From assembly GCF_017051705.1 (NCBI RefSeq), contig NZ_JAFIDJ010000001.1, forward strand, positions 1,130,848 through 1,194,847: 64,000 nucleotides of DNA. Reading direction: 5' to 3'. Below are positions 1-64,000 of the stretch, in pieces. This stretch comes from Algoriphagus lutimaris (GTDB lineage Bacteria; Bacteroidota; Bacteroidia; Cytophagales; Cyclobacteriaceae). Position numbers and translations under genes: made by a program. The notes beneath the pieces are model-generated. The model was not told the origin of the DNA. It worked only from the letters and a program-made list of their open reading frames with translations, and did not search any database. Position 1 is the first letter of the stretch, and each line of letters opens with the position of its first letter.

Positions 1-133
1 CATGAGTGTGTGAATTTTTGAAATAATCTGAATTGTGTTGAAAAAGTCGCTCTTCTAGATTTTCAGTCTGCCCAATGTAATAACGGTCCTTGGAACCTGA
101 ATAAAGGATATAAACAAAAAATAATACTGTCAT
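1..133 (-). CDS. GIY-YIG endonuclease domain protein, cut by the window edge
   Basis: The first 44 residues are visible; the rest lies beyond position 1. The start is the ATG at 133-131. The visible part has the family's two opening motifs, VYIL (residues 7-10) and YYIG (18-21), spaced as in single-domain GIY-YIG proteins of the UPF0213/YhbQ type, which are usually 80-100 residues long. The family has a nuclease fold, but the role of these short stand-alone members is not established. It lies just downstream of tRNA-Thr on the same strand, with only a terminator between. The two GIY-YIG genes near 12.8-13.5 kb have the same arrangement behind tRNA-Met. Confidence 0.85.
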   Translation of the reverse strand, partial: MTVLFFVYILYSGSKDRYYIGQTENLEERLFQHNSDYFKNSHTH

Positions 134-150
134 TTGAACAATATAAAACA

Positions 151-182
151 AAAAAACCACTCGGATTAGCGAGTGGTTTTTG
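151..182 (-). terminator. Rho-independent terminator after tRNA-Thr
   Basis: A perfect inverted repeat (AAACCACTCG, loop GATTAG, CGAGTGGTTT) is followed on the minus strand by a T-run. It ends the tRNA-Thr transcript before the GIY-YIG start at 133. Confidence 0.85.
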
Positions 183-191
183 TCGTTTCAG

Positions 192-264
<73 letters not shown>

Positions 265-363
265 TTGTTCCTTTAACGTGCTGCAAATATAGGCCATGCT
301 ATATTTCGCTCCAAACCCTGTTAAAAGATTTTTTCTATCTCCTTAATTATGAGAGAGAAAAAT

Positions 364-2391
364 TTAAAACTCTCTTATGATGGAAAGCTTTTTCTTTAAT
401 TTATCGATTTCTTCTTCTGCTTTTTGGATCTTCACATCAAATTGATCTTTCAACTTATCTGCAGTTTTGGAAGCGGCAAAAAACTCAAGATTGTTTTTCC
501 ACAAAACAATGTTGTTTTCTAAGTCAGCAATTTGTTTACGGATTCCGTGTTCTTTCTTATTAAGCGTCTTAGAAGCATTAGGATCAGATTGAATCTTGTT
601 CAAGTTCAATCTGAATAAGAAATCTTCCCTGTCAAAATCTGGATCTAACTTCTCCAAATACACGTCCACCGCTGCTTTGAACTGGGCTTGAACTTCCTTC
701 ATATTTTTTCTAGGAACAAATCCAAGCTCATTGAACTTACCAACTAAAGCCGTCAGATTATCTTCAGAAGCATCTTTCGCAGATTCAATTTCCTTGATCA
801 CTTCTTGTTTCTTCTGCAAATTGGATTCAAACTCCGCATTATTCTGCTTATTGGCATTTCTTCTATTATCAAAGAACGTATCACAAGCGGTCTTAAACTT
901 CCTGTATAGGGCATCTCTACTCTTTTCTGGAGTCGGACCTAACTTTTTCCAATCTTGCTGCAATTTGACCAATTGATTAGCTGTATTTTGCCAATCTGTA
1001 TTATTCATCAACGCCTCTGCTTTTGTTATTAACTCTTCCGCTTTGGCTTGATTGGTAGCTCTGATTTCGTCAAGTTCCTTGAAAAATAGATTCTTATTAT
1101 GAAAGAATTGCTTAAATGAACTCCAGAAAGACTTGTTGATTTCTTTTCCTGATTCTTTTGGAACCGGACCGATTTTTTCCCAAGATTTCTGAATTTCCAG
1201 AATTTCTTTTGTCTTCGTATTCCAATCCTTGATACGCTCCGCTTTAAAATCAGTAAACGCTTCCAGTTTCTTGATTAAGGCCTCTTTCTCTACCTGGTTC
1301 TTTTGGAAAACTTCTTTTTGACCTTCGTAATATTCCTTTCTTCTATCATAAACTGCATCAGAGGCAGCTTTGAATCGTTGCCAAAGATCTTCTTGTTCAT
1401 CTCTAGGAACAGGTCCTATGTGCTTGAATTCCTCATGAAGCTCATTTAAAGATTTGATAGCATCTTTTAAGTCCTTCACATCTTTCAAAGCTTCCGCTTT
1501 TTCGCAAAGCTCAATTTTACTTTCTAGGTTCTTTTTACGATCAAGCTCTTTTAATTCAAAATAAATGCTTCGGTTATCGTAAAAACGGTCCATTAAGGCA
1601 TTATAGCTTGCCCATAGGCTTCTATTTTGGGAAGATGGAACAGGACCAATAGACTTCCATTCTTCTTGAATCGCTTTGATAGAGGCCATGCTCAGAGTAG
1701 TCTCCTCTCCATCTACATGCTCTCTCAACTTATTCAGCAATTCATTTTTAGCAGCTAAATTTTCCTCTTTTTGCTTTTCAGCATCTTTTCGGATTGTATT
1801 TACCTGCTTTTTAAACTCGTAATAAAATTTATTGAATTCTTTTTCTTCCTCGCTAGGTCTGAAGTCAAAATCATCCTCAGTTCCTCCCTCTTCTTTAAAT
1901 TTCGCTAAAGCTTCATCTCTTTCCTTATGGATAAATTCATCAAATGCAGCTTTAATTTCATGCACCAATTTATCCAGTTTCAACACATTACCTTGTTGAG
2001 ACTTTTCTTTGATTAGTTTTACTAATTGAATTTTGGAAAGTGAAGAAAGATCTATTTCCTCTTCATGCTCTTCTTCCTCCTGGTCTTCCTCATCCTCATC
2101 CTCTGCAGTAGCTTCTTCTACTTTTGCAGTCTCTTCAACTTTCTCTTCAGAACCGATGATTTCAGGTGCTGACTCACTAACGGGCTCAGCCGTAGCAGGG
2201 GGATTACTTTCGGTAGTTTTTTCTTCAGCTTTCACCTCTTCGCTAGTCTCTGCTTCAGCAGTAACAGGCTCTTCAGAAGTTTCTTCTGTAGATTCTACTT
2301 TTGTTTCTTTTTCAATACCCTTTACCTCTTCATTTTTGGAGGTTTGGGTCACCTTGTCCTTGCCGGACAAATCATTACTTTTCTCAGTCAT
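364..2391 (-). CDS. DUF349 repeat protein
   Basis: This 675-residue soluble protein has two parts. Residues 1-115 are low-complexity and very rich in Glu, Thr and Ser. The rest is a helical array of about five DUF349 repeats, each marked by an [IL]GPVP-like turn followed by a W/F-x-x-[FY]K...[FY]D-x-R helix (near residues 245, 320, 405, 480 and 555). The C-terminal 60 residues look like a coiled coil. DUF349 proteins are widespread in Bacteroidota; no biochemical role can be read from the sequence. It follows the yqgE-like gene by 49 bp on the same strand, so the two may be co-transcribed. Confidence 0.93.
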   Translation of the reverse strand: MTEKSNDLSGKDKVTQTSKNEEVKGIEKETKVESTEETSEEPVTAEAETSEEVKAEEKTTESNPPATAEPVSESAPEIIGSEEKVEETAKVEEATAEDEDEEDQEEEEHEEEIDLSSLSKIQLVKLIKEKSQQGNVLKLDKLVHEIKAAFDEFIHKERDEALAKFKEEGGTEDDFDFRPSEEEKEFNKFYYEFKKQVNTIRKDAEKQKEENLAAKNELLNKLREHVDGEETTLSMASIKAIQEEWKSIGPVPSSQNRSLWASYNALMDRFYDNRSIYFELKELDRKKNLESKIELCEKAEALKDVKDLKDAIKSLNELHEEFKHIGPVPRDEQEDLWQRFKAASDAVYDRRKEYYEGQKEVFQKNQVEKEALIKKLEAFTDFKAERIKDWNTKTKEILEIQKSWEKIGPVPKESGKEINKSFWSSFKQFFHNKNLFFKELDEIRATNQAKAEELITKAEALMNNTDWQNTANQLVKLQQDWKKLGPTPEKSRDALYRKFKTACDTFFDNRRNANKQNNAEFESNLQKKQEVIKEIESAKDASEDNLTALVGKFNELGFVPRKNMKEVQAQFKAAVDVYLEKLDPDFDREDFLFRLNLNKIQSDPNASKTLNKKEHGIRKQIADLENNIVLWKNNLEFFAASKTADKLKDQFDVKIQKAEEEIDKLKKKLSIIREF

Positions 2392-2440
2392 AAAAAACGC
2401 TACTATTTCAAGGCAATATGGGCAAAAGTAAGGATTTTGC

Positions 2441-3010
2441 CTAATTTAATCTTGGGTCCAGAGGATAATTTGCGATTACCTTAAACTCTCCTCCCATATT
2501 TTTCAAAAGCTTTCTCCAAAGCTCATCTGGAGTATATTCAAATGTCTGATAATCGACCTCTTCCTTACACACAATCCAAGTTTTATCTTCTAATTCTTCT
2601 TCTAATTGATTCAATCCCCAGCCACTATAACCAATAAAAAACCTAACCCTTTCAGGATCAATCAATCCTGTTTTCAATTTCTCCACTAATTGCCCATAAT
2701 CCCCTCCCCACCATAAATCCTTTCCAATTTGTATACTTCTATCCAATTCTTTTTCTCCAAGGTATATGTAATGAAGCGTATTTTGTTCGACTGGTCCGCC
2801 AACAAACACATCAGAATCCAAAAACTCCAGATCCTCAACTAATTCTGCCAGTTTTAGAATAGAAACCTTGTTTATTACTAATCCAAAGCTTCCTTCCTCG
2901 TTGTGTTCACAAAGCAAAACAACTGATCTGACAAAATTTTCATCTTGCAAGAATGGCTCAGAAATTAGTAAATCTCCTGCCTTTGGTGTTATTTTCTCAT
3001 TTTGATTCAT
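2441..3010 (-). CDS. YqgE/AlgH family protein (DUF179)
   Basis: The protein has 189 residues, the normal length for the UPF0301/YqgE family. Family features are visible: an N-terminal GDLLISEPF segment, a central GLVINK motif, a GGPVE turn, and a C-terminal FIGYSGWG motif. It is predicted to be cytoplasmic with no signal or membrane segment. The name AlgH comes from an early link to alginate regulation in Pseudomonas; the molecular function is not settled. It lies upstream of the DUF349 gene on the minus strand and is divergent from pdxH, with 102 bp between the two start codons. Confidence 0.93.
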   Translation of the reverse strand: MNQNEKITPKAGDLLISEPFLQDENFVRSVVLLCEHNEEGSFGLVINKVSILKLAELVEDLEFLDSDVFVGGPVEQNTLHYIYLGEKELDRSIQIGKDLWWGGDYGQLVEKLKTGLIDPERVRFFIGYSGWGLNQLEEELEDKTWIVCKEEVDYQTFEYTPDELWRKLLKNMGGEFKVIANYPLDPRLN

Positions 3011-3112
3011 TAACTAGTTGGTATAATTAAAAGAAAAATATAGATCATAATTTTTTAAAATCAATAGCCATAGTACATTTATCGCAAAATTTTTATTGAA
3101 ATTAAATTAAAG

Positions 3113-3745
3113 ATGAATATTTCAGCAATACGTAAGGATTACAGCCTAAAAACATTGAATATCAATGATTTATACACAAATCCTATAGACCAATTTAATT
3201 TATGGTTTCAAGAAGCACTGGCATCAAAAGTTATTGAAATTAATGCCATGACCTTATCTACTATTGGGGAAGATGGCTTTCCAAATGGCAGAATTGTACT
3301 ATTAAAGGAAGTTGATTCAGGCTTTGTGTTTTTTACAAATTACCAAAGCCAAAAAGGAAGAGAACTTGCAAAAAACCCAGCTGCTTCACTGACGTTCTTT
3401 TGGCCTGAACTTGAAAGGCAAGTTAGAATAAAAGGGGAAATAGAAAAGGTTTCATCAAAATTGTCTGATGAATATTTCTTTTCCAGACCAAAAGGTTCTC
3501 AAATCGGAGCTTGGACCTCTCCCCAAAGTCAGAAATTAAAATCTAAGGAGGAGTTAGAGCGAAAGCAAAAAGAGATCGAAGAAAAATTTGAAAATACCCC
3601 AATGACAAGACCTCCGCACTGGGGAGGTTATAGGCTTACTCCTTCTTACATGGAATTTTGGCAAGGAAGACCTAGCAGACTTCATGACAGAGTTTGCTAC
3701 GAAGAGAGAAATGGAACATGGGAGCTATCATTATTAGCCCCCTAA
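3113..3745 (+). CDS. pdxH: Pyridoxamine 5'-phosphate oxidase
   Basis: This 210-residue flavoenzyme oxidises pyridoxamine or pyridoxine 5'-phosphate to pyridoxal 5'-phosphate using FMN and oxygen, the last step of vitamin B6 salvage. Visible signatures are NGRIVLLKEV and FFTNYQSQKGRELA for FMN binding, the central SQIGAWTSPQS segment, and the C-terminal family signature around EFWQGRPSRLHDR. Length matches the family. A TACATTTA sequence upstream of the start resembles the Bacteroidota -7 box. The gene converges with bshB1, and the two stop codons are 3 bp apart. Confidence 0.97.
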   Translation: MNISAIRKDYSLKTLNINDLYTNPIDQFNLWFQEALASKVIEINAMTLSTIGEDGFPNGRIVLLKEVDSGFVFFTNYQSQKGRELAKNPAASLTFFWPELERQVRIKGEIEKVSSKLSDEYFFSRPKGSQIGAWTSPQSQKLKSKEELERKQKEIEEKFENTPMTRPPHWGGYRLTPSYMEFWQGRPSRLHDRVCYEERNGTWELSLLAP

Positions 3746-3748
3746 TTC

Positions 3749-4468
3749 TTATTTAAGGTCAAATAAATCATCTACTCCAATAAATCTTTCTACCGTAAAA
3801 CCTTCCCCATAGGTCTTTAAAATCCTATGGCCAAATTCTCTGGCTCTAGATTCTATGAATGGAAGAAATTCAGGATCAGAAATAAAACTTGCCGGCTCCT
3901 GGCTATTTGGATCAAAAAACTGAGACTTATATGCTTTGATACTCGCCACTTTTTCCTCCCAATAAGGAGTGATATCGACTATAAAGTCTGGCTTGATATA
4001 ATTATTTTGAATGTAATGGTAGACGAATTTTGGTCTCCAAGCTTCTTGGCTTTCCCCTTCCAAGCTGGTTTCTATTTTCCTTAAACCACTCATAAAACAG
4101 GCTTTGGTAACTAAATCAGCCCCTTTTCCATGATCTGGATGTCTATCAGTAATCGCATTGGCCAAAACAATTTCAGGTTGATATTTCCTGATAACCTCAA
4201 TCAAACGAAGCTGATGAGCTTCATCGTTAGTAAAATAAATATCCTTGAAACCCAAATTTTCACGAGCGGATAGTTTCAATATTTTGCCAGCAGCATTGGC
4301 TTCCTGTAAACGAAGTTCAGGAGTACCTCTGGTACCCATTTCACCTTGGGTCAAGTCTACTATTCCTACTTTATATCCTTTTGCTACTTGAGATAAAATG
4401 GTTCCTGAACAGCCCAATTCAGCATCATCGGGATGAGCTGCAATCACTAAAATATCAAGTTTTGTCAT
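3749..4468 (-). CDS. bshB1: Bacillithiol biosynthesis deacetylase BshB1
   Basis: This 239-residue protein is a zinc-dependent PIG-L/LmbE-family deacetylase. The metal-binding AHPDDAE motif is at residues 11-17, followed by a GTRGT loop and the second metal motif near RHPDHGKGA. BshB1 removes the acetyl group from GlcNAc-malate to give GlcN-malate, the second step of bacillithiol synthesis, and is found in many Bacteroidota. It is the last gene of a minus-strand cluster with the M23 peptidase (14 bp upstream) and trxB. Placing a thiol-cofactor gene beside thioredoxin reductase fits a redox role. Confidence 0.92.
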   Translation of the reverse strand: MTKLDILVIAAHPDDAELGCSGTILSQVAKGYKVGIVDLTQGEMGTRGTPELRLQEANAAGKILKLSARENLGFKDIYFTNDEAHQLRLIEVIRKYQPEIVLANAITDRHPDHGKGADLVTKACFMSGLRKIETSLEGESQEAWRPKFVYHYIQNNYIKPDFIVDITPYWEEKVASIKAYKSQFFDPNSQEPASFISDPEFLPFIESRAREFGHRILKTYGEGFTVERFIGVDDLFDLK

Positions 4469-4482
4469 CGTTTACTTCATTA

Positions 4483-5526
4483 TTATCTAACCCTTAGATT
4501 TTGTCCAATCCGGAGAATGCTTCGGGTAGAAATTCCGTTAAGTCTGGTTAATGTATTGATTGAAACCCCGTATCTCCTAGCAATTGCTCCTAAGGTTTCC
4601 CCTTTTCTTACTCGGTGATAGGCAGCAGTTCTTGCTTTTACTACATGAGAAAAGGTATTGGGGGTGATTAAATAATTTGGCCCAATGATTTTTTCTTCAT
4701 CAAACTCATACACATCCTGAGGATCAAAAGGCAATCCTCGATACCTCAATTCATAATGTAAATGAGATCCGGTACTTCTACCTGTACTTCCTCCTTTGGC
4801 AATGATATCACCGGCTTTTACTTCTTGGCCAACATCCACCAAAAATTTAGATAAATGGCCATACAAGGTCTCTAGCCCGTTTTTATGTCGAATCACCAGG
4901 AAATATCCATAGCCATAGCGGTCATAGGAACGAACCCTTACGATTCCATCAAAACCACTATAAACAGGATCTCCTGTGACCAAGTCTAAGTCGGTACCAT
5001 AATGCCATCTACCCCATCTGGAACCAAAGGAAGAGGTAACAGGATTTTTACTTAAAGGCATTTTCCATTCGTAACCAAAGAAAGGATCATACAACCTTAT
5101 ATTAACTGAATCCTGAAAAGTCTTCGGGTCGAAATTATAAATATCAATTTTCTTACTATCCCAATTGGAATAGTATTCATAGGCAGTAATCCAAATACTA
5201 TCAATTTGAATTTGCTCTGAGATCTTTACCAATTGATTTGTGGGTGCCCAAATCATTACATTAGGATCCTCACTCACGATGGACCGTACTTTTCCAAGAT
5301 TGACATTATTCTCGAAAATAATCGAGTCAGTCAAGGAAGAAAGGGTCCTCAAATAGGAATCCTGGTCAAAACTTCTAAGCTCTATGTTTCTACGCTCTTG
5401 AGAACCTGAAGCATTGGTAGTTGTATTATTTTTCTTAATAATCTTAGGAAAAACTTGAGCATTAGCTTCAAAGAAACCAATGCTCAAACAAATTCCTAAA
5501 ACTATTTTTAGAATGAAAGACCTCAT
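4483..5526 (-). CDS. M23-family peptidase with C-terminal LysM domain
   Basis: This is a 347-residue secreted protein with a signal peptide at residues 1-23 (cleavage near ANA-Q). The M23 (LytM-type) zinc domain spans about 160-270, with H175-x-G-x-D179 and the H255-x-H257 motif. All three catalytic elements are present, so activity is likely. Residues about 302-347 form one LysM peptidoglycan-binding module. It probably cleaves peptide cross-links in peptidoglycan during growth or division. It starts 9 bp after trxB ends and is 14 bp upstream of bshB1. Confidence 0.93.
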   Translation of the reverse strand: MRSFILKIVLGICLSIGFFEANAQVFPKIIKKNNTTTNASGSQERRNIELRSFDQDSYLRTLSSLTDSIIFENNVNLGKVRSIVSEDPNVMIWAPTNQLVKISEQIQIDSIWITAYEYYSNWDSKKIDIYNFDPKTFQDSVNIRLYDPFFGYEWKMPLSKNPVTSSFGSRWGRWHYGTDLDLVTGDPVYSGFDGIVRVRSYDRYGYGYFLVIRHKNGLETLYGHLSKFLVDVGQEVKAGDIIAKGGSTGRSTGSHLHYELRYRGLPFDPQDVYEFDEEKIIGPNYLITPNTFSHVVKARTAAYHRVRKGETLGAIARRYGVSINTLTRLNGISTRSILRIGQNLRVR

Positions 5527-5535
5527 GAATTGGGT

Positions 5536-6480
5536 TTATGGATTCTCGATTTCGGCCAAATACCGCTCCGCATCCAAGGCTGCCATACATCCAGTTCCTG
5601 CAGCTGTTACAGCTTGTCTATATACATTGTCCTGTGCATCACCACAAGCGAATACACCTTCAATGTTTGTTTTAGAACTGCCCGGAATGGTGGTTATATA
5701 ACCTGAATTATCCATATGGATATACTCCTTGAAAATCTCGGTGTTTGGTTGATGTCCAATAGCAACAAAGAAGCCAGAAATCGCTATTTCGGATTTTTCT
5801 CCGGTTTTATTGTTAAAAATTCTTACTCCATTTACTTCTTCCTCACCTAAAATCTCATCAGTCTCTGTATTCCACAAAACCTCAATCTTAGGGTTATTCA
5901 TTACACGTTTTTGCATGATCTGAGATGCCCTCATTTCATCTTTTCTTACCAACATGTAAACTTTACTACAAATATTGGCCAAATAAGTGGCTTCTTCACA
6001 TGCGGTATCACCAGCTCCAACTATTGCAACTTCTTGATTTCTAAAGAAGAATCCATCACAAACAGCACAAGCAGAAACCCCTTTTCCATTCAATCTTGTT
6101 TCACTTTCCAAACCCAACCATTTTGCCGAAGCACCGGTGGAAATAATGACAGTTTCGGCATGGATAGTTACTTGTTCATCTACAGTCACCACTTTTGGAC
6201 TAACAGAGAAATCCACGTTGGTTACTAAACCATAACGAACACTAGTACCAAATCTTTCAGCCTGCTTACGAAAATCTTCCATCATTTGCGGTCCCATTAC
6301 ACCATCAGGATAGCCTGGGTAATTTTCCACATCATTTGTAATGGTTAACTGGCCACCTGGTTGTCCTCCAGTATAAAGAACAGGAGAAAGACCTGCTCTA
6401 GAAGCATAAATCGCCGCAGTATAACCTGCTGGTCCGGATCCAATGATCAAAACACGAACCTTTTCAATTTCTTGACTCAT
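5536..6480 (-). CDS. trxB: Thioredoxin reductase
   Basis: This 314-residue FAD/NADPH enzyme reduces thioredoxin. The FAD-binding GSGPAG motif is at residues 14-19. The redox-active CAVC disulfide is C138-C141, followed by DGFF. The NADPH loop reads GAGDTACEEA, and the C-terminal GVFACGDAQD motif closes the FAD site. Length and domain order match bacterial low-molecular-weight TrxB. It is the first gene of a tight cluster with the M23 peptidase and bshB1. About 190 bp separates it from rpoD upstream, including the rpoD terminator. Confidence 0.97.
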   Translation of the reverse strand: MSQEIEKVRVLIIGSGPAGYTAAIYASRAGLSPVLYTGGQPGGQLTITNDVENYPGYPDGVMGPQMMEDFRKQAERFGTSVRYGLVTNVDFSVSPKVVTVDEQVTIHAETVIISTGASAKWLGLESETRLNGKGVSACAVCDGFFFRNQEVAIVGAGDTACEEATYLANICSKVYMLVRKDEMRASQIMQKRVMNNPKIEVLWNTETDEILGEEEVNGVRIFNNKTGEKSEIAISGFFVAIGHQPNTEIFKEYIHMDNSGYITTIPGSSKTNIEGVFACGDAQDNVYRQAVTAAGTGCMAALDAERYLAEIENP

Positions 6481-6621
6481 TAATAGCTTGTATTAAATCG
6501 GTTAAATTTTATCAATATTCTTAGGTAAACAATAACAGCACCTCTTAAAATTCCTTAAAAGAAAAAAAGATTGTCAGAGGATTTTTACTTTAAAAAACAG
6601 CAAAAAAACCCTCACATCTTT

Positions 6622-6650
6622 ATAACAAAAAAGGGGCTTAAAAGCCCCTC
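6622..6650 (-). terminator. Rho-independent terminator after rpoD
   Basis: The hairpin GGGGCTTTTAAGCCCC, read on the minus strand, is followed directly by TTTTTTG. It lies 17 bp past the rpoD stop codon. Confidence 0.92.
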
Positions 6651-6666
6651 TTGATATGCTTGACTT

Positions 6667-7530
6667 TTATCCCAAGTAGGGCTTCAACGTCTTACTTCTA
6701 GAAGTATGTCTCAATCTCCTGATGGCTTTCTCTTTAATCTGCCTTACTCTTTCCCTGGTTAGATTGAATTTTTCACCAATTTCTTCCAAGGTCATTGCAT
6801 GCTCCCCATTAAGTCCGAAATAAAGGGTGATCACGTCGGCCTCACGTTGGGTTAAAGTAGAAAGTGCTCTCTGAACTTCCTTTCTAAGAGAGTCATTCAT
6901 CAATCCATCATCTGGCTTCTCATCCCCATCATTTTCCAAAACATCCAAAAGGCTGTTTTCTTCGCCTTGAACGAATGGAGCATCCATAGAAACGTGACGA
7001 CCAGAAATTTTCATTGTATCCACTACTTCACTAGCAGTTACTTCAAGTACTTCAGCCAATTCTTCTGGAGAAGGCTCTCTTTCAAACCTCTGTTCTAATT
7101 CGCTAAAAGTCTTGCTGATTTTATTCAAAGAACCAACTCTGTTCAAAGGCAAACGAACAATTCTAGACTGTTCTGCCAATGCTTGAAGGATTGATTGTCT
7201 AATCCACCAAACAGCGTAGGAAATAAACTTAAAACCACGGGTTTCATCGAATCTCTGAGCAGCTTTAATCAAACCTAAGTTTCCTTCATTGATCAAATCA
7301 CCTAGGGAAAGACCTTGATTTTGGTATTGCTTAGCTACTGAAACGACAAATCGAAGGTTGGCTTTAGTCAATTTCTCCAATGCCAATTGGTCACCTTCTC
7401 TGATTCTTTTGGCCAGAACTACCTCTTCATCTGCTGTTAACAGGTCTACCTTACCGATCTCCTGAAGATATTTATCCAGTGACTGGCTTTCTCTGTTGGT
7501 AATCTGTTTGCTAATTTTTAGCTGCCTCAT
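6667..7530 (-). CDS. rpoD: Primary RNA polymerase sigma factor RpoD/SigA, short Bacteroidota form
   Basis: This 287-residue sigma-70 factor lacks the long region 1.1 of proteobacterial RpoD, as expected in Bacteroidota. Region 1.2 ([12 protein letters not shown]), region 2 ([23 protein letters not shown] and [15 protein letters not shown]), region 3 and region 4 ([20 protein letters not shown]) are in order and intact. This type recognises the TAnnTTTG -7 and TTG -33 promoter elements. It follows pnp and has its own terminator. Translation starts in a leader of about 60 bp with no clear ribosome-binding site, normal for this phylum. Confidence 0.97.
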
Positions 7531-7591
7531 TCAGAATTATGATTTGTGAATTTTTAATTTATATCTATTGTCAAAATAATCAATTACTCAA

Positions 7592-9739
7592 TTAACCTTG
7601 TTCTTTCGAAGAAGGTTTTTCTGGTTTTGGCAATAAAGCCTTTCTCGAAAGCTTGAATTTACCAGTCTTTTTATCGATATCGATTAATTTAACCATTATT
7701 TCTTCTCCTGGTTCAAGAACGCCATCCATATTCTCTACACGTTCCCATTTAATCTCTGAGATATGTAGTAAACCATCTTTACCCGGCATAAATTCCACAA
7801 ATGCACCAAATGGTTGAATATTTTTTACTTTTCCTGTATAAGTCTCTCCAATTTCAGGTTGCGCAACGATGGATTTGATTCTGCTGATGGCAGCATCCAT
7901 GTTGTTCTGATTAGCAGAGTAAATACTGATTTTTCCTTGGTTATCCACTTCCTCAATCACAATGGTAGTAGAAGTGTCTTTTTGGATTTCTTGAATCACT
8001 TTACCGCCTGGACCAATAACAGCACCGATCAACTCTTTAGGAATCATCATCATAAATGATCTAGGAGTATGTGGCTTCAATTCAGCTTTAGGTTCAGCCA
8101 ATGTTTTGGTAATTTCATCCAAAATATGAAGTCTTCCTTCTTTGGCCTGCAATAATGCTTCCTTCAATACAGAATAATCAAGACCTTCCACTTTCAAGTC
8201 CATCTGACAAGCAGTGATTCCCTTGGAAGTTCCGGTTACTTTGAAATCCATATCGCCTAGGTGATCCTCATCTCCCAAAATATCAGATAAGATAGAATAT
8301 TTACCTGTTTTTGCATCAGAGATCATCCCCATCGCAATTCCTGTAACAGCAGATTTAATTTGAATACCTGCGTCCATCAAAGCCAAGGACCCTGCACATA
8401 CAGTTGCCATGGATGAAGAACCATTAGATTCCAATATATCAGATACGATTCTAATCGTGTATGGGTTCTTATCTTCAGGAGGAAGTACTTTTTTCAAAGC
8501 TCTCATAGCCAAGTTGCCATGACCTACCTCTCTTCTACCTGGTCCTCTATTAGGTTTTACCTCTCCAGTAGAGAATCCTGGGAAATTATAGTGAAGATAG
8601 AATTTGTTATATCCTGAAATGGTCGCCCCATCTACCATCATCTCATCCATCTTGGTACCTAAGGTACAAGTAGTAAGAGATTGAGTTTCACCTCTCGTAA
8701 ATACCGCAGAACCATGAGCAGAAGGTAAATAATCAACAACAGACCAAATAGGTCTCACTTCGTTCAATTTTCTACCATCCAATCTTTTCTTCTCATCTAA
8801 GGTCAAATTTCTTGCAGCTTCTTTGTGAATTTTGCTAAAATAAGGACCGATCAGACTAGCTTCATACTCATGCTCCTCACCTAAACTCGCAACGAACTCA
8901 TCTTTGATTTCTTTGATCAAAGCAGAACGCTCAGATTTATTGGCAATTTGCTTGCTTACAGAAGCATATAATTTATCATATAATTCAGCCTTCATCTTAT
9001 CGAAAAGGGCTGGATCAGATTTTTCGTGATTGTATTCTCTTTTTACTTCTTTACCAACCATCTTGGTCAGTTCAATCTGCGCCTGGCAATGTCTCTTGAT
9101 CTCCTCATGAGCAAATTGCATAGCTTCAAGCATTTCCTCTTCTTGAATTTCATTAGCTTCTCCTTCCACCATCAAAATGTAATCCAAAGAACCTGCTACA
9201 ATAAACTCTAAAGAAGCTGATTCCAACTCGGTTGGAGTCGGGTTGATTTTTAATTTTCCATCTATTTTAGCCACTCTCACTTCAGAAATCGGACCATTGA
9301 ATGGAATGTCGGATACTGCTAAAGCAGCAGACGCTGCCAATCCAGCCAAAGCATCTGGAAGTACCTCTTCATCCCCACTGACTAAAGTGATGGCAATCTG
9401 AGTATCAGCATGGTAATCATCTGGAAAAATCGGACGAATAGCTCTATCTACGATTCGGCTAATCAAAATTTCGTAATCGGAAAGTCTTCCTTCTCTCTTC
9501 AAAAATCCTCCTGGAATTTTTCCTGAGGAAGCAAATTTCTCTTGGTAGTCTACGGACATAGGTAAAAAATCCACCCCTTCGCCTGCTTCTTTCTTGGATA
9601 CTACAGTAGCCAAAAGCATAGCTTTTCCCATCTTCACTACAACAGAACCATCAGCTTGTTTGGCTAATGCACCTGTCTCAATAATTATTTCTCTTCCATC
9701 TTCTAGTTTGATGGATTTGGTGATCAAGTTTGGTAACAT
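7592..9739 (-). CDS. pnp: Polynucleotide phosphorylase
   Basis: This 715-residue enzyme degrades RNA 3' to 5' by phosphorolysis and is a core degradosome component. The two RNase PH-like domains (about 1-215 and 310-540), separated by a helical linker, are followed by a KH domain (around [14 protein letters not shown], near 565) and an S1 RNA-binding domain (around [26 protein letters not shown], about 630-700). Length matches the family. The gene lies downstream of rpsO, as in many bacteria, with a strong terminator-like hairpin between them that probably lowers read-through. Confidence 0.98.
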
Positions 9740-9791
9740 AAATGCGTGTTAGTATGAAAGCGTCAAAATATAAAAATATATATGTACTACC

Positions 9792-9835
9792 CTAAAAAAA
9801 GAAAAAGTAAGGTTCTCTATTCTAGAGAACCTTAC
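9792..9835 (-). terminator. Terminator hairpin between rpsO and pnp
   Basis: A perfect 12-bp stem GTAAGGTTCTCT/AGAGAACCTTAC with a 5-nt loop is followed on the minus strand by TTTTTC and TTTTTTT. It lies 7 bp after rpsO and 68 bp before the pnp start. It may act as an attenuator or as an RNA-stabilising hairpin. Confidence 0.9.
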
Positions 9836-9842
9836 AAAAGGG

Positions 9843-10118
9843 TTATTTTCTAATTCCTAAATCGGCGATGATAGCTCTATAACGCTCGATTTCTTTTTTA
9901 TGAAGATAGTCAAGAAGAGATCTTCTCTTACCTACTAACTTCAATAGACCAAGTCTGGAAGAGTGATCCTTCTTATTTGACTTCAAATGCTCAGTCAAAT
10001 GCTTGATTCTGTGTGTAAAGAGGGCAATCTGAGACTCAGGAGATCCTGTGTCTTTTTCAGATTTTAACCGTCCATGATTCTTAAACAACTCTTGTTTCTT
10101 CTCTGAATTTAAATACAT
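9843..10118 (-). CDS. rpsO: 30S ribosomal protein S15
   Basis: This 91-residue protein has the typical S15 length and sequence. The [15 protein letters not shown] segment and the [25 protein letters not shown] signature region that contacts 16S rRNA are both recognisable. S15 binds the central domain of 16S rRNA early in small-subunit assembly. The order rpsO-pnp is widely conserved. A strong hairpin terminator follows directly. Confidence 0.98.
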
Positions 10119-10178
10119 GTTTAGCTAAATTTTATAAAACAACCACAAAGGTAAGGCTAATATTCAAATAATAAAAGG

Positions 10179-11960
10179 TCAGACAGATTTTGGACGAATA
10201 ACTTTAAACCGTTCTTTCAGCTTTTTCCAAATATTCTGATAAAAATCCGGCTCAAATAATCGGGCGTCTTTTCTAGCCTGCTTCAAAAAGAACAATCCAA
10301 ATGGCAAAAGGCATAAATTAGAGAACCAAGTTCCAAACAAAGGGTCTACTATCCCTTCTTTGGCCCATTTTTCTCCGGAGATGGTCAACATGTAATATAA
10401 AATAAAGAAGATGATGGAAAGCAATACTGGCATTCCCAATCCTCCTTTTTTTATAATTGCCCCCAAAGGCGCACCTATTAAAAACATCACAAAGCATGCA
10501 AAAGCTTGCGTATATTTTTGGTACCAAGCAATTTCATACCTTCTAAATTCCCGCTCATCCGTATCAATTTGAGCCTTCTTAATATTAAAGGAATTCTTAA
10601 GGTTTCTGGAATTATTCATCGCCATGGTCATGGCATTGGTGATGTAGCCTTTTCCATAAACAAGGGAATCTATTTTAGACTTTTCTTCCTCAGTCAATGG
10701 AGCAACACGTTCTTTTTTGGGTTCTATCACTGCGGCCTTAATAGGAATGGATGAAGTATCAGATTCCTCTTTCTCTTCGATACTTTCCCTATTGATTAAT
10801 CTTTTTTGTAAAAACAAAGAGTCATTTGGCAAAGATTTACTAGAAGAATTTGTCATTCTCCCTTTCAATTGCCTCCCATTTTCTACTGGATTATCTGACC
10901 TACTGTCCATTATCTCAGCCCTTCTCAAGCTATCTTGCTTATCCTTTATCCTTCCCAAGGAATCCGCAACTGCCCGTTCTTTCTTCATTTTAATTTGACG
11001 AAGAGAGTCATCCAATGCCCTTCGTTCTTTAATATGAGGTAAAGGTTCCAATTTCCTATCCCGGGTAAAAAAAGGAAAGGTAGCCTCTGCGGATTGATAA
11101 TTCTGATACACTTTATCATTCACCAAGGTATTAATGGAATCCAATCCTTTTTTGATTCCTGAAATATCTTTAATGGCTCTATTGGTAGACCAAAGATCCT
11201 CAGGGGTCCTACTCATCTGAAAAGCATCCAAGTTGAAAATAATCACATTCTCCTGAAAAGTAGCTCTGTTAAAGCCTACAGGTTTTTCAGAAATGCCCCT
11301 TGTTGCTCGATCTTCTTTATAATTTGTCCCATTATACAGGGTCAACCTCATGTAGTTATCATTAAAAAAAGGCTCCATTCTTCCCGAATCGGCCAACGTA
11401 ACACTAAGATTTCCTTGTCCTTGATTGTGATTGTAAATGATGATATCCCTTAACCGTACATCATCTAGCTTTCTATTCACTTTTATGCTATAACCTGGTA
11501 TCCCATCATAAAATACTCCCTCTTTGATATCCAATGCAGGAGACTTCATTCTGATATCATACAACAAGCTGAAGGTTTTCAAGTTTACTTTTGGAACCAA
11601 ATGGTTATTGGATAAGTAGGCTGCAAATGCCAACACTACCACAAATACTCCAATTGGTCTCAATGCGCGGACCAGTGAGATCCCACTACTTTTTATGGCT
11701 GTTAGCTCAAAATGTTCCCCAAGATTTCCGAAAGTCATTAAACTGGAAAGCAACACGGCAAGTGGTAGCGCCATGGGAGAAATACTAATCAAGAAATAGG
11801 AAATAAGCTCCATATAGATCAAAAAGCCCAGACCTTTCCCAAAGATCTCATCGAAGTATTTCAACATGTTGACAGTCAACAGGATGAAATCCACTACTAA
11901 AAATGTTAATAAAAATGGGCCTATAAAAGACCCTAGAATTAGCTTATCAAGTTTTTTCAT
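10179..11960 (-). CDS. LptF/LptG-family permease
   Basis: From the ATG at 11960 the protein has 593 residues; an upstream ATG would add six. This start gives the usual short MKKLDKLIL N-terminus. It is an inner-membrane protein with three hydrophobic segments near the N-terminus, a large periplasmic part, and about three more near the C-terminus. The long linker near residues 290-430 is rich in Lys, Arg, Ser and Asp and is probably disordered; it makes the protein much longer than E. coli LptF or LptG (about 360). These permeases move lipopolysaccharide out of the inner membrane with LptB. F and G cannot be told apart from sequence alone. Confidence 0.9.
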   Translation of the reverse strand: MKKLDKLILGSFIGPFLLTFLVVDFILLTVNMLKYFDEIFGKGLGFLIYMELISYFLISISPMALPLAVLLSSLMTFGNLGEHFELTAIKSSGISLVRALRPIGVFVVVLAFAAYLSNNHLVPKVNLKTFSLLYDIRMKSPALDIKEGVFYDGIPGYSIKVNRKLDDVRLRDIIIYNHNQGQGNLSVTLADSGRMEPFFNDNYMRLTLYNGTNYKEDRATRGISEKPVGFNRATFQENVIIFNLDAFQMSRTPEDLWSTNRAIKDISGIKKGLDSINTLVNDKVYQNYQSAEATFPFFTRDRKLEPLPHIKERRALDDSLRQIKMKKERAVADSLGRIKDKQDSLRRAEIMDSRSDNPVENGRQLKGRMTNSSSKSLPNDSLFLQKRLINRESIEEKEESDTSSIPIKAAVIEPKKERVAPLTEEEKSKIDSLVYGKGYITNAMTMAMNNSRNLKNSFNIKKAQIDTDEREFRRYEIAWYQKYTQAFACFVMFLIGAPLGAIIKKGGLGMPVLLSIIFFILYYMLTISGEKWAKEGIVDPLFGTWFSNLCLLPFGLFFLKQARKDARLFEPDFYQNIWKKLKERFKVIRPKSV

Positions 11961-12032
11961 GTGACAACTTACTTCCAAGCGGATTTACGTCCTTTTAGAA
12001 ATGAAGTTCAAAAATGGTGATTTGTATTCAAA

Positions 12033-12428
12033 TTACCCACCAATTATTTCTTTCAATGTCCCGATCAAACCTTCCCAAATGGCAGTGAGCTCCTCATCAT
12101 CATATCCATCAGAATAATCGATCACTTTCAAAAACAAGGTTTGGGTCAATTCATTCTCTTCTAATTTAAATTCTATGTAAGAATGGTCCGTACTTTCCGG
12201 AGCATTGGGATCATAGAATTCAAATTTTACATGAGAATTGGACCGAATGGATGCAAGCTTGGCATAGTGATCTTCATTATCGAAATTGAAAATATAATTT
12301 TTATCCTCGTTAATCCGGACTTCATCGGCAAACCACTCTTCTAAACCACTTGCAGTACTTAAATATTGGAAAACTATTTTTTTGGAGGCATTGATTTGAT
12401 AATCAGCAACAAACTTATTTTTGACCAT
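12033..12428 (-). CDS. START-like/SRPBCC domain protein
   Basis: This 131-residue protein is recognisable as the Bacteroidota START-like domain family, related to AHSA1/polyketide-cyclase folds. The N-terminal strand FVADYQINASKKIVFQYLST, the GLEEWFADEV turn and the C-terminal helix (YDDEELTAIWEGLIGTLKEIIGG) cover the whole helix-grip fold. These folds bind hydrophobic ligands, but no ligand is known for this subfamily. It lies 72 bp upstream of the Lpt permease on the same strand and may share its transcript. Confidence 0.88.
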   Translation of the reverse strand: MVKNKFVADYQINASKKIVFQYLSTASGLEEWFADEVRINEDKNYIFNFDNEDHYAKLASIRSNSHVKFEFYDPNAPESTDHSYIEFKLEENELTQTLFLKVIDYSDGYDDEELTAIWEGLIGTLKEIIGG

Positions 12429-12616
12429 GATATCTTCTTTTTCTTTGCGAAAAATTTACTTTTTTAAAGAACTGTAACTTGCATTTCACAGTACAAGACC
12501 TCATATTTGCATTCCCATTCGGAAGGGAGGTTTTCGGGTTTAAATATAATTCACATTTAAGCCTAAGATATTTGATCTTCGACGGCGGTTTAATATAGCC
12601 ATTAATTTCAAATATC

Positions 12617-12643
12617 AATACCTGAAAAAGTTTATCAGGTATT
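12617..12643. repeat. Inverted repeat upstream of tRNA-Met
   Basis: AATACCTGA and TCAGGTATT form a perfect 9-bp stem with a 9-nt loop. There is no T-run on either strand, so it is not a standard terminator. It lies in the divergent spacer between the START-like gene and tRNA-Met, and its function is unknown. Confidence 0.5.
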
Positions 12644-12686
12644 TAAAAAACCTAAATATTGAAATTAGACCAATTTAACAATACCT

Positions 12687-12760
12687 GGCGAGGTAGCTCA
12701 GTTGGTTAGAGCGCAGGATTCATAACCCTGAGGTCACGGGTTCAACTCCCGTCCTCGCTA
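12687..12760 (+). tRNA. tRNA-Met (anticodon CAT)
   Basis: A full 74-nt cloverleaf is present. The acceptor is GGCGAGG/CCTCGCT with a terminal G-T pair, the D arm is GCTC...GAGC, the anticodon loop is TTCATAA, and the T arm is ACGGGTTCAACTCCCGT. The anticodon stem has an A-C mismatch next to the loop. CAT could also be a lysidine-modified tRNA-Ile; elongator Met is preferred from general resemblance. Partial copies of this gene occur at 13064 and 13458. Confidence 0.93.
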
Positions 12761-12761
12761 C

Positions 12762-12795
12762 AAAGGCTTTCAGAAATGGAAGCCTTTTTTATTTT
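12762..12795 (+). terminator. Terminator after tRNA-Met
   Basis: AAAGGCTT and AAGCCTTT form an 8-bp stem followed by TTTTTATTTTT. It separates tRNA-Met from the GIY-YIG gene starting at 12802, and it is repeated in each tandem copy (near 13156 and 13549). Confidence 0.85.
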
Positions 12796-12801
12796 TACCC
12801 T

Positions 12802-13065
12802 ATGGATAATTTTGTGGTTTATATACTTTTTTCAAAATCCTCTGGTAAAACATACACCGGGATGACCTCCGATTTGATTACTAGGTTCCATTTTCACAAC
12901 ACTAAATCTACCAAAGGATTTACAACTAGATACAGACCTTGGATAGTAATTCATGTTGAGTTTTTCAAATCCAAAAAAGAAGCAATGCTGAGAGAGAAAG
13001 AATTAAAAACAGGAAAAGGAAGAGACTGGATAAAACAGTTTCTGCTTCCACATTACAAATTATGA
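12802..13065 (+). CDS. GIY-YIG domain protein, tandem copy 1
   Basis: This 87-residue protein is a single GIY-YIG nuclease domain. The motifs are VYIL at residues 6-9, a YTG variant of YIG at 18-20, an Arg in the TRFHFHN helix, and the C-terminal catalytic-Glu region REKELKTGKGRDWI. The family is UPF0213/YhbQ-like. It starts 7 bp after the tRNA-Met terminator. Its stop codon overlaps the start of a tRNA-Met-like relic. The adjacent copy differs by one residue (Val to Ile near position 49). Whether it cuts DNA is unknown. Confidence 0.9.
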   Translation: MDNFVVYILFSKSSGKTYTGMTSDLITRFHFHNTKSTKGFTTRYRPWIVIHVEFFKSKKEAMLREKELKTGKGRDWIKQFLLPHYKL

Positions 13066-13155
13066 GCAAAGGATTCATATCCGCCGCGGCGGACACGGGC
13101 ATGCTTGCAGAAGGCAAGTTCAACTCCCTCCCAATCATTATCGGGACTAGCTTAC
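13064..13155 (+). pseudogene. tRNA-Met-like relic 1
   Basis: The order of matches follows tRNA-Met: GAGC, AGGATTCATA (anticodon arm), ACGGG, TTCAACTCCC (T arm), then a decayed acceptor end (AGCTTAC) and the same terminator stem. Extra sequence separates the blocks, including the palindrome TCCGCCGCGGCGGA at 13080-13093. The acceptor 5' strand and D arm are missing, so it cannot be a functional tRNA. Confidence 0.65.
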
Positions 13156-13195
13156 AAAGGCTTTCAGAAAGGGAAGCCTTTTTTATTTTTACCCT

Positions 13196-13459
13196 ATGGA
13201 TAATTTTGTGGTTTATATACTTTTTTCAAAATCCTCTGGTAAAACATACACCGGGATGACCTCCGATTTGATTACTAGGTTCCATTTTCACAACACTAAA
13301 TCTACCAAAGGATTTACAACTAGATACAGACCTTGGATATTAATTCATGTTGAGTTTTTCAAATCCAAAAAAGAAGCAATGCTGAGAGAGAAAGAATTAA
13401 AAACAGGAAAAGGAAGAGACTGGATAAAACAGTTTCTACTTCCACATTACAAATTATGA
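13196..13459 (+). CDS. GIY-YIG domain protein, tandem copy 2
   Basis: This 87-residue protein is identical to copy 1 except for one conservative change (Val to Ile) in the WI-x-IHVEF strand. All GIY-YIG motifs are kept. It lies behind tRNA relic 1 and a copy of the terminator hairpin. The intact frame and near-identity show the duplication is recent or that the copies are homogenised by recombination. Confidence 0.88.
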   Translation: MDNFVVYILFSKSSGKTYTGMTSDLITRFHFHNTKSTKGFTTRYRPWILIHVEFFKSKKEAMLREKELKTGKGRDWIKQFLLPHYKL

Positions 13460-13548
13460 GCAAAGGATTCATATCCGCCGCGGCGGACACGGGCATGCTT
13501 GCAGAAGGTAAGTTCAACTCCCTCCCAATCATTATCGGGACTCGCTAC
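13458..13548 (+). pseudogene. tRNA-Met-like relic 2
   Basis: This has the same layout as relic 1, with GGATTCATATCC, the 14-bp palindrome TCCGCCGCGGCGGA (13474-13487), GTTCAACTCCC, and an acceptor end reading CTCGCTAC exactly as in the true tRNA-Met. Its 3' end therefore resembles the intact tRNA more closely than relic 1 does. Confidence 0.65.
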
Positions 13549-13588
13549 AAAGGCTTTCAGAAATGGAAGCCTTTTTTATTTTTATCCT

Positions 13589-13678
13589 ATGGATAATTTT
13601 ATGGTTTATATACTTTTTTCAAAATCCTCTGGTAAAACATACAGCGAGCTAAATCTTCTTCTATTTAGTTCTTTCTGA
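13589..13678 (+). pseudogene. GIY-YIG domain protein, truncated copy 3
   Basis: The first 18 codons match copies 1 and 2 (with Val5 changed to Met), up to GKTY. The sequence then diverges and the frame stops after 29 residues. The catalytic helix and the C-terminal Glu are lost, so it cannot be active. Confidence 0.85.
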
Positions 13679-13764
13679 TTCGAATTTCTTAGATGAGTTG
13701 ATCACTTAAGGCCATGACTTTTGACTAGGAAACTTTCTAGGAATAATTTTCCTATTTTTAGTTG

Positions 13765-15081
13765 ATGACATCTCCCAAAATAAAAGACCCACCTAGCCTA
13801 CTTTTTGAAAAAATAAAATTTCTTGGTCCTGGCTTCATACTTTCCGCATCCATAGTAGGGTCTGGAGAACTAATAGCAACTACCGTTCTTGGAGCAGAAG
13901 GTGGTTTCATCACCTTTTGGGTCATTATAGTAAGTTGTCTGGTAAAAGTTGCTATCCAACTGGAATTTGGGAAAAATGCCATCATCACAGGCAAACCGCT
14001 TATGGTTTCTTTTGCCAGCCTCCCAGGACCAAAGAACTGGGCTATCTGGGGAACCTTCGTATTGACTCTTTTTAAAATAGTCCAGGTCGGTGGAATGATA
14101 GGTGGAGCTGCCATCGCACTCAATATGCTTTTCCCCTACCTCTCTCCTTACTTGTTAGTATTTATTCTGGGAGTTATTACCAGCCTTTTAATTTTTAAAA
14201 ACTACTATCATGTAGTAGAGCGAACTTCGATATTGTTAGTTTTTGCGTTTACGCTCTTCACTCTTGCCTCACTGATCGCTGTCAACTTCAGCCCTTATAG
14301 TTTTTCTTTAGGAGATATTCTTTCAGGACTTCATTTTGAATTGCCACCTCATTTGATTTTTGTGGCAATCGGTGCATTTGGGATAACAGGAGTCGCTAGC
14401 GATGAAATCATAGCCTATACTTATTGGTGCTTAGAAAAAGGGTATGCAACCTACACCGGAGAAAATGATGGCAGTGAAGCATGGAAAACTAGAGCAACAG
14501 CTTGGATCAAAATCATGTATCTGGATGCTTTTGTAGCAATGGTAATTTACACCCTCGTGACTGCTTCATTTTATTTGCTAGGTGCAGCTATTCTACATGG
14601 AAATGAGCTAATTCCTTCCGGGAATGAATTAATCGAAACCCTTGCAGCTATCTATACGCAAACGTTAGGAGAAAATGCTCGAATCGCCTACCTCACAGGG
14701 GCTTTCTTTGTGCTTTATTCCAGTGTGTTTGCTACACTTGCTTATTGGACCCGCTTGTTTCCTGATATTTTCGGCGAATTAGGTTGGATCAATTGGAATA
14801 ATCTAAAAGACCGTAAAAAATGGGTGGCCATATTGGCATGGGTTTTTCCTTTGTTGTGGGCCTTTACATTTGTTTTTGTCAAGCTTCCCGCATTTATGGT
14901 TCTTTTTGGAGGGGTGATAGGGTCAATTCTCTTATTGTTGGTAGTCTATGCTGCAATTCACTTTCAGCAGAAAAACAAAGCTCTTAATTTGGCCTCGGGA
15001 ACTTTCTCTCAATTCATGTTTTGGATAAGTGTCCTATCTATTGGACTTGTTTCCCTTTATGGTATTATTCAACTATTTTGA
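13765..15081 (+). CDS. Nramp-related membrane transporter
   Basis: From the ATG at 13765 the protein has 438 residues and about eleven hydrophobic segments, as in the Nramp/SLC11 family. The first membrane segment reads GPGFILSASIVGSGELIATT, where classical Nramp proteins carry DPGN. The sixth reads GVASDEIIAYTYW, where they carry an A-x-x-MPH metal site. Both canonical metal-binding motifs are therefore absent. It is best called Nramp-related; its substrate cannot be inferred as manganese or iron. It is a single gene, convergent with the glycoside hydrolase. Confidence 0.85.
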   Translation: MTSPKIKDPPSLLFEKIKFLGPGFILSASIVGSGELIATTVLGAEGGFITFWVIIVSCLVKVAIQLEFGKNAIITGKPLMVSFASLPGPKNWAIWGTFVLTLFKIVQVGGMIGGAAIALNMLFPYLSPYLLVFILGVITSLLIFKNYYHVVERTSILLVFAFTLFTLASLIAVNFSPYSFSLGDILSGLHFELPPHLIFVAIGAFGITGVASDEIIAYTYWCLEKGYATYTGENDGSEAWKTRATAWIKIMYLDAFVAMVIYTLVTASFYLLGAAILHGNELIPSGNELIETLAAIYTQTLGENARIAYLTGAFFVLYSSVFATLAYWTRLFPDIFGELGWINWNNLKDRKKWVAILAWVFPLLWAFTFVFVKLPAFMVLFGGVIGSILLLLVVYAAIHFQQKNKALNLASGTFSQFMFWISVLSIGLVSLYGIIQLF

Positions 15082-15101
15082 TTCCTAGGAATCCTATGGA
15101 A

Positions 15102-16733
15102 TCAATCCCTCACTTTCTCTAAAACCAAAATAGCATCTTCTTCAAAGGGACTTTCAAATTGTAAATCTCCCATTCCTGACACTCTCCCCGCGTCTAAGTA
15201 TCTATTGAATTTGGGATCGAACCATTTTGCCTGATAAGCTGTGCCATTCAATGGGAACAACTGCAGTGATTGTTGGACTGGTGTATAAACCAATACCATA
15301 GATTGGTCTGCACCTGAAAGAATACTTACAAATTGATTAAATGTGCTGTCCCCCGGCTGATGCCTCAATAAATCGGATGCAGGCTTCAAATTCCACCATT
15401 CCAACCCATTGAAAAATTCATTCAAATATCCCATCTGAATGCTTCCATCTAACTCCAAACTTTCTTTCCAACGGCTGACATTTCCAGAAGGGCCATGGTT
15501 TTCGATGTCCTCCCCCTCTCTCAGCCAAGGCCAAATCCCATTGGCTCCATAGGTAATTCCTGCCACAGGGGCAGAGAAAATACTCCAATACCATGCATTC
15601 CGAAGATCCTGAGCTGTGGCATCCGCACGAATTTCCTCATAAAGAGGCTCTGTGTTGATAAAAGGCAAAGGCCTTAAGTTTGACCAACGTTCAGAAACAG
15701 GTCCTTTCGTGATCCAATCCACTGTATTCTGAGCTTTTGAATGAGAAGATTGATAGGTATAAAGATCATACCAACCCTGGTCCTCATACAGATCCCCAAT
15801 CCAGGAAGTCCCATGCGGGTGTAGCGTGACTAATCCCTGATGCTTTCCTTCTCCAAAAACCGCTGCTCCGATTGTTTTCCAGCGATCTTCCAAGTCTCCA
15901 TAATACTTCCCATCTCCTCCTAGGTTCCATACCACATGATTTCCCTGATACCTAGCAACAATATATTTCGCCAATAATACCGCTTCCCGTATGGGTAGAT
16001 AATAACCTGGGCTAAACTCAGTTCCCTGCCCAAATGGCAAGGCCCATAAAACCACAGGTGACACTAACAAACCTTTTTGATTGGCTTCCTCAATTTTCTG
16101 GTCAATTCTTTGAAAGAATGTTGGGTTTAGGGTGATTCTTCCTGATCCTGTAAACGCAACCTCTCCTTCTGCATTGGTGGTCCCTCCTCTCCATTGGGTA
16201 GTTACCAATTGGATCGTATTGTAGTGGTGAGTGACCCGGTGATTCAGGTAAAAATCCCATTCTTCATCCGTGGATTTTAAAGCGCCATTCCAAGCAGTAC
16301 CTGCAGTCCAAAAAAATGGAGAGCCATCCAAATGACTTAAATGGTAAGATCCTTTTTGATGAAGGATGGGACCCTTTTGAAACAGATCATGTTCACTATC
16401 ATTCTCCACACAATCAAATTCCCCTTTTACTCCATGCAAACCTGAATTGCTCTGATCTGAAGAGGAACTTTCAAAAGTCCATAGTCCTAGTTCATCCGGC
16501 ATAAACCGAACTTTCCATTTGTTTTCTCCATCCCAAAAGCCTCTGACAGTCTTTTCCCTTCCTGATGGAGAGGTAAACGTAATTTCGAAGGAATTGACCT
16601 CGTATAGCGGATTTTCATAGCTTTTGGAGCTTATAAATCCTTTTTCAAAGCGATCAAAAATTTTCGTCTGGGCAACCAAAAGTTGAGTGAGGAGAAAAAA
16701 CAGGATCAAAAAGCAATAAGGTCTTGGGGTCAT
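15102..16733 (-). CDS. Secreted DUF5060/DUF4038 glycoside hydrolase-like protein
   Basis: The ATG at 16733 is chosen because it opens a clear signal peptide (MTPRPYCFLILFFLLTQLLV, cleavage near VAQ); an upstream ATG would bury it. The mature protein (543 residues in total) has an N-terminal beta-sandwich of the DUF5060 type (about 30-115, with FEITFTSPSGREKTVRGFWDG), a TIM-barrel of the DUF4038/apiosidase-like class (about 125-440, with SPFFWTAGTAWNG), and a C-terminal beta domain. Proteins of this class act on plant polysaccharide side chains. Substrate cannot be read from the sequence. No sus genes lie nearby. Confidence 0.85.
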   Translation of the reverse strand: MTPRPYCFLILFFLLTQLLVAQTKIFDRFEKGFISSKSYENPLYEVNSFEITFTSPSGREKTVRGFWDGENKWKVRFMPDELGLWTFESSSSDQSNSGLHGVKGEFDCVENDSEHDLFQKGPILHQKGSYHLSHLDGSPFFWTAGTAWNGALKSTDEEWDFYLNHRVTHHYNTIQLVTTQWRGGTTNAEGEVAFTGSGRITLNPTFFQRIDQKIEEANQKGLLVSPVVLWALPFGQGTEFSPGYYLPIREAVLLAKYIVARYQGNHVVWNLGGDGKYYGDLEDRWKTIGAAVFGEGKHQGLVTLHPHGTSWIGDLYEDQGWYDLYTYQSSHSKAQNTVDWITKGPVSERWSNLRPLPFINTEPLYEEIRADATAQDLRNAWYWSIFSAPVAGITYGANGIWPWLREGEDIENHGPSGNVSRWKESLELDGSIQMGYLNEFFNGLEWWNLKPASDLLRHQPGDSTFNQFVSILSGADQSMVLVYTPVQQSLQLFPLNGTAYQAKWFDPKFNRYLDAGRVSGMGDLQFESPFEEDAILVLEKVRD

Positions 16734-16800
16734 AGGATATTCATGTAAGTACCAACAACCAAAAGGTAAAAAAAATGCCAATAATTAGCTGGCAGCCAAC

Positions 16801-16826
16801 AAAAAAAGCCTTCCCAAGGGAAGGCT
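16801..16826 (-). terminator. Terminator after rplT
   Basis: AGCCTTCCC and GGGAAGGCT form a perfect 9-bp stem with a 2-nt spacer, followed on the minus strand by TTTTTTT. It ends the thrS-infC-rpmI-rplT cluster. Confidence 0.92.
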
Positions 16827-16850
16827 TCTGCAAAATAAGATAGTGCGACC

Positions 16851-17195
16851 TTATTTTACTCTTTCAACTACAGCTTTAAATGCTTCTGGGTGATTCATAG
16901 CTAAATCAGCGAGAACCTTACGGTTCAATTCGATTTCTGCTTTCTTCAATAATCCCATTAATTGAGAGTAAGACACACCGTGCTCTCTAGCACCGGCGTT
17001 GATACGCTGAATCCATAATGCTCTGAATTCTCTTTTCTTCGCTTTACGGTCTCTGTAAGCGTACTGAAGTCCTTTCTCGTACTTGTTTTTGGCTACAGTC
17101 CAAACATTGCTACCTCTTCCGAAATAACCTCTAGTGGCCTTTAGCACTTTTTTTCTTCTTGCTCTTGACGCTACCGCGTTTACTGATCTAGGCAT
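16851..17195 (-). CDS. rplT: 50S ribosomal protein L20
   Basis: This 114-residue protein has the standard L20 length. It begins [19 protein letters not shown] and has the basic RGYFGRGSN segment and the globular C-terminal domain ending in [12 protein letters not shown]20 is needed for early 50S assembly and in several bacteria represses its own operon by binding the mRNA leader. It follows rpmI in the canonical order and ends at a strong terminator. Confidence 0.98.
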
Positions 17196-17303
17196 AGTTT
17201 TTTGTTTTTTGACGCTTGGTGTCTCAGTTTACCCGAGATCTTGTGGACCAAAGTGTCTGGTGAATAAATAAACCTTAATTAATTAATTAATGAAACAGGT
17301 TGA
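17196..17303 (-). promoter_or_regulatory. Possible structured leader between rpmI and rplT
   Basis: This 108-bp spacer is long for a ribosomal operon. On the minus strand it contains nested inverted repeats: TTGGT...ACCAA enclosing CTC...GAG. The upstream part is a TTAATTAATTAATTAA run. It might bind L20 for feedback control, as in other phyla, but it does not visibly match a known leader. Confidence 0.3.
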
Positions 17304-17498
17304 TCAGATTCTCAACATGTCTTTTACTCTACCTTCGTCAGAAGTGTGAACTAGACCAGTTTTGGTTAATTCTCTCTTTCTTTTAGTAGATTTTTTGGTA
17401 AGGATGTGGCTTTTAAAAGCGTGTTTCCTTTTGATCTTGCCGGTTCCCGTTAAAGCGAACCTCTTCTTTGCACCTGATTTGGTTTTTACTTTTGGCAT
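17304..17498 (-). CDS. rpmI: 50S ribosomal protein L35
   Basis: The start at 17498 gives [25 protein letters not shown], the invariant L35 N-terminus, and a normal 64-residue protein. An in-frame upstream ATG at 17549 would overlap infC and is unlikely. The basic core and C-terminal [14 protein letters not shown] are present. It lies between infC and rplT. Confidence 0.97.
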
Positions 17499-17523
17499 TT
17501 TGCTGTATTTATTTAGTTGAAAT

Positions 17524-18078
17524 TTATTTCTTTCCTGCCTTCGGTGCAATAAAGATGTTCATACGCTTTCCTTCCATCTTAGGAAGTTGCTCCACCGCCC
17601 CATATTCTTCCAGAGCTTGAACAAATTTCAATAAAAGCATCTCTCCTCTTTCCTTGAAAACAATTGTACGACCTACGAAATGTACGTATGCCTTTACTTT
17701 TGCTCCTTCTTTCAGGAAGTTGATCGCATGCTTTACTTTGAAATTAAAGTCATGTTCATCCGTATTAGGACCGAATCTAATTTCTTTCAAAACAACCTTC
17801 GCTGCATTGGCCTTGATTTCCTTTTGTTTCTTTTTCTGCTCGTACTTAAACTTTGCGTAATCAAGAATCTTACAAACGGGAGGATCAACATTAGGAGAAA
17901 TCTCTACAAGGTCCAGGTCATTTTCCTGAGCCAGTTTAATTGCTTTGTCAGTGGGTAGCAGCGCATTGCCGCCCTCTACGAATTCACCAACAACTCTTAC
18001 TTCACGAGCTCTGATTTTCTGGTTTACTTTATAAGGTTCTTCTTGTCTACCTCTATACGGTTGTCTATTGTTTCTCAA
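17524..18078 (-). CDS. infC: Translation initiation factor IF-3
   Basis: This 184-residue protein has the N-terminal domain ([16 protein letters not shown]-like, with [20 protein letters not shown]) and the C-terminal 30S-binding domain ([25 protein letters not shown]). IF-3 prevents premature subunit joining and checks initiator tRNA pairing. The start codon is ATG rather than the AUU often used in proteobacteria. It lies 69 bp downstream of thrS and upstream of rpmI. Confidence 0.97.
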
Positions 18079-18147
18079 GTTTGATTAGGTTGTTTTTATG
18101 AAATTGCCTGCAAATATCGGAAATATTTCTAATTAAGAAAAGCACAA

Positions 18148-20112
18148 TCAATTATTAGCTGTTTCTGATCTGCTTAAAGCAGAAGAAATTATTCCCTGAA
18201 AATAATTTATAAACTCCTCCGGAGAGTAGTTACCCAGGTCGCCCTGACCATGTTTCCTCACTGAAAGTTTCCGCTCCTCCTTCTCTTTTTCTCCTACAAT
18301 TAACATAAACGGCACTTTTTTCACCTCAGAATCACGAATCTTTCGACCGATTTTCTCATCACGATTATCAATTGAACCAGTAATTCCTGCTTCATCCAAG
18401 ATATTCTTGATTTCCTCAGCATAATCTACATACTTCTCAGAAATAGGCAAAATATTAATTTGCTCAGGAGCAAGCCATAATGGGAAATTACCCGCACAAT
18501 GTTCTATTAAAACAGCAACAAATCTCTCCAAAGAACCAAAAGGTGCTCTGTGGATCATCACCGGTCTATGCTTTTGATTATCCGACCCAATATATTCCAA
18601 TTGGAAACGCTCTGGCAACTGATAATCTACCTGGATAGTTCCCAACTGCCATTTTCTACCCAATGCATCTTTGACCATAAAATCAAGTTTAGGGCCATAA
18701 AATGCTGCTTCTCCCAATTCAGTGACAGTTTCTAATCCTTTTTCAGCAGCTGCTTCAATAATCGCTGATTCTGCTTTATTCCAAGCTTCATCTCCACCAA
18801 TATATTTGGTAGGATTTTCTGGATCTCTCAAAGAAATTTGAGCAGTATAGTCTTCAAAACCTAATGCATTGAATACATACAACACCAAATCAATGACTTT
18901 GATGAACTCATCTTTTACCTGATCGGGTCTACAGAAAATATGAGCGTCATCTTGAGTAAAGCCTCTTACACGGGTCAATCCGTGCAATTCACCACTTTGC
19001 TCGTATCTATAAACTGTTCCAAATTCCGCATACCGAATTGGTAATTCTTTATAAGAATGCGGTTTATGCTTATAAATCTCGCAGTGATGGGGACAGTTCA
19101 TTGGTTTCAACAAAAACTCCTCTCCTTCGTGTGGAGTGGTAATCGGCTGAAAAGAATCCTTTCCGTACTTCTCATAATGTCCAGAAGTCTCATACAAAAC
19201 CTTATGGCCAATATGAGGTGTAGTCACTTGTTGGTAACCGGATTTATCCTGCGCCTTCTTCATGAAATTAATCAATCGTTCACGCAATAAAGTTCCCTTT
19301 GGCAGCCATAGTGGTAATCCCATGCCTACTTTTTCAGAGAAAGTAAATAATTCCAATTCTCTTCCAAGCTTTCTATGGTCTCGCTTTTTAGCTTCTTCCA
19401 ATAGGGTCAAATATTCCTGAAGTTCCTTGGCTTTTGGAAAAGTCACCCCATAAATACGAGTGAGCATTTTACGGTTTTCATCCCCTCTCCAGTATGCTCC
19501 AGCAATATTGGTCAGCTTTACCGCTTTGATAAAGCCAGTATTGGGAATATGAGGTCCTCTACAAAGATCTGTGAAATTCCCCTGCTCATAGAAGGTAATG
19601 GAGCCATCTTCCAAGCCTTCCAAAAGGTCCAGTTTGTACTCGTCTCCCTTTTCTTGGTAATAACGTACCGCATCAGCCTTGGAAATATCCTTTCGAATGT
19701 ATTCATTCTTTTGTCTGGCCAGCTCCACCATCTTTTTCTCAATGGTTTCCAATTCTGCTCCATCCAAGGTTTTATCTCCGAAATCCACATCATAGTAAAA
19801 ACCGGTTTCGATCGGAGGACCGATACCGAATTTGATCCCTGGATATAATGCTTCCAATGCTTCGGCCAACAAGTGGGCAGAAGAATGCCAAAAAGTATTT
19901 TTTCCTTCTAAATCATTCCAGGTCAATAGTTGAATGCTGGAATCCTGATTGATGGGTCTAGTGGCATCCCAAACTTGACCATTTACTTTTGCAGCTAGAA
20001 CATTTCTGGCTAAACCCTCGCTGATACTGGCAGCAATCTGTAGTCCTGATGTTCCTTTTTCAAACACCTTCACGGAGCCATCCGGAAGGGTAATGTTGAT
20101 TTGTTGTGACAT
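18148..20112 (-). CDS. thrS: Threonyl-tRNA synthetase
   Basis: This 654-residue class II synthetase charges tRNA-Thr. The TGS domain (1-60), editing domain with [11 protein letters not shown] and the HIPNTG region, catalytic core (motif 2 around [14 protein letters not shown], zinc ligands in [10 protein letters not shown], motif 3 [13 protein letters not shown]) and anticodon-binding domain (about 550-645) are all in place. It heads the canonical thrS-infC-rpmI-rplT cluster. Confidence 0.98.
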
Positions 20113-20272
20113 GTGTGTTTATTCTCTACCCATACAAGAGGGCATTTGGTTTAAGATGCAAATATGCAAAGAGCAGGTGCAACCAAAAAATATAATGGAA
20201 AGGAATCCAAAAAAGAATGCTTATTTCTTCACAGTATAAACAAGCAATGCTAATTTTTTTAGTTTTTTTGGT

Positions 20273-20843
20273 TTAAAAACTCTTCCCTATACTCAAAACT
20301 CCAAAAACTGGTGTAAAAACCCAATCTTCCTTTCCTCTTGAGGGAGGTTTATAAAATGGAGTATATCCTATTCGGAAAAAAAATCCTCCTTTTGGATTCT
20401 GGTATCTTTAGCCAATTCTAAAAGGAATATATGCTCCAAAAACCGCCTTTTCGATTGTTTCAAATGTTTCCTAGTCAAAATCTTTACTACTGACTAAGTA
20501 AGAAGCAACACCAGCCCCAATTCCAAATGATGATTGGACTTACCAAAGAATGTTGTTAGCTCAACAGGTATAACTGGGAGCTGTCTTGTATTAGAACTTG
20601 ATCCTTCATGCCACATGGAAAACCCAGCACTAGCCTTAAGCTTTAATTTCCCTTTTTCATGGAAAACTCTCCCATAGGTAAAAGTATACTGGCCTGAATT
20701 TCCTCCTATTTCAAAAAAAAACTAAGTTTCGATCCATAAATTTATCCGCTTCGATTTAGGCATAGCTTTCAATAAGGATGGTGAAAAATAAAGCACCAAT
20801 AATGGATAAAAATGGCTTGAATAAAGGTTTTTTATCCTTCTTT
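20273..20843 (-). pseudogene. Decayed small outer-membrane beta-barrel-like gene
   Basis: No intact frame exists here, but minus-strand fragments read as one broken gene. First is a signal-peptide-like stretch (KKPLFKPFLSIIGALFF) ending at a stop, then a strand-rich piece containing SGQYTFTYGRVFHEKGKLKL and FSMWHEGSSSNTRQLPVIPV. After a frame change comes a final piece containing RYQNPKGGFFFRIGYTPFY and WVFTPVFGVLSIGKSF, interrupted by an internal stop. The C-terminal piece has the alternating pattern and terminal Phe of a Bacteroidota outer-membrane barrel. At least three disruptions are visible. The rest of the 20113-20854 spacer shows nothing else. Confidence 0.75.
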
Positions 20844-20854
20844 AAACTAAAACA

Positions 20855-23332
20855 CTAAAGAATTATCTGAGCACTTATTTTCACGGCAAAAGGCTTCGCT
20901 TCAGGATTATCCAAATAGGTCATTCTATGGAAGAAATCTACCCTGAAAAACTTGAAAATATTTTCGATCCCATAACCTAATTCTACATAGGGAACATAAG
21001 GGTCCAAACTCCCAAAAGTTTCCAGTGGATTCCCATTTGGATCCCTGTTTGGGCTATTCTCCACGTTTTTATCCTGTACAGATCCATACAAGAAATTAGC
21101 ATTAGCCACCGCTCTCCATTTCAACTTTTTAATCAATGGAATCTTATTCAACAGAAACCCTTCAAAAAAGTGACGGTACCGTAAACTCAAATACTGGTCT
21201 GAGGCAAATTCATTGAAATTCATGGTATTGAAGGCCGCTGAAGTATAAAACAGGGTCTCATTCCCCAAATGGTTTTTCAAAATGGGATAGGGTACTTCTC
21301 CAAAGACCTTTCCTGCATCCAGTTCATACCTTGAAACCCCCAGCATCCCCATATTGAGACGCTGATATAGGTAAAAACTCAGTTTATCGTAGGTGATATC
21401 CCCTCCCAGCCATCTCAACCCTCTGGCATAATTCAATTGGACTATTGGCCATTTGGAAGGTCCAAATGAAACCCGCTCGTTATCATTGATGATGACGATT
21501 TCATCCCTTCCATAACGAAGAGCAAATCTTGCTTCGGTGGTCTCAAATCTTGACCGGTAATCCCGTGTATCCTTATCCAAATAATAGAAATCATACAAGG
21601 GTTCAAACTGAGCCACATTGACAGCAGCACTGAATAAAAAACCTTTGAAAAACTCCCGTTGGAAATTCAATTCATGTTTGGTACTCATATATGCACGTCT
21701 AAGCGTACCAAACCTACTTGCGGCAAGGAAAATGCTATTCCCTTCCAAACTCGCAATTTCCAACCCTACCTGCTCTATTTCCCGCTGAGATCCCAAACGC
21801 ATGGTGGTCCAGCGATTTCGATCCAATACCCGGGTTACTGATCCCGTATATTTAAAACGTTTATCTTTAAAACCATAGGCCAAATACCCTTGCAGCAACC
21901 ATTTATTAGAGAATTTCAGATTAGTTCTACCGCCAACACCTAATCGTATCCCTTCCACATTATTGTAGTTGAAAAAACCTGGCCAGGGACCCAAATCCAT
22001 TTTACCTACAGGCAAATACCCCGTAGCAAAGAACTTCAGTCCTTCGGTATAAAAACGGATAACCGGAATTCTTTTGAGCGTATCCACCATTTGCAAAACC
22101 GCCAATTCTTCCGAACTCAAAGGATCTTGACGATTGGTTCTCCAGAACTCTTCATCGCCTGTGTTAAAATCTTGATTTAGGACCACCGCTTGATTAAAAA
22201 AGGAGGTGGGTGCAGGATCATTTAATTTTAAACTGTCGGAAGAAGTGTAAAATTTGGCCAAAAGTCCGGCTGTTTTAGGAGTCACTTGGCCTATTTTAAT
22301 TTGGATTCTACTTTTGGAAGGAATCAATGGTCCTGGAGGAGTTGGAACTAGTTCCTGTTGAATTTTGATTCGCTCCACAAAGTTTAGATTTGTCTCTTTT
22401 GGAATGGTCAGGTCCACCTGCTTGAGTGCATAAGTTTCCTTATTGATCCAAATGGTTCCACTAAATGCTAGATCCTGTTCTCTTCTTGGATATACCTGCA
22501 GCATGTAACAACTGTCTTGTCCCACCAAAACCGAATCCATTAAATCATAGTCATAGAAGGCCTTCCAGCCATCTGCAATGGGAGAAACAAAGTCCTTTTC
22601 CAGGATACTTAACCAGTTTTTGTAGAAATTATACTCCTGAAACACCGAACCGGTAATCTGAGAAGTGGTAGATCCATCCGTAATCCCAACACCTGTCACC
22701 CGGGACTTCTCCACGATTTCTTTCCGTAATTCAGGATTATTTCGGTAATAAAATTTGGAGAGGGTTTCAGAGAAAAATATCGGTAGAATTTTCTCTCCTT
22801 CATCATTGGTCAGTTGCTTGATACTATCCAAAACTGCAGTGACTTTACGAACTGACTTTCGTTGGGCAAATTCCTCTGCTACATGGTCTATATCAATTTC
22901 TATCTTGGTATAGTTTTTTGTTTCATAAGCAGTTAAAGAACGTTTATCAAAGTATTTCTTCTTTGCTACTGCCTTTCTGATGATCTCAAATGCCGGGTTT
23001 TCTCCAGCCTCAAAAACAAATGCTTCCAATTGAAAATCACTTGGCCTCAACTGAAAATTCAAAGTTTGCTCCGCTTGATCTGATAAGGGTTTGGATTGAG
23101 TCAAATATCCTATATAGCTCACCACAATGCTATCAGGCAGTGATTTCGCACTCAATGAATAATTCCCTTCAAAATCTGTATTCATCCCCAAAGTAGTCCC
23201 TTTCAGGAGTACAGAGGCAAATGGAATGGGATCTCCTGTCTCAGCATCGGTGACCTTACCTTGAACAATGAATTGTGCAGAGGCTTCAGAAAATAACAGG
23301 AAGGTGAATAAAAAAAGAAGGTTGCGGATCAT
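20855..23332 (-). CDS. DUF5686/carboxypeptidase-regulatory-like outer-membrane protein
   Basis: The start at 23332 is preferred because MIRNLLFLFTFLLFSEASA is a signal peptide; an upstream ATG adds 22 unlikely residues. The mature protein (825 residues in total) begins with a carboxypeptidase-regulatory-like (CarboxypepD_reg) beta-sandwich (about 20-110: GKVTDAETGDPIPFASVLLKGT). The rest is the DUF5686 region, ending in strand-rich sequence that finishes KPFAVKISAQIIL, typical of an outer-membrane barrel. Related proteins are common in Bacteroidota, with no assigned function. A decayed barrel gene lies directly downstream. Confidence 0.9.
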   Translation of the reverse strand: MIRNLLFLFTFLLFSEASAQFIVQGKVTDAETGDPIPFASVLLKGTTLGMNTDFEGNYSLSAKSLPDSIVVSYIGYLTQSKPLSDQAEQTLNFQLRPSDFQLEAFVFEAGENPAFEIIRKAVAKKKYFDKRSLTAYETKNYTKIEIDIDHVAEEFAQRKSVRKVTAVLDSIKQLTNDEGEKILPIFFSETLSKFYYRNNPELRKEIVEKSRVTGVGITDGSTTSQITGSVFQEYNFYKNWLSILEKDFVSPIADGWKAFYDYDLMDSVLVGQDSCYMLQVYPRREQDLAFSGTIWINKETYALKQVDLTIPKETNLNFVERIKIQQELVPTPPGPLIPSKSRIQIKIGQVTPKTAGLLAKFYTSSDSLKLNDPAPTSFFNQAVVLNQDFNTGDEEFWRTNRQDPLSSEELAVLQMVDTLKRIPVIRFYTEGLKFFATGYLPVGKMDLGPWPGFFNYNNVEGIRLGVGGRTNLKFSNKWLLQGYLAYGFKDKRFKYTGSVTRVLDRNRWTTMRLGSQREIEQVGLEIASLEGNSIFLAASRFGTLRRAYMSTKHELNFQREFFKGFLFSAAVNVAQFEPLYDFYYLDKDTRDYRSRFETTEARFALRYGRDEIVIINDNERVSFGPSKWPIVQLNYARGLRWLGGDITYDKLSFYLYQRLNMGMLGVSRYELDAGKVFGEVPYPILKNHLGNETLFYTSAAFNTMNFNEFASDQYLSLRYRHFFEGFLLNKIPLIKKLKWRAVANANFLYGSVQDKNVENSPNRDPNGNPLETFGSLDPYVPYVELGYGIENIFKFFRVDFFHRMTYLDNPEAKPFAVKISAQIIL

Positions 23333-23496
23333 TCGTAGTAGAGTTCCTGGCTCAATTTCAATTGCAAGATAAATTCTCTTATCGGAGTAATTGTCCAAGT
23401 TTTGTTAAAAATTCACAAGTTGCTTCATTTGATATGAAATGAAGCTCATGAAAATGAGAAATGGGCTTGTATATTTGCCCCATAAATAAACGACGC

Positions 23497-24699
23497 ATGA
23501 TTTACGACATTGTCATAGTTGGTGGAGGAATTGTTGGATTGGCTACCGGCCTAAAAATCCAAAAATCAAATCCTGCTCTGAAAATTGCCCTCTTGGAAAA
23601 AGAAGATCAACTTGCTAAACACCAAACTGGAAACAACAGTGGTGTGATTCATTCTGGTCTGTATTATAAACCAGGTTCGCTGAAGGCAACCAATTGTATC
23701 AATGGCTATCATGAATTAATTCAGTTTTGTGAAGAGGAAAAAATCCCTTTCGAAATTACGGGCAAAGTCGTCGTAGCCACCAAGAATGAACAAATTCCTC
23801 TCTTAAATAATCTGCTAGAAAGAGGTCTTCAAAATGGATTGAATGGAACGAGATCTATTACGATTGAAGAATTGAAAGAGTATGAACCTCATTGTATTGG
23901 TGTAGCTGCTATCCACGTTCCCCAAACGGGAATCGTAGACTATTATAACGTGGCCATTGCCTATGGAAGAAAAATTGTGCAAGCTGGCGGGGAAATATTT
24001 TTAAACCATAAAGTCTTAACTATCAATCACAAAGACAATATCAATTACATCGAAACTTCAAAAGGGGAATTTCAATGCAAATTGGTGATCAACTGTGCGG
24101 GACTCTATTCAGATAAGGTAGCCCAGATGAATGAGTCAGATCCCATAGATGTTAAAATCATTCCTTTTAGGGGTGAATATTACAAACTGAAAAAGGAGAA
24201 AGAATATTTAGTCAAGAATCTCATTTATCCTGTTCCAGATCCTAATTTCCCATTTTTAGGAGTTCATTATACCCGAATGAAAAAAGGAGGCGTGGAAGCT
24301 GGACCAAATGCTGTGCTTGCTTTTAAGAGAGAAGGGTATAAGAAATCCCAAATCAATTTAGCCGAATTGGCCGAAAGTTTAGCATGGCCTGGTTTTCAAA
24401 AAGTAGCAGCAAAATACTGGCAAACCGGTTTTGGAGAATTGTATAGATCTTTTTCTAAAGCAGCCTTTACCAAAGCGCTTCAAGAATTGATACCCGAAAT
24501 TCAAGCTTCTGATTTGGAAGATGGAGGTGCTGGAGTACGAGCTCAAGCCTGCGACAGAACTGGAGGTTTACTGGATGATTTTGCCATCAGGGAGTCTGCA
24601 CATGCCATCAATGTGTTAAATGCTCCTTCACCGGCAGCTACTAGCTCACTATCCATTGGAGGTACTGTTGCTGAACTGGCTTTAAAACGATTTCAGTAA
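23497..24699 (+). CDS. lhgO: L-2-hydroxyglutarate oxidase
   Basis: The ATG at 23497 gives a 400-residue protein starting with the FAD-binding strand MIYDIVIVGGGIVGLATG; a possible upstream ATG adds 12 residues and overlaps a TATATTTG -7-like box (23470-23477), so it is rejected. The HQTGNNSGVIHSGLYYKPGS segment and the VEAGPNAVLAF motif are typical of LhgO. The enzyme oxidises L-2-hydroxyglutarate to 2-oxoglutarate. It converges with the glutamate-synthase-like gene, with 15 bp between them. Confidence 0.93.
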   Translation: MIYDIVIVGGGIVGLATGLKIQKSNPALKIALLEKEDQLAKHQTGNNSGVIHSGLYYKPGSLKATNCINGYHELIQFCEEEKIPFEITGKVVVATKNEQIPLLNNLLERGLQNGLNGTRSITIEELKEYEPHCIGVAAIHVPQTGIVDYYNVAIAYGRKIVQAGGEIFLNHKVLTINHKDNINYIETSKGEFQCKLVINCAGLYSDKVAQMNESDPIDVKIIPFRGEYYKLKKEKEYLVKNLIYPVPDPNFPFLGVHYTRMKKGGVEAGPNAVLAFKREGYKKSQINLAELAESLAWPGFQKVAAKYWQTGFGELYRSFSKAAFTKALQELIPEIQASDLEDGGAGVRAQACDRTGGLLDDFAIRESAHAINVLNAPSPAATSSLSIGGTVAELALKRFQ

Positions 24700-24714
24700 G
24701 AAATTTGAAGTTGC

Positions 24715-26220
24715 TTACACCTGGGTATTCACCGTATCCGGGAAATATCGATTGGCCAATTTCACCATCTCATCTCCTTTTACCAGGTCATGAATACTGA
24801 TCTCTGAAGTATGGGTATGGCCAGTAGCTCCTAGTAATTCCTGTACGGCATGTACTGTGTTTTTATGGAAGTTATATACCCTTTCGGATTTATCGCTGAC
24901 CACCAATCCTTTAGTCAGACTTGCCTTTTGAGTTGCAACTCCCGTAGGGCATTCATTGGTATTGCAACGTAAAGCCTGGATACACCCCAAACTAAACATA
25001 AACCCACGGGCAGAATTACATATATCCGCTCCCAGAGCAATATTTTTAAGGATAGAAAAAGCAGATATCGCTTTTCCCGAAGCTATAATTCGGATATGCT
25101 CTCTTAGATGATATTTTTCGAGAGTACCATTGACAAAAATCAATGACGGTTCCAAAGGAAGACCAACACTGTCTGAGAATTCCAAAGGCGCTGCGCCCGT
25201 TCCGCCTTCTGCTCCATCCACGGTAATAAAATCTGGCCAGGTATGTTGGGCGACCATTTCCTTACAGACATTCACAAATTCTTCTGTTCTGCCTATGCAA
25301 AGCTTGAAACCAATGGGTTTTCCACCTGAAAGTTTTCTAAGCTTCCCTACAAACTCCACCAATCCTTTAGGACCAGAAAATGCGGTATGAGCAGGAGGTG
25401 ATAATATGGTCTCTCCAGCTTTAACTCCCCTGATTTGGGCTATTTCTTCTGTGTTCTTTACCCCAGGTAGCACTCCCCCATGTCCTGGTTTGGCACCTTG
25501 GGAAAGTTTGATTTCAATCATTTTGACCTGTGGCCAATTCGCCTTTTCCTTAAATTTTTCAGGATCAAAATTGCCTTCCTCATCCCTGCAACCAAAGTAC
25601 CCTGTGCCAATTTGCCAAACGAGATCTCCTCCTCCTTCACGATGGTGACTACTGATTCCCCCTTCTCCAGTATTATGAAAGAAACCTCCTTTTTTTGCTC
25701 CTTTATTTAGTGCCAAAATAGCGTTGGAACTAAGTGAACCAAAACTCATGGCTGAAATATTAAGAATAGAAGCAGAATAAGGCTGGGTACAAAAATCACT
25801 TCCAATGAAAATTCTAGGTTCTTCCTCAATAGGCTTCACGGCGTAAATAGAATGGCGTAAGGCCATATATTCTTCACCTCCAAGATCTCTTTGCGTTCCA
25901 AATGGATGTGTGTCATTCACATTTTTGGCTCTCCTATAGACCAAAGACCTCAAATTTCTACTAAAAGGTCTTCCATCTGTATTACTTTCTATAAAATATT
26001 GTTGGATCTCTGGAGAAATCGCTTCAAACATGTATCTGAAATGCCCAACAATAGGAAAGTTCTTTAAAATCGCATGTTTTTTTTGAAGCACATCATAAAA
26101 CCCTACCACCAGCAATATCAAAAGAATGGCTAAAAAACTATATCCGAAGCCAAAGAAATAAATTGATAATGCAGTGACAAAAATCAAGATGAATGCTGCC
26201 ACAAAAAAAAGGGTTCTCAT
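24715..26220 (-). CDS. FMN-binding glutamate-synthase-family protein
   Basis: This 501-residue protein has two or more hydrophobic segments at residues 1-40, then a glutamate synthase central/FMN-binding TIM barrel (about 90-480). Barrel motifs include MSFGSLSSNAILALNKGA, HNTGEGGISSHH, KPGHGGVLPGVK, TVDGAEGGTGAAPLEFSDS, and the CNTNECPTGVATQ iron-sulfur loop. The glutaminase and C-terminal domains of GltB are absent, so it cannot make glutamate from glutamine by itself. This stand-alone, membrane-anchored class is common, but its substrate is unknown. Confidence 0.9.
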   Translation of the reverse strand: MRTLFFVAAFILIFVTALSIYFFGFGYSFLAILLILLVVGFYDVLQKKHAILKNFPIVGHFRYMFEAISPEIQQYFIESNTDGRPFSRNLRSLVYRRAKNVNDTHPFGTQRDLGGEEYMALRHSIYAVKPIEEEPRIFIGSDFCTQPYSASILNISAMSFGSLSSNAILALNKGAKKGGFFHNTGEGGISSHHREGGGDLVWQIGTGYFGCRDEEGNFDPEKFKEKANWPQVKMIEIKLSQGAKPGHGGVLPGVKNTEEIAQIRGVKAGETILSPPAHTAFSGPKGLVEFVGKLRKLSGGKPIGFKLCIGRTEEFVNVCKEMVAQHTWPDFITVDGAEGGTGAAPLEFSDSVGLPLEPSLIFVNGTLEKYHLREHIRIIASGKAISAFSILKNIALGADICNSARGFMFSLGCIQALRCNTNECPTGVATQKASLTKGLVVSDKSERVYNFHKNTVHAVQELLGATGHTHTSEISIHDLVKGDEMVKLANRYFPDTVNTQV

Positions 26221-26261
26221 CGGAGTTACATTAATTTATATCAAAACTAACAATTCCAAGT

Positions 26262-27227
26262 TTAGTATTCACCTATCAAAAAATCAAGCAGCCTTAATTC
26301 TGCCCAGGTAAATTCATTTCCCTTCAATAAAAAACCTGTATGTCCTCCTCTATCAGGCATTTCCAAATAGATTTGGGGCTTTTCCTTTGCCAATTCAACA
26401 GGGTAACACTCTGGTCCTAAAAGAGGGTCATTTTTTGCATTGATGATTAAGGTGGGAATAGTAATGTCTCTCATCCAATTATCCGCAGATACTGTTTGAT
26501 AAAAATCGGAAGCATCCTTAAATCCGTGAAGCTTAGCAGTAAAAAAGGTATCAAAAGAATCAAAATCCTGAACCTTCTCAAGCAATTCTAAATTGATCAG
26601 CTCGGGGAATTGAGAAGCTTTAGCAGCAATTTTCTTTTTAAGTTTTCCCAAAAATCGCTTTTTATAAAATGTGTTGGACTTCAACTTTAAAGTTGCCGCG
26701 CTGGATGGTAGATTACAGGGAGTAGAATAGACTGCTGCTTTTTTTATTTCCTTGGGAAGATCGCTGGATTTTTCCCCTAAATATTTTAAAGTCTGAGCCC
26801 CTCCCATACTGATTCCAGTCAAAAAAATATCAGTATAACCTTGTGTTTTTAAGACATGTTGAATAGATGTATCTAAATCATAACTTGCACCATGATGATA
26901 TAAAATAGGAAGGTCATTGATTTCCCCTCCACAAGTTCTATTATTCCACACCATGACATCTATTTGGTGTTGATTAAACAGCTTTACCAATCCTTTTACA
27001 TAGTGCCGGTTGGAATCTCCTTCCAAGCCATGTGAAATGATCAAAAGGCAATTAGACCCTACTTTAGACCAATCCAAATTCAAAAAGTCTCCATCCGGAG
27101 TATCTATTCGTTCCCGCTCATACTCCACCTCTTTTACCTTTCTATAAAGACTGGGAACAATGGTTTCCAGATGGCCATTAAATAAAAAGGCTGGAGGGCC
27201 AGGATAAGTGGAAGGAACAATGGGCAT
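26262..27227 (-). CDS. YheT-family alpha/beta hydrolase
   Basis: This 321-residue protein matches the YheT/ABHD1-3 group. The N-terminal FNGHLETIVPSLYR segment, the LIISHGLEGDSNRHYV oxyanion region, the GISMGG nucleophile elbow, the late Asp in NAKNDPLLG, and the catalytic His in RGGHTGFL form a complete triad. It is probably a carboxylesterase or lipase; the physiological substrate is unknown. It is transcribed alone, 41 bp from the glutamate-synthase-like gene. Confidence 0.92.
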   Translation of the reverse strand: MPIVPSTYPGPPAFLFNGHLETIVPSLYRKVKEVEYERERIDTPDGDFLNLDWSKVGSNCLLIISHGLEGDSNRHYVKGLVKLFNQHQIDVMVWNNRTCGGEINDLPILYHHGASYDLDTSIQHVLKTQGYTDIFLTGISMGGAQTLKYLGEKSSDLPKEIKKAAVYSTPCNLPSSAATLKLKSNTFYKKRFLGKLKKKIAAKASQFPELINLELLEKVQDFDSFDTFFTAKLHGFKDASDFYQTVSADNWMRDITIPTLIINAKNDPLLGPECYPVELAKEKPQIYLEMPDRGGHTGFLLKGNEFTWAELRLLDFLIGEY

Positions 27228-27336
27228 CGTACTAAATAAGAATTTCTTTACAAGAAGTTCATGCTATGGTAATCAATGGTAAAAAGGACCCCATTACATT
27301 TGGGCTTTCTTTATAGGGTAAAAATAATTTAAAAAG

Positions 27337-27362
27337 TGGAGTTGCAGGTGTGACTCCTTTTT
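27337..27362 (-). terminator. Probable terminator downstream of the Hpt-like gene
   Basis: GGAGT and ACTCC enclose a 10-nt loop. The minus strand continues ACTTTTTAAATT, and the plus strand has TTTTTTATTTT. The short stem makes this a moderate call. Confidence 0.5.
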
Positions 27363-27709
27363 TATTTTAAAAGCAGGCTAACATTATAAATTGCATTGTC
27401 CAAAAGACTGTTTAATTGAACCACATGGCTTGTAAAGTGATCTGTAAAACCTTCTGACTCTACTATATCTTTTCCGATTTGCATTTCAATGATCAAATCT
27501 TCAAACTCAAACATGGCAAGAGTAGGTTTTAACTTATGTCTGATCTGTTGGATTTTCACCTCATCATGTTCTACAAGGCCTTCCGAATAAACCGTTTTTA
27601 ATTCAGTCAATCCATTATGAATTGCTTTAGTCAATTCAATCTTGAAATCTTCATCTCCGTCTGCGATTTCAAGAATTTTTTGATTTAACTCTGGGTAAAG
27701 TTTGATCAT
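27362..27709 (-). CDS. Small helical protein resembling an Hpt phosphotransfer domain
   Basis: This 115-residue all-helical protein contains RHKLKPTLAMFEFEDL, with H58 in a setting like the HxLKG phosphorylation motif of histidine phosphotransfer domains. Length matches a single Hpt module. No histidine kinase or response regulator is adjacent. Its start overlaps the end of the upstream BaiN-like gene by 4 bp, so the two are translationally coupled. The Hpt call is an inference from one motif and helical content. Confidence 0.6.
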   Translation of the reverse strand: MIKLYPELNQKILEIADGDEDFKIELTKAIHNGLTELKTVYSEGLVEHDEVKIQQIRHKLKPTLAMFEFEDLIIEMQIGKDIVESEGFTDHFTSHVVQLNSLLDNAIYNVSLLLK

Positions 27710-28920
27710 AAACTATTATTTACTGATGAGATTCCAGCTAAATAACCTGTGGACCAGGCAGCCTGAAAATTAAAGCCTCCAGTGATCCCGTCAATATTTA
27801 AGATTTCTCCGGCAAAGTATAGATTCGGGTGATACCTACTCTCCATGGTATTAGGATTTACCTCTTGTAAAGCTATACCTCCGGCAGTCACAAACTCCTC
27901 TTTGAAGGTAGTCTTGCCATCAATTCTCAAAATATGGCAAAAAAGGTTCTGTACCAACTTATTGTACTGCTTTTTACTCAATCCATTGAAAGTTTGGTTC
28001 AATTCAATCTCTGATTGACTACAAAGGTACTCCCATAACCTACTTGGAACTTCAAACAAGGGGTAGTTTATCACTTTCCTATTTGGATGAGATTTAGAAT
28101 AAGTCAATAAATGTTCCAAATACTTGGATTCATTAAAATCTGAATTCCAATTAATTATGGCTCGGGCATGGTATTTTTTTTCATGGAGCCATTCTGCACC
28201 AAATGCTGATAATTTTAGGACCGCAGGGCCCGATACCCCCCAATGGGTAATCAATAATGGGCCTTGATAATTCAGCTTAGTTCCTTCAATTTTCACATGC
28301 GCATTCGGCATGGAAATGCCCATCAATTTCTTGATCGGTTCCTGAGGCGTATTAAATGTAAATAAGGAAGGAATAGGACTAACTATGGTATGTTTTAGGT
28401 TTTTCAGAAATGAATACCCATCCAGTTTAGGATGACCACCTCCAGCCACGATCACTGCATCAAAGGTTAACTCCCCTTGGTTGGTATTCAACGTAAAGGA
28501 ATTGCCCTGATCCTGTATTGTTTTGATTCCTGTAGAGGTCCTAATTTGAATTCCCAATTGACCCGATTCCTTCAATAAGGCATCAATAATACTTTGAGAA
28601 TCATCTGAAACTGGAAACATTCTTCCATCTTCTTCAACTTTCAAAGGAACTGAACGCGATTCAAACCATTGGATAGTATCCTCACTTTTAAAATGAGGGA
28701 ACACCTTCTTCAGGAATTTCTCACCTCTGGGATAATTCTTGACCAATTTGGAGATTTCTAATGGCCTATGGGTCACATTACACCTACCCCCACCAGAGAT
28801 TTTAACCTTGGATAATAATTTGGGTGACTTCTCGAAAATAGTAACTGAACTTCCTTTTTTACTGGCATGAATAGCAGCAAAAAAACCTGCAGCACCTCCT
28901 CCGATAACAGCTATTTTCAA
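27706..28920 (-). CDS. BaiN/HI0933-family flavoprotein
   Basis: This 404-residue FAD protein begins MKIAVIGGGAAGFFAAIHA, a dinucleotide-binding fold. Further family marks are SGGGRCNVTH, VIVAGGGHPKLD and the C-terminal LYFAGEILNIDGITGGFNFQAAWSTG motif. Members of the HI0933/BaiN (YhiN) group are NAD(P)/FAD oxidoreductases, mostly uncharacterised. The gene is coupled to the small Hpt-like gene downstream. Confidence 0.93.
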   Translation of the reverse strand: MKIAVIGGGAAGFFAAIHASKKGSSVTIFEKSPKLLSKVKISGGGRCNVTHRPLEISKLVKNYPRGEKFLKKVFPHFKSEDTIQWFESRSVPLKVEEDGRMFPVSDDSQSIIDALLKESGQLGIQIRTSTGIKTIQDQGNSFTLNTNQGELTFDAVIVAGGGHPKLDGYSFLKNLKHTIVSPIPSLFTFNTPQEPIKKLMGISMPNAHVKIEGTKLNYQGPLLITHWGVSGPAVLKLSAFGAEWLHEKKYHARAIINWNSDFNESKYLEHLLTYSKSHPNRKVINYPLFEVPSRLWEYLCSQSEIELNQTFNGLSKKQYNKLVQNLFCHILRIDGKTTFKEEFVTAGGIALQEVNPNTMESRYHPNLYFAGEILNIDGITGGFNFQAAWSTGYLAGISSVNNSL

Positions 28921-28953
28921 TTTTATAATAAATTAAATATAAGTAACTTATGA

Positions 28954-30492
28954 CTATCTTCTTCTACCAGTAAATGAACCTAGGATTCCTCGTGTCAATT
29001 CCCGGAAAATTGTTCTTCCTAACTGTCTCACCATGGTGTTCCTACTCAATTCCTCAAATAGAGATTCTTCTTCTTTCGCCCTGGGTCTGGGTTTTGGAAT
29101 TGTAGGTTTCGGAAGAGCTGCTTTTTCCTGCTCTTTCTCCACTTGATTCAGTTTCTCTTCCAGCATTTCATACGCACTTTCCCGATCCATGTCTTCATTG
29201 TACTTCTTAACCAATTCAGATTGATTAACCAAAGAATCTATTTCTTGATTCGTAAGGATATCCATTCTAGAAATAGGCGCTCTCACTAGCGTTTGAGCCA
29301 AAGGAGTAGGAATTCCCTTTTCATTCAAAGAAGTGATCAAAGCTTCTCCTATCCCCATTTGGGTGAGCACTTTTGCGGTGTCGTAATATTCGGAATCAGG
29401 ATAATTTTCAGCAGTTTTAGTAATGGCCTTTCGATCCTTTGCAGTAAATGCCCTTAAGGCATGTTGCACTTTAAGTCCCAATTGACCCAATATGTTTTCG
29501 GGAACATCGGTAGGAGTTTGAGTACAAAAATAAACCCCTACTCCTTTTGAGCGGATCAGTTTTACTATAGCCTCGATTTTTTCCAACAAATCTTTTGAAG
29601 CAGTAGAAAATACCAAATGGGCTTCATCAATAAACAGGCAGAGTTTTGGCTGATCTGCATCTCCTTGTTCTGGGAAGGTTTCATAGATTTCAGAAAGCAA
29701 GCTTAGCATAAAGGTGGAAAACAATTTAGGCGTGCTTTGAATGTCAGTCAATCGAATCACGGATACCACGCCTTTCCCATCTTTTTGCCTTACAAAGTCC
29801 TGAACCTCAAAGGACCGTTCACCAAAGAACCGTTCAGCGCCTTGTTGCTCCAGCTCAATGATTTTACGCATGATGGTATTCACTGAAGCAGAGGAAACCT
29901 GCCCAAATTCTTTCTTAATGATCTCTTTCCCCTCATTCGAAATGAATTGAAGTACTCTTTTCAGATCCTTCAAATCCACCAGAGGTAGCAAATTCATATC
30001 GCAATAGCGAAAAACTACTGCGATTACTCCTTGTTGGGTATCATTTAGATCTAAAATCTGAGAAATCAATACCGGGCCAAATTCAGATACGGTAGCCTTT
30101 AATCTTACGCCTTTCTCTTCTGAAATAGACATTAGCTCTACGGGAACTCCACTGGGCTGGTAGTCTACTCCTATTACATCAGAGCGGTTTTGAATAAAAT
30201 CATTTAATTGCCCCGGTTGGGCCAGTCCCGAAAGATCTCCTTTCAGGTCCATAACCACAGAAGGTACTCCTTTGAGCGAAAGTTGCTCGGAGATCACTTG
30301 CAAAGTCTTCGTCTTCCCAGTTCCCGTAGCCCCTGCAATCAACCCATGTCGGTTCATGGTTTTTAAAGGAACCTTCACCTGAGCATGAGGAACAGGATAT
30401 CCATCTAAAATACCTGTACCTAAAACAATGAAATCCTTTTTATACACCTGACCTTCAGCAAGGAGCTTTTTAAATGCTTCAATTCTACTCAT
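28954..30492 (-). CDS. HerA-like ATPase (DUF853/YjgR family)
   Basis: This 512-residue P-loop ATPase has Walker A GATGTGKT at residues 54-61, Walker B in LCLFIDEAHLVF, and a sensor region with STASKDLLEKIEAIVKLIRS. The C-terminus (about 420-512) is basic and charged. It belongs to the DUF853/YjgR branch of the HerA/FtsK group. Such ATPases may move DNA or other substrates. No NurA-like nuclease or other partner is adjacent. Confidence 0.92.
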   Translation of the reverse strand: MSRIEAFKKLLAEGQVYKKDFIVLGTGILDGYPVPHAQVKVPLKTMNRHGLIAGATGTGKTKTLQVISEQLSLKGVPSVVMDLKGDLSGLAQPGQLNDFIQNRSDVIGVDYQPSGVPVELMSISEEKGVRLKATVSEFGPVLISQILDLNDTQQGVIAVVFRYCDMNLLPLVDLKDLKRVLQFISNEGKEIIKKEFGQVSSASVNTIMRKIIELEQQGAERFFGERSFEVQDFVRQKDGKGVVSVIRLTDIQSTPKLFSTFMLSLLSEIYETFPEQGDADQPKLCLFIDEAHLVFSTASKDLLEKIEAIVKLIRSKGVGVYFCTQTPTDVPENILGQLGLKVQHALRAFTAKDRKAITKTAENYPDSEYYDTAKVLTQMGIGEALITSLNEKGIPTPLAQTLVRAPISRMDILTNQEIDSLVNQSELVKKYNEDMDRESAYEMLEEKLNQVEKEQEKAALPKPTIPKPRPRAKEEESLFEELSRNTMVRQLGRTIFRELTRGILGSFTGRRR

Positions 30493-30581
30493 AGGAGATA
30501 AGATTAAGGTTCTAAACTACAAAAAAAACCTTGATGCGATCAGCAAAAAGGTTTTCAATAAAATCAAGATGTTTAAAAAAC

Positions 30582-30989
30582 TTAGTAGGTGACTATTGGC
30601 TCAAGGGTTTTAGCATGCTCCACATATTGGGCTACTTGAGAGGCTGCAGGTACAGCTCTTGTCAGGCCTTTTTCCTCTTGAGTTTTCACCAAAGCAGCAT
30701 GTAGGTTTTCAGGATTTCTGTTTCTGAGTTCCTTCACCGTATCTACTCCTGCAGCTTTTAATAATTCGGCGAACTGACTTCCTACTCCATCTATTCTAAA
30801 TAGGTCAGCCATATTTACCCAATCCAAAATTTTACCTTCAGCGATTCCAGATGCATCGGCAATTGCTTTTCTTCCTGCCTTCGTTGCGCCTTTTTCCAAT
30901 AAGCCCTCTACTGAGGAAACTCCTGCAGCCGCCAATTTTTCTTTCATTACCGGACCGATACTTTCAATCATTGTGATTGGTTTTGCCAT
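30582..30989 (-). CDS. DUF4332 helix-hairpin-helix protein
   Basis: This 135-residue protein carries two helix-hairpin-helix-like halves, the first around IESIGPVMKEKLAAAGVSSVEGLL and the second around IDGVGSQFAELLKAAGVDTVKELR. This fits the DUF4332 family, which resembles DNA-binding HhH modules. No catalytic motif is present. It has its own spacer on both sides. Confidence 0.85.
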   Translation of the reverse strand: MAKPITMIESIGPVMKEKLAAAGVSSVEGLLEKGATKAGRKAIADASGIAEGKILDWVNMADLFRIDGVGSQFAELLKAAGVDTVKELRNRNPENLHAALVKTQEEKGLTRAVPAASQVAQYVEHAKTLEPIVTY

Positions 30990-31200
30990 AATCGTTTGGA
31001 TTAAATTGTTAAATCAATAAAACTAAAATCATATGAAAATAGATAGGTTTAGCAATACATAATGCTAAACTATCTTCTATTCATAAATTAAAAACAATTT
31101 TTAATTTACAAAATCCACTTCCTATAAAATGCTATTACCAAACCACTTAGTAAAGATTAACTTTTACTTTTCAAATCATCTATCTTTATTGCTGCATTAA

Positions 31201-31929
31201 ATGATAGATCCGAAAGTGAATACCAAAACATTCTACACCTATACCTTTTTCTTATTATTCCTTTTCCTTTCTTTGGGTTACGGTGCTACCGCGCAAATTG
31301 GACCGAATTTAGGGCAAACGGATAGTTGGATGAAAAGTGCAGTGGCAGCTATTGAACGAAGTGATTATGAAACTGCAAATGGCATATTCAGGAACTTAAT
31401 CGACTCGGGATTACCTCTTCCGGAGGAAATGCCCTATTACTTTGCAGAAACACTTTACCATTTAGGGCAATATGATAACTCAGCGAATTTCCTGAACAAG
31501 TATTTAGAACTGTCAGGATTTACTGGAGATCATTACAAAGGCGCTCAGGAACTTCAAAAGAAATTAGAAAGCCCCTTACGTGATATTCAAACTTGCCAGT
31601 TGTGTGATAGAAAAGGATACCGCTACAAGGTATGTTTCACCTGTGATGGCAATAAAGAAATCCAACAGGACTGCGATTATTGCAAAGCCAAAGGCGTGGT
31701 GGGCTGTAGTAGATGTGGCGGCACCGGCATGATTACTAAAAGAAATATTTTCAATATTGTCGAATACTTCGAGTGTGAGCGCTGCAGTGGAAAAGGAAGA
31801 CTTACTTGCCCCGTTTGTGAAGGATCTCTAAAAGAAGTCAGCGCCTGCAGGACTTGCGGTGGTTCTGGAAGATTAGCATCTGAGAATTTATGTGATCATC
31901 AAGCTGAAGAACCACATGATCATTCCTAG
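31201..31929 (+). CDS. Secreted TPR-like protein with DnaJ-type zinc-finger repeats
   Basis: This 242-residue protein has an N-terminal hydrophobic signal (about 12-32, ending GATAQ), a helical TPR-like part (about 35-125), and a Cys-rich half (about 130-225) with repeated CxxC and CxxCxGxG motifs such as CSRCGGTG, CERCSGKG and CRTCGGSG, as in the DnaJ central domain. There is no J domain. The zinc modules may serve protein-protein contact or folding outside the cytoplasm. A TATCTTTA -7-like box lies at 31181-31188. Confidence 0.8.
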   Translation: MIDPKVNTKTFYTYTFFLLFLFLSLGYGATAQIGPNLGQTDSWMKSAVAAIERSDYETANGIFRNLIDSGLPLPEEMPYYFAETLYHLGQYDNSANFLNKYLELSGFTGDHYKGAQELQKKLESPLRDIQTCQLCDRKGYRYKVCFTCDGNKEIQQDCDYCKAKGVVGCSRCGGTGMITKRNIFNIVEYFECERCSGKGRLTCPVCEGSLKEVSACRTCGGSGRLASENLCDHQAEEPHDHS

Positions 31930-31960
31930 GAAAATGGGAATAGCCTAAAAAAAGAACATA

Positions 31961-31990
31961 AAAAAACCGGCCCAAGCCGGTTTTATTTTT
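31961..31990. terminator. Bidirectional terminator
   Basis: AAAACCGGC and GCCGGTTTT flank a 4-nt loop, with A- and T-runs on both sides. It serves the zinc-finger gene (plus) and the convergent TPR lipoprotein gene (minus). Confidence 0.88.
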
Positions 31991-32591
31991 ATTTACAATA
32001 CTTGTCCATGGCTTCCTGAGCGCCTGGGTATTCCAATGACCTTGCTAATTGGAAATCTTCACAAGAACTTCCAATATTACCAATAGCAACTTTTAACAAG
32101 CCTCTATTGTAATAAGCCTGACCAAAATCTTTATCTCTTTTGATCGCATTCGCATAAGAATTCAAAGCTTCTTCGGATTTCCCCATTTGATGCAATGCTC
32201 GAGCTTTGATAAAAGAAGCCATTGCCGGGGCACCTGGAACCTCTTCTGCCCTACTTGAATAAAGCAATGCATTGGTGAAATTTTTCTCCTTATGATGTAG
32301 ATTTGCCAAACTCAATAATACCTGAATATTATTGGGTTCAATTTCCAATGCCCTTTCAAAATCATTTTTGGCCTTTTCAAAATTATTCTGCTCTTCATAT
32401 GCTCTACCCCTATTGTAAAGCATACGGACATCATTAGGGTTAAACTTCAAGGTTTCGGAATATTCAGAAACAGCTTCCGCGTAATTTCCTGAATTAAAAT
32501 ACTGATCTCCCGGGTTTTCATCCGGTTTGGAACAAGCCCATAAAACCCCTGACAACGCCGCCATCAAAAGGACTTGATTTAACTTTTTCAT
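31989..32591 (-). CDS. TPR lipoprotein
   Basis: This 200-residue protein has a lipoprotein signal with lipobox LWAC (Cys20), so it is membrane-anchored. Residues 27-195 hold about four to five tetratricopeptide repeats, for example FNSGNYAEAVSEYSETLKFNP and YNRGRAYEEQNNFEKAKNDF. It is probably a scaffold for a cell-envelope complex. It starts 10 bp after dapD ends, so they are likely co-transcribed. Confidence 0.9.
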   Translation of the reverse strand: MKKLNQVLLMAALSGVLWACSKPDENPGDQYFNSGNYAEAVSEYSETLKFNPNDVRMLYNRGRAYEEQNNFEKAKNDFERALEIEPNNIQVLLSLANLHHKEKNFTNALLYSSRAEEVPGAPAMASFIKARALHQMGKSEEALNSYANAIKRDKDFGQAYYNRGLLKVAIGNIGSSCEDFQLARSLEYPGAQEAMDKYCK

Positions 32592-32601
32592 TTTAGTTGG
32601 T

Positions 32602-33417
32602 TTAAACTGCTACACTATTATCTCTTAGCGCATCATTCAGTGATGTCTTTAGATCAGTAGAAGCTTTTCTCTTTCCAATGATAATTGCACAAGGAACATG
32701 ATAAGTTCCCGCAGCAAATTCTTTTGGAAGTGAACCTGGAATCACCACAGATCTTTCTGGAACGATTCCTTTATATTCAACAGGCTCTGGACCCGTAACG
32801 TCAATAATTTTTGAACTTGCTGTCAATGTAACTCCTGCTCCAATCACCGCCTCTTTACACACTCTGACTCCTTCTACAATGATCGCTCTGGAACCAATAA
32901 ATGCTCCATCTTCAATAATGACAGGAGCTGCTTGAACAGGCTCTAAAACTCCACCGATACCTACACCACCACTTAAATGAACATTTTTACCGATCTGCGC
33001 ACAAGATCCTACCGTAGCCCAAGTATCAACCATCGTGCCACCGTCCACATATGCACCAATATTAACATAACTTGGCATCATCACTACTCCACTTGCTAAG
33101 TAAGCACCATATCGGGCAACTGCATGAGGAACCACTCTCACTCCTTGCTTGGCATAATTGGTTTTTAAAGCCATTTTATCATGAAATTCAAAAGGCCCAA
33201 CCTCAATGGTTTGCATCTTTTGAATCGGGAAGTAAAGAATCACCGCTTTTTTTACCCAGTCATTTACCTTCCAACTTCCATCTTCCATTGGTTCAGCAAC
33301 ACGGGTTTGTCCGGCATCCAAATCAGCAATGACTGTCTTTATAGCAATTTGTGTCTCTTTCTGTGTTAATAGTTCTCGGTTTTCCCAAGCATTTTCGATG
33401 ATGGTTTTCAGTTCCAT
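32602..33417 (-). CDS. dapD: Tetrahydrodipicolinate N-succinyltransferase
   Basis: This 271-residue enzyme transfers succinyl from succinyl-CoA to tetrahydrodipicolinate in lysine and diaminopimelate synthesis. The hexapeptide-repeat left-handed helix is clear (about 105-215, VMMPSYVNIGAYVDGGTMVD, GSCAQIGKNVHLSGGVGIGG). N- and C-terminal DapD domains and family length fit. It is divergent from the glycosyltransferase gene with only 20 bp between the start codons, so their promoters must overlap the coding regions or be shared. Confidence 0.97.
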   Translation of the reverse strand: MELKTIIENAWENRELLTQKETQIAIKTVIADLDAGQTRVAEPMEDGSWKVNDWVKKAVILYFPIQKMQTIEVGPFEFHDKMALKTNYAKQGVRVVPHAVARYGAYLASGVVMMPSYVNIGAYVDGGTMVDTWATVGSCAQIGKNVHLSGGVGIGGVLEPVQAAPVIIEDGAFIGSRAIIVEGVRVCKEAVIGAGVTLTASSKIIDVTGPEPVEYKGIVPERSVVIPGSLPKEFAAGTYHVPCAIIIGKRKASTDLKTSLNDALRDNSVAV

Positions 33418-33437
33418 TATTTTAATTAGTTTCGTTT

Positions 33438-34568
33438 ATGGGTCAAAGCAAAGCCTCTAAAATTCCCGTTTTAATAGCTTCTAGTCTCAAACCTCTCAAA
33501 GATACGAGGGCTTGGGAAAAGCTCGGCAATTCACTGCGCGAATCAAACAAATACACCCTAAACATCATAGGATTTTCCTCTAAAATAGAGGAAAGTATAG
33601 CCGAAGTCCGGTTTTTCCCTTCACTTTTAAACCGATACTCAACTTGGGAAAGATTTTTCTCACAATTCAGATTCCTAAAAACCTTGGTCCAAACCCGACC
33701 AAAAATCTTAATTGTTTGTACCTATGAATATTTGGCATCGGCAGCTTTTTTGAAAGTAATACTGGGATATAAATTGGTCTATGATGTACAGGAAAACTAT
33801 GTGTTAAACCTGAAACTAAACCCCGATTTATCCAATTTTAGGCGTTCAAACTTTATTAGAATAATACAAAATTTAGAATCCATTAAAGGGGTGGATTATT
33901 ACTTTTTAGCAGAGGCATGCTATGTCCCACAAATGCCAGAAAAGAAACCCTTTTTAATTTTGGAGAATAAATTTGCTGGTAATTTAGTACCCGGACCAAC
34001 GCTGGATTACTCTGAAAAAAGAGCCTTTCAATTCCTCATCTCAGGAACGATCACACCGGCTTTTGGGACCATTCAAGGAATTCAATTCTTCAAACAGATC
34101 CAAGAAGTATTCCCAAATTCAAGGCTTATAATTATTGGGCACATCCCCTTACATAGCTTCCGAAAAAAGCTGGAAATGGAAGTAGGATCCCACCCTGGAA
34201 TCGACTTAAAAATAACCGACACTCCGGTAGATCATAATGAGATTGTAAAGGAAATCAGAGCAGCAGATTTTTGTTTGTTGCCCTATCAATCCCATGAAGC
34301 AATCTCCTCCAAAATGCCCACCAAACTTTTTGAAGCAATGGCATTGCATACCCCTGTGTTGATCAGTCCCAATGAGAAATGGAAAGCTTTTATAGATCAA
34401 TATCAGGGAGGCGCCCAACTAGATTTTGATAAGATGGACGCTGCAATTGTTGAATTCTTAGCCGCTATCCAAAGCCCATTTTTTACAAATCAACCAGGAG
34501 AAGAAGTTCTTTGGAGTTCCCAAGAAGAACAAATGCTTTCCTGCCTCGAGCAACTTCTATCATTCTAA
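33438..34568 (+). CDS. Glycosyltransferase family 4-like protein
   Basis: This 376-residue protein has a GT-B fold. The N-terminal half includes a PKILIVCTYEYLASAAFLK strand-helix and YDVQENY; the C-terminal half has SGTITPAFGTIQGIQFFK and a nucleotide-sugar region with LLPYQSHEAISSKMPTKLFEAMALHTPVLIS. The acidic sugar-nucleotide Glu lies in KLFEAMA. No signal peptide is present. Donor and acceptor cannot be assigned, and no polysaccharide cluster surrounds it. Confidence 0.87.
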   Translation: MGQSKASKIPVLIASSLKPLKDTRAWEKLGNSLRESNKYTLNIIGFSSKIEESIAEVRFFPSLLNRYSTWERFFSQFRFLKTLVQTRPKILIVCTYEYLASAAFLKVILGYKLVYDVQENYVLNLKLNPDLSNFRRSNFIRIIQNLESIKGVDYYFLAEACYVPQMPEKKPFLILENKFAGNLVPGPTLDYSEKRAFQFLISGTITPAFGTIQGIQFFKQIQEVFPNSRLIIIGHIPLHSFRKKLEMEVGSHPGIDLKITDTPVDHNEIVKEIRAADFCLLPYQSHEAISSKMPTKLFEAMALHTPVLISPNEKWKAFIDQYQGGAQLDFDKMDAAIVEFLAAIQSPFFTNQPGEEVLWSSQEEQMLSCLEQLLSF

Positions 34569-34753
34569 TCTCTTGTGGATATCCACAAAAGTTATCCACT
34601 CCACCCCTTCCAATTACACTGATTTCAGAGAAATGGAAACTCCTTTTTTCCCCAGTCTTCACGGAGAAAATCGTCTTTTCCTTGCTTTAAATAATTATTA
34701 ACACACTATTTTTCAATAGTTTATATTTTTTATTTTTATAGACTAAATTAATT

Positions 34754-34769
34754 TTTAGACATTCCTAAA
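34754..34769. promoter_or_regulatory. Predicted DtxR/MntR-type operator 1
   Basis: TTTAG-ACATTC-CTAAA, an inverted repeat with a 6-bp centre, has the layout of DtxR/MntR operators. It lies 114 bp upstream of the regulator gene. Confidence 0.5.
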
Positions 34770-34829
34770 TTGATAATCACATTAAAAAATAGCTTATCCA
34801 CAGTCGATTTAGACATAATCAAATATTTA

Positions 34830-34845
34830 TTTAGCTATATCTAAA
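34830..34845. promoter_or_regulatory. Predicted DtxR/MntR-type operator 2
   Basis: TTTAG-CTATAT-CTAAA has the same arms and spacing as operator 1. It lies 8 bp upstream of a TACCTTTA -7-like box (34854-34861), so bound repressor would cover the -33 region. Confidence 0.6.
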
Positions 34846-34882
34846 TTATTTTTTACCTTTACCTTAGATAATTTGGAGTACT

Positions 34883-35545
34883 ATGAATATGACTACAGCT
34901 GAAGAGAATTATTTGAAGGCGATCTACCACCTGTCTGACGGTGGTAAGAAGAGTGTGTCCACCAATGATGTCGCAGCAGAGATGAAAACCAAGCCTGCCT
35001 CCGTCAGCGATATGCTTAGAAAACTAGGAGACAAGGAAGTCATTGAATACAGAAAGTATTATGGAGTAAACATCACCGAAGAAGGAAAAAAACGAGCCCT
35101 CCAAACCATCCGGAAACATCGTCTCTGGGAAGTGTTCTTGGTGGACAAATTGCAGTTCGCCTGGGATGAAGTGCATGAGGTAGCAGAGGAACTCGAACAC
35201 ATTCAATCTCCCCTATTGATCCAACGTCTTGATGCTTATTTGAACTATCCCAAATTCGACCCACATGGAGATCCTATACCTGATGAATATGGTGATGTGA
35301 GAGCTAGACCAAGAGTAGCATTGAATGAAATGGAAATAGATCAAACTGGGCAAATTGTAGCAGTAAAAGACAGCTCCGCTGCTTTCCTTCGATACCTGGA
35401 TAAAGTAGGTGCATACATCGGTGCACGAATAAAAGTTTTGGACAAAGTAGAGTTTGATGGTTCTCTGGAAATTCTAGTTGATCAGAAAAAAACACTCTTT
35501 ATGTCCAAGGATGTAGCAGCAAATATTCTGGCTATTCAATCATGA
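34883..35545 (+). CDS. DtxR-family metal-dependent repressor (MntR/TroR-like)
   Basis: This 220-residue regulator has an N-terminal winged helix (about 1-65: TAEENYLKAIYHL, PASVSDMLRKL), a dimerisation and metal-binding domain (about 75-140: HRLWEVFLVDKL, VHEVAEELEHI, FDPHGDPIP), and a C-terminal FeoA/SH3-like domain (about 150-220). It probably senses Mn, Fe or Zn and represses the transporter operon it begins, acting at the two TTTAG-N6-CTAAA sites upstream. Its stop overlaps the start of the binding-protein gene by 4 bp. Confidence 0.93.
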   Translation: MNMTTAEENYLKAIYHLSDGGKKSVSTNDVAAEMKTKPASVSDMLRKLGDKEVIEYRKYYGVNITEEGKKRALQTIRKHRLWEVFLVDKLQFAWDEVHEVAEELEHIQSPLLIQRLDAYLNYPKFDPHGDPIPDEYGDVRARPRVALNEMEIDQTGQIVAVKDSSAAFLRYLDKVGAYIGARIKVLDKVEFDGSLEILVDQKKTLFMSKDVAANILAIQS

Positions 35546-36456
35546 GAAAAATCCTATTTCTAATACTGCTCTCGATCGGTCTCCTCTCTTGTAAAAGAGA
35601 AGATAAAACCCAACGTCAAAAACCCTTGGTAGTAGCCACCACCAGTATTTTGGCAGATGGTATTCGAAACATGTTAGGAGACAAAGCGGATGTCAGAGCA
35701 TTAATGCCTGCCGGGGTAGACCCCCATTTATACAAGGCTTCTGTCAGAGACCTGGACTTACTCCAAGAGGCGGATATGGTCGTCTATCACGGTTTATTTT
35801 TGGAGGGAAAAATGACCGAGATTTTTGAAAAACTTGCTTACAGTCAAAACCTGATCAATGCTGCTGAAAATTTACCTGAGGAGCTATTATTACGGTCAGG
35901 CCCTGAAGCACACAGTGTAGATCCCCACATTTGGTTTGACCTGAAAATTTGGTCCATCGCTTTATCCAATACTTCAAAAGCATTAGCGGCATGGAAGCCA
36001 GAATGGAAGCAGGAGATTGAACAAAACACGGCACAATACCTGAACGAATTGAAGACATTGGATCAGGAAATCCAATTCAAAGTAGATCAATTAAAATCCA
36101 GTAATCAGGCATTAATCACAGCCCATGATGCATTCGCCTATTTTGGAAAATCCTACCAACTTGAAGTTAAAGGATTACAGGGGCTCTCCACCTTAAGTGA
36201 ACCAGGATTACGGGACCTGACCGGGTTAATTCAATTTATTGTGGACCGAAATATCCACGCAGTATTTGCCGAACAGACCATCTCCCCCAAAGCGATTGAA
36301 GCGGTGGTAGCTGGATGCGCCAACCAAAATCATCAAATTGTAATGGCAGGGCCCTTATTCACCGATAGCCTAGATGCCCCTGATACTCCTGCAGGAACCT
36401 ATATAGGGATGGTGAGATCAAACCTACAAACCATTTATAAAAACCTGAACCCATGA
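35542..36456 (+). CDS. Metal ABC transporter substrate-binding lipoprotein (TroA/ZnuA/MntA family)
   Basis: This 304-residue protein has a lipoprotein signal (LLSC, Cys17) and a cluster A-I metal-binding fold. Likely ligands by family position are His62 (GVDPHLYK), His129 (VDPHIWFD), His195 (ITAHDAF) and Asp275 (FTDSLD). This three-His/one-Asp set is closer to TroA (Zn/Mn) than to the His-His-Glu-Asp set of strict manganese binders such as PsaA. It delivers the metal to the permease pair encoded downstream, and the genes overlap by 4 bp. Confidence 0.93.
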   Translation: MRKILFLILLSIGLLSCKREDKTQRQKPLVVATTSILADGIRNMLGDKADVRALMPAGVDPHLYKASVRDLDLLQEADMVVYHGLFLEGKMTEIFEKLAYSQNLINAAENLPEELLLRSGPEAHSVDPHIWFDLKIWSIALSNTSKALAAWKPEWKQEIEQNTAQYLNELKTLDQEIQFKVDQLKSSNQALITAHDAFAYFGKSYQLEVKGLQGLSTLSEPGLRDLTGLIQFIVDRNIHAVFAEQTISPKAIEAVVAGCANQNHQIVMAGPLFTDSLDAPDTPAGTYIGMVRSNLQTIYKNLNP

Positions 36457-37241
36457 TCACACAAGTAGATAACCCAATTCTTGAAATCCATGATTTAATC
36501 GTCAGCTACGACCAAAGCCCCGTGCTCTGGAATGTGGATTTAAGCTTACCCTCAGGAAAGCTCATAGGAATTTTAGGCCCCAACGGTGCCGGAAAGTCCA
36601 CTTTGATCAAGGCGATCATGGGATTGGTCACTCCTAGCAGCGGCTATGTCAAGATATTTAATGAAACACTAGATCAAGTTCGATCGAGAATAAGTTACGT
36701 ACCCCAACGAGAGTCAGTGGACTGGAATTTTCCAGCTTCTGTCTTGGATGTAGTGATGATGGGTACCTATGGAAAATTGGGTCTATTCAAAAGACCGGGA
36801 AAAAAAGAAAAAGACATCGCGTTAAGCTGCCTTGAAAAAGTAGGGATGATGTCTTTTGTAAACAGACAAATATCGGAATTGTCAGGAGGCCAGCAGCAGC
36901 GGGTCTTTATTGCCAGAGCCTTGGCACAGGAAGCGGATCTATATTTAATGGACGAACCATTTGCTGGAGTGGACATGTCTACCGAAACAGCCATTTTCCA
37001 TTTATTACAAGAAATGGCTGCGCAGGGCAAAACCGTGATTGTCGTGCACCACGATATCCATTCGGCCATGAATTATTTCGATTGGATCATCATGTTGAAC
37101 CTCCATTTGGTAGCTTCAGGACCCAATGAACATGTGATGTCAGAGGAACTCTTACGCAAAACCTATGGTGGAAAATTAAATCTTTTGACCAAGGTCACAG
37201 ATTTAATCAAACAAAAAGACTTCAACCCATTGAAAAGCTGA
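36453..37241 (+). CDS. Metal ABC transporter ATP-binding protein
   Basis: This 262-residue ABC ATPase has Walker A GPNGAGKST, Q-loop VPQRESVDW, signature LSGGQQQR, Walker B LYLMDEPFAGVD and H-loop VVHHDIH, all intact. The family is that of TroB/MntB/ZnuC. It powers uptake through the two permeases that follow. It overlaps the binding-protein gene by 4 bp and ends 1 bp before the next start. Confidence 0.96.
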   Translation: MITQVDNPILEIHDLIVSYDQSPVLWNVDLSLPSGKLIGILGPNGAGKSTLIKAIMGLVTPSSGYVKIFNETLDQVRSRISYVPQRESVDWNFPASVLDVVMMGTYGKLGLFKRPGKKEKDIALSCLEKVGMMSFVNRQISELSGGQQQRVFIARALAQEADLYLMDEPFAGVDMSTETAIFHLLQEMAAQGKTVIVVHHDIHSAMNYFDWIIMLNLHLVASGPNEHVMSEELLRKTYGGKLNLLTKVTDLIKQKDFNPLKS

Positions 37242-37242
37242 T

Positions 37243-38535
37243 ATGGAAGATTTTCTCTACTTCTTTACTTTTCAGGACAGCTCCATCGCCTTTGTGGTGA
37301 TTGGTATCACCTTGCTTGGCTTAGGCTCTGCCTATGTCGGAACCTATAGCTTTTTGGACAAAAAAGCATTGCTAGGGGACGCTATCTCCCATGCGGTACT
37401 TCCAGGGATTTGTCTGGGCTTTATCTTAGCAGGTGAGAAAGATCCAATTTTTATTGTAGGAGGTGCCTTTTTATCAGGAGCCTTGGCCACCTTTCTTACT
37501 TCCTGGATTAGAACCAACACCAAATTATCGGAAGATGCCATTATTGCCTCTATCCTATCCATATTCTTTGGCTTTGGCGTAGTACTGCTCACCGTCATTC
37601 AGAAATCGGGCAATCCTGAAATGGCCGGGCTCAACCAGTTCATTTTCGGAAACGCAATTGCCATTTTAGAAGAGGACCTTTACATCTATGGAGGACTGGC
37701 GGTATTGATCATCATTAGCTTGAGCTTGTTCCAAAAAGAATTTAGCCTTCTGGTCTTTAATCCGGATTATGGTAAAGCGATAGGTTACCCCATGGGCACT
37801 ATCCGATTAATATTTAATGTGTTAATGATACTGGCAGTCGTGATAGGGATTCAGGCTATTGGCGTGGTATTAATGGCTGCTTTATTGATTACCCCTGGAG
37901 CAGCGGCAAGATTCTGGACAGACCGACTACATAAGCTACTGCTTATAGCCGGGCTATTTTCCGTGATTTCCGGCATCATCGGAACCTATATCTCTTTTGT
38001 TTTGCCTCAAATGCCTACTGGACCTTGGGTGGTAGTCTGCCTCTCATTACTGGCACTTATCTCCTTTCTTTTTGCACCTAAGAAAGGGGTGCTTTCCCGA
38101 AGTATATCACGGAAAAATTACTTAAACAAAACCCATCGGGACCACTTATTAAAGGCGCTGCATCATGGTTTGGAAAATGGTAAAAAATACCTATCCATAG
38201 AAGAAATCTATGAGAGCTTTCCTTTCCAAAAACAAAAAAGCAAGCAGTCAATCAATGATTTAATAAAAAAAGGTTTAATCACTAAAAATCAGAACCTTAT
38301 AATATTAACAAATGAAGGAAAATCAGAATCAAAACGAATCGTAAGACTACATCGACTATGGGAATTATACCTCAATGAGTACATGAATATTGCTCCGGAT
38401 CATGTGCACGATACGGCCGAAAAACTGGAACATATCCTAACTCCTGAAGTAGAAGCATTGCTGGAGAAAAAAATGAATTTCCCAAAACTGGATCCTCATC
38501 AAGAAAACATACCAAGAGACTATGATGACCTTTGA
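37243..38535 (+). CDS. Metal ABC permease fused to a DtxR-like regulatory domain
   Basis: This 430-residue protein has an ABC-3 permease (about 1-285) with eight to nine membrane segments (GDAISHAVLPGICLGF near 45 is a family motif). Residues about 295-430 form a cytoplasmic domain with a winged-helix part (LSIEEIYESFPFQK, INDLIKKGLITKNQ) and a metal-binding/dimerisation part (HRLWELYLNEYM, VHDTAEKLEHI, FPKLDPHQENIP) closely like the DtxR regulator two genes upstream. The metal-ligand positions appear kept, so the tail may sense cytosolic metal and gate transport. It overlaps the next gene by 14 bp. Confidence 0.92.
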   Translation: MEDFLYFFTFQDSSIAFVVIGITLLGLGSAYVGTYSFLDKKALLGDAISHAVLPGICLGFILAGEKDPIFIVGGAFLSGALATFLTSWIRTNTKLSEDAIIASILSIFFGFGVVLLTVIQKSGNPEMAGLNQFIFGNAIAILEEDLYIYGGLAVLIIISLSLFQKEFSLLVFNPDYGKAIGYPMGTIRLIFNVLMILAVVIGIQAIGVVLMAALLITPGAAARFWTDRLHKLLLIAGLFSVISGIIGTYISFVLPQMPTGPWVVVCLSLLALISFLFAPKKGVLSRSISRKNYLNKTHRDHLLKALHHGLENGKKYLSIEEIYESFPFQKQKSKQSINDLIKKGLITKNQNLIILTNEGKSESKRIVRLHRLWELYLNEYMNIAPDHVHDTAEKLEHILTPEVEALLEKKMNFPKLDPHQENIPRDYDDL

Positions 38536-39436
38536 TCAAAACGCATTCTTAATCATTTTCACCGCTTCCTTGATAGCAATCTCCTGTGGTTTATTGGGTG
38601 TATTTATGATGCTCCGAAAAATGTCCATGACTGGAGATGCCATTTCCCATGCCGTTTTACCGGGCATTGTCATCGGGTTCTTTATATCCGGAAGTCAGCG
38701 AGGGCTGGAAGTAATCATTGGTGCTGGAATTCTGGGCATTTTTGCCACCTTGGTCATTGACTGGCTTCGGCAGAAAGCAAGAGTTCAGCTTGATGCCTCC
38801 ATCGGAATCACCTTCACCCTACTCTTTGCCATTGGAATTATCCTGATCAACCTGCTTGCCTACAAAGTAGACCTGGATCAGGAATGTGTCCTGTATGGTG
38901 AAATCGCTTACCTCCCTATTGATCTATGGATTTCGGATTCGGGATTTAATTATGGGCCAAGAATCACCTATCTCGCTGTCCTCAATGTTGCCTTGGTGGG
39001 AGGTTTTATCACCTTATTGTTTAAGGAGTTAACCCTGACCAGCTTCGATGAAAACTTCAGCACCGTGATGGGACTTCCTTCGAAAACAGTCAATCTGGCC
39101 TTAATGTCCATGGTATCGTATACTACTGTAAGCAGTTTTGAAGCAGTGGGTGCCATTTTGGTGGTTGCTTTATTGGTAGTACCACCTTCTACTGCATTCT
39201 TATGGACCAAAAAATTAATGCCATTGATCAAACTTACTTGTGGATTAGGCATTTTTATTGCACTATCAGGATATTACCTTGCTTACCTAGTGGATAGTTC
39301 AATTGCTGGAATGATGGTAGCCGTTTCCGGCGTCCTATTTTTGGCCAGTGTACTAATTAAAGGTAAAAGACCTAAATTTACATTTGAACTTCCAAGGAGC
39401 AAGAATGGTTTATCCCTCGAAGACAAACAATTATGA
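38522..39436 (+). CDS. Metal ABC transporter permease, second subunit
   Basis: This 304-residue ABC-3 permease has about eight hydrophobic segments and the family motif MTGDAISHAVLPGIVIGF. No regulatory tail is present, unlike its partner. The two permeases would form a heterodimer as in TroCD. It overlaps the preceding gene by 14 bp and the thioredoxin-like gene by 4 bp. Confidence 0.95.
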   Translation: MMTFDQNAFLIIFTASLIAISCGLLGVFMMLRKMSMTGDAISHAVLPGIVIGFFISGSQRGLEVIIGAGILGIFATLVIDWLRQKARVQLDASIGITFTLLFAIGIILINLLAYKVDLDQECVLYGEIAYLPIDLWISDSGFNYGPRITYLAVLNVALVGGFITLLFKELTLTSFDENFSTVMGLPSKTVNLALMSMVSYTTVSSFEAVGAILVVALLVVPPSTAFLWTKKLMPLIKLTCGLGIFIALSGYYLAYLVDSSIAGMMVAVSGVLFLASVLIKGKRPKFTFELPRSKNGLSLEDKQL

Positions 39437-39885
39437 GAAAGATAGTTCTAATCGCATTCACTTTATTCTTAGGCTTTGCCGCACAGGCTCAGGAAGAGAT
39501 CAAGTGGATGAAATTTGAAGACGCGGTAGCAGCAAATCAAGAAAACCCAAAAATGCTATTAGTGGACGTGTACACCGATTGGTGTGGATGGTGCAAAAAA
39601 ATGGATGCCTTGACTTTTAAGGATCCAAGTGTCATCGAATACGTCAACGATCAATTTTACGCAGTGAAATTAAATGCGGAGGATGATAACCGCACCTTTG
39701 ATTTCATGGGTAAAAAATATTCTGAAGCGGAAATGGCTGCGGTGATGCGCGTGCGTTCTTTTCCGAATTTCGTGATCATCGACCCTACCCTAAAAAATAT
39801 CACCCAGCTTCCAGGCTATAGAGAACCGGAGCAATTTTTAGAAGGATTGGGATACATCGTCAAAAAAGGTTTTAGAGGACAATGA
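39433..39885 (+). CDS. Secreted thioredoxin-like protein
   Basis: This 150-residue protein has a signal peptide (residues 1-18, ending AQA) and a thioredoxin fold with active site C51-G-W-C54 in [14 protein letters not shown]. The cis-Pro loop is in RSFPNFVII. It resembles DUF255/thioredoxin-7-like periplasmic reductases. It overlaps both neighbours by 4 bp and is likely expressed with the metal transporter and mnmE. Confidence 0.92.
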
Positions 39886-41264
39886 GTTTTTCACTTTCCG
39901 AAGGGAATGATACCATCATTGCTTTGGCAACCCCTCAAGGGGTGGGTGCCATTGCAGTCATCCGACTTTCTGGCAAAGATGCTATCAAACTTTGCAATGA
40001 AGTCTTTTTCGGAAAGAATCTGGAAAAGCAGGAAAGTCATACCATCCATTTTGGGACCATACGAGATGGAAACAAAATCATCGATGAGGTGTTGGTCTCC
40101 TTATTTATCGCGCCCAAATCATTTACCAAGGAAAATGTAGTGGAAATCTCCACTCACGGATCCTCTTACATTATCAATCAGGTCATCAAGCTTTTCCTAA
40201 AGAAAGGTGCAAGACCAGCAAAACCAGGAGAATTCACCCAACGAGCCTTTTTAAACGGGCAATTTGATCTGGCTCAAGCAGAAGCCGTGGCAGATTTGAT
40301 CCATGCTGATTCAGAAAGCAGTCATCAAGCAGCCTTAAGTCAAATGCGTGGAGGATTCAGCAGCGAAATCCAACAGCTGCGTGAAAAACTGATTCATTTT
40401 GCCTCCATGATTGAATTAGAACTCGATTTTGGGGAGGAAGATGTGGAATTCGCAAGTAGAACCGAATTGCAGGAATTGGTAGAGCGACTCTTGAGAGTGA
40501 TCGAAGAATTGATCCTCAGCTTTGACTTAGGGAATGTCATCAAAAATGGAGTTCCTACGGTAATTGCCGGAAAACCCAATGCCGGAAAGTCCACCCTATT
40601 GAATGCCCTTCTCAATGAAGAAAAGGCCATTGTATCGGATATAGCTGGAACTACCCGTGATTTTATTGAAGATGAAATCAATTTAGGGGGGGTGATCTTC
40701 CGTTTCATCGATACGGCGGGATTGAGAGAAACCACCGATACCATAGAAGCCATTGGGGTCAGCAGAACCCAAGAGAAAATGAAAACTGCTTCCTTGATCC
40801 TATATTTATTTGATTTGGGAGATACTGATTTAGTAGAGATTAACCGGGATGTGAATAAGCTAGAAAATCTGGGTGTTCCCTTTCTGAAAATCGCCAATAA
40901 GATAGATAAGGCGAATCCGGAATTGGTTTCTGAACTTCAGTCAAAACATCCGGATACTATTTTTATTTCTGCTGGAAAGAAGGAAAACCTGGAAGAATTG
41001 AAAGCCAGAATCCTGGAACTGGTGAATCTGGATAAGTTTAAAACCGGAAACACCATCGTGACCAATGTGCGTCATTATGATTCTTTAATCAAAACCCGTG
41101 ATTCCTTATTGGATATTTTAAGAGGAATTGACGAGCAAATCACCAATGACTTTGTGGCCATGGATATCCGACGTTCCTTGCATTACTTAGGAGAAATTAC
41201 TGGAGAGATTACTACGGATGATTTGCTGGCTAATATCTTTAGCAAGTTTTGTATCGGGAAGTAA
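39882..41264 (+). CDS. mnmE: tRNA modification GTPase MnmE
   Basis: This 460-residue protein has the N-terminal folate-binding domain ([18 protein letters not shown]), a helical domain, an inserted G domain (G1 GKPNAGKST at 230-238, G3 DTAGLRET, G4 NKID), and the C-terminal FCIGK motif with the conserved Cys. With MnmG it makes the cmnm5 group at U34 of certain tRNAs. It is coupled by a 4-bp overlap to the upstream thioredoxin-like gene. In many bacteria mnmE lies near oriC, which fits the candidate origin 5 kb upstream. Confidence 0.97.
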
Positions 41265-41410
41265 CTCCCACTATTTAAAAAACTTAAAATAAACTAGAAC
41301 ATTTATAAATACATTTTCTTTTAGATATATGATAATTACTATTCATGTATATTAGATCTAATTATGTTCCAGACATTTAACTTTATTTATTATTTTAAAT
41401 AAAAATACAG

Positions 41411-42736
41411 ATGGCTAATCAAGAACAATTAGAGATATTAAAAAAAGGCATTGGTGAATGGAACGAATGGAGAAAAAATAATCCTGAAATTTATCTTGAT
41501 TTAAGTTATGCCAACTTGAAAGATTACCTTTTTGTTGATAGTTCAAACCAATCAGGAATGTATGGAATTAACTTAAAAGGTGTCAACCTTCAAGGAGTTG
41601 ATTTATCCAATGCTCAAGGTTGGAAATGCAATTTTGAGAACGCTAATCTATGTGATACTATCTTTTGTGGAGCATCATTTGCACAAAGTAATTTTGAGAA
41701 TGCAAATCTCTCGAAATCCAATCTTTCAAATGGAATGTTTGGAAAATCCTCTTTTAAAACCGCAAATCTCTCAAGTGCAAATCTCTCAAGTGCAAATTTT
41801 TTTAATGTTGAATTCATACAAGCTATTCTGAATAATGCAAATCTTTCTTACGCAAATCTAGAGAGGTCCAACTTAATGTACGGTAACTTTGTAAACGCTG
41901 ACTTATCAAATGCCAAAATTATTGATGCTAACCTTGCGAATGCAGACTTTTCAAATGCAATTTTAAAGGAAGCTTTTCTTTCCTATTCAGATTTAACAGA
42001 AACCAACTTTAGAGGAGCAGATCTATCTGGCTCTGACCTTACAGTGACTTCATGCGTCCAAACTATTTTTGAAAATGCAAATATTAATAATTCACGTATT
42101 TATGGGGCGTCAGTCTGGAACTTAAAAACTGAAGGATTAAAACAAAATAATCTTATTTTTTCAAGACGTACTGAGGCAGAATTAATGGTTGATGATATTG
42201 AAGTTGCACAATTCATTTACTTAATTTTAAATAATAATAAGATAAGAAATGTGCTTGGCACTATTGCAAATAAAGGTGTCCTAATTTTAGGAAGATTTAC
42301 TTCAGAAAGGAAAAAAATATTGGATGCAATACGTGATAAATTACGACATCTTGGTTATCTCCCCATGATGTTTGATTTTGAAAAAGTTTCTTCAAAAGAT
42401 TTTACTGAAACCATTAAGATTTTAGCAGGTATGTCACGTTTCGTTATTGCCGATATAAGTAATCCAAGTAGTAGCCCACTTGAATTACAAGCCACTTTGC
42501 CTGATTATAAAATTCCTTTTGTTCCAATAATTGAAGCTGGACAACATCCTTTTGCAATGTTTAAGGACTTGACTGTTTATCCGTGGTGTTTAGATGTTAT
42601 TCAATATGATTCAGAAGAGTCTTTGATAAGAGGATTTCAAAAAGGAATTATAGATAGAGCAATTGAGGCGGAAAAAAGAATTTTAGAAGGAAAAACAAAT
42701 TCTATTTCAACGAAAAATATAAATGAGTTCTTATGA
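41411..42736 (+). CDS. Pentapeptide-repeat protein with C-terminal TIR-like domain
   Basis: This 441-residue protein has two parts. Residues about 28-235 are pentapeptide repeats of the A[ND]LSx type, forming a right-handed quadrilateral helix. Residues about 255-430 are an alpha/beta domain starting VAQFIYLILNN, with VLILGRFTSERKKILDAIRD, FVIADISNPSSSPLELQATLP and VPIIEAG. This domain resembles TIR or nucleoside-deoxyribosyltransferase folds. The combined architecture occurs in several phyla but has no proven function. It lies just upstream of the type I restriction operon, so a defence role is an inference. Confidence 0.8.
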   Translation: MANQEQLEILKKGIGEWNEWRKNNPEIYLDLSYANLKDYLFVDSSNQSGMYGINLKGVNLQGVDLSNAQGWKCNFENANLCDTIFCGASFAQSNFENANLSKSNLSNGMFGKSSFKTANLSSANLSSANFFNVEFIQAILNNANLSYANLERSNLMYGNFVNADLSNAKIIDANLANADFSNAILKEAFLSYSDLTETNFRGADLSGSDLTVTSCVQTIFENANINNSRIYGASVWNLKTEGLKQNNLIFSRRTEAELMVDDIEVAQFIYLILNNNKIRNVLGTIANKGVLILGRFTSERKKILDAIRDKLRHLGYLPMMFDFEKVSSKDFTETIKILAGMSRFVIADISNPSSSPLELQATLPDYKIPFVPIIEAGQHPFAMFKDLTVYPWCLDVIQYDSEESLIRGFQKGIIDRAIEAEKRILEGKTNSISTKNINEFL

Positions 42737-42754
42737 AGCTTAAGATGCCAAAAA

Positions 42755-43051
42755 TTAATTTTTAGACTTCCTGTAAAATCTCCATTGATAAAAGTAAGGA
42801 TCACTGGTGTCCACCATTGAGTTTGGAATAACAGCTTTAAAAACACCTGATTTTTGCATTTTTCTTAAAAATTGATTGAATTCCTTGCCAGTCCTAAACT
42901 GTTCCCTTATAAACTCTTTCTTTTTTAGATAATCGTAAATATCTGTTGACCTTGTTTCTGCATTAGAATTTGGAGCTTTGAAATATTCGTCAATTTCATT
43001 TGATATCTTTTTTAATAAATTATAATCTTCGTTTGTTACCTTAATTGCCAT
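42755..43051 (-). CDS. Hypothetical protein, 98 residues
   Basis: This small charged helical protein (MAIKVTNEDYNLLKKISNEI...) has no signal or membrane segment and no recognised motif. It is transcribed opposite to its neighbours and converges with the pentapeptide-repeat gene, 18 bp apart. The frame is intact and codon use looks normal, so it is probably a real gene of unknown function. Confidence 0.55.
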   Translation of the reverse strand: MAIKVTNEDYNLLKKISNEIDEYFKAPNSNAETRSTDIYDYLKKKEFIREQFRTGKEFNQFLRKMQKSGVFKAVIPNSMVDTSDPYFYQWRFYRKSKN

Positions 43052-43307
43052 TAAAATTTCAAATTTTCGGTTTATTTATCTCTGTTACTTCTTAAAATTC
43101 TCCACCTGCTCAAATGAGTTCTAATTCTATTTTTGATAGTGAGATAAAAACTAAAAAGTTTTTTGAGCACTTATTTTAGTACAAAAATTATTAAAATCGT
43201 CCATTTCTTCAAAAATGAGTTTTTCCTTATTGTTCAAACTAATATCTTTAGATACCTTTTTAATTTTCCATTCCTTAAAACAAAAGCTTTTACAGCTTAA
43301 TTGACAA

Positions 43308-44762
43308 ATGTTCGAACAAACCTTTAAAAACGTTGACGATATCCTTCACAAAGACGCGGGCTGTGGCTCAGAGCTGGATTATGTGGAGCAGACTTCTTGG
43401 GTGCTTTTCCTAAAATACCTGGATGATCTTGATCAAGATCGGGCTACTGCTGCCGAACTGGAAGGCAAAACTTATACCTCCATCATCAGTCCGGAATATC
43501 AGTGGAGTACTTGGGCTGCACCCAAACTTCCAAACGGAGAACTCGATCACCATAATGCAAAGACTGGGGATGATCTCAATGATTTTGTGAATATCAAACT
43601 CTGGCCTTACCTCAAAAGCTTCAAGCTTTCTGCAGCCAGTCCAGCTACCATAGAATACAAAATCGGAGAAATATTCAGCGAACTCAAAAATCGAATCCAA
43701 AGTGGCTACAACCTTCGGGAAGTCATCAATCTGATCGATTCCCTACGATTCCGAACCTATGCCGAAAAGCATGAAATGTCCCATCTCTATGAGGGGAAAA
43801 TCAAAAACATGGGTAATGCCGGACGTAACGGTGGAGAATACTACACCCCTCGCCCACTGATCACCACGATCATCAAAGTGGTCAATCCACAAATCGGCGA
43901 AACCGTCTATGATGGCGCGGTGGGTTCGGCAGGTTTCCTCTGCGAGGCATTCGACTACATGCGAAACTCCAAGTCACTGACTACTGCTGAATCTGAAATC
44001 CTTCAGAAGCGTACCTTCTACGGAAAGGAAAAGAAATCACTGGCCTACATTATCGGGATTATGAATATGATCCTGCACGGTGTGGAAGCTCCGAACATCA
44101 TCCACACCAATACACTTGCCGAGAATATCGCAGATATTCAGGAAAAGGATAGATACGATGTGGTACTTGCCAACCCTCCCTTCGGAGGAAAAGAAAGAGC
44201 GGAAGTGCAAGAGAACTTCCCGATCCGAACCGGAGAAACCGCCTCCTTATTCCTTCAGCACTTTATAAAAATCCTCAGAGCTGGTGGTCGTGCAGGTGTG
44301 GTCATCAAAAACACCTTCCTGAGTAATACCGATAATGCTTCTATCGCCTTACGAAAGCAACTCTTGGAAAACTGCAACCTGCATACCGTCTTGGATCTTC
44401 CCGGAGGAACCTTCACCGGTGCAGGGGTAAAAACCGTCGTGCTCTTCTTCGAAAAAGGAAGCGCCACAAAAAAAGTCTGGTTCTATTCCCTCAATCTGGA
44501 TCGCAACTTAGGCAAAACCAATCCACTAAATGAAAATGATCTTGCGGAGTTTGTGGAATTACAAAAAACCTTCGCGGATAGCGAAAACTCCTGGACTGTA
44601 AATATCAAGGACGTAGACCAAAACACCTTCGACCTTTCAGTCAAGAACCCAAATAAAAAAGAAGAAGTAGCACTTCGTTCTCCACAAAATATTCTAGAGG
44701 AAATGAAAGCATTGGACGAAGAAACTGCAGAGATCTTAAAATCAATCTTGGAATTGATATGA
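43308..44762 (+). CDS. hsdM: Type I restriction-modification methyltransferase subunit HsdM
   Basis: This 484-residue N6-adenine methyltransferase has an N-terminal HsdM helical domain (about 1-140), the GEYYTPRPLI segment and catalytic motif IV ANPPF at residues 288-292. The S-adenosylmethionine motif I reads YDGAVGSAGFL in place of the usual DPxxGTGGF. With HsdS it methylates the host target site. It overlaps hsdS by 4 bp. The 255-bp spacer upstream has no clear promoter but must hold one. Confidence 0.96.
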   Translation: MFEQTFKNVDDILHKDAGCGSELDYVEQTSWVLFLKYLDDLDQDRATAAELEGKTYTSIISPEYQWSTWAAPKLPNGELDHHNAKTGDDLNDFVNIKLWPYLKSFKLSAASPATIEYKIGEIFSELKNRIQSGYNLREVINLIDSLRFRTYAEKHEMSHLYEGKIKNMGNAGRNGGEYYTPRPLITTIIKVVNPQIGETVYDGAVGSAGFLCEAFDYMRNSKSLTTAESEILQKRTFYGKEKKSLAYIIGIMNMILHGVEAPNIIHTNTLAENIADIQEKDRYDVVLANPPFGGKERAEVQENFPIRTGETASLFLQHFIKILRAGGRAGVVIKNTFLSNTDNASIALRKQLLENCNLHTVLDLPGGTFTGAGVKTVVLFFEKGSATKKVWFYSLNLDRNLGKTNPLNENDLAEFVELQKTFADSENSWTVNIKDVDQNTFDLSVKNPNKKEEVALRSPQNILEEMKALDEETAEILKSILELI

Positions 44763-45895
44763 AAGAAGGTTGGCAATTAAAACAGTTGGGTGAGGTTTGT
44801 ACCTTTATTAATGGAAGGGCATATTCAAAAAATGAACTTTTAGATTCTGGAAAATATCCAGTTTTAAGAGTTGGGAATTTCTTTACTAATAGAGGATGGT
44901 ATTATTCTGATTTAGAATTAGATGAAGATAAATATTGTGAAAATGGTGACTTGCTTTATGCATGGTCGGCATCATTTGGCCCAAGAATTTGGAATGGAGG
45001 AAAGGTAATTTACCATTATCATATTTGGAAAGTTGTTCCTGATTTAAATTATGTAACAAAGGAATACTTATATCAATTATTAGAGTGGGATACTGAAGCT
45101 ATTAAAACTGCACATGGAACAGGTACTACTATGATGCATGTAGGAAAAGGTTCTATTGAAAAACGAATTGTACCTATCCCTCCCCTCCCCGAACAACAAC
45201 GCATTGTTTCCATTTTAGACGAGTGCTTTACGGCGATAGACAAGGCCAAATCCAATGCCGAACAAAACCTCAAAAACGCCAAAGAACTTTTCGAAAGCTA
45301 TTTGCAGGGGGTGTTTGAGAATGGGGATTGGGAAACGAAAACCCTCAATGAAATTGCCGAAAATCTTGACAGTAAAAGAGTTCCGATAACAAAAAGCAAA
45401 AGAGATAGTGGAGACATTCCTTACTATGGTGCTTCAGGAATTGTAGATTATGTTGCAGATTATCTTTTTGATGAAGACTTACTGTGTATTTCAGAAGATG
45501 GAGCAAATCTTTTAGCGCGTACATATCCAATTGCATTTTCAATTTCGGGCAAGACTTGGGTAAACAATCATGCCCACGTCTTAAAGTTCTCTGAGTTGAC
45601 AACTCAGAAATTTATTGAAACATACATTAATTCAATTAGGATTGATGAGTATGTAAGTGGTATGGCTCAACCAAAGTTAAACCAAAGAATGCTCAACAAA
45701 ATCCCCATTCCATTGCCAACTATCGAAGAACAAGAAGCTATAGTGGATAAGATTGATGCCCTGCAAGTAGAAACTGAAAAGCTGGAAACGATCTACAAGC
45801 AGAAACTAGATGACTTAGATGAGTTGAAGAAAAGTGTTTTGAAGAAGGCGTTTAGTGGGGAATTGAAAACAATAAAATTAATAAAAGCGGTATAA
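44759..45895 (+). CDS. hsdS: Type I restriction specificity subunit HsdS
   Basis: This 378-residue protein has two target-recognition domains (about 1-130 and 200-320). Each is followed by a helical spacer, marked by IPPLPEQQRIVSILDECFTAID and PLPTIEEQEAIVDKIDALQ. It defines the bipartite DNA site. Base composition of the first recognition domain is more AT-rich than the flanking hsdM, as expected for exchangeable domains. Its stop overlaps the rloC start by one base (TAATG). Confidence 0.95.
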   Translation: MKEGWQLKQLGEVCTFINGRAYSKNELLDSGKYPVLRVGNFFTNRGWYYSDLELDEDKYCENGDLLYAWSASFGPRIWNGGKVIYHYHIWKVVPDLNYVTKEYLYQLLEWDTEAIKTAHGTGTTMMHVGKGSIEKRIVPIPPLPEQQRIVSILDECFTAIDKAKSNAEQNLKNAKELFESYLQGVFENGDWETKTLNEIAENLDSKRVPITKSKRDSGDIPYYGASGIVDYVADYLFDEDLLCISEDGANLLARTYPIAFSISGKTWVNNHAHVLKFSELTTQKFIETYINSIRIDEYVSGMAQPKLNQRMLNKIPIPLPTIEEQEAIVDKIDALQVETEKLETIYKQKLDDLDELKKSVLKKAFSGELKTIKLIKAV

Positions 45896-48096
45896 TGATT
45901 ACCAAAATTACATTGAATGGCGTTGCCAGTTACAAGAAACCTGCTTCCTTGGAAACAGACATGAAGGTAAATCTTGTATATGGCTTAAATGGAACTGGTA
46001 AAAGCACATTTTCTGATTATCTATACAAACAAGCCGAACAAGATTTTAAAGCATGCTCCATTGAAGGTCTGAATTCGGATGAAGAAATTATCGTTTATAA
46101 TCAATCATTCGTTCAAGACAACTTTTTTCAGCCCGATGCTTTAAAAGGCATATTCACTTTGTCAAAAGAGAACAAGGAAGCAAAAACAAAAATTTTAAAT
46201 GCAGAAAAGGAAATTAAAAGACTTGATGCAGAAAAGATTCAGAAAACTGCGGACTTAAAAAAGGAATCCGACGCAATATCTTTAAAACACGAAAAAGCAA
46301 AAGACAAAGTTTGGGAAATCAAAAAAAACTATACAGGTGGCGACCGAGTATTAGAATTTTGTCTTGAAGGCTACAGAAATGATGGAAAAAAGCTATTGAG
46401 CTACATTGAAAGTTTAAAGAAGCCAGATAGTAAGCCAACCAAAACAACAGACCAAATAAAGGAAGAAGTACAGGCTCTATCAGGCGAGAATGCTCAAAAG
46501 TATATTTTACTCGACCCTATTGATTTTGATGTCGCTGATATTGAAACAGAGCTAATATTTAAAAAGGAGATCGTTGGTAATGAAAATAGCACGGTTTCGG
46601 GTTTAATAAACAAACTTGAAAATTCGGATTGGGTAAAAGATGGATTAAAATACTTGCCAACCAAACTTGAAACCAAGAATGAAACTTGCCCTTTCTGTCA
46701 AGAGCAAACTATTTCAAGTCAATTACTTCAAAGCATCAAAGAATATTTTGATGAATCGTATGAAGCAGATCTGGCAGCATTAAAGGAATTTCGTAGGCAA
46801 TACGCAGAAGCCATTCAGCTAATTCCTGACAAATCAACATACGATAGCAATCCGAAGTTTGAAAATCACAAAAAAGACTTTGAAATAAAATACAATGTAT
46901 TCACTAAGGTTGCAACAGAGAACCTACAGCTAATTGATGATAAAATCAAAACGCCAAGCGTTCAAATCACTTTAAAAAGTTCAGTTGCTTTTTTGACTGC
47001 AATCAATGGAATAATTGAAAACATCAATAAGCAAGTAAAAGAACACAACAAAAAAATCGACCAAAAGGAAACGGCTTTACTCGACCTAAAAACTGACTTT
47101 TGGAATATTATGCGTTGGGAATACGACCAAACATTAAGTTCTTACATTTCTGATAAAGCTCAATACCAAAAAAAGATTGCCGGATTAAATCAAGCAATTG
47201 AAAAATTGGATACAGATATTCAGAAACAAAGAGAAATAATTGTAATACAGCAAAAGCAAACCGTAAATATTGAAGAAGCAATTGCTAACATCAATAACGG
47301 TCTTTTAGAACTTGGCATTCATGACTTCAAGATTAAACAACATGCTGATAATCTTTACAAAATAGTTCGAGAGCAAAACGATAACAAAGTTTTTCTTTCA
47401 CTAAGTGAAGGCGAAAAAATGATAATTAGCTTTTTGTATTTCTTGGAACTGTGTCGTGGAAAAAAGGACGCAACAGAAGCTGCAAAGAAGAAGATTATTG
47501 TCATCGATGACCCCATTTCCAGTCTATCACATATTTATGTTTTTAATGTTGGTAGACTGATTAAGAATGAATTTTTCGGAAAAAAAGAAAAGAAGAATGG
47601 CATTACTACTTGGAATTACAAGTATGAACAAGTCTTTATATTAACACACAGCCTTTATTTTTTCTATGAAATAACCGAAACCAAGCATGATGAAAGAAAA
47701 GAGACACAAAAGCTCTTTAGACTAATTAAAAATGATGTTGGCAGTTACTTTGAAAAACTGACTTATGAATCAATAAAGAATGATTATCAGGCCTATTGGT
47801 ATGTAATTAAAGACCAAAATCAACATCCTGCGTTAATAGCCAATTGCATGAGAAATATTATTGAGTATTTCTTCAACTTTATTGAAAACAAAGACCTGAA
47901 TAATTTCTTTAATCAACCTACTATGCAGGAAATTCGCTTTCAGGCATTTTATAGATACATAAATCGGGAATCGCATTCCTTAGGACAGAATATTTTTGAT
48001 TTTAAAGAGTTCAACTACCAAGACTTTAAAGATGCTTTTTCAGAACTTTTCAAGGTGGCAGGTTACGAAGAACATTATAAAAAAATGATTTCATGA
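45895..48096 (+). CDS. rloC: RloC/PrrC-type anticodon nuclease with ABC ATPase head
   Basis: This 733-residue protein has an N-terminal AAA_13/SMC-like ATPase: Walker A G30-x-x-G-x-G-K-S-T38, NQSFVQDNFF, coiled coils (about 95-135, 395-470) flanking a zinc hook C265-P-F-C268, ABC signature LSEGEK (503-508), Walker B IIVIDDP (534-540) and H-loop His585. The C-terminal part has R653-x3-E657 and H694, matching the Arg-Glu-His nuclease triad of PrrC. Size and zinc hook favour RloC. PrrC and RloC cut host tRNA anticodons when phage disarms the linked type I enzyme. It lies between hsdS and hsdR, the prrC position, overlapping both neighbours. Confidence 0.85.
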   Translation: MITKITLNGVASYKKPASLETDMKVNLVYGLNGTGKSTFSDYLYKQAEQDFKACSIEGLNSDEEIIVYNQSFVQDNFFQPDALKGIFTLSKENKEAKTKILNAEKEIKRLDAEKIQKTADLKKESDAISLKHEKAKDKVWEIKKNYTGGDRVLEFCLEGYRNDGKKLLSYIESLKKPDSKPTKTTDQIKEEVQALSGENAQKYILLDPIDFDVADIETELIFKKEIVGNENSTVSGLINKLENSDWVKDGLKYLPTKLETKNETCPFCQEQTISSQLLQSIKEYFDESYEADLAALKEFRRQYAEAIQLIPDKSTYDSNPKFENHKKDFEIKYNVFTKVATENLQLIDDKIKTPSVQITLKSSVAFLTAINGIIENINKQVKEHNKKIDQKETALLDLKTDFWNIMRWEYDQTLSSYISDKAQYQKKIAGLNQAIEKLDTDIQKQREIIVIQQKQTVNIEEAIANINNGLLELGIHDFKIKQHADNLYKIVREQNDNKVFLSLSEGEKMIISFLYFLELCRGKKDATEAAKKKIIVIDDPISSLSHIYVFNVGRLIKNEFFGKKEKKNGITTWNYKYEQVFILTHSLYFFYEITETKHDERKETQKLFRLIKNDVGSYFEKLTYESIKNDYQAYWYVIKDQNQHPALIANCMRNIIEYFFNFIENKDLNNFFNQPTMQEIRFQAFYRYINRESHSLGQNIFDFKEFNYQDFKDAFSELFKVAGYEEHYKKMIS

Positions 48097-50510
48097 ACGA
48101 ATCCGAAACCCGTGCAGAACTAATTGACCCAAAGCTAAAAGAAGCGGGTTGGGGAATTGTGGAAGGATCAAAAGTCCTTCGAGAGTATCATATCACCGCG
48201 GGTAAGATTCAAGTTGGCGGGCGAGGAAAAAAGCAAATCGCTGATTACGTTCTAGTTTATAAAGGCACTAAACTAGCAATCATCGAAGCCAAAAGTGCAG
48301 ACTTGTCTGTTGGTGAAGGGGTGTTGCAAGCCAAGCTATATGCTGAGAAATTAAAGCTCGCTACCACCTACTCCACCAATGGAAATCATGTTTACCAGAT
48401 CTGCATGGAATCAGGATTGGAAGGATTGGTGGATGATTTTTTAAGTCCCGATGAGTTATGGGAAAAGACTTTCCCAACAACCCAATCTGATGCGAAAGAG
48501 GATTTTTCAGGAGAATGGAGAGAACGATTTGCTGCTGTCCCTTTTGAAGATAAATCGGGAACATGGGAACTTCGATACTATCAGGAAATCGCAGTTGCCA
48601 GAACACTAGAAACCATAGCTAAACAAAAGGATCGCGCTTTATTAACTCTTGCGACAGGAACAGGAAAGACTGCCATCTCTTTTCAAATTGCATGGAAACT
48701 GTTTCAAACAAGATGGAATCTAAATGATCGATCCAAGCATCCTGACGAAGCCAGCCGCAGACCAAGAATTTTGTTTTTGGCAGATAGGAATATTCTGGCG
48801 AATCAAGCCTTTAATTCATTTTCTGCATTTCCAGATGATGCACTCGTTCGAATTAAACCCTCAGAAATAAAGAAAAGTGGCAAAGTACCCACCAATGGAT
48901 CTTTGTTCTTTACCATCTTCCAGACTTTTATGTCAGGAACAGATGAACACGGAAAGCCTGCTCCCTATTTTGGAGAATATCCAAAAGACTACTTTGATTT
49001 AATTATCATAGACGAGTGTCATAGAGGTGGTGCAAATGATGAGAGCAATTGGCGGGCGATTATGGAGTACTTCTCTCCTGCTGTCCAATTGGGTTTGACT
49101 GCTACACCCAAGCGAAAGGATAACGTAGATACCTACCGCTATTTCGGCGAACCGATTTATGTGTATTCGCTGAAGGAAGGAATCAATGATGGTTTCTTAA
49201 CTCCTTTCAAAGTAAAACGAGTTCAGACCACACTGGATGATTACATCTATACTTCTGATGATGAAGTTCTGGAGGGAGAAATCGAAGATGGAAAACGCTA
49301 CGAGGAAAAGGATTTTAACAGAACCATAGAGATAGAAGAGCGAGAGCGTAAGCGAGTGCAAATCTATCTGGGAGATAGTAATCAAAAAGAAAAAGCAATT
49401 GTCTTCTGTGCGAATCAGGCACATGCAGCACTGATCCGAGATCTAATCAATCAGGAAAGTAAGAGCAAAGACCCTTTCTATTGCGTTCGTGTGACCGCTA
49501 ACGATGGAGCAGAAGGTGAATCACAGCTGAAAAAGTTTCAGGATAACGAAAACTCTATCCCTACCATCCTGACTACTTCCCAAAAGCTATCAACCGGTGT
49601 GGATGCCAGGAATGTCAGGAATATTGTGTTGTTACGGCCTGTTAATTCCATGATTGAGTTTAAACAGATTGTAGGTCGAGGAACACGGGTTTTCGATGGA
49701 AAAGAATTTTTTACCATTTACGATTATGTAAATGCAAACCATCATTTCGCTGATCCAGAATGGGATGGAGAACCCGCTGAGCCAGAAGTGGTACTTGGTG
49801 ATCCCCCTTTGGATACGCCATGCAAAGAGTGCGGAGAACTGATTTGTGTTTGCGTCAAAGAGCCAGCAGCCCCTTGCCTTGTTTGTGGTGAATCGCCTTG
49901 CACCTGTGATAAGAAGTCAAAGAAAGTAAAAGTCAAGTTAGCCAGAGGAAAAGACCGGACGATCCAGCACATGATGTCTACCTCTTTTTGGAGTGCAGAT
50001 GGAAAGCCTATTTCATCAGAAGAATTTATGGCAGAATTATTCGGAGAACTTCCAAAGCTATTTAAAGACGAAGAAGAGTTAAGAGCTATTTGGGGCAATC
50101 CAGTAACCAGACGAACATTTTTGGAGAGTTTGGATGAAATGGGTTTTCCTAAGGATGACCTTCTCACACTTCAGAAGCTGGTAAATATGGAGAAGAGTGA
50201 TCTTTTTGATGTATTGGAGTATGTCTTCAATGGAGACTTTATCGCTAAATCCAGAGCCGAACGCGCTCAATTAGCCAAACAAGCTGTTGTTCCCTTATTG
50301 AATACCAACCAGCGAGAATTTATTGATTTTGTCCTTGAAAAATATGTGGAAGTTGGAATTGAAGAACTCGACGATTCCAAGTTAAAATCCTTAATCGAAA
50401 ATAAATACCAAAGCTTACCCGATGGCTTAAGTGTTTTAGGTAATGCCGGAGAGGTAAGGAAGATGTTTATAGAATTTCAGCAGTATTTGTACAAGGATGT
50501 AGTGGCTTAA
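48093..50510 (+). CDS. hsdR: Type I restriction endonuclease subunit HsdR (EcoEI-like)
   Basis: This 805-residue protein has an N-terminal nuclease with D51 and E65-x-K67 (PD-(D/E)xK type), a superfamily 2 translocase with Walker A ATGTGKT (187-193) and DECH (307-310), and an EcoEI-type C-terminal domain (about 640-800). Between translocase and C-terminus, residues 577-605 hold eight cysteines as two CxxC-x4-CxC sets, probably binding zinc. It cleaves unmethylated DNA after translocation. It overlaps rloC by 4 bp and is followed 2 bp later by an unknown gene. Confidence 0.96.
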   Translation: MNESETRAELIDPKLKEAGWGIVEGSKVLREYHITAGKIQVGGRGKKQIADYVLVYKGTKLAIIEAKSADLSVGEGVLQAKLYAEKLKLATTYSTNGNHVYQICMESGLEGLVDDFLSPDELWEKTFPTTQSDAKEDFSGEWRERFAAVPFEDKSGTWELRYYQEIAVARTLETIAKQKDRALLTLATGTGKTAISFQIAWKLFQTRWNLNDRSKHPDEASRRPRILFLADRNILANQAFNSFSAFPDDALVRIKPSEIKKSGKVPTNGSLFFTIFQTFMSGTDEHGKPAPYFGEYPKDYFDLIIIDECHRGGANDESNWRAIMEYFSPAVQLGLTATPKRKDNVDTYRYFGEPIYVYSLKEGINDGFLTPFKVKRVQTTLDDYIYTSDDEVLEGEIEDGKRYEEKDFNRTIEIEERERKRVQIYLGDSNQKEKAIVFCANQAHAALIRDLINQESKSKDPFYCVRVTANDGAEGESQLKKFQDNENSIPTILTTSQKLSTGVDARNVRNIVLLRPVNSMIEFKQIVGRGTRVFDGKEFFTIYDYVNANHHFADPEWDGEPAEPEVVLGDPPLDTPCKECGELICVCVKEPAAPCLVCGESPCTCDKKSKKVKVKLARGKDRTIQHMMSTSFWSADGKPISSEEFMAELFGELPKLFKDEEELRAIWGNPVTRRTFLESLDEMGFPKDDLLTLQKLVNMEKSDLFDVLEYVFNGDFIAKSRAERAQLAKQAVVPLLNTNQREFIDFVLEKYVEVGIEELDDSKLKSLIENKYQSLPDGLSVLGNAGEVRKMFIEFQQYLYKDVVA

Positions 50511-50512
50511 TT

Positions 50513-51097
50513 ATGAAAAAATTTAACACATCATTATTTCAAATAAAAAATGGAATTCGAAGTAATATTCTTTGGGATTATACAGATTTATATTTTTCAC
50601 CAATAATTGGTGAAAGGTGGGACTACTATGATGTTTATGATTTCAATAATTCATTTAGCTTTTATTTCAAATTTGATTTTGAAGATGATTTCATTTTAGA
50701 GAAATTTGAAGAGGTTTATAGAGAAAAATTTAAATTAGAAATTTTTCATTTTCCTGAACCTTGGTTAACAATACCATATTTAAGATTTTACCACCCTTTC
50801 ATTAATATCACAAGTATAAGTTTCCAATATATTCATCCAATTCATGATATTTATGTCATTAATAGACATGGAGAAAATTTAAGGATTTCTGATTATTTAA
50901 TATTATTGTTCCAAGAGGATATAAAATTATATTTTGAAATAGAAGAAAATGAAAAAATATCCGATGAAATAGCAATTGAGTATTTAGAGGAAGTTTACCC
51001 AGATTTATTTTTTGAATTGTCTAATAGACATATGCTTAACGAACATGGCTACTACGCTGAAATTTATAATGAAATAATTAATCAGATTTTTAATTAG
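50513..51097 (+). CDS. Acidic hypothetical protein coupled to hsdR
   Basis: This 194-residue protein has no recognised family. It is rich in aromatic residues (many Phe and Tyr) and strongly acidic, with 35 Asp/Glu against 16 Lys/Arg. There is no signal or membrane segment. The gene starts 2 bp after the hsdR stop, so it is translated with the restriction operon. Its base composition is clearly more AT-rich than hsdR, suggesting separate acquisition. A role with or against the restriction complex is an open guess. Confidence 0.6.
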   Translation: MKKFNTSLFQIKNGIRSNILWDYTDLYFSPIIGERWDYYDVYDFNNSFSFYFKFDFEDDFILEKFEEVYREKFKLEIFHFPEPWLTIPYLRFYHPFINITSISFQYIHPIHDIYVINRHGENLRISDYLILLFQEDIKLYFEIEENEKISDEIAIEYLEEVYPDLFFELSNRHMLNEHGYYAEIYNEIINQIFN

Positions 51098-51123
51098 TTT
51101 TTAAACTTACTGTCACTTTATAA

Positions 51124-51546
51124 ATGATTACTTCTTCACTTATTTCAGCTTTTGCACAAGGTTGTCTTTTCAAGATTGTTAATCGGATTATACTTCAGCT
51201 TCAGGGAATTAAAGAATCCCTTTCTGGAGATTATTCTGGTTTAGAAAATACCTGGGATGAAATCTGCGTACAAATTCAAGACGAGTATTCTATTCATTGG
51301 AATATGTATGAGGAAATTGTGCTGAATCTTATCGAAGTAGAAGTTAACAAAATACCTCCTCATGAGCAGCAGGCAATTTGGTTGGAAACAGATTCGGCCT
51401 ATTCCTATGATGAGGATGAGGATGAGGATGAATTAGAGTCCAAGTATGATCCTTCTGATGTTTATCACCACATTAAAAGTATCATCTTTCAAAAGGCTGG
51501 GGATTGGAGTAATAAGAGGATTAGGAGTTATTTGGAAAGAGGATGA
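51124..51546 (+). CDS. Hypothetical protein with acidic run
   Basis: This 140-residue protein has no recognised family. An Asp/Glu-rich run (DEDEDEDELE, about 97-106) is encoded by a GATGAG trinucleotide-like repeat and could vary in length. The N-terminal 30 residues are hydrophobic and helical. It starts 26 bp after the previous gene and ends 37 bp before the HNH gene, so the three may be one operon with the restriction genes. Confidence 0.55.
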   Translation: MITSSLISAFAQGCLFKIVNRIILQLQGIKESLSGDYSGLENTWDEICVQIQDEYSIHWNMYEEIVLNLIEVEVNKIPPHEQQAIWLETDSAYSYDEDEDEDELESKYDPSDVYHHIKSIIFQKAGDWSNKRIRSYLERG

Positions 51547-51583
51547 ATATAAGTTTTGTCTCCAAACTTTTAATTTAAATAAG

Positions 51584-52351
51584 ATGGCTATAAAAAGTAG
51601 ATTACAATTATTTAAGGATTTGAGCGTGCATCCCAAAAACCCCTATTGGGCATGGTGCGCTAAAAATGAATCTATCAAACGAGCAATTTTTACGGTTTGG
51701 GAGGACTTGGAATTGCCAGACAAAACATGGTTTTTGCATGAGGATAATAGTACATTTCAAAGAAGGAATGGTTTTAAAGATCAAAAGGAAACTATTGACC
51801 TAGCAATTCAAGAAAACTATGAAATTTTTGGAATTATATGCGTGGCTAAAGACCCATACTTAGACCCAAGGACTATTAAGGAAGTAGAAGGAGATTTTGT
51901 TTACAAATTAGAGTTCATAGAAAAAAGTGACCAAATCTATGTAAAGGCTAAAAAAAGAGTTCCTACAGTTGAAATCATGCGCAACGATCAAAGGAAACTT
52001 TCCGGCTACAGTGGACTACAAGACCTAGACACTACCAGTCTTGGTACAGATAACCCTGACCGCACGAAATCCATGGGTTACATTATTAAAAGAGATAATA
52101 ATGTAAGAAAAGCAGTAATTAACAGAGCAAATGGAAAATGTGAATACTGTGGAAAAGAGACATTCGTAACCCTTTCAGGTAAAAATTATCTTGAGGCACA
52201 TCATATTATTTCCCTCGCGCAAAAGGGTACCGATAGAATGGATAATGTGATTGCATTATGCTCAGAACATCACAGAGAAGCACATTTTGGTGTGAATTCT
52301 GAAGCACTTGAAAAAGAGTTTATAGAAATTTTAGAAAATAAAAAAATGTAA
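51584..52351 (+). CDS. HNH endonuclease, McrA-like
   Basis: The ATG at 51584 gives a 255-residue protein; an earlier frame-compatible ATG would overlap the previous gene deeply. The N-terminal 150 residues are an unknown alpha/beta region. The C-terminal HNH domain has zinc-binding C186-x2-C189, LEAHHIISLAQKGTD, DNVIALCSEHHREAH. This is the type found in McrA-like restriction enzymes that may read modified DNA. It lies in the defence island downstream of the type I operon. Confidence 0.85.
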   Translation: MAIKSRLQLFKDLSVHPKNPYWAWCAKNESIKRAIFTVWEDLELPDKTWFLHEDNSTFQRRNGFKDQKETIDLAIQENYEIFGIICVAKDPYLDPRTIKEVEGDFVYKLEFIEKSDQIYVKAKKRVPTVEIMRNDQRKLSGYSGLQDLDTTSLGTDNPDRTKSMGYIIKRDNNVRKAVINRANGKCEYCGKETFVTLSGKNYLEAHHIISLAQKGTDRMDNVIALCSEHHREAHFGVNSEALEKEFIEILENKKM

Positions 52352-52425
52352 ATTTTCTGGATAAAAAGTTCGTCTCAAATCATCTACTGATTTCATATTG
52401 ATTTTTATTATAATTAAACAGAAAA

Positions 52426-52842
52426 TTATATTAAACCTTCCAAAAGAAATACTACTGAAAAACCTGCTTGATCAGGTAAAGGAATTTTATTGGATCCATA
52501 ATAAAATATGTGCTTTAATATTTGCATTTCGGTAATTTTTCCTTCCTCATGCTTCCTAAGAGATACAAGCATGCTGGCGACCTTTAATCGATATTCATCG
52601 GTTTGTGGCAAACTATATTTTTTTAAAACCCCTTCAACTAATGGTTTTATTTGACTTATTGAGGGATTCCCAATAAACACAGCTTCCATCATTTCATATG
52701 GGTCAGGATCACCAAATTCATTGTCTAATATTGATTCTGATTCTTTAATTAAATCATAGATTTCAAATTGAATATCCATATTTTCATTCATATTGAAATT
52801 AGAGGATTGTGTTAGCAGAAAAATAAGTACGAATACTTTCAT
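52426..52842 (-). CDS. Hypothetical protein, possibly secreted
   Basis: This 138-residue protein starts MKVFVLIFLLTQSS, a short possible signal sequence; a second ATG at codon 18 would remove it. The rest is helical and acidic with no known motif. It is on the opposite strand from the defence genes. Function unknown. Confidence 0.5.
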   Translation of the reverse strand: MKVFVLIFLLTQSSNFNMNENMDIQFEIYDLIKESESILDNEFGDPDPYEMMEAVFIGNPSISQIKPLVEGVLKKYSLPQTDEYRLKVASMLVSLRKHEEGKITEMQILKHIFYYGSNKIPLPDQAGFSVVFLLEGLI

Positions 52843-52999
52843 GAAATTTAGTTTTAAGGAGTTAAATCTATTTTTTAAACCTTCAAGCCGAAGAATTTTA
52901 AGAAAATTCTGTCATAAGTGAAAACTTAAAAGTTAATAAACTAATTTAAATTGAAGTAATAATACCCAGTACTGGGTATTTTTAACCTACTCCCTACCC

Positions 53000-53066
53000 T
53001 AAGCGTAGACCACCATACCTATCGGGTGAATCTAAGCTTTCCTATTCACCAGGAATTTGTAAATCC
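53000..53066. repeat. Dispersed element A, copy 1
   Basis: It shares the framework CGTAGAC...ATACCTATCG-x-GTG...ATCTA...GCTTTCCTATTC with copy 2, with short terminal inverted repeats (GCGTAGA/TCTAAGC). Confidence 0.6.
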
Positions 53067-53120
53067 ACCACCACCAAGGTATCCCTACCATCCTTCGAGG
53101 TCCCCTAGGGGGGGCAAAAG

Positions 53121-53413
53121 GGTATCCGGTTCTCCTTTTTGCATACTCAGTTACTCTTTTCGGTTACTGAGTTATTCTTTTTTGATACGGAGTTATTCTC
53201 TTTGGTGAACTAGTGGTGTTCAGAGAGTAACCGAGTATACTATTTGATTAACTAGGTATTCTTTTTGGTGACAGTTTTACTCTAATTGAATACCTGGTTA
53301 CTTTTTGAGAATAACGGGGTATTCTCTTTTGGTATCTTGTTGGCTTTTTAGTTTAACCTTTTGTTCTCTAGGCGTACCGCGGTATTCAAATTGAATACTT
53401 GATTAGATGATTT
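53121..53413. repeat. Degenerate 21-bp tandem repeat, 14 units
   Basis: Successive units are 20-22 bp long and follow the framework G-x-[AT]TAC-x-x-GTTATTCTTTTT. Examples are GATTAACTAGGTATTCTTTT at 53226-53245 and GAATACCTGGTTACTTTTTG at 53268-53287. Units differ strongly from each other, so the array is old or under selection only for pattern. T-tracts recur about every two helical turns, which could bend the DNA. Confidence 0.7.
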
Positions 53414-53528
53414 CATGAGGATTTTGATATGGTAATTCTCTGTAATGCTTTTGTGGTTTCTTTGGCTTTGCGGTTAAGAAAATTGAATCTCCGATCACAT
53501 CCGTTTACATGCCTATCGGTAGGAAGAC

Positions 53529-53650
53529 ATCCTCCCGCACCGGCGTTTTGAATTCCTAAAATAGATTTGCTCGGGAGGCGAATTTTATGGTTATTCTTTA
53601 CCCCAGGTTAAAACCTGGGGCTTTATATTTCGCTGCTCGGGAGCTTTTTT
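53529..53650. repeat. REP-like element, copy 1
   Basis: TCCTCCCGC ... CGGGAGG forms a first inverted repeat and CCCCAGGTTAAAACCTGGGG (53601-53620) the second, followed by CGCTGCTCGGGAGC. No coding sense is evident. Confidence 0.85.
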
Positions 53651-53715
53651 AAAAATAATCTTCTTCTCGTATCCATTACCTGCTTCGCGGCTTTGCGAGA
53701 GAAAATTAATAAATC

Positions 53716-53784
53716 CCCTACTAAACGTAGACTAGGATACCTATCGAGTGCATCTACGCTTTCCTATTCTTTTGGGGTTTGTAA
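53716..53784. repeat. Dispersed element A, copy 2
   Basis: It matches copy 1 at 53000, with clearer inverted ends (CGTAGA ... TCTACG). Confidence 0.6.
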
Positions 53785-53975
53785 CTCCTTCTTCTATTCC
53801 TCCTTGTACCGAATTTGTACCGTTTTTTATCTATCATTTTAAATACCACATAATTACACATTCTGTATCGAAAAATATACCATAAAAATACTTTATACAT
53901 TTCATATAAAATATAAACCATTTTTAATACCTAAAACTGTAACCTTATCTCATAGGTCTTTCGTTATATGGGTTA

Positions 53976-54284
53976 ATGAGAAAAATTGCCACAATATCCT
54001 CAGTTCTACTGCTCAATCTGATTTTCCTTACATCAGGAACAATTGAGAGCGGATTGGTAAATTCTCTAAGTTTTCAAGGTGAAGGGATTCAGGAAACTGA
54101 AATAGTAAATACTAGAGTTCAGAGCTATCATTTTACTTCTGCCACCAAACAGAGCGAAATCTCAGCTAATCCTAAAACCGAAACCTTTACCCTTTTCTCC
54201 TCAGTACTTCCAAAGAGAATTTCTTTAGAATTTGTCAGTGGTAAAAATCCCCTTTTTATTAGACACTGTAGTTTTTTGATCTGA
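53976..54284 (+). CDS. Hypothetical small secreted protein
   Basis: This 102-residue protein begins MRKIATISSVLLLNLIFLTS, a plausible signal sequence. No family is recognised in the rest. It lies between repeat regions, 82 bp before another small gene. Support is only the intact frame and the N-terminus. Confidence 0.4.
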   Translation: MRKIATISSVLLLNLIFLTSGTIESGLVNSLSFQGEGIQETEIVNTRVQSYHFTSATKQSEISANPKTETFTLFSSVLPKRISLEFVSGKNPLFIRHCSFLI

Positions 54285-54383
54285 AAGCCTGCTGAGATCT
54301 ATACCTAGATCCAATCAGTTTCAAGTTTCTAAAATTTAATCTTTCAACTTTTCAATTCATTTCTTATGAAGAAGGGAAAAACT

Positions 54384-54593
54384 ATGCTCGATTACTGCAA
54401 AACCATTCTAAAAGCTGTCTCATTTAATCAAAAGCTATTTAAAAAAGAATATCGAAAGGCATTGCTTTGGCTATCACCTGATGAGGGCAGAGAGCTTAAA
54501 TACTGGTTACGTAGCGAGATTATTAGGCCAAAAATGAAAACAAAAACCCAGAACAACGAAAGGTATCTGAATAGCTACTCTATGTCTATTTAA
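54384..54593 (+). CDS. Conserved-looking small protein, LDYCKTIL type
   Basis: The ATG at 54384 gives 69 residues starting MLDYCKTILKAVSFNQKLFKK; an ATG six codons earlier (54366) is also possible. The helical pattern with KLFKKEYRKAL and a later WLSPDEGRELKYWL is like small Bacteroidota proteins I recognise from other genomes, but no function is known. It lies upstream of topB. Confidence 0.6.
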   Translation: MLDYCKTILKAVSFNQKLFKKEYRKALLWLSPDEGRELKYWLRSEIIRPKMKTKTQNNERYLNSYSMSI

Positions 54594-54638
54594 GATCTAC
54601 AGATTCTAGATTAAAGACTATTAGCATTAAGATACAGC

Positions 54639-54664
54639 CGCCGTTCGTGTCTTCACGAACGGCG
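54639..54664. repeat. Hairpin with TCTT loop
   Basis: CGCCGTTCGTG and CACGAACGGCG form an 11-bp perfect stem around TCTT. Similar hairpins with different arms occur at 57616, 58298 and 59905. It could terminate the small gene upstream, although only a weak T-rich tail follows. Confidence 0.75.
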
Positions 54665-54722
54665 ATTTCTATTTGTTGAGAATGAATTAATATACCTATG
54701 CTCCCAACAAGGCGGGTGTTCC

Positions 54723-54838
54723 TCCTCCCGCACAGGCGCTTTGAATTCTTAAAATAAATTTGCACGGGAGGCGAATTTTATGGTTATTCTTTACCCCAGG
54801 TTAAAACCTGGAGCTATATATTTCGCTGCTCGGGAGGT
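54723..54838. repeat. REP-like element, copy 2
   Basis: It has the same layout as copy 1, with one change in the core right arm (CCTGGAG for CCTGGGG). Confidence 0.85.
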
Positions 54839-55035
54839 AATTTTTTGGGGTTCTTTTTACCATGGATTTACCCAGATAACTATCGGGGCCATGGCCCCGC
54901 CACGGCGGGCAGGATATTAACCTAACGCTCCTCCGGAGCTTATTCTGAAATAATCTTCTTAGCGATATACTTTGAGTTCTGTGGGGCTTTGCGAAAGAAA
55001 ATAGATTTCTCCTTTCAGTCGAAATGACACTGGAA

Positions 55036-55133
55036 TCCTCCCGCAAAAATGAAATTATTTCCAAAAGATGTTTCTGGGCGGGAGTCAACTATTTTGGTTT
55101 ATTAATAGCCCCGGGTTTAAACCCAGGGCTAGA
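55036..55133. repeat. REP-like element, divergent copy
   Basis: TCCTCCCGC...GGCGGGAG and CCCCGGGTTTAAACCCAGGG keep both inverted repeats with altered spacing and sequence between them. Confidence 0.65.
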
Positions 55134-55248
55134 TTATTTTTCATTTAAAATTATAAGCTACTGGTCATCACGGGTTACTATTTTTTCAGATGTTTTACTA
55201 GGGGTACCTGCTGGTGAGCTTAGGCTAATTTTTTTAGATTTGCTTCAG

Positions 55249-57570
55249 ATGAAAGTTTGTATTGCCGAAAAACCAAGCGTTGCCCGTGAAATAGCGGCTG
55301 TACTTGGAGCCACTTCTAAGCATGATGGGTATTACGAAGGAAACGGATACATCGTCACCTATACGTTTGGTCACTTTTGCACTTTATTTGAACCGAACGA
55401 TTATCAAGCCCATTGGAAAGGTTGGCATCTCAGTCACCTCCCCATGCTGCCCGAAAAGTTCAAAACCAAAGTGGTAGACAATGCCGGGATCCAAAAGCAA
55501 TTTAACATTGTAAAAAAGCTATTTGAAACAGCCACTGAGGTGATTAACTGTGGTGATGCTGGCCAAGAAGGAGAGCTGATTCAACGATGGGTCATAGAAC
55601 AGGCCGAGTACAAAGGAGAAGTCAAACGCTTATGGATCTCTTCTTTGACCACTGAAGCAATCAAAGAAGGCTTCGAAAAGCTACAACCCTCTTCTAGGTA
55701 CGACAATTTATATTATGCGGGATATTCCAGGGCCATAGGCGATTGGTTATTAGGGATCAACGCCACACGCTTGTATACCGTCAAATATGGTGGATACCAA
55801 CAAGTATTGTCCATCGGGAGGGTTCAAACGCCCACACTGGCGATGATTGTAAACCGCTTTAAAGAAATCCAAAACTTTCAACCTCAACCCTATTGGGAAT
55901 TACAAACAGTTTATAGAGAGACTACCTTTAATTGTGAAGAGGGGAAATTTTTAAAGAAAGAAGATGGGGAAGCTTTTGCAAACCAGGTGAAAGCGCATGA
56001 CTTTGAAGTAGTCTCCATTGAAAAGAAAAATGGAAAGGAATATGCTCCGAAGCTTTTTGATTTGACTGGTTTACAAGTGTATTGCAACAATAAGTTTGGG
56101 CTTTCTGCCGATGAAACACTCAAAATAGCACAGCAGCTATACGAGCAAAAAGTCATAACCTACCCAAGGGTAGATACCACGTTTTTGCCCAACGACATCT
56201 ATCCAAAAGCACCAGGAATACTGGAGAAACTCACCCAATATGAGGCTTTGATTCGCCCTGTTTTGGGTAAAAAATTAAAAAAATCCACCAAGGTTTTTAA
56301 TGATAAAAAGGTAACCGATCACCACGCCATCATCCCTACTGGGGTTCATGGAAATTTGCACGGGAATTACCTTAGAGTATATGATATCATTGCAAGGCGA
56401 TTTGTCGCCATATTTTATGAGGATTGCTCAGTGGCCAATACTACAGTTATAGGAAAGGTGGATACCGTTTCTTTCAAAGCAACCGGGAAGGTAATCTTGG
56501 AAAAAGGCTGGAAAGTTGTTTTTGAAACTGCGGACGGAAAAGATAAAAAGGAGAAAGATGAGCTCCCCATCTTCAAAAAAGGAGAAAAAGGGCCCCATGA
56601 ACCTTCATTCCTGGAGAAAGAAACCAAACCTCCTAAGCATTATACGGAAGCGACTTTGCTGAGAGGTATGGAAACTGCCGGCAAACAGGTGGACGATGAA
56701 GAGATGCGGGAATTAATGAAAGAGAATGGCATAGGACGTCCTTCCACCCGGGCAAGTATCATTGAAACGCTTTTTAAACGGCAGTACATTGAACGGAACA
56801 AAAAGCAGATTTTGCCCACTGAAACCGGGATTCAATTGATCGAGATCATTCGGAACGAGCTATTGACCTCGGCTGAGCTGACAGGGCAATGGGAGAAACA
56901 ATTGAGGGAAATTGAAAAAGGGAAGTTTCATGCAGGTTCTTTTGTCAAAAACATGAAGCTCATGGTGGAACATCTGGTCTATGAAGTGATGCGGGAGCAA
57001 AGCCAAACTATCATATCCCCTCCTACCGAATCCAAAGCTCCTGAAAAGGGAAAAACTTCAGAAAAAGAAACAGCATCCACTGCTGTGGTGGGATATGTTT
57101 GCCCGAAATGCAAGGAAGGCTCATTGCTGAAAGGCAAATCGAGTTACGGATGCAGTGCCTATAAAAAGGGCTGCAACTTTTTACTTCCTTTTTCATTTGA
57201 AGGAAAGAAAATCTCAGAGAAACAGTATGTACGGTTGCTCCAAAAAGGGGCTACTGTCAACTTAAAGGGCTTTAAAACCCAAACAGGTGACAAAGAAGGA
57301 TTGATTCGCTTCGATGATCAGTTTAAACTCGTTTTAGAGGCAAAGAAAGAAGCGAGTCCGCAGGCTTCTAAAAAACCTTCTTCTGTCATCCCATGTCCCT
57401 TATGCAAAAAAGGCACGATTATCAGAGGTAAAAAAGCCTATGGATGCAGTGCCTACAAAGAAGGTTGTGATTTTAGATACCCTTTTGACACCTTGCGGGA
57501 AAAAGCAAACAAGAGACCCTTAACCGAAGAGCTAGTAATATCCCTATTTAAGGAAAGTGTGGGGGATTAA
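55249..57570 (+). CDS. topB: DNA topoisomerase III
   Basis: The ATG at 55249 is chosen because the toprim domain starts at once (MKVCIAEKPSVAREIAAVLG); upstream codons lie in a repeat. The 773-residue type IA enzyme has catalytic Tyr305 in TYPRVDT, the GRPSTRASIIETLF motif, and a C-terminal tail (about 620-760) with two zinc-finger-like modules (CPKCKEGSLL and CPLCKKGTII, each followed by GCSAY). It decatenates single-stranded DNA. No mobile or conjugation genes lie beside it. Confidence 0.95.
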   Translation: MKVCIAEKPSVAREIAAVLGATSKHDGYYEGNGYIVTYTFGHFCTLFEPNDYQAHWKGWHLSHLPMLPEKFKTKVVDNAGIQKQFNIVKKLFETATEVINCGDAGQEGELIQRWVIEQAEYKGEVKRLWISSLTTEAIKEGFEKLQPSSRYDNLYYAGYSRAIGDWLLGINATRLYTVKYGGYQQVLSIGRVQTPTLAMIVNRFKEIQNFQPQPYWELQTVYRETTFNCEEGKFLKKEDGEAFANQVKAHDFEVVSIEKKNGKEYAPKLFDLTGLQVYCNNKFGLSADETLKIAQQLYEQKVITYPRVDTTFLPNDIYPKAPGILEKLTQYEALIRPVLGKKLKKSTKVFNDKKVTDHHAIIPTGVHGNLHGNYLRVYDIIARRFVAIFYEDCSVANTTVIGKVDTVSFKATGKVILEKGWKVVFETADGKDKKEKDELPIFKKGEKGPHEPSFLEKETKPPKHYTEATLLRGMETAGKQVDDEEMRELMKENGIGRPSTRASIIETLFKRQYIERNKKQILPTETGIQLIEIIRNELLTSAELTGQWEKQLREIEKGKFHAGSFVKNMKLMVEHLVYEVMREQSQTIISPPTESKAPEKGKTSEKETASTAVVGYVCPKCKEGSLLKGKSSYGCSAYKKGCNFLLPFSFEGKKISEKQYVRLLQKGATVNLKGFKTQTGDKEGLIRFDDQFKLVLEAKKEASPQASKKPSSVIPCPLCKKGTIIRGKKAYGCSAYKEGCDFRYPFDTLREKANKRPLTEELVISLFKESVGD

Positions 57571-57608
57571 TCTCATTTTCGTATTCATTACGTGCTTTGC
57601 TTTTTTTG

Positions 57609-57678
57609 CCCATGTGAGTGTCTTCACTCTCATTCCATTTTTGTTTGGAGACACAAATTTTGCTGAAAATCCGTTTTC
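57609..57678. repeat. Dispersed element B, copy 1 (GTGTCTTCAC hairpin)
   Basis: GAGTG-TCTT-CACTC (57616-57629) followed by a GGAGACACAAATTTTGCTG tail, nearly identical to the copy at 58291. Confidence 0.7.
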
Positions 57679-57699
57679 ATTCCTATTACAAAACGGGTA

Positions 57700-57815
57700 T
57701 CCTCCCGCACAGACGATTTCAATTCCTAAAATGATTATGCGCGGGAGGGGGATATATGGTAATTCTTTACCCCAGGTTAAAACCTAGGGCTATTTATTTC
57801 GTTGCTCAGGAGCTT
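57700..57815. repeat. REP-like element, copy 3
   Basis: First unit of the 205-bp tandem array; the core has one change (CCTAGGG). Confidence 0.85.
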
Positions 57816-57905
57816 TTTCTAAAATAATCTTCTTAGCATTCCATTGCTTGCTTTGGGTCTTTGCGGTTTAATAAAATCCGTTTTCTTCCTATTACAAAAC
57901 AGGTG

Positions 57906-58022
57906 TCCTCCCGCACAGGCGCTTTCAATTCCTAAAATGATTATGCGCGGGAGGGGATATATGGTAATTCTTTACCCCAGGTTAAAACCTGGGGCTATTT
58001 ATTTCGTTGCTCTGGAGCTTTT
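57906..58022. repeat. REP-like element, copy 4
   Basis: Second unit of the tandem array; perfect CCCCAGGTTAAAACCTGGGG core. Confidence 0.85.
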
Positions 58023-58110
58023 TCTAAAACAATCTTCTTAGCATTCCTTTGCGAGCTTTGGGCTTTTGCGGTTTAATAAAATCCGTTTTCTTCCTATTAC
58101 AAAACGGGTA

Positions 58111-58229
58111 TCCTCCCGCACAGACGCTTTCAATTCCTAAAATGATTATGCGCGGGAGGGCGATATATGGTAATTCTTTACCCCAGGTTAAAACCTGGGG
58201 CTATTTATTTCGTTGCTCTGGAGCTTTTT
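58111..58229. repeat. REP-like element, copy 5
   Basis: Third unit of the tandem array; perfect core. Confidence 0.85.
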
Positions 58230-58290
58230 CAAAACAATCTTCTTAGCATTCCTTTGCTTGCTTTGGGTCTTTGCGGTTAAAAATTATTAG

Positions 58291-58355
58291 CCCATGTGAG
58301 TGTCTTCACTCTCATTCCTTTTTTGTTTGTGGAGACGCAAATTTTGCTGGAAATA
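58291..58355. repeat. Dispersed element B, copy 2 (GTGTCTTCAC hairpin)
   Basis: GAGTG-TCTT-CACTC at 58298-58311, followed by GGAGACGCAAATTTTGCTG. Confidence 0.7.
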
Positions 58356-58566
58356 TAAAAATGCTCCTCATAAGGCAGGTAGTCATCCTCTCTTTTGAAC
58401 CATATTCAACACCAGAACGATTGGACAACTTCTCACTTTAACCTACTTTTACCAGAGACCTAAACCCATTAACCTATGAAATCGAGCATGTCAAAAGCGA
58501 CACACACTAAAATAATTATATGTAGGGCGAGATTCCATGTGGCTAATAAAATCAACTTATAAACAC

Positions 58567-59589
58567 ATGAAAAAACTTTTTCTATTTACCCTACTTCTAT
58601 GCCTTGGAATAACTGTAGTCCAGGCACAAAAAGGAACCAAAGAGCGAATCAAAGTTCATAGCAGCGCATTGGAAGGCAACTTGATTGGTGACCCTGCAGA
58701 CAGAGACGTGACAGTCTATCTCCCTCCTTCCTATCAAACTGATCCTGACCGGCACTTCCCTGTTCTCTACATGCTTCATGGATTTACCGACACGGATTCC
58801 CAGTGGTTTGGATGGGAAGATCATTGGATCAACCTTCAGAATGTAATCGAGCAGTCACTATCCGATGGAAATTCCAAAGAGATGATTGTAGTAATGCCCA
58901 ATGCTTTCAACAGGTTTAAGGGGAGCATGTATGCAAGTTCCGCCACCGTCGGCGACTGGGAAACCTTTGTCACCAAAGAGCTTGTAAGCTACATTGACAC
59001 CAATTACAGAACGCTACCGGACAAGGCCAGTAGAGGACTTGCGGGACATTCTATGGGCGGATATGGCACTCTTCGTTTAGGTATGAAATATCCTGAAGTT
59101 TATTCTGCCATCTACGCCCTAAGCCCATGTTGTATGGACGGCGGAGCAGTGACCAATCCTGAGATGATCTCAAAGTTGGAGAAATTCACACCTGATCAAC
59201 TACAGGATGCTTCCTTTTTCGAGATAGCAGCCCTAGCCACCTCAGCGGCCTTTGCACCCAATCCTCAAAACCCTCCCTTCTATCTAGATCTCCCTGCAAA
59301 AGACGGTACTCCCAGACAGGAAATTATCAATAAGATCATCGCCAACCGAACGCTCAACACTATTGATCAATATATCCCAAACCTAAAAAAGCTAAAAGCG
59401 ATAGGAATGGATGCAGGCACAGAGGATAGAGGGATCAGCGAGGCTACCAAAAAACTACATGAATTATTGGATGCTTACCAGATCAACCACTTCTATGAAA
59501 GCTACGAAGGTGACCATCTCAACCGCATCGCTGAACGAATACAAACCAAAGCCTTGCCTTTCTTTTCAGAAAATCTCGATTTTCAGTAA
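58567..59589 (+). CDS. Secreted esterase (D/feruloyl-esterase-like alpha/beta hydrolase)
   Basis: The ATG at 58567 opens a signal peptide ([20 protein letters not shown]); an ATG 10 codons earlier would spoil it. The 340-residue protein has [30 protein letters not shown] and the nucleophile elbow G-H-S162-M-G-G, with a C-terminal His in [10 protein letters not shown]. It matches the esterase D/PF00756 group, which includes feruloyl and acyl-sugar esterases. Substrate unknown. It lies between two repeat regions and is transcribed alone. Confidence 0.88.
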
Positions 59590-59769
59590 AGTACAGTTAT
59601 TGAATTCATTGAAAATGGAGGTACAAGTTTTACCTCGGGACATATGATGAGATTTCTCCCTGCGGTTCGAAATGACTCTGTAAATAGTCACCGTATTCAG
59701 CTAATCGATATTTATAATGTCGAATCTTGATCCTAGGATTTTCATTCCGCTTAAAAATATCCGTTTCCA

Positions 59770-59887
59770 TCCTCCCACATAGGCATTCGTTTCCAAAAGA
59801 TGGTTTTGGGCGGGAGGGGAATTCTATTGTTAACTCCTTTACCCCTGGTTAAAACCTGGGGCTATAAACATATCGCTCCTCCGGAGC
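59770..59887. repeat. REP-like element, copy 6
   Basis: CCTCCCAC...GGGCGGGAGG and CCCCTGGTTAAAACCTGGGG, ending CGCTCCTCCGGAGC. The middle differs from copies 3-5. Confidence 0.8.
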
Positions 59888-59904
59888 CTTTGAAAAAAAA
59901 CGCC

Positions 59905-59928
59905 GTGGTTTGTTTCTTCACAAACCGC
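59905..59928. repeat. Hairpin with TTCTTC loop
   Basis: GTGGTTTGT pairs with ACAAACCGC (one G-T pair) around TTCTTC. It belongs to the same hairpin family as 54639. Confidence 0.65.
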
Positions 59929-60012
59929 AATTCTACTCCCCTAGGATATCAATGGTGCAATGTCGAATCCTGATCCTAGGATTTTCATTCCGCTTAAAAA
60001 TATCCGTTTCCA

Positions 60013-60131
60013 TCCTCCCACACAGGCGCTTTCAATTCCTAAAATGATTATGCGCGGGAGGGGAATTCTATTGTTAACTCCTTTACCCCGGGTTAAAACC
60101 TGGGGCTATAAACATATCGCTCCTCCGGAGC
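60013..60131. repeat. REP-like element, copy 7
   Basis: CCTCCCAC...GCGCGGGAGG and CCCCGGGTTAAAACCTGGGG, ending CGCTCCTCCGGAGC. Confidence 0.85.
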
Positions 60132-60251
60132 TAATTACTATAGTAATCTTCTTTGCGAAACCTTTGTGTGCTCTGTGCCTTTGCGGTTTCAAAAAAAATC
60201 ATCTCTAAGGATTCTATTTAACTATTTTATAGAAGGACCAGACTACTATCG

Positions 60252-63200
60252 TTATTTGAGCGTCCTGATATAGGCCAACAAGTCAGATACCTGCTCGTCC
60301 GTGAAATTATCTATAAGACCTTTCGGCATAAAAGATCGACCTATCAAATAACCTTCAAATCTAATTTCCGAAGCTTGGATAAACTGTTTACTGCCCCCCA
60401 TAAACCCAAGGGTGGTGCCTCTTTCATCTTTTTTGATGAGATACCCCTCAATATTGCTTCCGTCATTCTTGGTCACACGATAGACAGAATAATTACTTTC
60501 TACTGCAGCATCAGGTTCAAGGATCGCGGTCAATAAGGCCTCATTTTCACGTAAAGCGGATCCATCCAAAGCGGGAGCGAAATCAAATCCTTCATCCCCT
60601 ACTCCATGGCACATAAGGCAGGTTTGGAAAAGGGTCTTCCCATTATTCGGATTTCCTTCTTCCTTTTCCGCAATGGCCATATACCTCTCTAATTTTGATT
60701 CCAATTCACTTTTTTCCTCCTTGATTCGTTTTTTCACCAGCTCGAACAGCTGTATTCCCTTTTCATCTGCTGTATTGGATTGGAATACTTTTTCTGCACT
60801 TGAAAGATCGAATTCATCGGCTGAGATTAGTTCATCATCGAGCAGCAGTTTTAAGAGCTTGCTCCCTTCTTTGGAATTAGCCAGTTGGCTGATGACTTTT
60901 TTCTTTTGTTCCAAATCTAAATCGGGTACCCAAATAGCCAGAATGTTATTGGCGGCCTTTACATCGGCAACGGCTACAGTCTGCACCGCAGAAGCCCTTA
61001 GCTCAAGCTCCAATGTTTCCATTTTTGAAAGCTTAATGAAAGTTTCTTTGTTTTCAACAGGCTGATAATTAAGTGCCGACATGTACAACCTGATCATTTC
61101 AGAATTAGATGCATCATCAATCAGCGGCAACACCTCATTTCTTACCCCTTGAATTTTTAATTTTCCAACAGCATCCAATCCTAACATCTGGTTTGAAACA
61201 TCCTCGCTTTTTAACAAGGATTTAATTGGATCTTTCAATGCGTTTGTCAATTCCTCTGATTGCACCCTGGCCAGATTCTTTAAGGTAAACGAAACATGTT
61301 CCGCTGCCTTGTCCTCATTTCCCAAGATTGGTGTGACTAAGTTCAATACGTCCCTATTCTCTAGCATTTCCGCGACAATCACGAAAGTCACTTCATCTAG
61401 ATCCTTCAGGTTATTTTTCTTCCATAGATCTACAAAGACTTGTTCCCGTTCTTGCTTTGGCAATGCTTGACTTGCCCAGATCAAATTGGATGTTTCGTAT
61501 TGTGCCGTAAGAGGAGATTGAATAAAAGACAAAAGTTCCTTTGGATAGTTCTCCAATGCTTTTCTGGCAAGAAACCGTTCAAAATTGCGTTCGTAGGAAC
61601 CTCCCATAGCATTTCCTTCTAGTGGCGCCTTACATGCTTCAACCAATAGACCAATAGTCTCTGCATTCGCGGTTTTAACTGCATCCAATGTCCGAAGCAC
61701 TTGAGATCGAACCATGGGATTGGTATCTGTAGATGAATTTTTGAGTAAGGTGGCAAGCTCAGATGCACTTAACTTAAAGGATTGCAATGCGCGAACAGCT
61801 TCTCTTCTAAGGTTATCTGATTTCGTATTCAACAGGGCCTTCATCAATTCCTTGTCATAATGCTTAATTCCTTCCAAAGACCAAAGAGCCATTATCCTTG
61901 TAATTTCATCCTGTGTATTATCTGAAGCAAGTGCCATAAGGTCTTTGACAAGTTTACCCGTCTCTTCAATAGAACGATCACTGATCTGGTGCCATGCAGC
62001 CCTTTTTGCCCAAATGGATGGAGACTTTAAATAAGCAACTAGTTCACTTGTTTTTACTTCATAAAAATTAGGTATAGGCTGTGACTTTTGAGATTTATGG
62101 CGAATTCTCCAAATACGCCCATGTGATTTATCCCGATCTGGATGAGTGGTTCCTACTTCGTTATGCGAGACTATTTTATTGTACCAATCGGCAATGTATA
62201 AACTACCATCTGGTCCAAACTCCATATTGACAGGCCGAAACCAATCATCTTCCGAGGTCAAAAAGTCCGGTAAATGTTCAGCTGTCACAGTGCCATCGCT
62301 GTTTCGTACGATTCTAACCGCGTTGATGGAACTGGTAATGGGATTTGCAATGAAACCCACATCTTTCCATTCCTCGGGGAAACTTCCTTCCAGATCGTCC
62401 GCAAAAGCAAGTCCTGAAATACCGGTTCCTCCCACACGAAATTGATGTAACTCTGGCATCCAGGGTTGGTACGGACGAAGACGTTCGCTGCCGATTCCTG
62501 GAAAACCAGTCCCTATTTCCATGGGAACAACGGAATACCCCATATCATTGGCTTCCATACCATACCACTGGCCATTTCCACGTAGCTTATATCCCCAAAT
62601 ATTATTCAATCCGGAGTTAACCAATTCTATCTGTTTGGCGTCAAGTGAGAAACGGGCAATTTTACTATAATCTATCCGGACTTCAGCATCGCTCACAAGC
62701 GAACTTACTTTTCCTTTGTTCAAGGCTCCATGACTAAAATGGATCCAATCTCCTGGTCCACGCACCAGTACATGAGCCATAGTATGTGTATCGGTAATTC
62801 CAAATCCAGTGAATAAGGGGGTTCTTTTATCGGCCTTTCCATCATTATCAGTATCCTCGAGGAAGAAAAGTTCGGAACCTTGCGCAACAAAACTTCCGTT
62901 TTTATAAGGCAAAATACTTTGGGGAATGGCAAGACCCTCTGCCCAAACAGTGGTCCTAACACCATCTTTTCCATAAAGTCCTGAAAGCACTAGTATTTTG
63001 TCCCTCCCTTTGGACTTCCCTCGATACAGGTCAAAAATCCTTTTAAAATTTGGGTCTTTTTCCTGCGCTTCAGGATTGTCCATTAGATTTAATAAATCTT
63101 GCCATGCGATATCTGCAACTGGATCCAGGGGATACATCTCGGCAGTTTGAGTCCATAAATTCCCAGCATCATCAAAAGCCATATGGATAGGGTTAACCAC

Positions 63201-63428
63201 TCCATCTCTTTCACTGGCTACCAATTCTACTATAAAACCTTCTGGAACTTTAAATCCCGCTAATTCTTTTTCAGGAGTAAACAATTCCGTTCTGGCAGAC
63301 TGGGTTTTACGATTGTAATCTATGTATTCGCTAACAGCAACGTCATTTTCTGATGTAGATGAATTTTTCTTGCAGCCAAAACAGGCAACGATTAATATGA
63401 TAAAGAATAAATTGAAGGCTTTTTTCAT
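60252..63428 (-). CDS. PVC-type dehydrogenase lipoprotein with HEAT-like region and cytochrome c domain
   Basis: This 1058-residue protein has a lipoprotein signal (VACFGC, Cys19). Residues about 50-450 form a beta-propeller of the PVC-type/membrane-bound dehydrogenase class (GFIVELVASE, PIHMAFDDAGNLW, MEFGPDGSLYIADWYN). Residues about 470-900 are helical HEAT-like repeats. The C-terminus is a cytochrome c domain with C937-L-M-C940-H941. Related proteins probably oxidise sugars or alcohols and pass electrons to the chain. The DUF1080 gene lies 32 bp upstream on the same strand, so the two probably work together on a carbohydrate. Confidence 0.9.
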   Translation of the reverse strand: MKKAFNLFFIILIVACFGCKKNSSTSENDVAVSEYIDYNRKTQSARTELFTPEKELAGFKVPEGFIVELVASERDGVVNPIHMAFDDAGNLWTQTAEMYPLDPVADIAWQDLLNLMDNPEAQEKDPNFKRIFDLYRGKSKGRDKILVLSGLYGKDGVRTTVWAEGLAIPQSILPYKNGSFVAQGSELFFLEDTDNDGKADKRTPLFTGFGITDTHTMAHVLVRGPGDWIHFSHGALNKGKVSSLVSDAEVRIDYSKIARFSLDAKQIELVNSGLNNIWGYKLRGNGQWYGMEANDMGYSVVPMEIGTGFPGIGSERLRPYQPWMPELHQFRVGGTGISGLAFADDLEGSFPEEWKDVGFIANPITSSINAVRIVRNSDGTVTAEHLPDFLTSEDDWFRPVNMEFGPDGSLYIADWYNKIVSHNEVGTTHPDRDKSHGRIWRIRHKSQKSQPIPNFYEVKTSELVAYLKSPSIWAKRAAWHQISDRSIEETGKLVKDLMALASDNTQDEITRIMALWSLEGIKHYDKELMKALLNTKSDNLRREAVRALQSFKLSASELATLLKNSSTDTNPMVRSQVLRTLDAVKTANAETIGLLVEACKAPLEGNAMGGSYERNFERFLARKALENYPKELLSFIQSPLTAQYETSNLIWASQALPKQEREQVFVDLWKKNNLKDLDEVTFVIVAEMLENRDVLNLVTPILGNEDKAAEHVSFTLKNLARVQSEELTNALKDPIKSLLKSEDVSNQMLGLDAVGKLKIQGVRNEVLPLIDDASNSEMIRLYMSALNYQPVENKETFIKLSKMETLELELRASAVQTVAVADVKAANNILAIWVPDLDLEQKKKVISQLANSKEGSKLLKLLLDDELISADEFDLSSAEKVFQSNTADEKGIQLFELVKKRIKEEKSELESKLERYMAIAEKEEGNPNNGKTLFQTCLMCHGVGDEGFDFAPALDGSALRENEALLTAILEPDAAVESNYSVYRVTKNDGSNIEGYLIKKDERGTTLGFMGGSKQFIQASEIRFEGYLIGRSFMPKGLIDNFTDEQVSDLLAYIRTLK

Positions 63429-63460
63429 TTTTTACACTTAACTAGTTCGCTATTAATCCT

Positions 63461-64000
63461 TTAAAGCCTGGTGATGGTAATATGCTTGAATTCAACTTTG
63501 GCATTTCCACCGCTATGTACTTGAATACCAATGACCCCTTTAGATGGAATTTCAGAATCCAATTCGAAATATTCAGTGGTTTTAATCCCATTGATATACA
63601 GCTCGTGCTTGTTTCCTATACATCTAATAATATAGCTATTCCAGCCATCTTCATTAAGAAGATGTTTTAGCGTGCTTAGATCACCTCCAACCAGCTTACC
63701 CCTCCGGTGCTCGTCATAGATATCTCCCCAATACCCCTTTCCTATATCAGCCTGATACCCGATGATTTTATTCTCTTCGATGATGGATCGGTACTGAATT
63801 CCACTGTTAATTAGACCAGTACTGTGGTCACCGGTTAAGCGGAAAAGAGCTCGGAATTCAAAATCTTCAAAACTCTCGGTGGTACGTAAGTAAGTGTTTG
63901 TTGGGATATTGATAATTCCATTGCCTCCAGTTATGACGCTATCCACCACGGACCAATATTTTCCGTTTTCTGGATTAACAGCTTCCCAACCATTTAAAGA
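63461..64000 (-). CDS. DUF1080 (3-keto-disaccharide hydrolase-like) protein, cut by the window edge
   Basis: The reading frame runs off the right edge; 179 codons plus the stop are visible. It begins SLNGWEAVNPENGKYWSVVDSVITGG, the standard DUF1080 strand pattern, so the true N-terminus, probably with a signal sequence, lies beyond 64000. The concanavalin-like fold continues to KVEFKHITITRL at the C-terminus. Members of this family include 3-keto-glycoside hydrolases. It is next to a PVC-type dehydrogenase, a frequent pairing in sugar-degrading clusters. Confidence 0.9.
   Translation of the reverse strand, partial: SLNGWEAVNPENGKYWSVVDSVITGGNGIINIPTNTYLRTTESFEDFEFRALFRLTGDHSTGLINSGIQYRSIIEENKIIGYQADIGKGYWGDIYDEHRRGKLVGGDLSTLKHLLNEDGWNSYIIRCIGNKHELYINGIKTTEYFELDSEIPSKGVIGIQVHSGGNAKVEFKHITITRL

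Follow-up and report, generated by a model that had tools for sequence, protein, structure and literature searches.

Two questions are raised by the gene that lies between the specificity and restriction genes of a type I restriction-modification (R-M) operon of Algoriphagus lutimaris: to which family of nucleases does its product belong, and does the type I enzyme regulate this neighbor or merely carry it? RloC proteins have been defined by ABC motifs like those of PrrC, a CxxC hook insert, a length of 658-897 aa and an Arg-x3-Glu-x36-52-His set in which a Ser often precedes the His (Davidov and Kaufmann, PMC2610378). Members of the family studied so far cut tRNA, excising its wobble nucleotide, and respond to zinc and to DNA ends. 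Replacement by Ala of any triad residue abolished the activity of Geobacillus kaustophilus RloC and mutations in its hook raised it (PMC2610378). The nuclease domains of both PrrC and RloC have been placed in the HEPN superfamily (PMC3710099).

The window, by which we mean the whole 64,000-nucleotide stretch of DNA analyzed, contains a complete four-gene type I operon on the + strand in the order hsdM-hsdS-rloC-hsdR, with neighboring genes overlapping by 1-4 bases. The hsdM gene (43308..44762) encodes an intact methylase subunit of 484 aa carrying the NPPF motif and hsdS (44759..45895) a specificity subunit of 378 aa. They are followed by rloC (45895..48096), which encodes 733 aa before its stop codon and combines an ABC ATPase, a CxxC hook insert and a C-terminal PrrC/RloC nuclease domain, and by hsdR (48093..50510), whose intact product of 805 aa retains the EAK, GTGKT and DECH motifs. 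This restriction subunit belongs to the EcoAI/FtnUII class and scores 772 bits against the corresponding NCBIfam model (cut-off 550). None of the four reading frames is interrupted by an internal stop. The initial annotation had described the gene as lying between hsdS and hsdR and overlapping both, and the coordinates of the open reading frames agree: rloC shares 1 base with hsdS (TAATG) and 4 bases with hsdR. These overlaps suggest that the hsd genes and rloC are co-transcribed. The G+C content of rloC is 33%, compared with 45% for hsdM, 42% for hsdR and 39% for the window.

The ABC motifs common to RloC and PrrC are all found in the encoded protein: the Walker A motif GLNGTGKS (45982..46005, +; residues 30-37), the signature LSEGEK (47401..47418, +; residues 503-508) and the Walker B/D-loop DDPISSL (47506..47526, +; residues 538-544). 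The ATPase domain is split, between the Walker A motif and the signature, by a putative zinc hook with the sequence CPFC (46687..46698, +; C265 and C268). In RloC such an insert would form an antiparallel coiled coil; its coiled-coil periodicity is weak here by a crude heptad score. Inspection of the C-terminal part located R653-x3-E657 (47851..47865, +) and, after 36 further residues, H694 (47974..47976, +) with S693 just before it, a spacing within the published range, as is the length of the protein. In 5000 shuffles of the protein, a late R-x3-E-x36-52-H pattern occurred in 4.2%, a CxxC at positions 200-330 in 0.7% and both together in 0.02%. The Pfam family AAA_13 matches nearly the full length of the protein at 390 bits. 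PADLOC assigns it to PDC-S06 at 849 bits, next to a weak match to PrrC over residues 465-725 (30.6 bits). Searching PDB sequences with the window protein returned a single match (E 0.61) and no RloC or PrrC chain, a profile of the RloC family returned ten weak matches (AriA, SMC, Rad50-like chains and others; E 0.002-0.01), again with no RloC or PrrC among them, and a PrrC profile returned zero matches.

The relationship to PrrC was examined with ten proteins from the loci returned by a search in which 23 of 392 genomes matched. These PrrC proteins measure 375-419 aa, all carry the triad, its Glu and His being separated by 31-32 residues, and none of the ten contains a CxxC. Profile-profile comparison with hhalign aligned RloC and PrrC with a probability of 97.2 (E 2.8e-11), R653, E657 and H694 falling on the PrrC triad. 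Membership of PrrC itself was considered and rejected in view of the length of the window protein (733 aa against about 340-420 aa), the presence of the CPFC hook and the Glu-His spacing (36 against about 31).

An alignment of the window protein with those of 21 further loci, 26-91% identical to it, shows C265-P-F-C-Q269, R653, E657, S693 and H694 to be unchanged in all 22 full-length homologues, with low identity outside the motifs. When the alignment was widened to 35 rows, Arg, Glu and His were found in 28; six proteins (L029-L034) end before the nuclease region, and the one exception, L060, is annotated as RloC, comes from a streptococcal prophage and has Asp aligned at both E657 and H694. 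The RloC of A. lacus (L004/L010), cut at a contig end, was omitted from the alignments and from the tree. The motifs, the invariant triad and hook and the match to the PrrC profile identify the window protein as a member of the RloC family by sequence, and tRNA cutting is its predicted activity. The initial annotation had placed the ABC head, the hook at C265 and C268 and the R653-x3-E657...H694 set at these same residues and had called the protein RloC-like, an identity on which motifs and profile comparison agree for a predicted nuclease. It had also staked this identity on the triad being kept in close homologues, as it is.

How closely RloC is tied to type I operons was assessed in 30 relatives, namely the window and others including G028, G038, L006-L009, L011 and L012; L010, which duplicates the G038 contig, and L013, whose 5.5 kb contig contains the RloC end only, were omitted. 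Linkage to hsd genes was found in 10 of the 30 (the window, L006, L007, L008, L011, L012, G028, G416, G120 and G153), and 20 have neither hsdM nor hsdS within 5 kb nor a linked hsdR, although short contigs may conceal more linked copies. The order hsdS-rloC-hsdR occurs in six: the window, L006, L007 (with one extra gene before hsdR), L008, L011 and G028. At least six changes of linkage are needed on the RloC tree, or four when G416 and G120 are scored as unlinked for lack of the hsdS-rloC order. Because the RloC of G028, a genome of the same genus, is only 27-29% identical and occupies the same slot in a different type I operon (HsdR of 1057 aa), RloC has evidently reached the hsdS-hsdR slot at least twice in the genus. 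The RloC of A. lacus (G038) is 69% identical to that of the window and no hsdM or hsdS family match was found on the same contig; the hsd operon of this genome carries a KAP gene. Among plasmids, 211 records contain a match. Five were viewed and no type I operon surrounds any of these; one of the five relatives is interrupted by a transposon and adjoins a type II system. Distant relatives (<60% identity) occur in 9 records of a phage collection, and a scan of viral_contigs found no relative.

Close relatives of the window RloC are found outside the genus. Proteins 89-91% identical to it are encoded by Chryseobacterium koreense (L006), Lunatimonas salinarum (L007) and Sediminibacterium sp. C3 (L008), recovered by a search with exact peptide patterns that is biased to near kin. 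The hsd proteins beside them are far less similar to those of the window: 68% identity for HsdM, 61% for HsdR and 26-27% for HsdS. Constraint on RloC does not explain this contrast because in Candidatus Tenebribacter (L011) HsdM and HsdR are closer to the window (80% and 68%) and RloC is only 53% identical. Compared with L006 and L008 at the nucleotide level, hsdS shows an identity of about 0.5 and rloC one of 0.85-0.94, the step being located about 20 bases upstream of the rloC start codon. On the right side, identity averages about 0.57 over the 200 bases past the rloC stop and drops within roughly the first 60; the edge lies near the conserved first bases of hsdR. The end of the window hsdS is a hybrid. 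Its FSGEL is of the genus type and matches the F-x-G-E/A-L of 8/8 genus relatives, and its KLIKAV tail resembles the KLIEAE or ELIEAE of L006-L008; the tails of 7/8 genus relatives are instead LTGREVEV-like.

Phylogenies tell the same story. The window and L006-L008 form a supported clade in the RloC tree, from which L034, L058 and L060 had been dropped beforehand. The RloC identities led us to put this same grouping to the AU test, which rejects it for HsdR (p 1.3e-35) and HsdM (p 1.4e-81). The window groups in both of these trees with six genus relatives, the nearest 97-98% identical, and the genus member L107 is placed elsewhere; all trees were built by a quick method and carry SH-aLRT support only. 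On the simplest reading, rloC, together with about 20 bases of the donor hsdS, would have recombined into the window operon at short conserved ends. The exchanged cassette would extend approximately from 45873 to 48110 (+), from the last 20 or so bases of hsdS through the whole of rloC to the conserved first bases of hsdR, and the hsdS tail suggests the direction of the exchange.

The site of this exchange is occupied by different genes in related operons. HsdR homologues (E 1e-150 or better) were found in 9 of the 73 genus genomes searched, window included. In all nine operons, hsdS and hsdR are separated by additional coding sequence, and genes other than the window RloC fill the slot in 8/8 relatives of the window operon. 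The window rloC thus qualifies as rlo cargo: it occupies the place between hsdS and hsdR, and sister operons lack it or have other genes there. The alternatives are a KAP NTPase (PADLOC PDC-S20) in L101, L102, L104 and L107, a HipA-like kinase paired with a DUF3037 protein (PDC-M66A/B) in L103, a protein of 699 aa in L106 whose HSDR_N-like region falls just below the Pfam cut-off, and an RmrA-like gene with HTH and M78 domains plus a PIN gene in L108. A 192-aa slot gene is weakly 23S-IVP-like in L100, and BLAST groups copies from L104 and L108 with it. The hsdR gene of L108 is split across two frames. Across the phylum, 38 of 395 genomes matched, window included, and 31 further operons were taken, and in 29 of them hsdS was also matched on the contig. 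The slot is without insert in five of these 29 (gap of at most 22 bases), and in 20 it contains one or more same-strand ORFs of at least 90 aa, as called mechanically; family scans, made on representatives only, revealed Schlafen AlbA_2, relatives of PDC-M30A and PDC-M41A, a Xre-RES pair and also a transposase. The hsdS-hsdR slot holds interchangeable cargo in related operons. The PADLOC names of the slot genes were set aside as independent proof of a defense function: the PDC families come from a guilt-by-embedding survey and are described in the literature as mostly unvalidated, and the argument would be circular since they were themselves found by embedding.

We consider it probable that the gene specifies an RloC-type, self-latched anticodon nuclease traveling as interchangeable rlo cargo in the slot of an EcoAI-class operon. 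The account builds on the anatomy of the cargo, its family membership and conservation, the exchange of the cassette and the variable slot genes, all observed in the loci compared. The Rad50-like ABC head and the zinc hook would keep the C-terminal nuclease off. DNA ends, whether produced by cleavage of phage DNA, by breakdown of host DNA in infection or by damage, would release it together with ATP hydrolysis; R653, E657 and H694 would then cleave tRNA in the anticodon loop, translation would stop and phage growth would be aborted. Co-transcription with the hsd genes would ensure shared expression and shared transfer, and a physical latch provided by HsdRMS would be unnecessary. The tRNA cleavage, the switch by zinc and DNA ends and the anti-phage role are modeled here on published relatives. 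Native RloC of Acinetobacter baylyi is reported to be activated by DNA breaks, with tRNA-Glu and tRNA-Gln as substrates, and the G. kaustophilus enzyme to require linear DNA and ATP hydrolysis (PMC3874168); a review likewise names DNA breaks as the RloC trigger (PMC12707154). Three observations call for caution: the published independence from R-M comes from an unlinked RloC, L060 has no aligned Glu and His, and six relatives have no nuclease region. The initial annotation had proposed a second line of defense that responds to DNA damage or to a phage block of the restriction enzyme. The first trigger fits published RloC; the second is doubtful, being a behavior of PrrC, in the face of changed hsd partners and of an RloC that is often unlinked.

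That second trigger corresponds to an arrangement in which the type I enzyme binds and silences RloC until a phage anti-restriction protein releases it. We regard this as unlikely and rank it second, because of the partner swaps and the frequency of unlinked kin. Its appeal lies in the slot, which according to the literature is that of prrC in EcoprrI, and in the overlapping genes. Inactivation of type I R-M has moreover been stated, without test, to trigger RloC (PMC12322248). Nearly the same rloC nevertheless sits with an HsdM, an HsdR and an HsdS of only 68%, 61% and 26-27% identity, although conserved HsdM or HsdR surfaces could serve as a latch for linked copies, and most of the 30 counted relatives are unlinked. 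The window RloC also keeps the hook that PrrC lacks. Activation in A. baylyi was reported to be unchanged in R-M mutants, but this rloC is unlinked to the hsd genes of its host, a linked copy might behave otherwise, and the authors do not dismiss a role of R-M in control during infection (PMC3874168). Another arrangement, which we hold to be quite improbable, would make the slot a plug-in effector port in which DNA ends generated by the linked type I cleavage of phage DNA switch RloC on. If true, restriction that cuts phage without clearing it would lead to translation arrest, the reverse sign of the PrrC logic, in which a block of restriction turns the nuclease on.

The protein might instead have its main target elsewhere than in the tRNA anticodon loop, as an RNase of the same fold acting on other RNA or on another tRNA site. 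Published substrates do vary, tRNA-Lys being that of PrrC and tRNA-Glu and tRNA-Gln those of A. baylyi RloC; some enzymes with HEPN domains cut mRNA (PMC3710099), and identity outside the motifs is low. The triad is however in register with that of PrrC, and the RloC members tested in the publications consulted cut the anticodon loop; we give this possibility little credence. That the gene is a decayed or non-nucleolytic passenger retaining an ABC-head function only is scarcely believable, since, even if nuclease-less relatives with open ABC heads occur (L029-L033), the window protein and its 89-91% identical kin from three other genera have every motif intact.

A well-formed RloC from an environmental Bacteroidota genus is thereby added in the original genomic setting of the family; no paper naming Algoriphagus and RloC together was found in the literature searched. 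The initial annotation had presented the position of PrrC joined to the size and hook of RloC as a new combination. This does not hold: the family is named after genes in Campylobacter jejuni type I loci (PMC2610378), where rlo (R-linked ORF) designates ORFs between hsdR and hsdS and mlo those between hsdS and hsdM, a hallmark of the C. jejuni hsd locus (PMC5183652, citing Miller 2005). Because the hsd-operon setting is the very source of the family name, the find is sound but ordinary, and the gene is, to judge from its sequence, an intact and well-placed RloC of a known kind. What it usefully adds is a clean exchange of a gene-sized segment and a variety of cargos on related operon backbones. 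One rloC is found with two diverged hsd sets, and several kinds of cargo occur in hsd sets that are related to each other. These natural partner swaps make an old question testable, namely whether a type I enzyme regulates the adjoining nuclease or merely carries it.

Embedded genes of this sort have precedents, and we do not regard the position as novel. DarTG2 lies between hsdS and hsdR at a site termed a potential recombination hotspot (PMC12255303), C. jejuni RloF is found between the same two genes, and TgvAB is embedded in a Vibrio type I operon in a position like that of RloF (PMC11411939); all three share the setting of the window rloC and are unrelated effectors. The closest known systems are the RloC proteins themselves (G. 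kaustophilus, A. baylyi, C. jejuni rloC/E/G and PADLOC PDC-S06), with which the window protein has in common the ABC motifs, the CxxC hook, the size, the R-x3-E-x36-52-H set and the Ser before the His. The C. jejuni RloC gene is also placed within a type I locus. Most published RloC genes differ from the window gene in this respect, linkage to type I or III loci having been counted in 8 of 73 in 2008 (PMC2610378). PrrC of EcoprrI resembles the window protein in its C-terminal domain, which is homologous and has its triad in register, and in the location of its gene within a type I operon. PrrC is about half as long, lacks the hook in all ten proteins compared and counts 31-32 residues instead of 36 from Glu to His. 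PrrC is silenced by its linked type IC enzyme, whereas the HsdR linked to the window RloC is of the EcoAI/FtnUII class. If RloC is merely carried by its operon, PrrC would stand out as an exception among nucleases embedded in this way.

In six loci from as many genomes of one genus (code g89; L029-L034), relatives of the window's predicted anticodon nuclease RloC lack the part that would cut RNA. Five of them (L029-L033; for example L029:1492-3330) keep the ABC head and the CPFC hook and stop at about 613-622 aa, the nuclease region being missing, and the sixth (L034) is additionally split over two frames. A tblastn search with the C-terminus of a relative as query gave no significant match to the nuclease part near these genes. 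Upstream of the shortened gene, four of the six loci carry what we take to be a BchL-like gene.

Disruption was also encountered in one operon of the window's own genus (L108, genome G016), where hsdR is split over two frames; because of this split, the operon may have lost restriction while retaining the genes of the slot between hsdS and hsdR. In the window, hsdR is followed at 50513-52351 by two ORFs of 194 aa (G+C 24%) and 140 aa, neither with a family match, and by a 301-aa HNH protein whose frame shares about 100 bases with the 140-aa ORF.

The slot accommodates further cargo. In Lunatimonas salinarum (L007:3070-6710), it holds rloC in tandem with a gene for a Schlafen AlbA_2/HATPase_c_4 protein. 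In a genus relative, it encodes on the minus strand a 699-aa protein (L106:5472-7568) without PADLOC match, in which residues 481-619 form an HSDR_N-like region just below the Pfam cut-off. Elsewhere, an hsdM-hsdS-rloC set adjoins a gene for a 495-aa protein (L044:10536-12020) that combines two domains, one a cytidine/dCMP deaminase and the other a RecG-type HATPase_c_4. The hsdM-hsdS gap of five operons (L011, L054, L108, L116 and L129) contains a different class of genes from the hsdS-hsdR slot, namely Bro-N, ORF6N, RhuM, YhcG nuclease and a protein with the Shedu SduA C-terminal domain.
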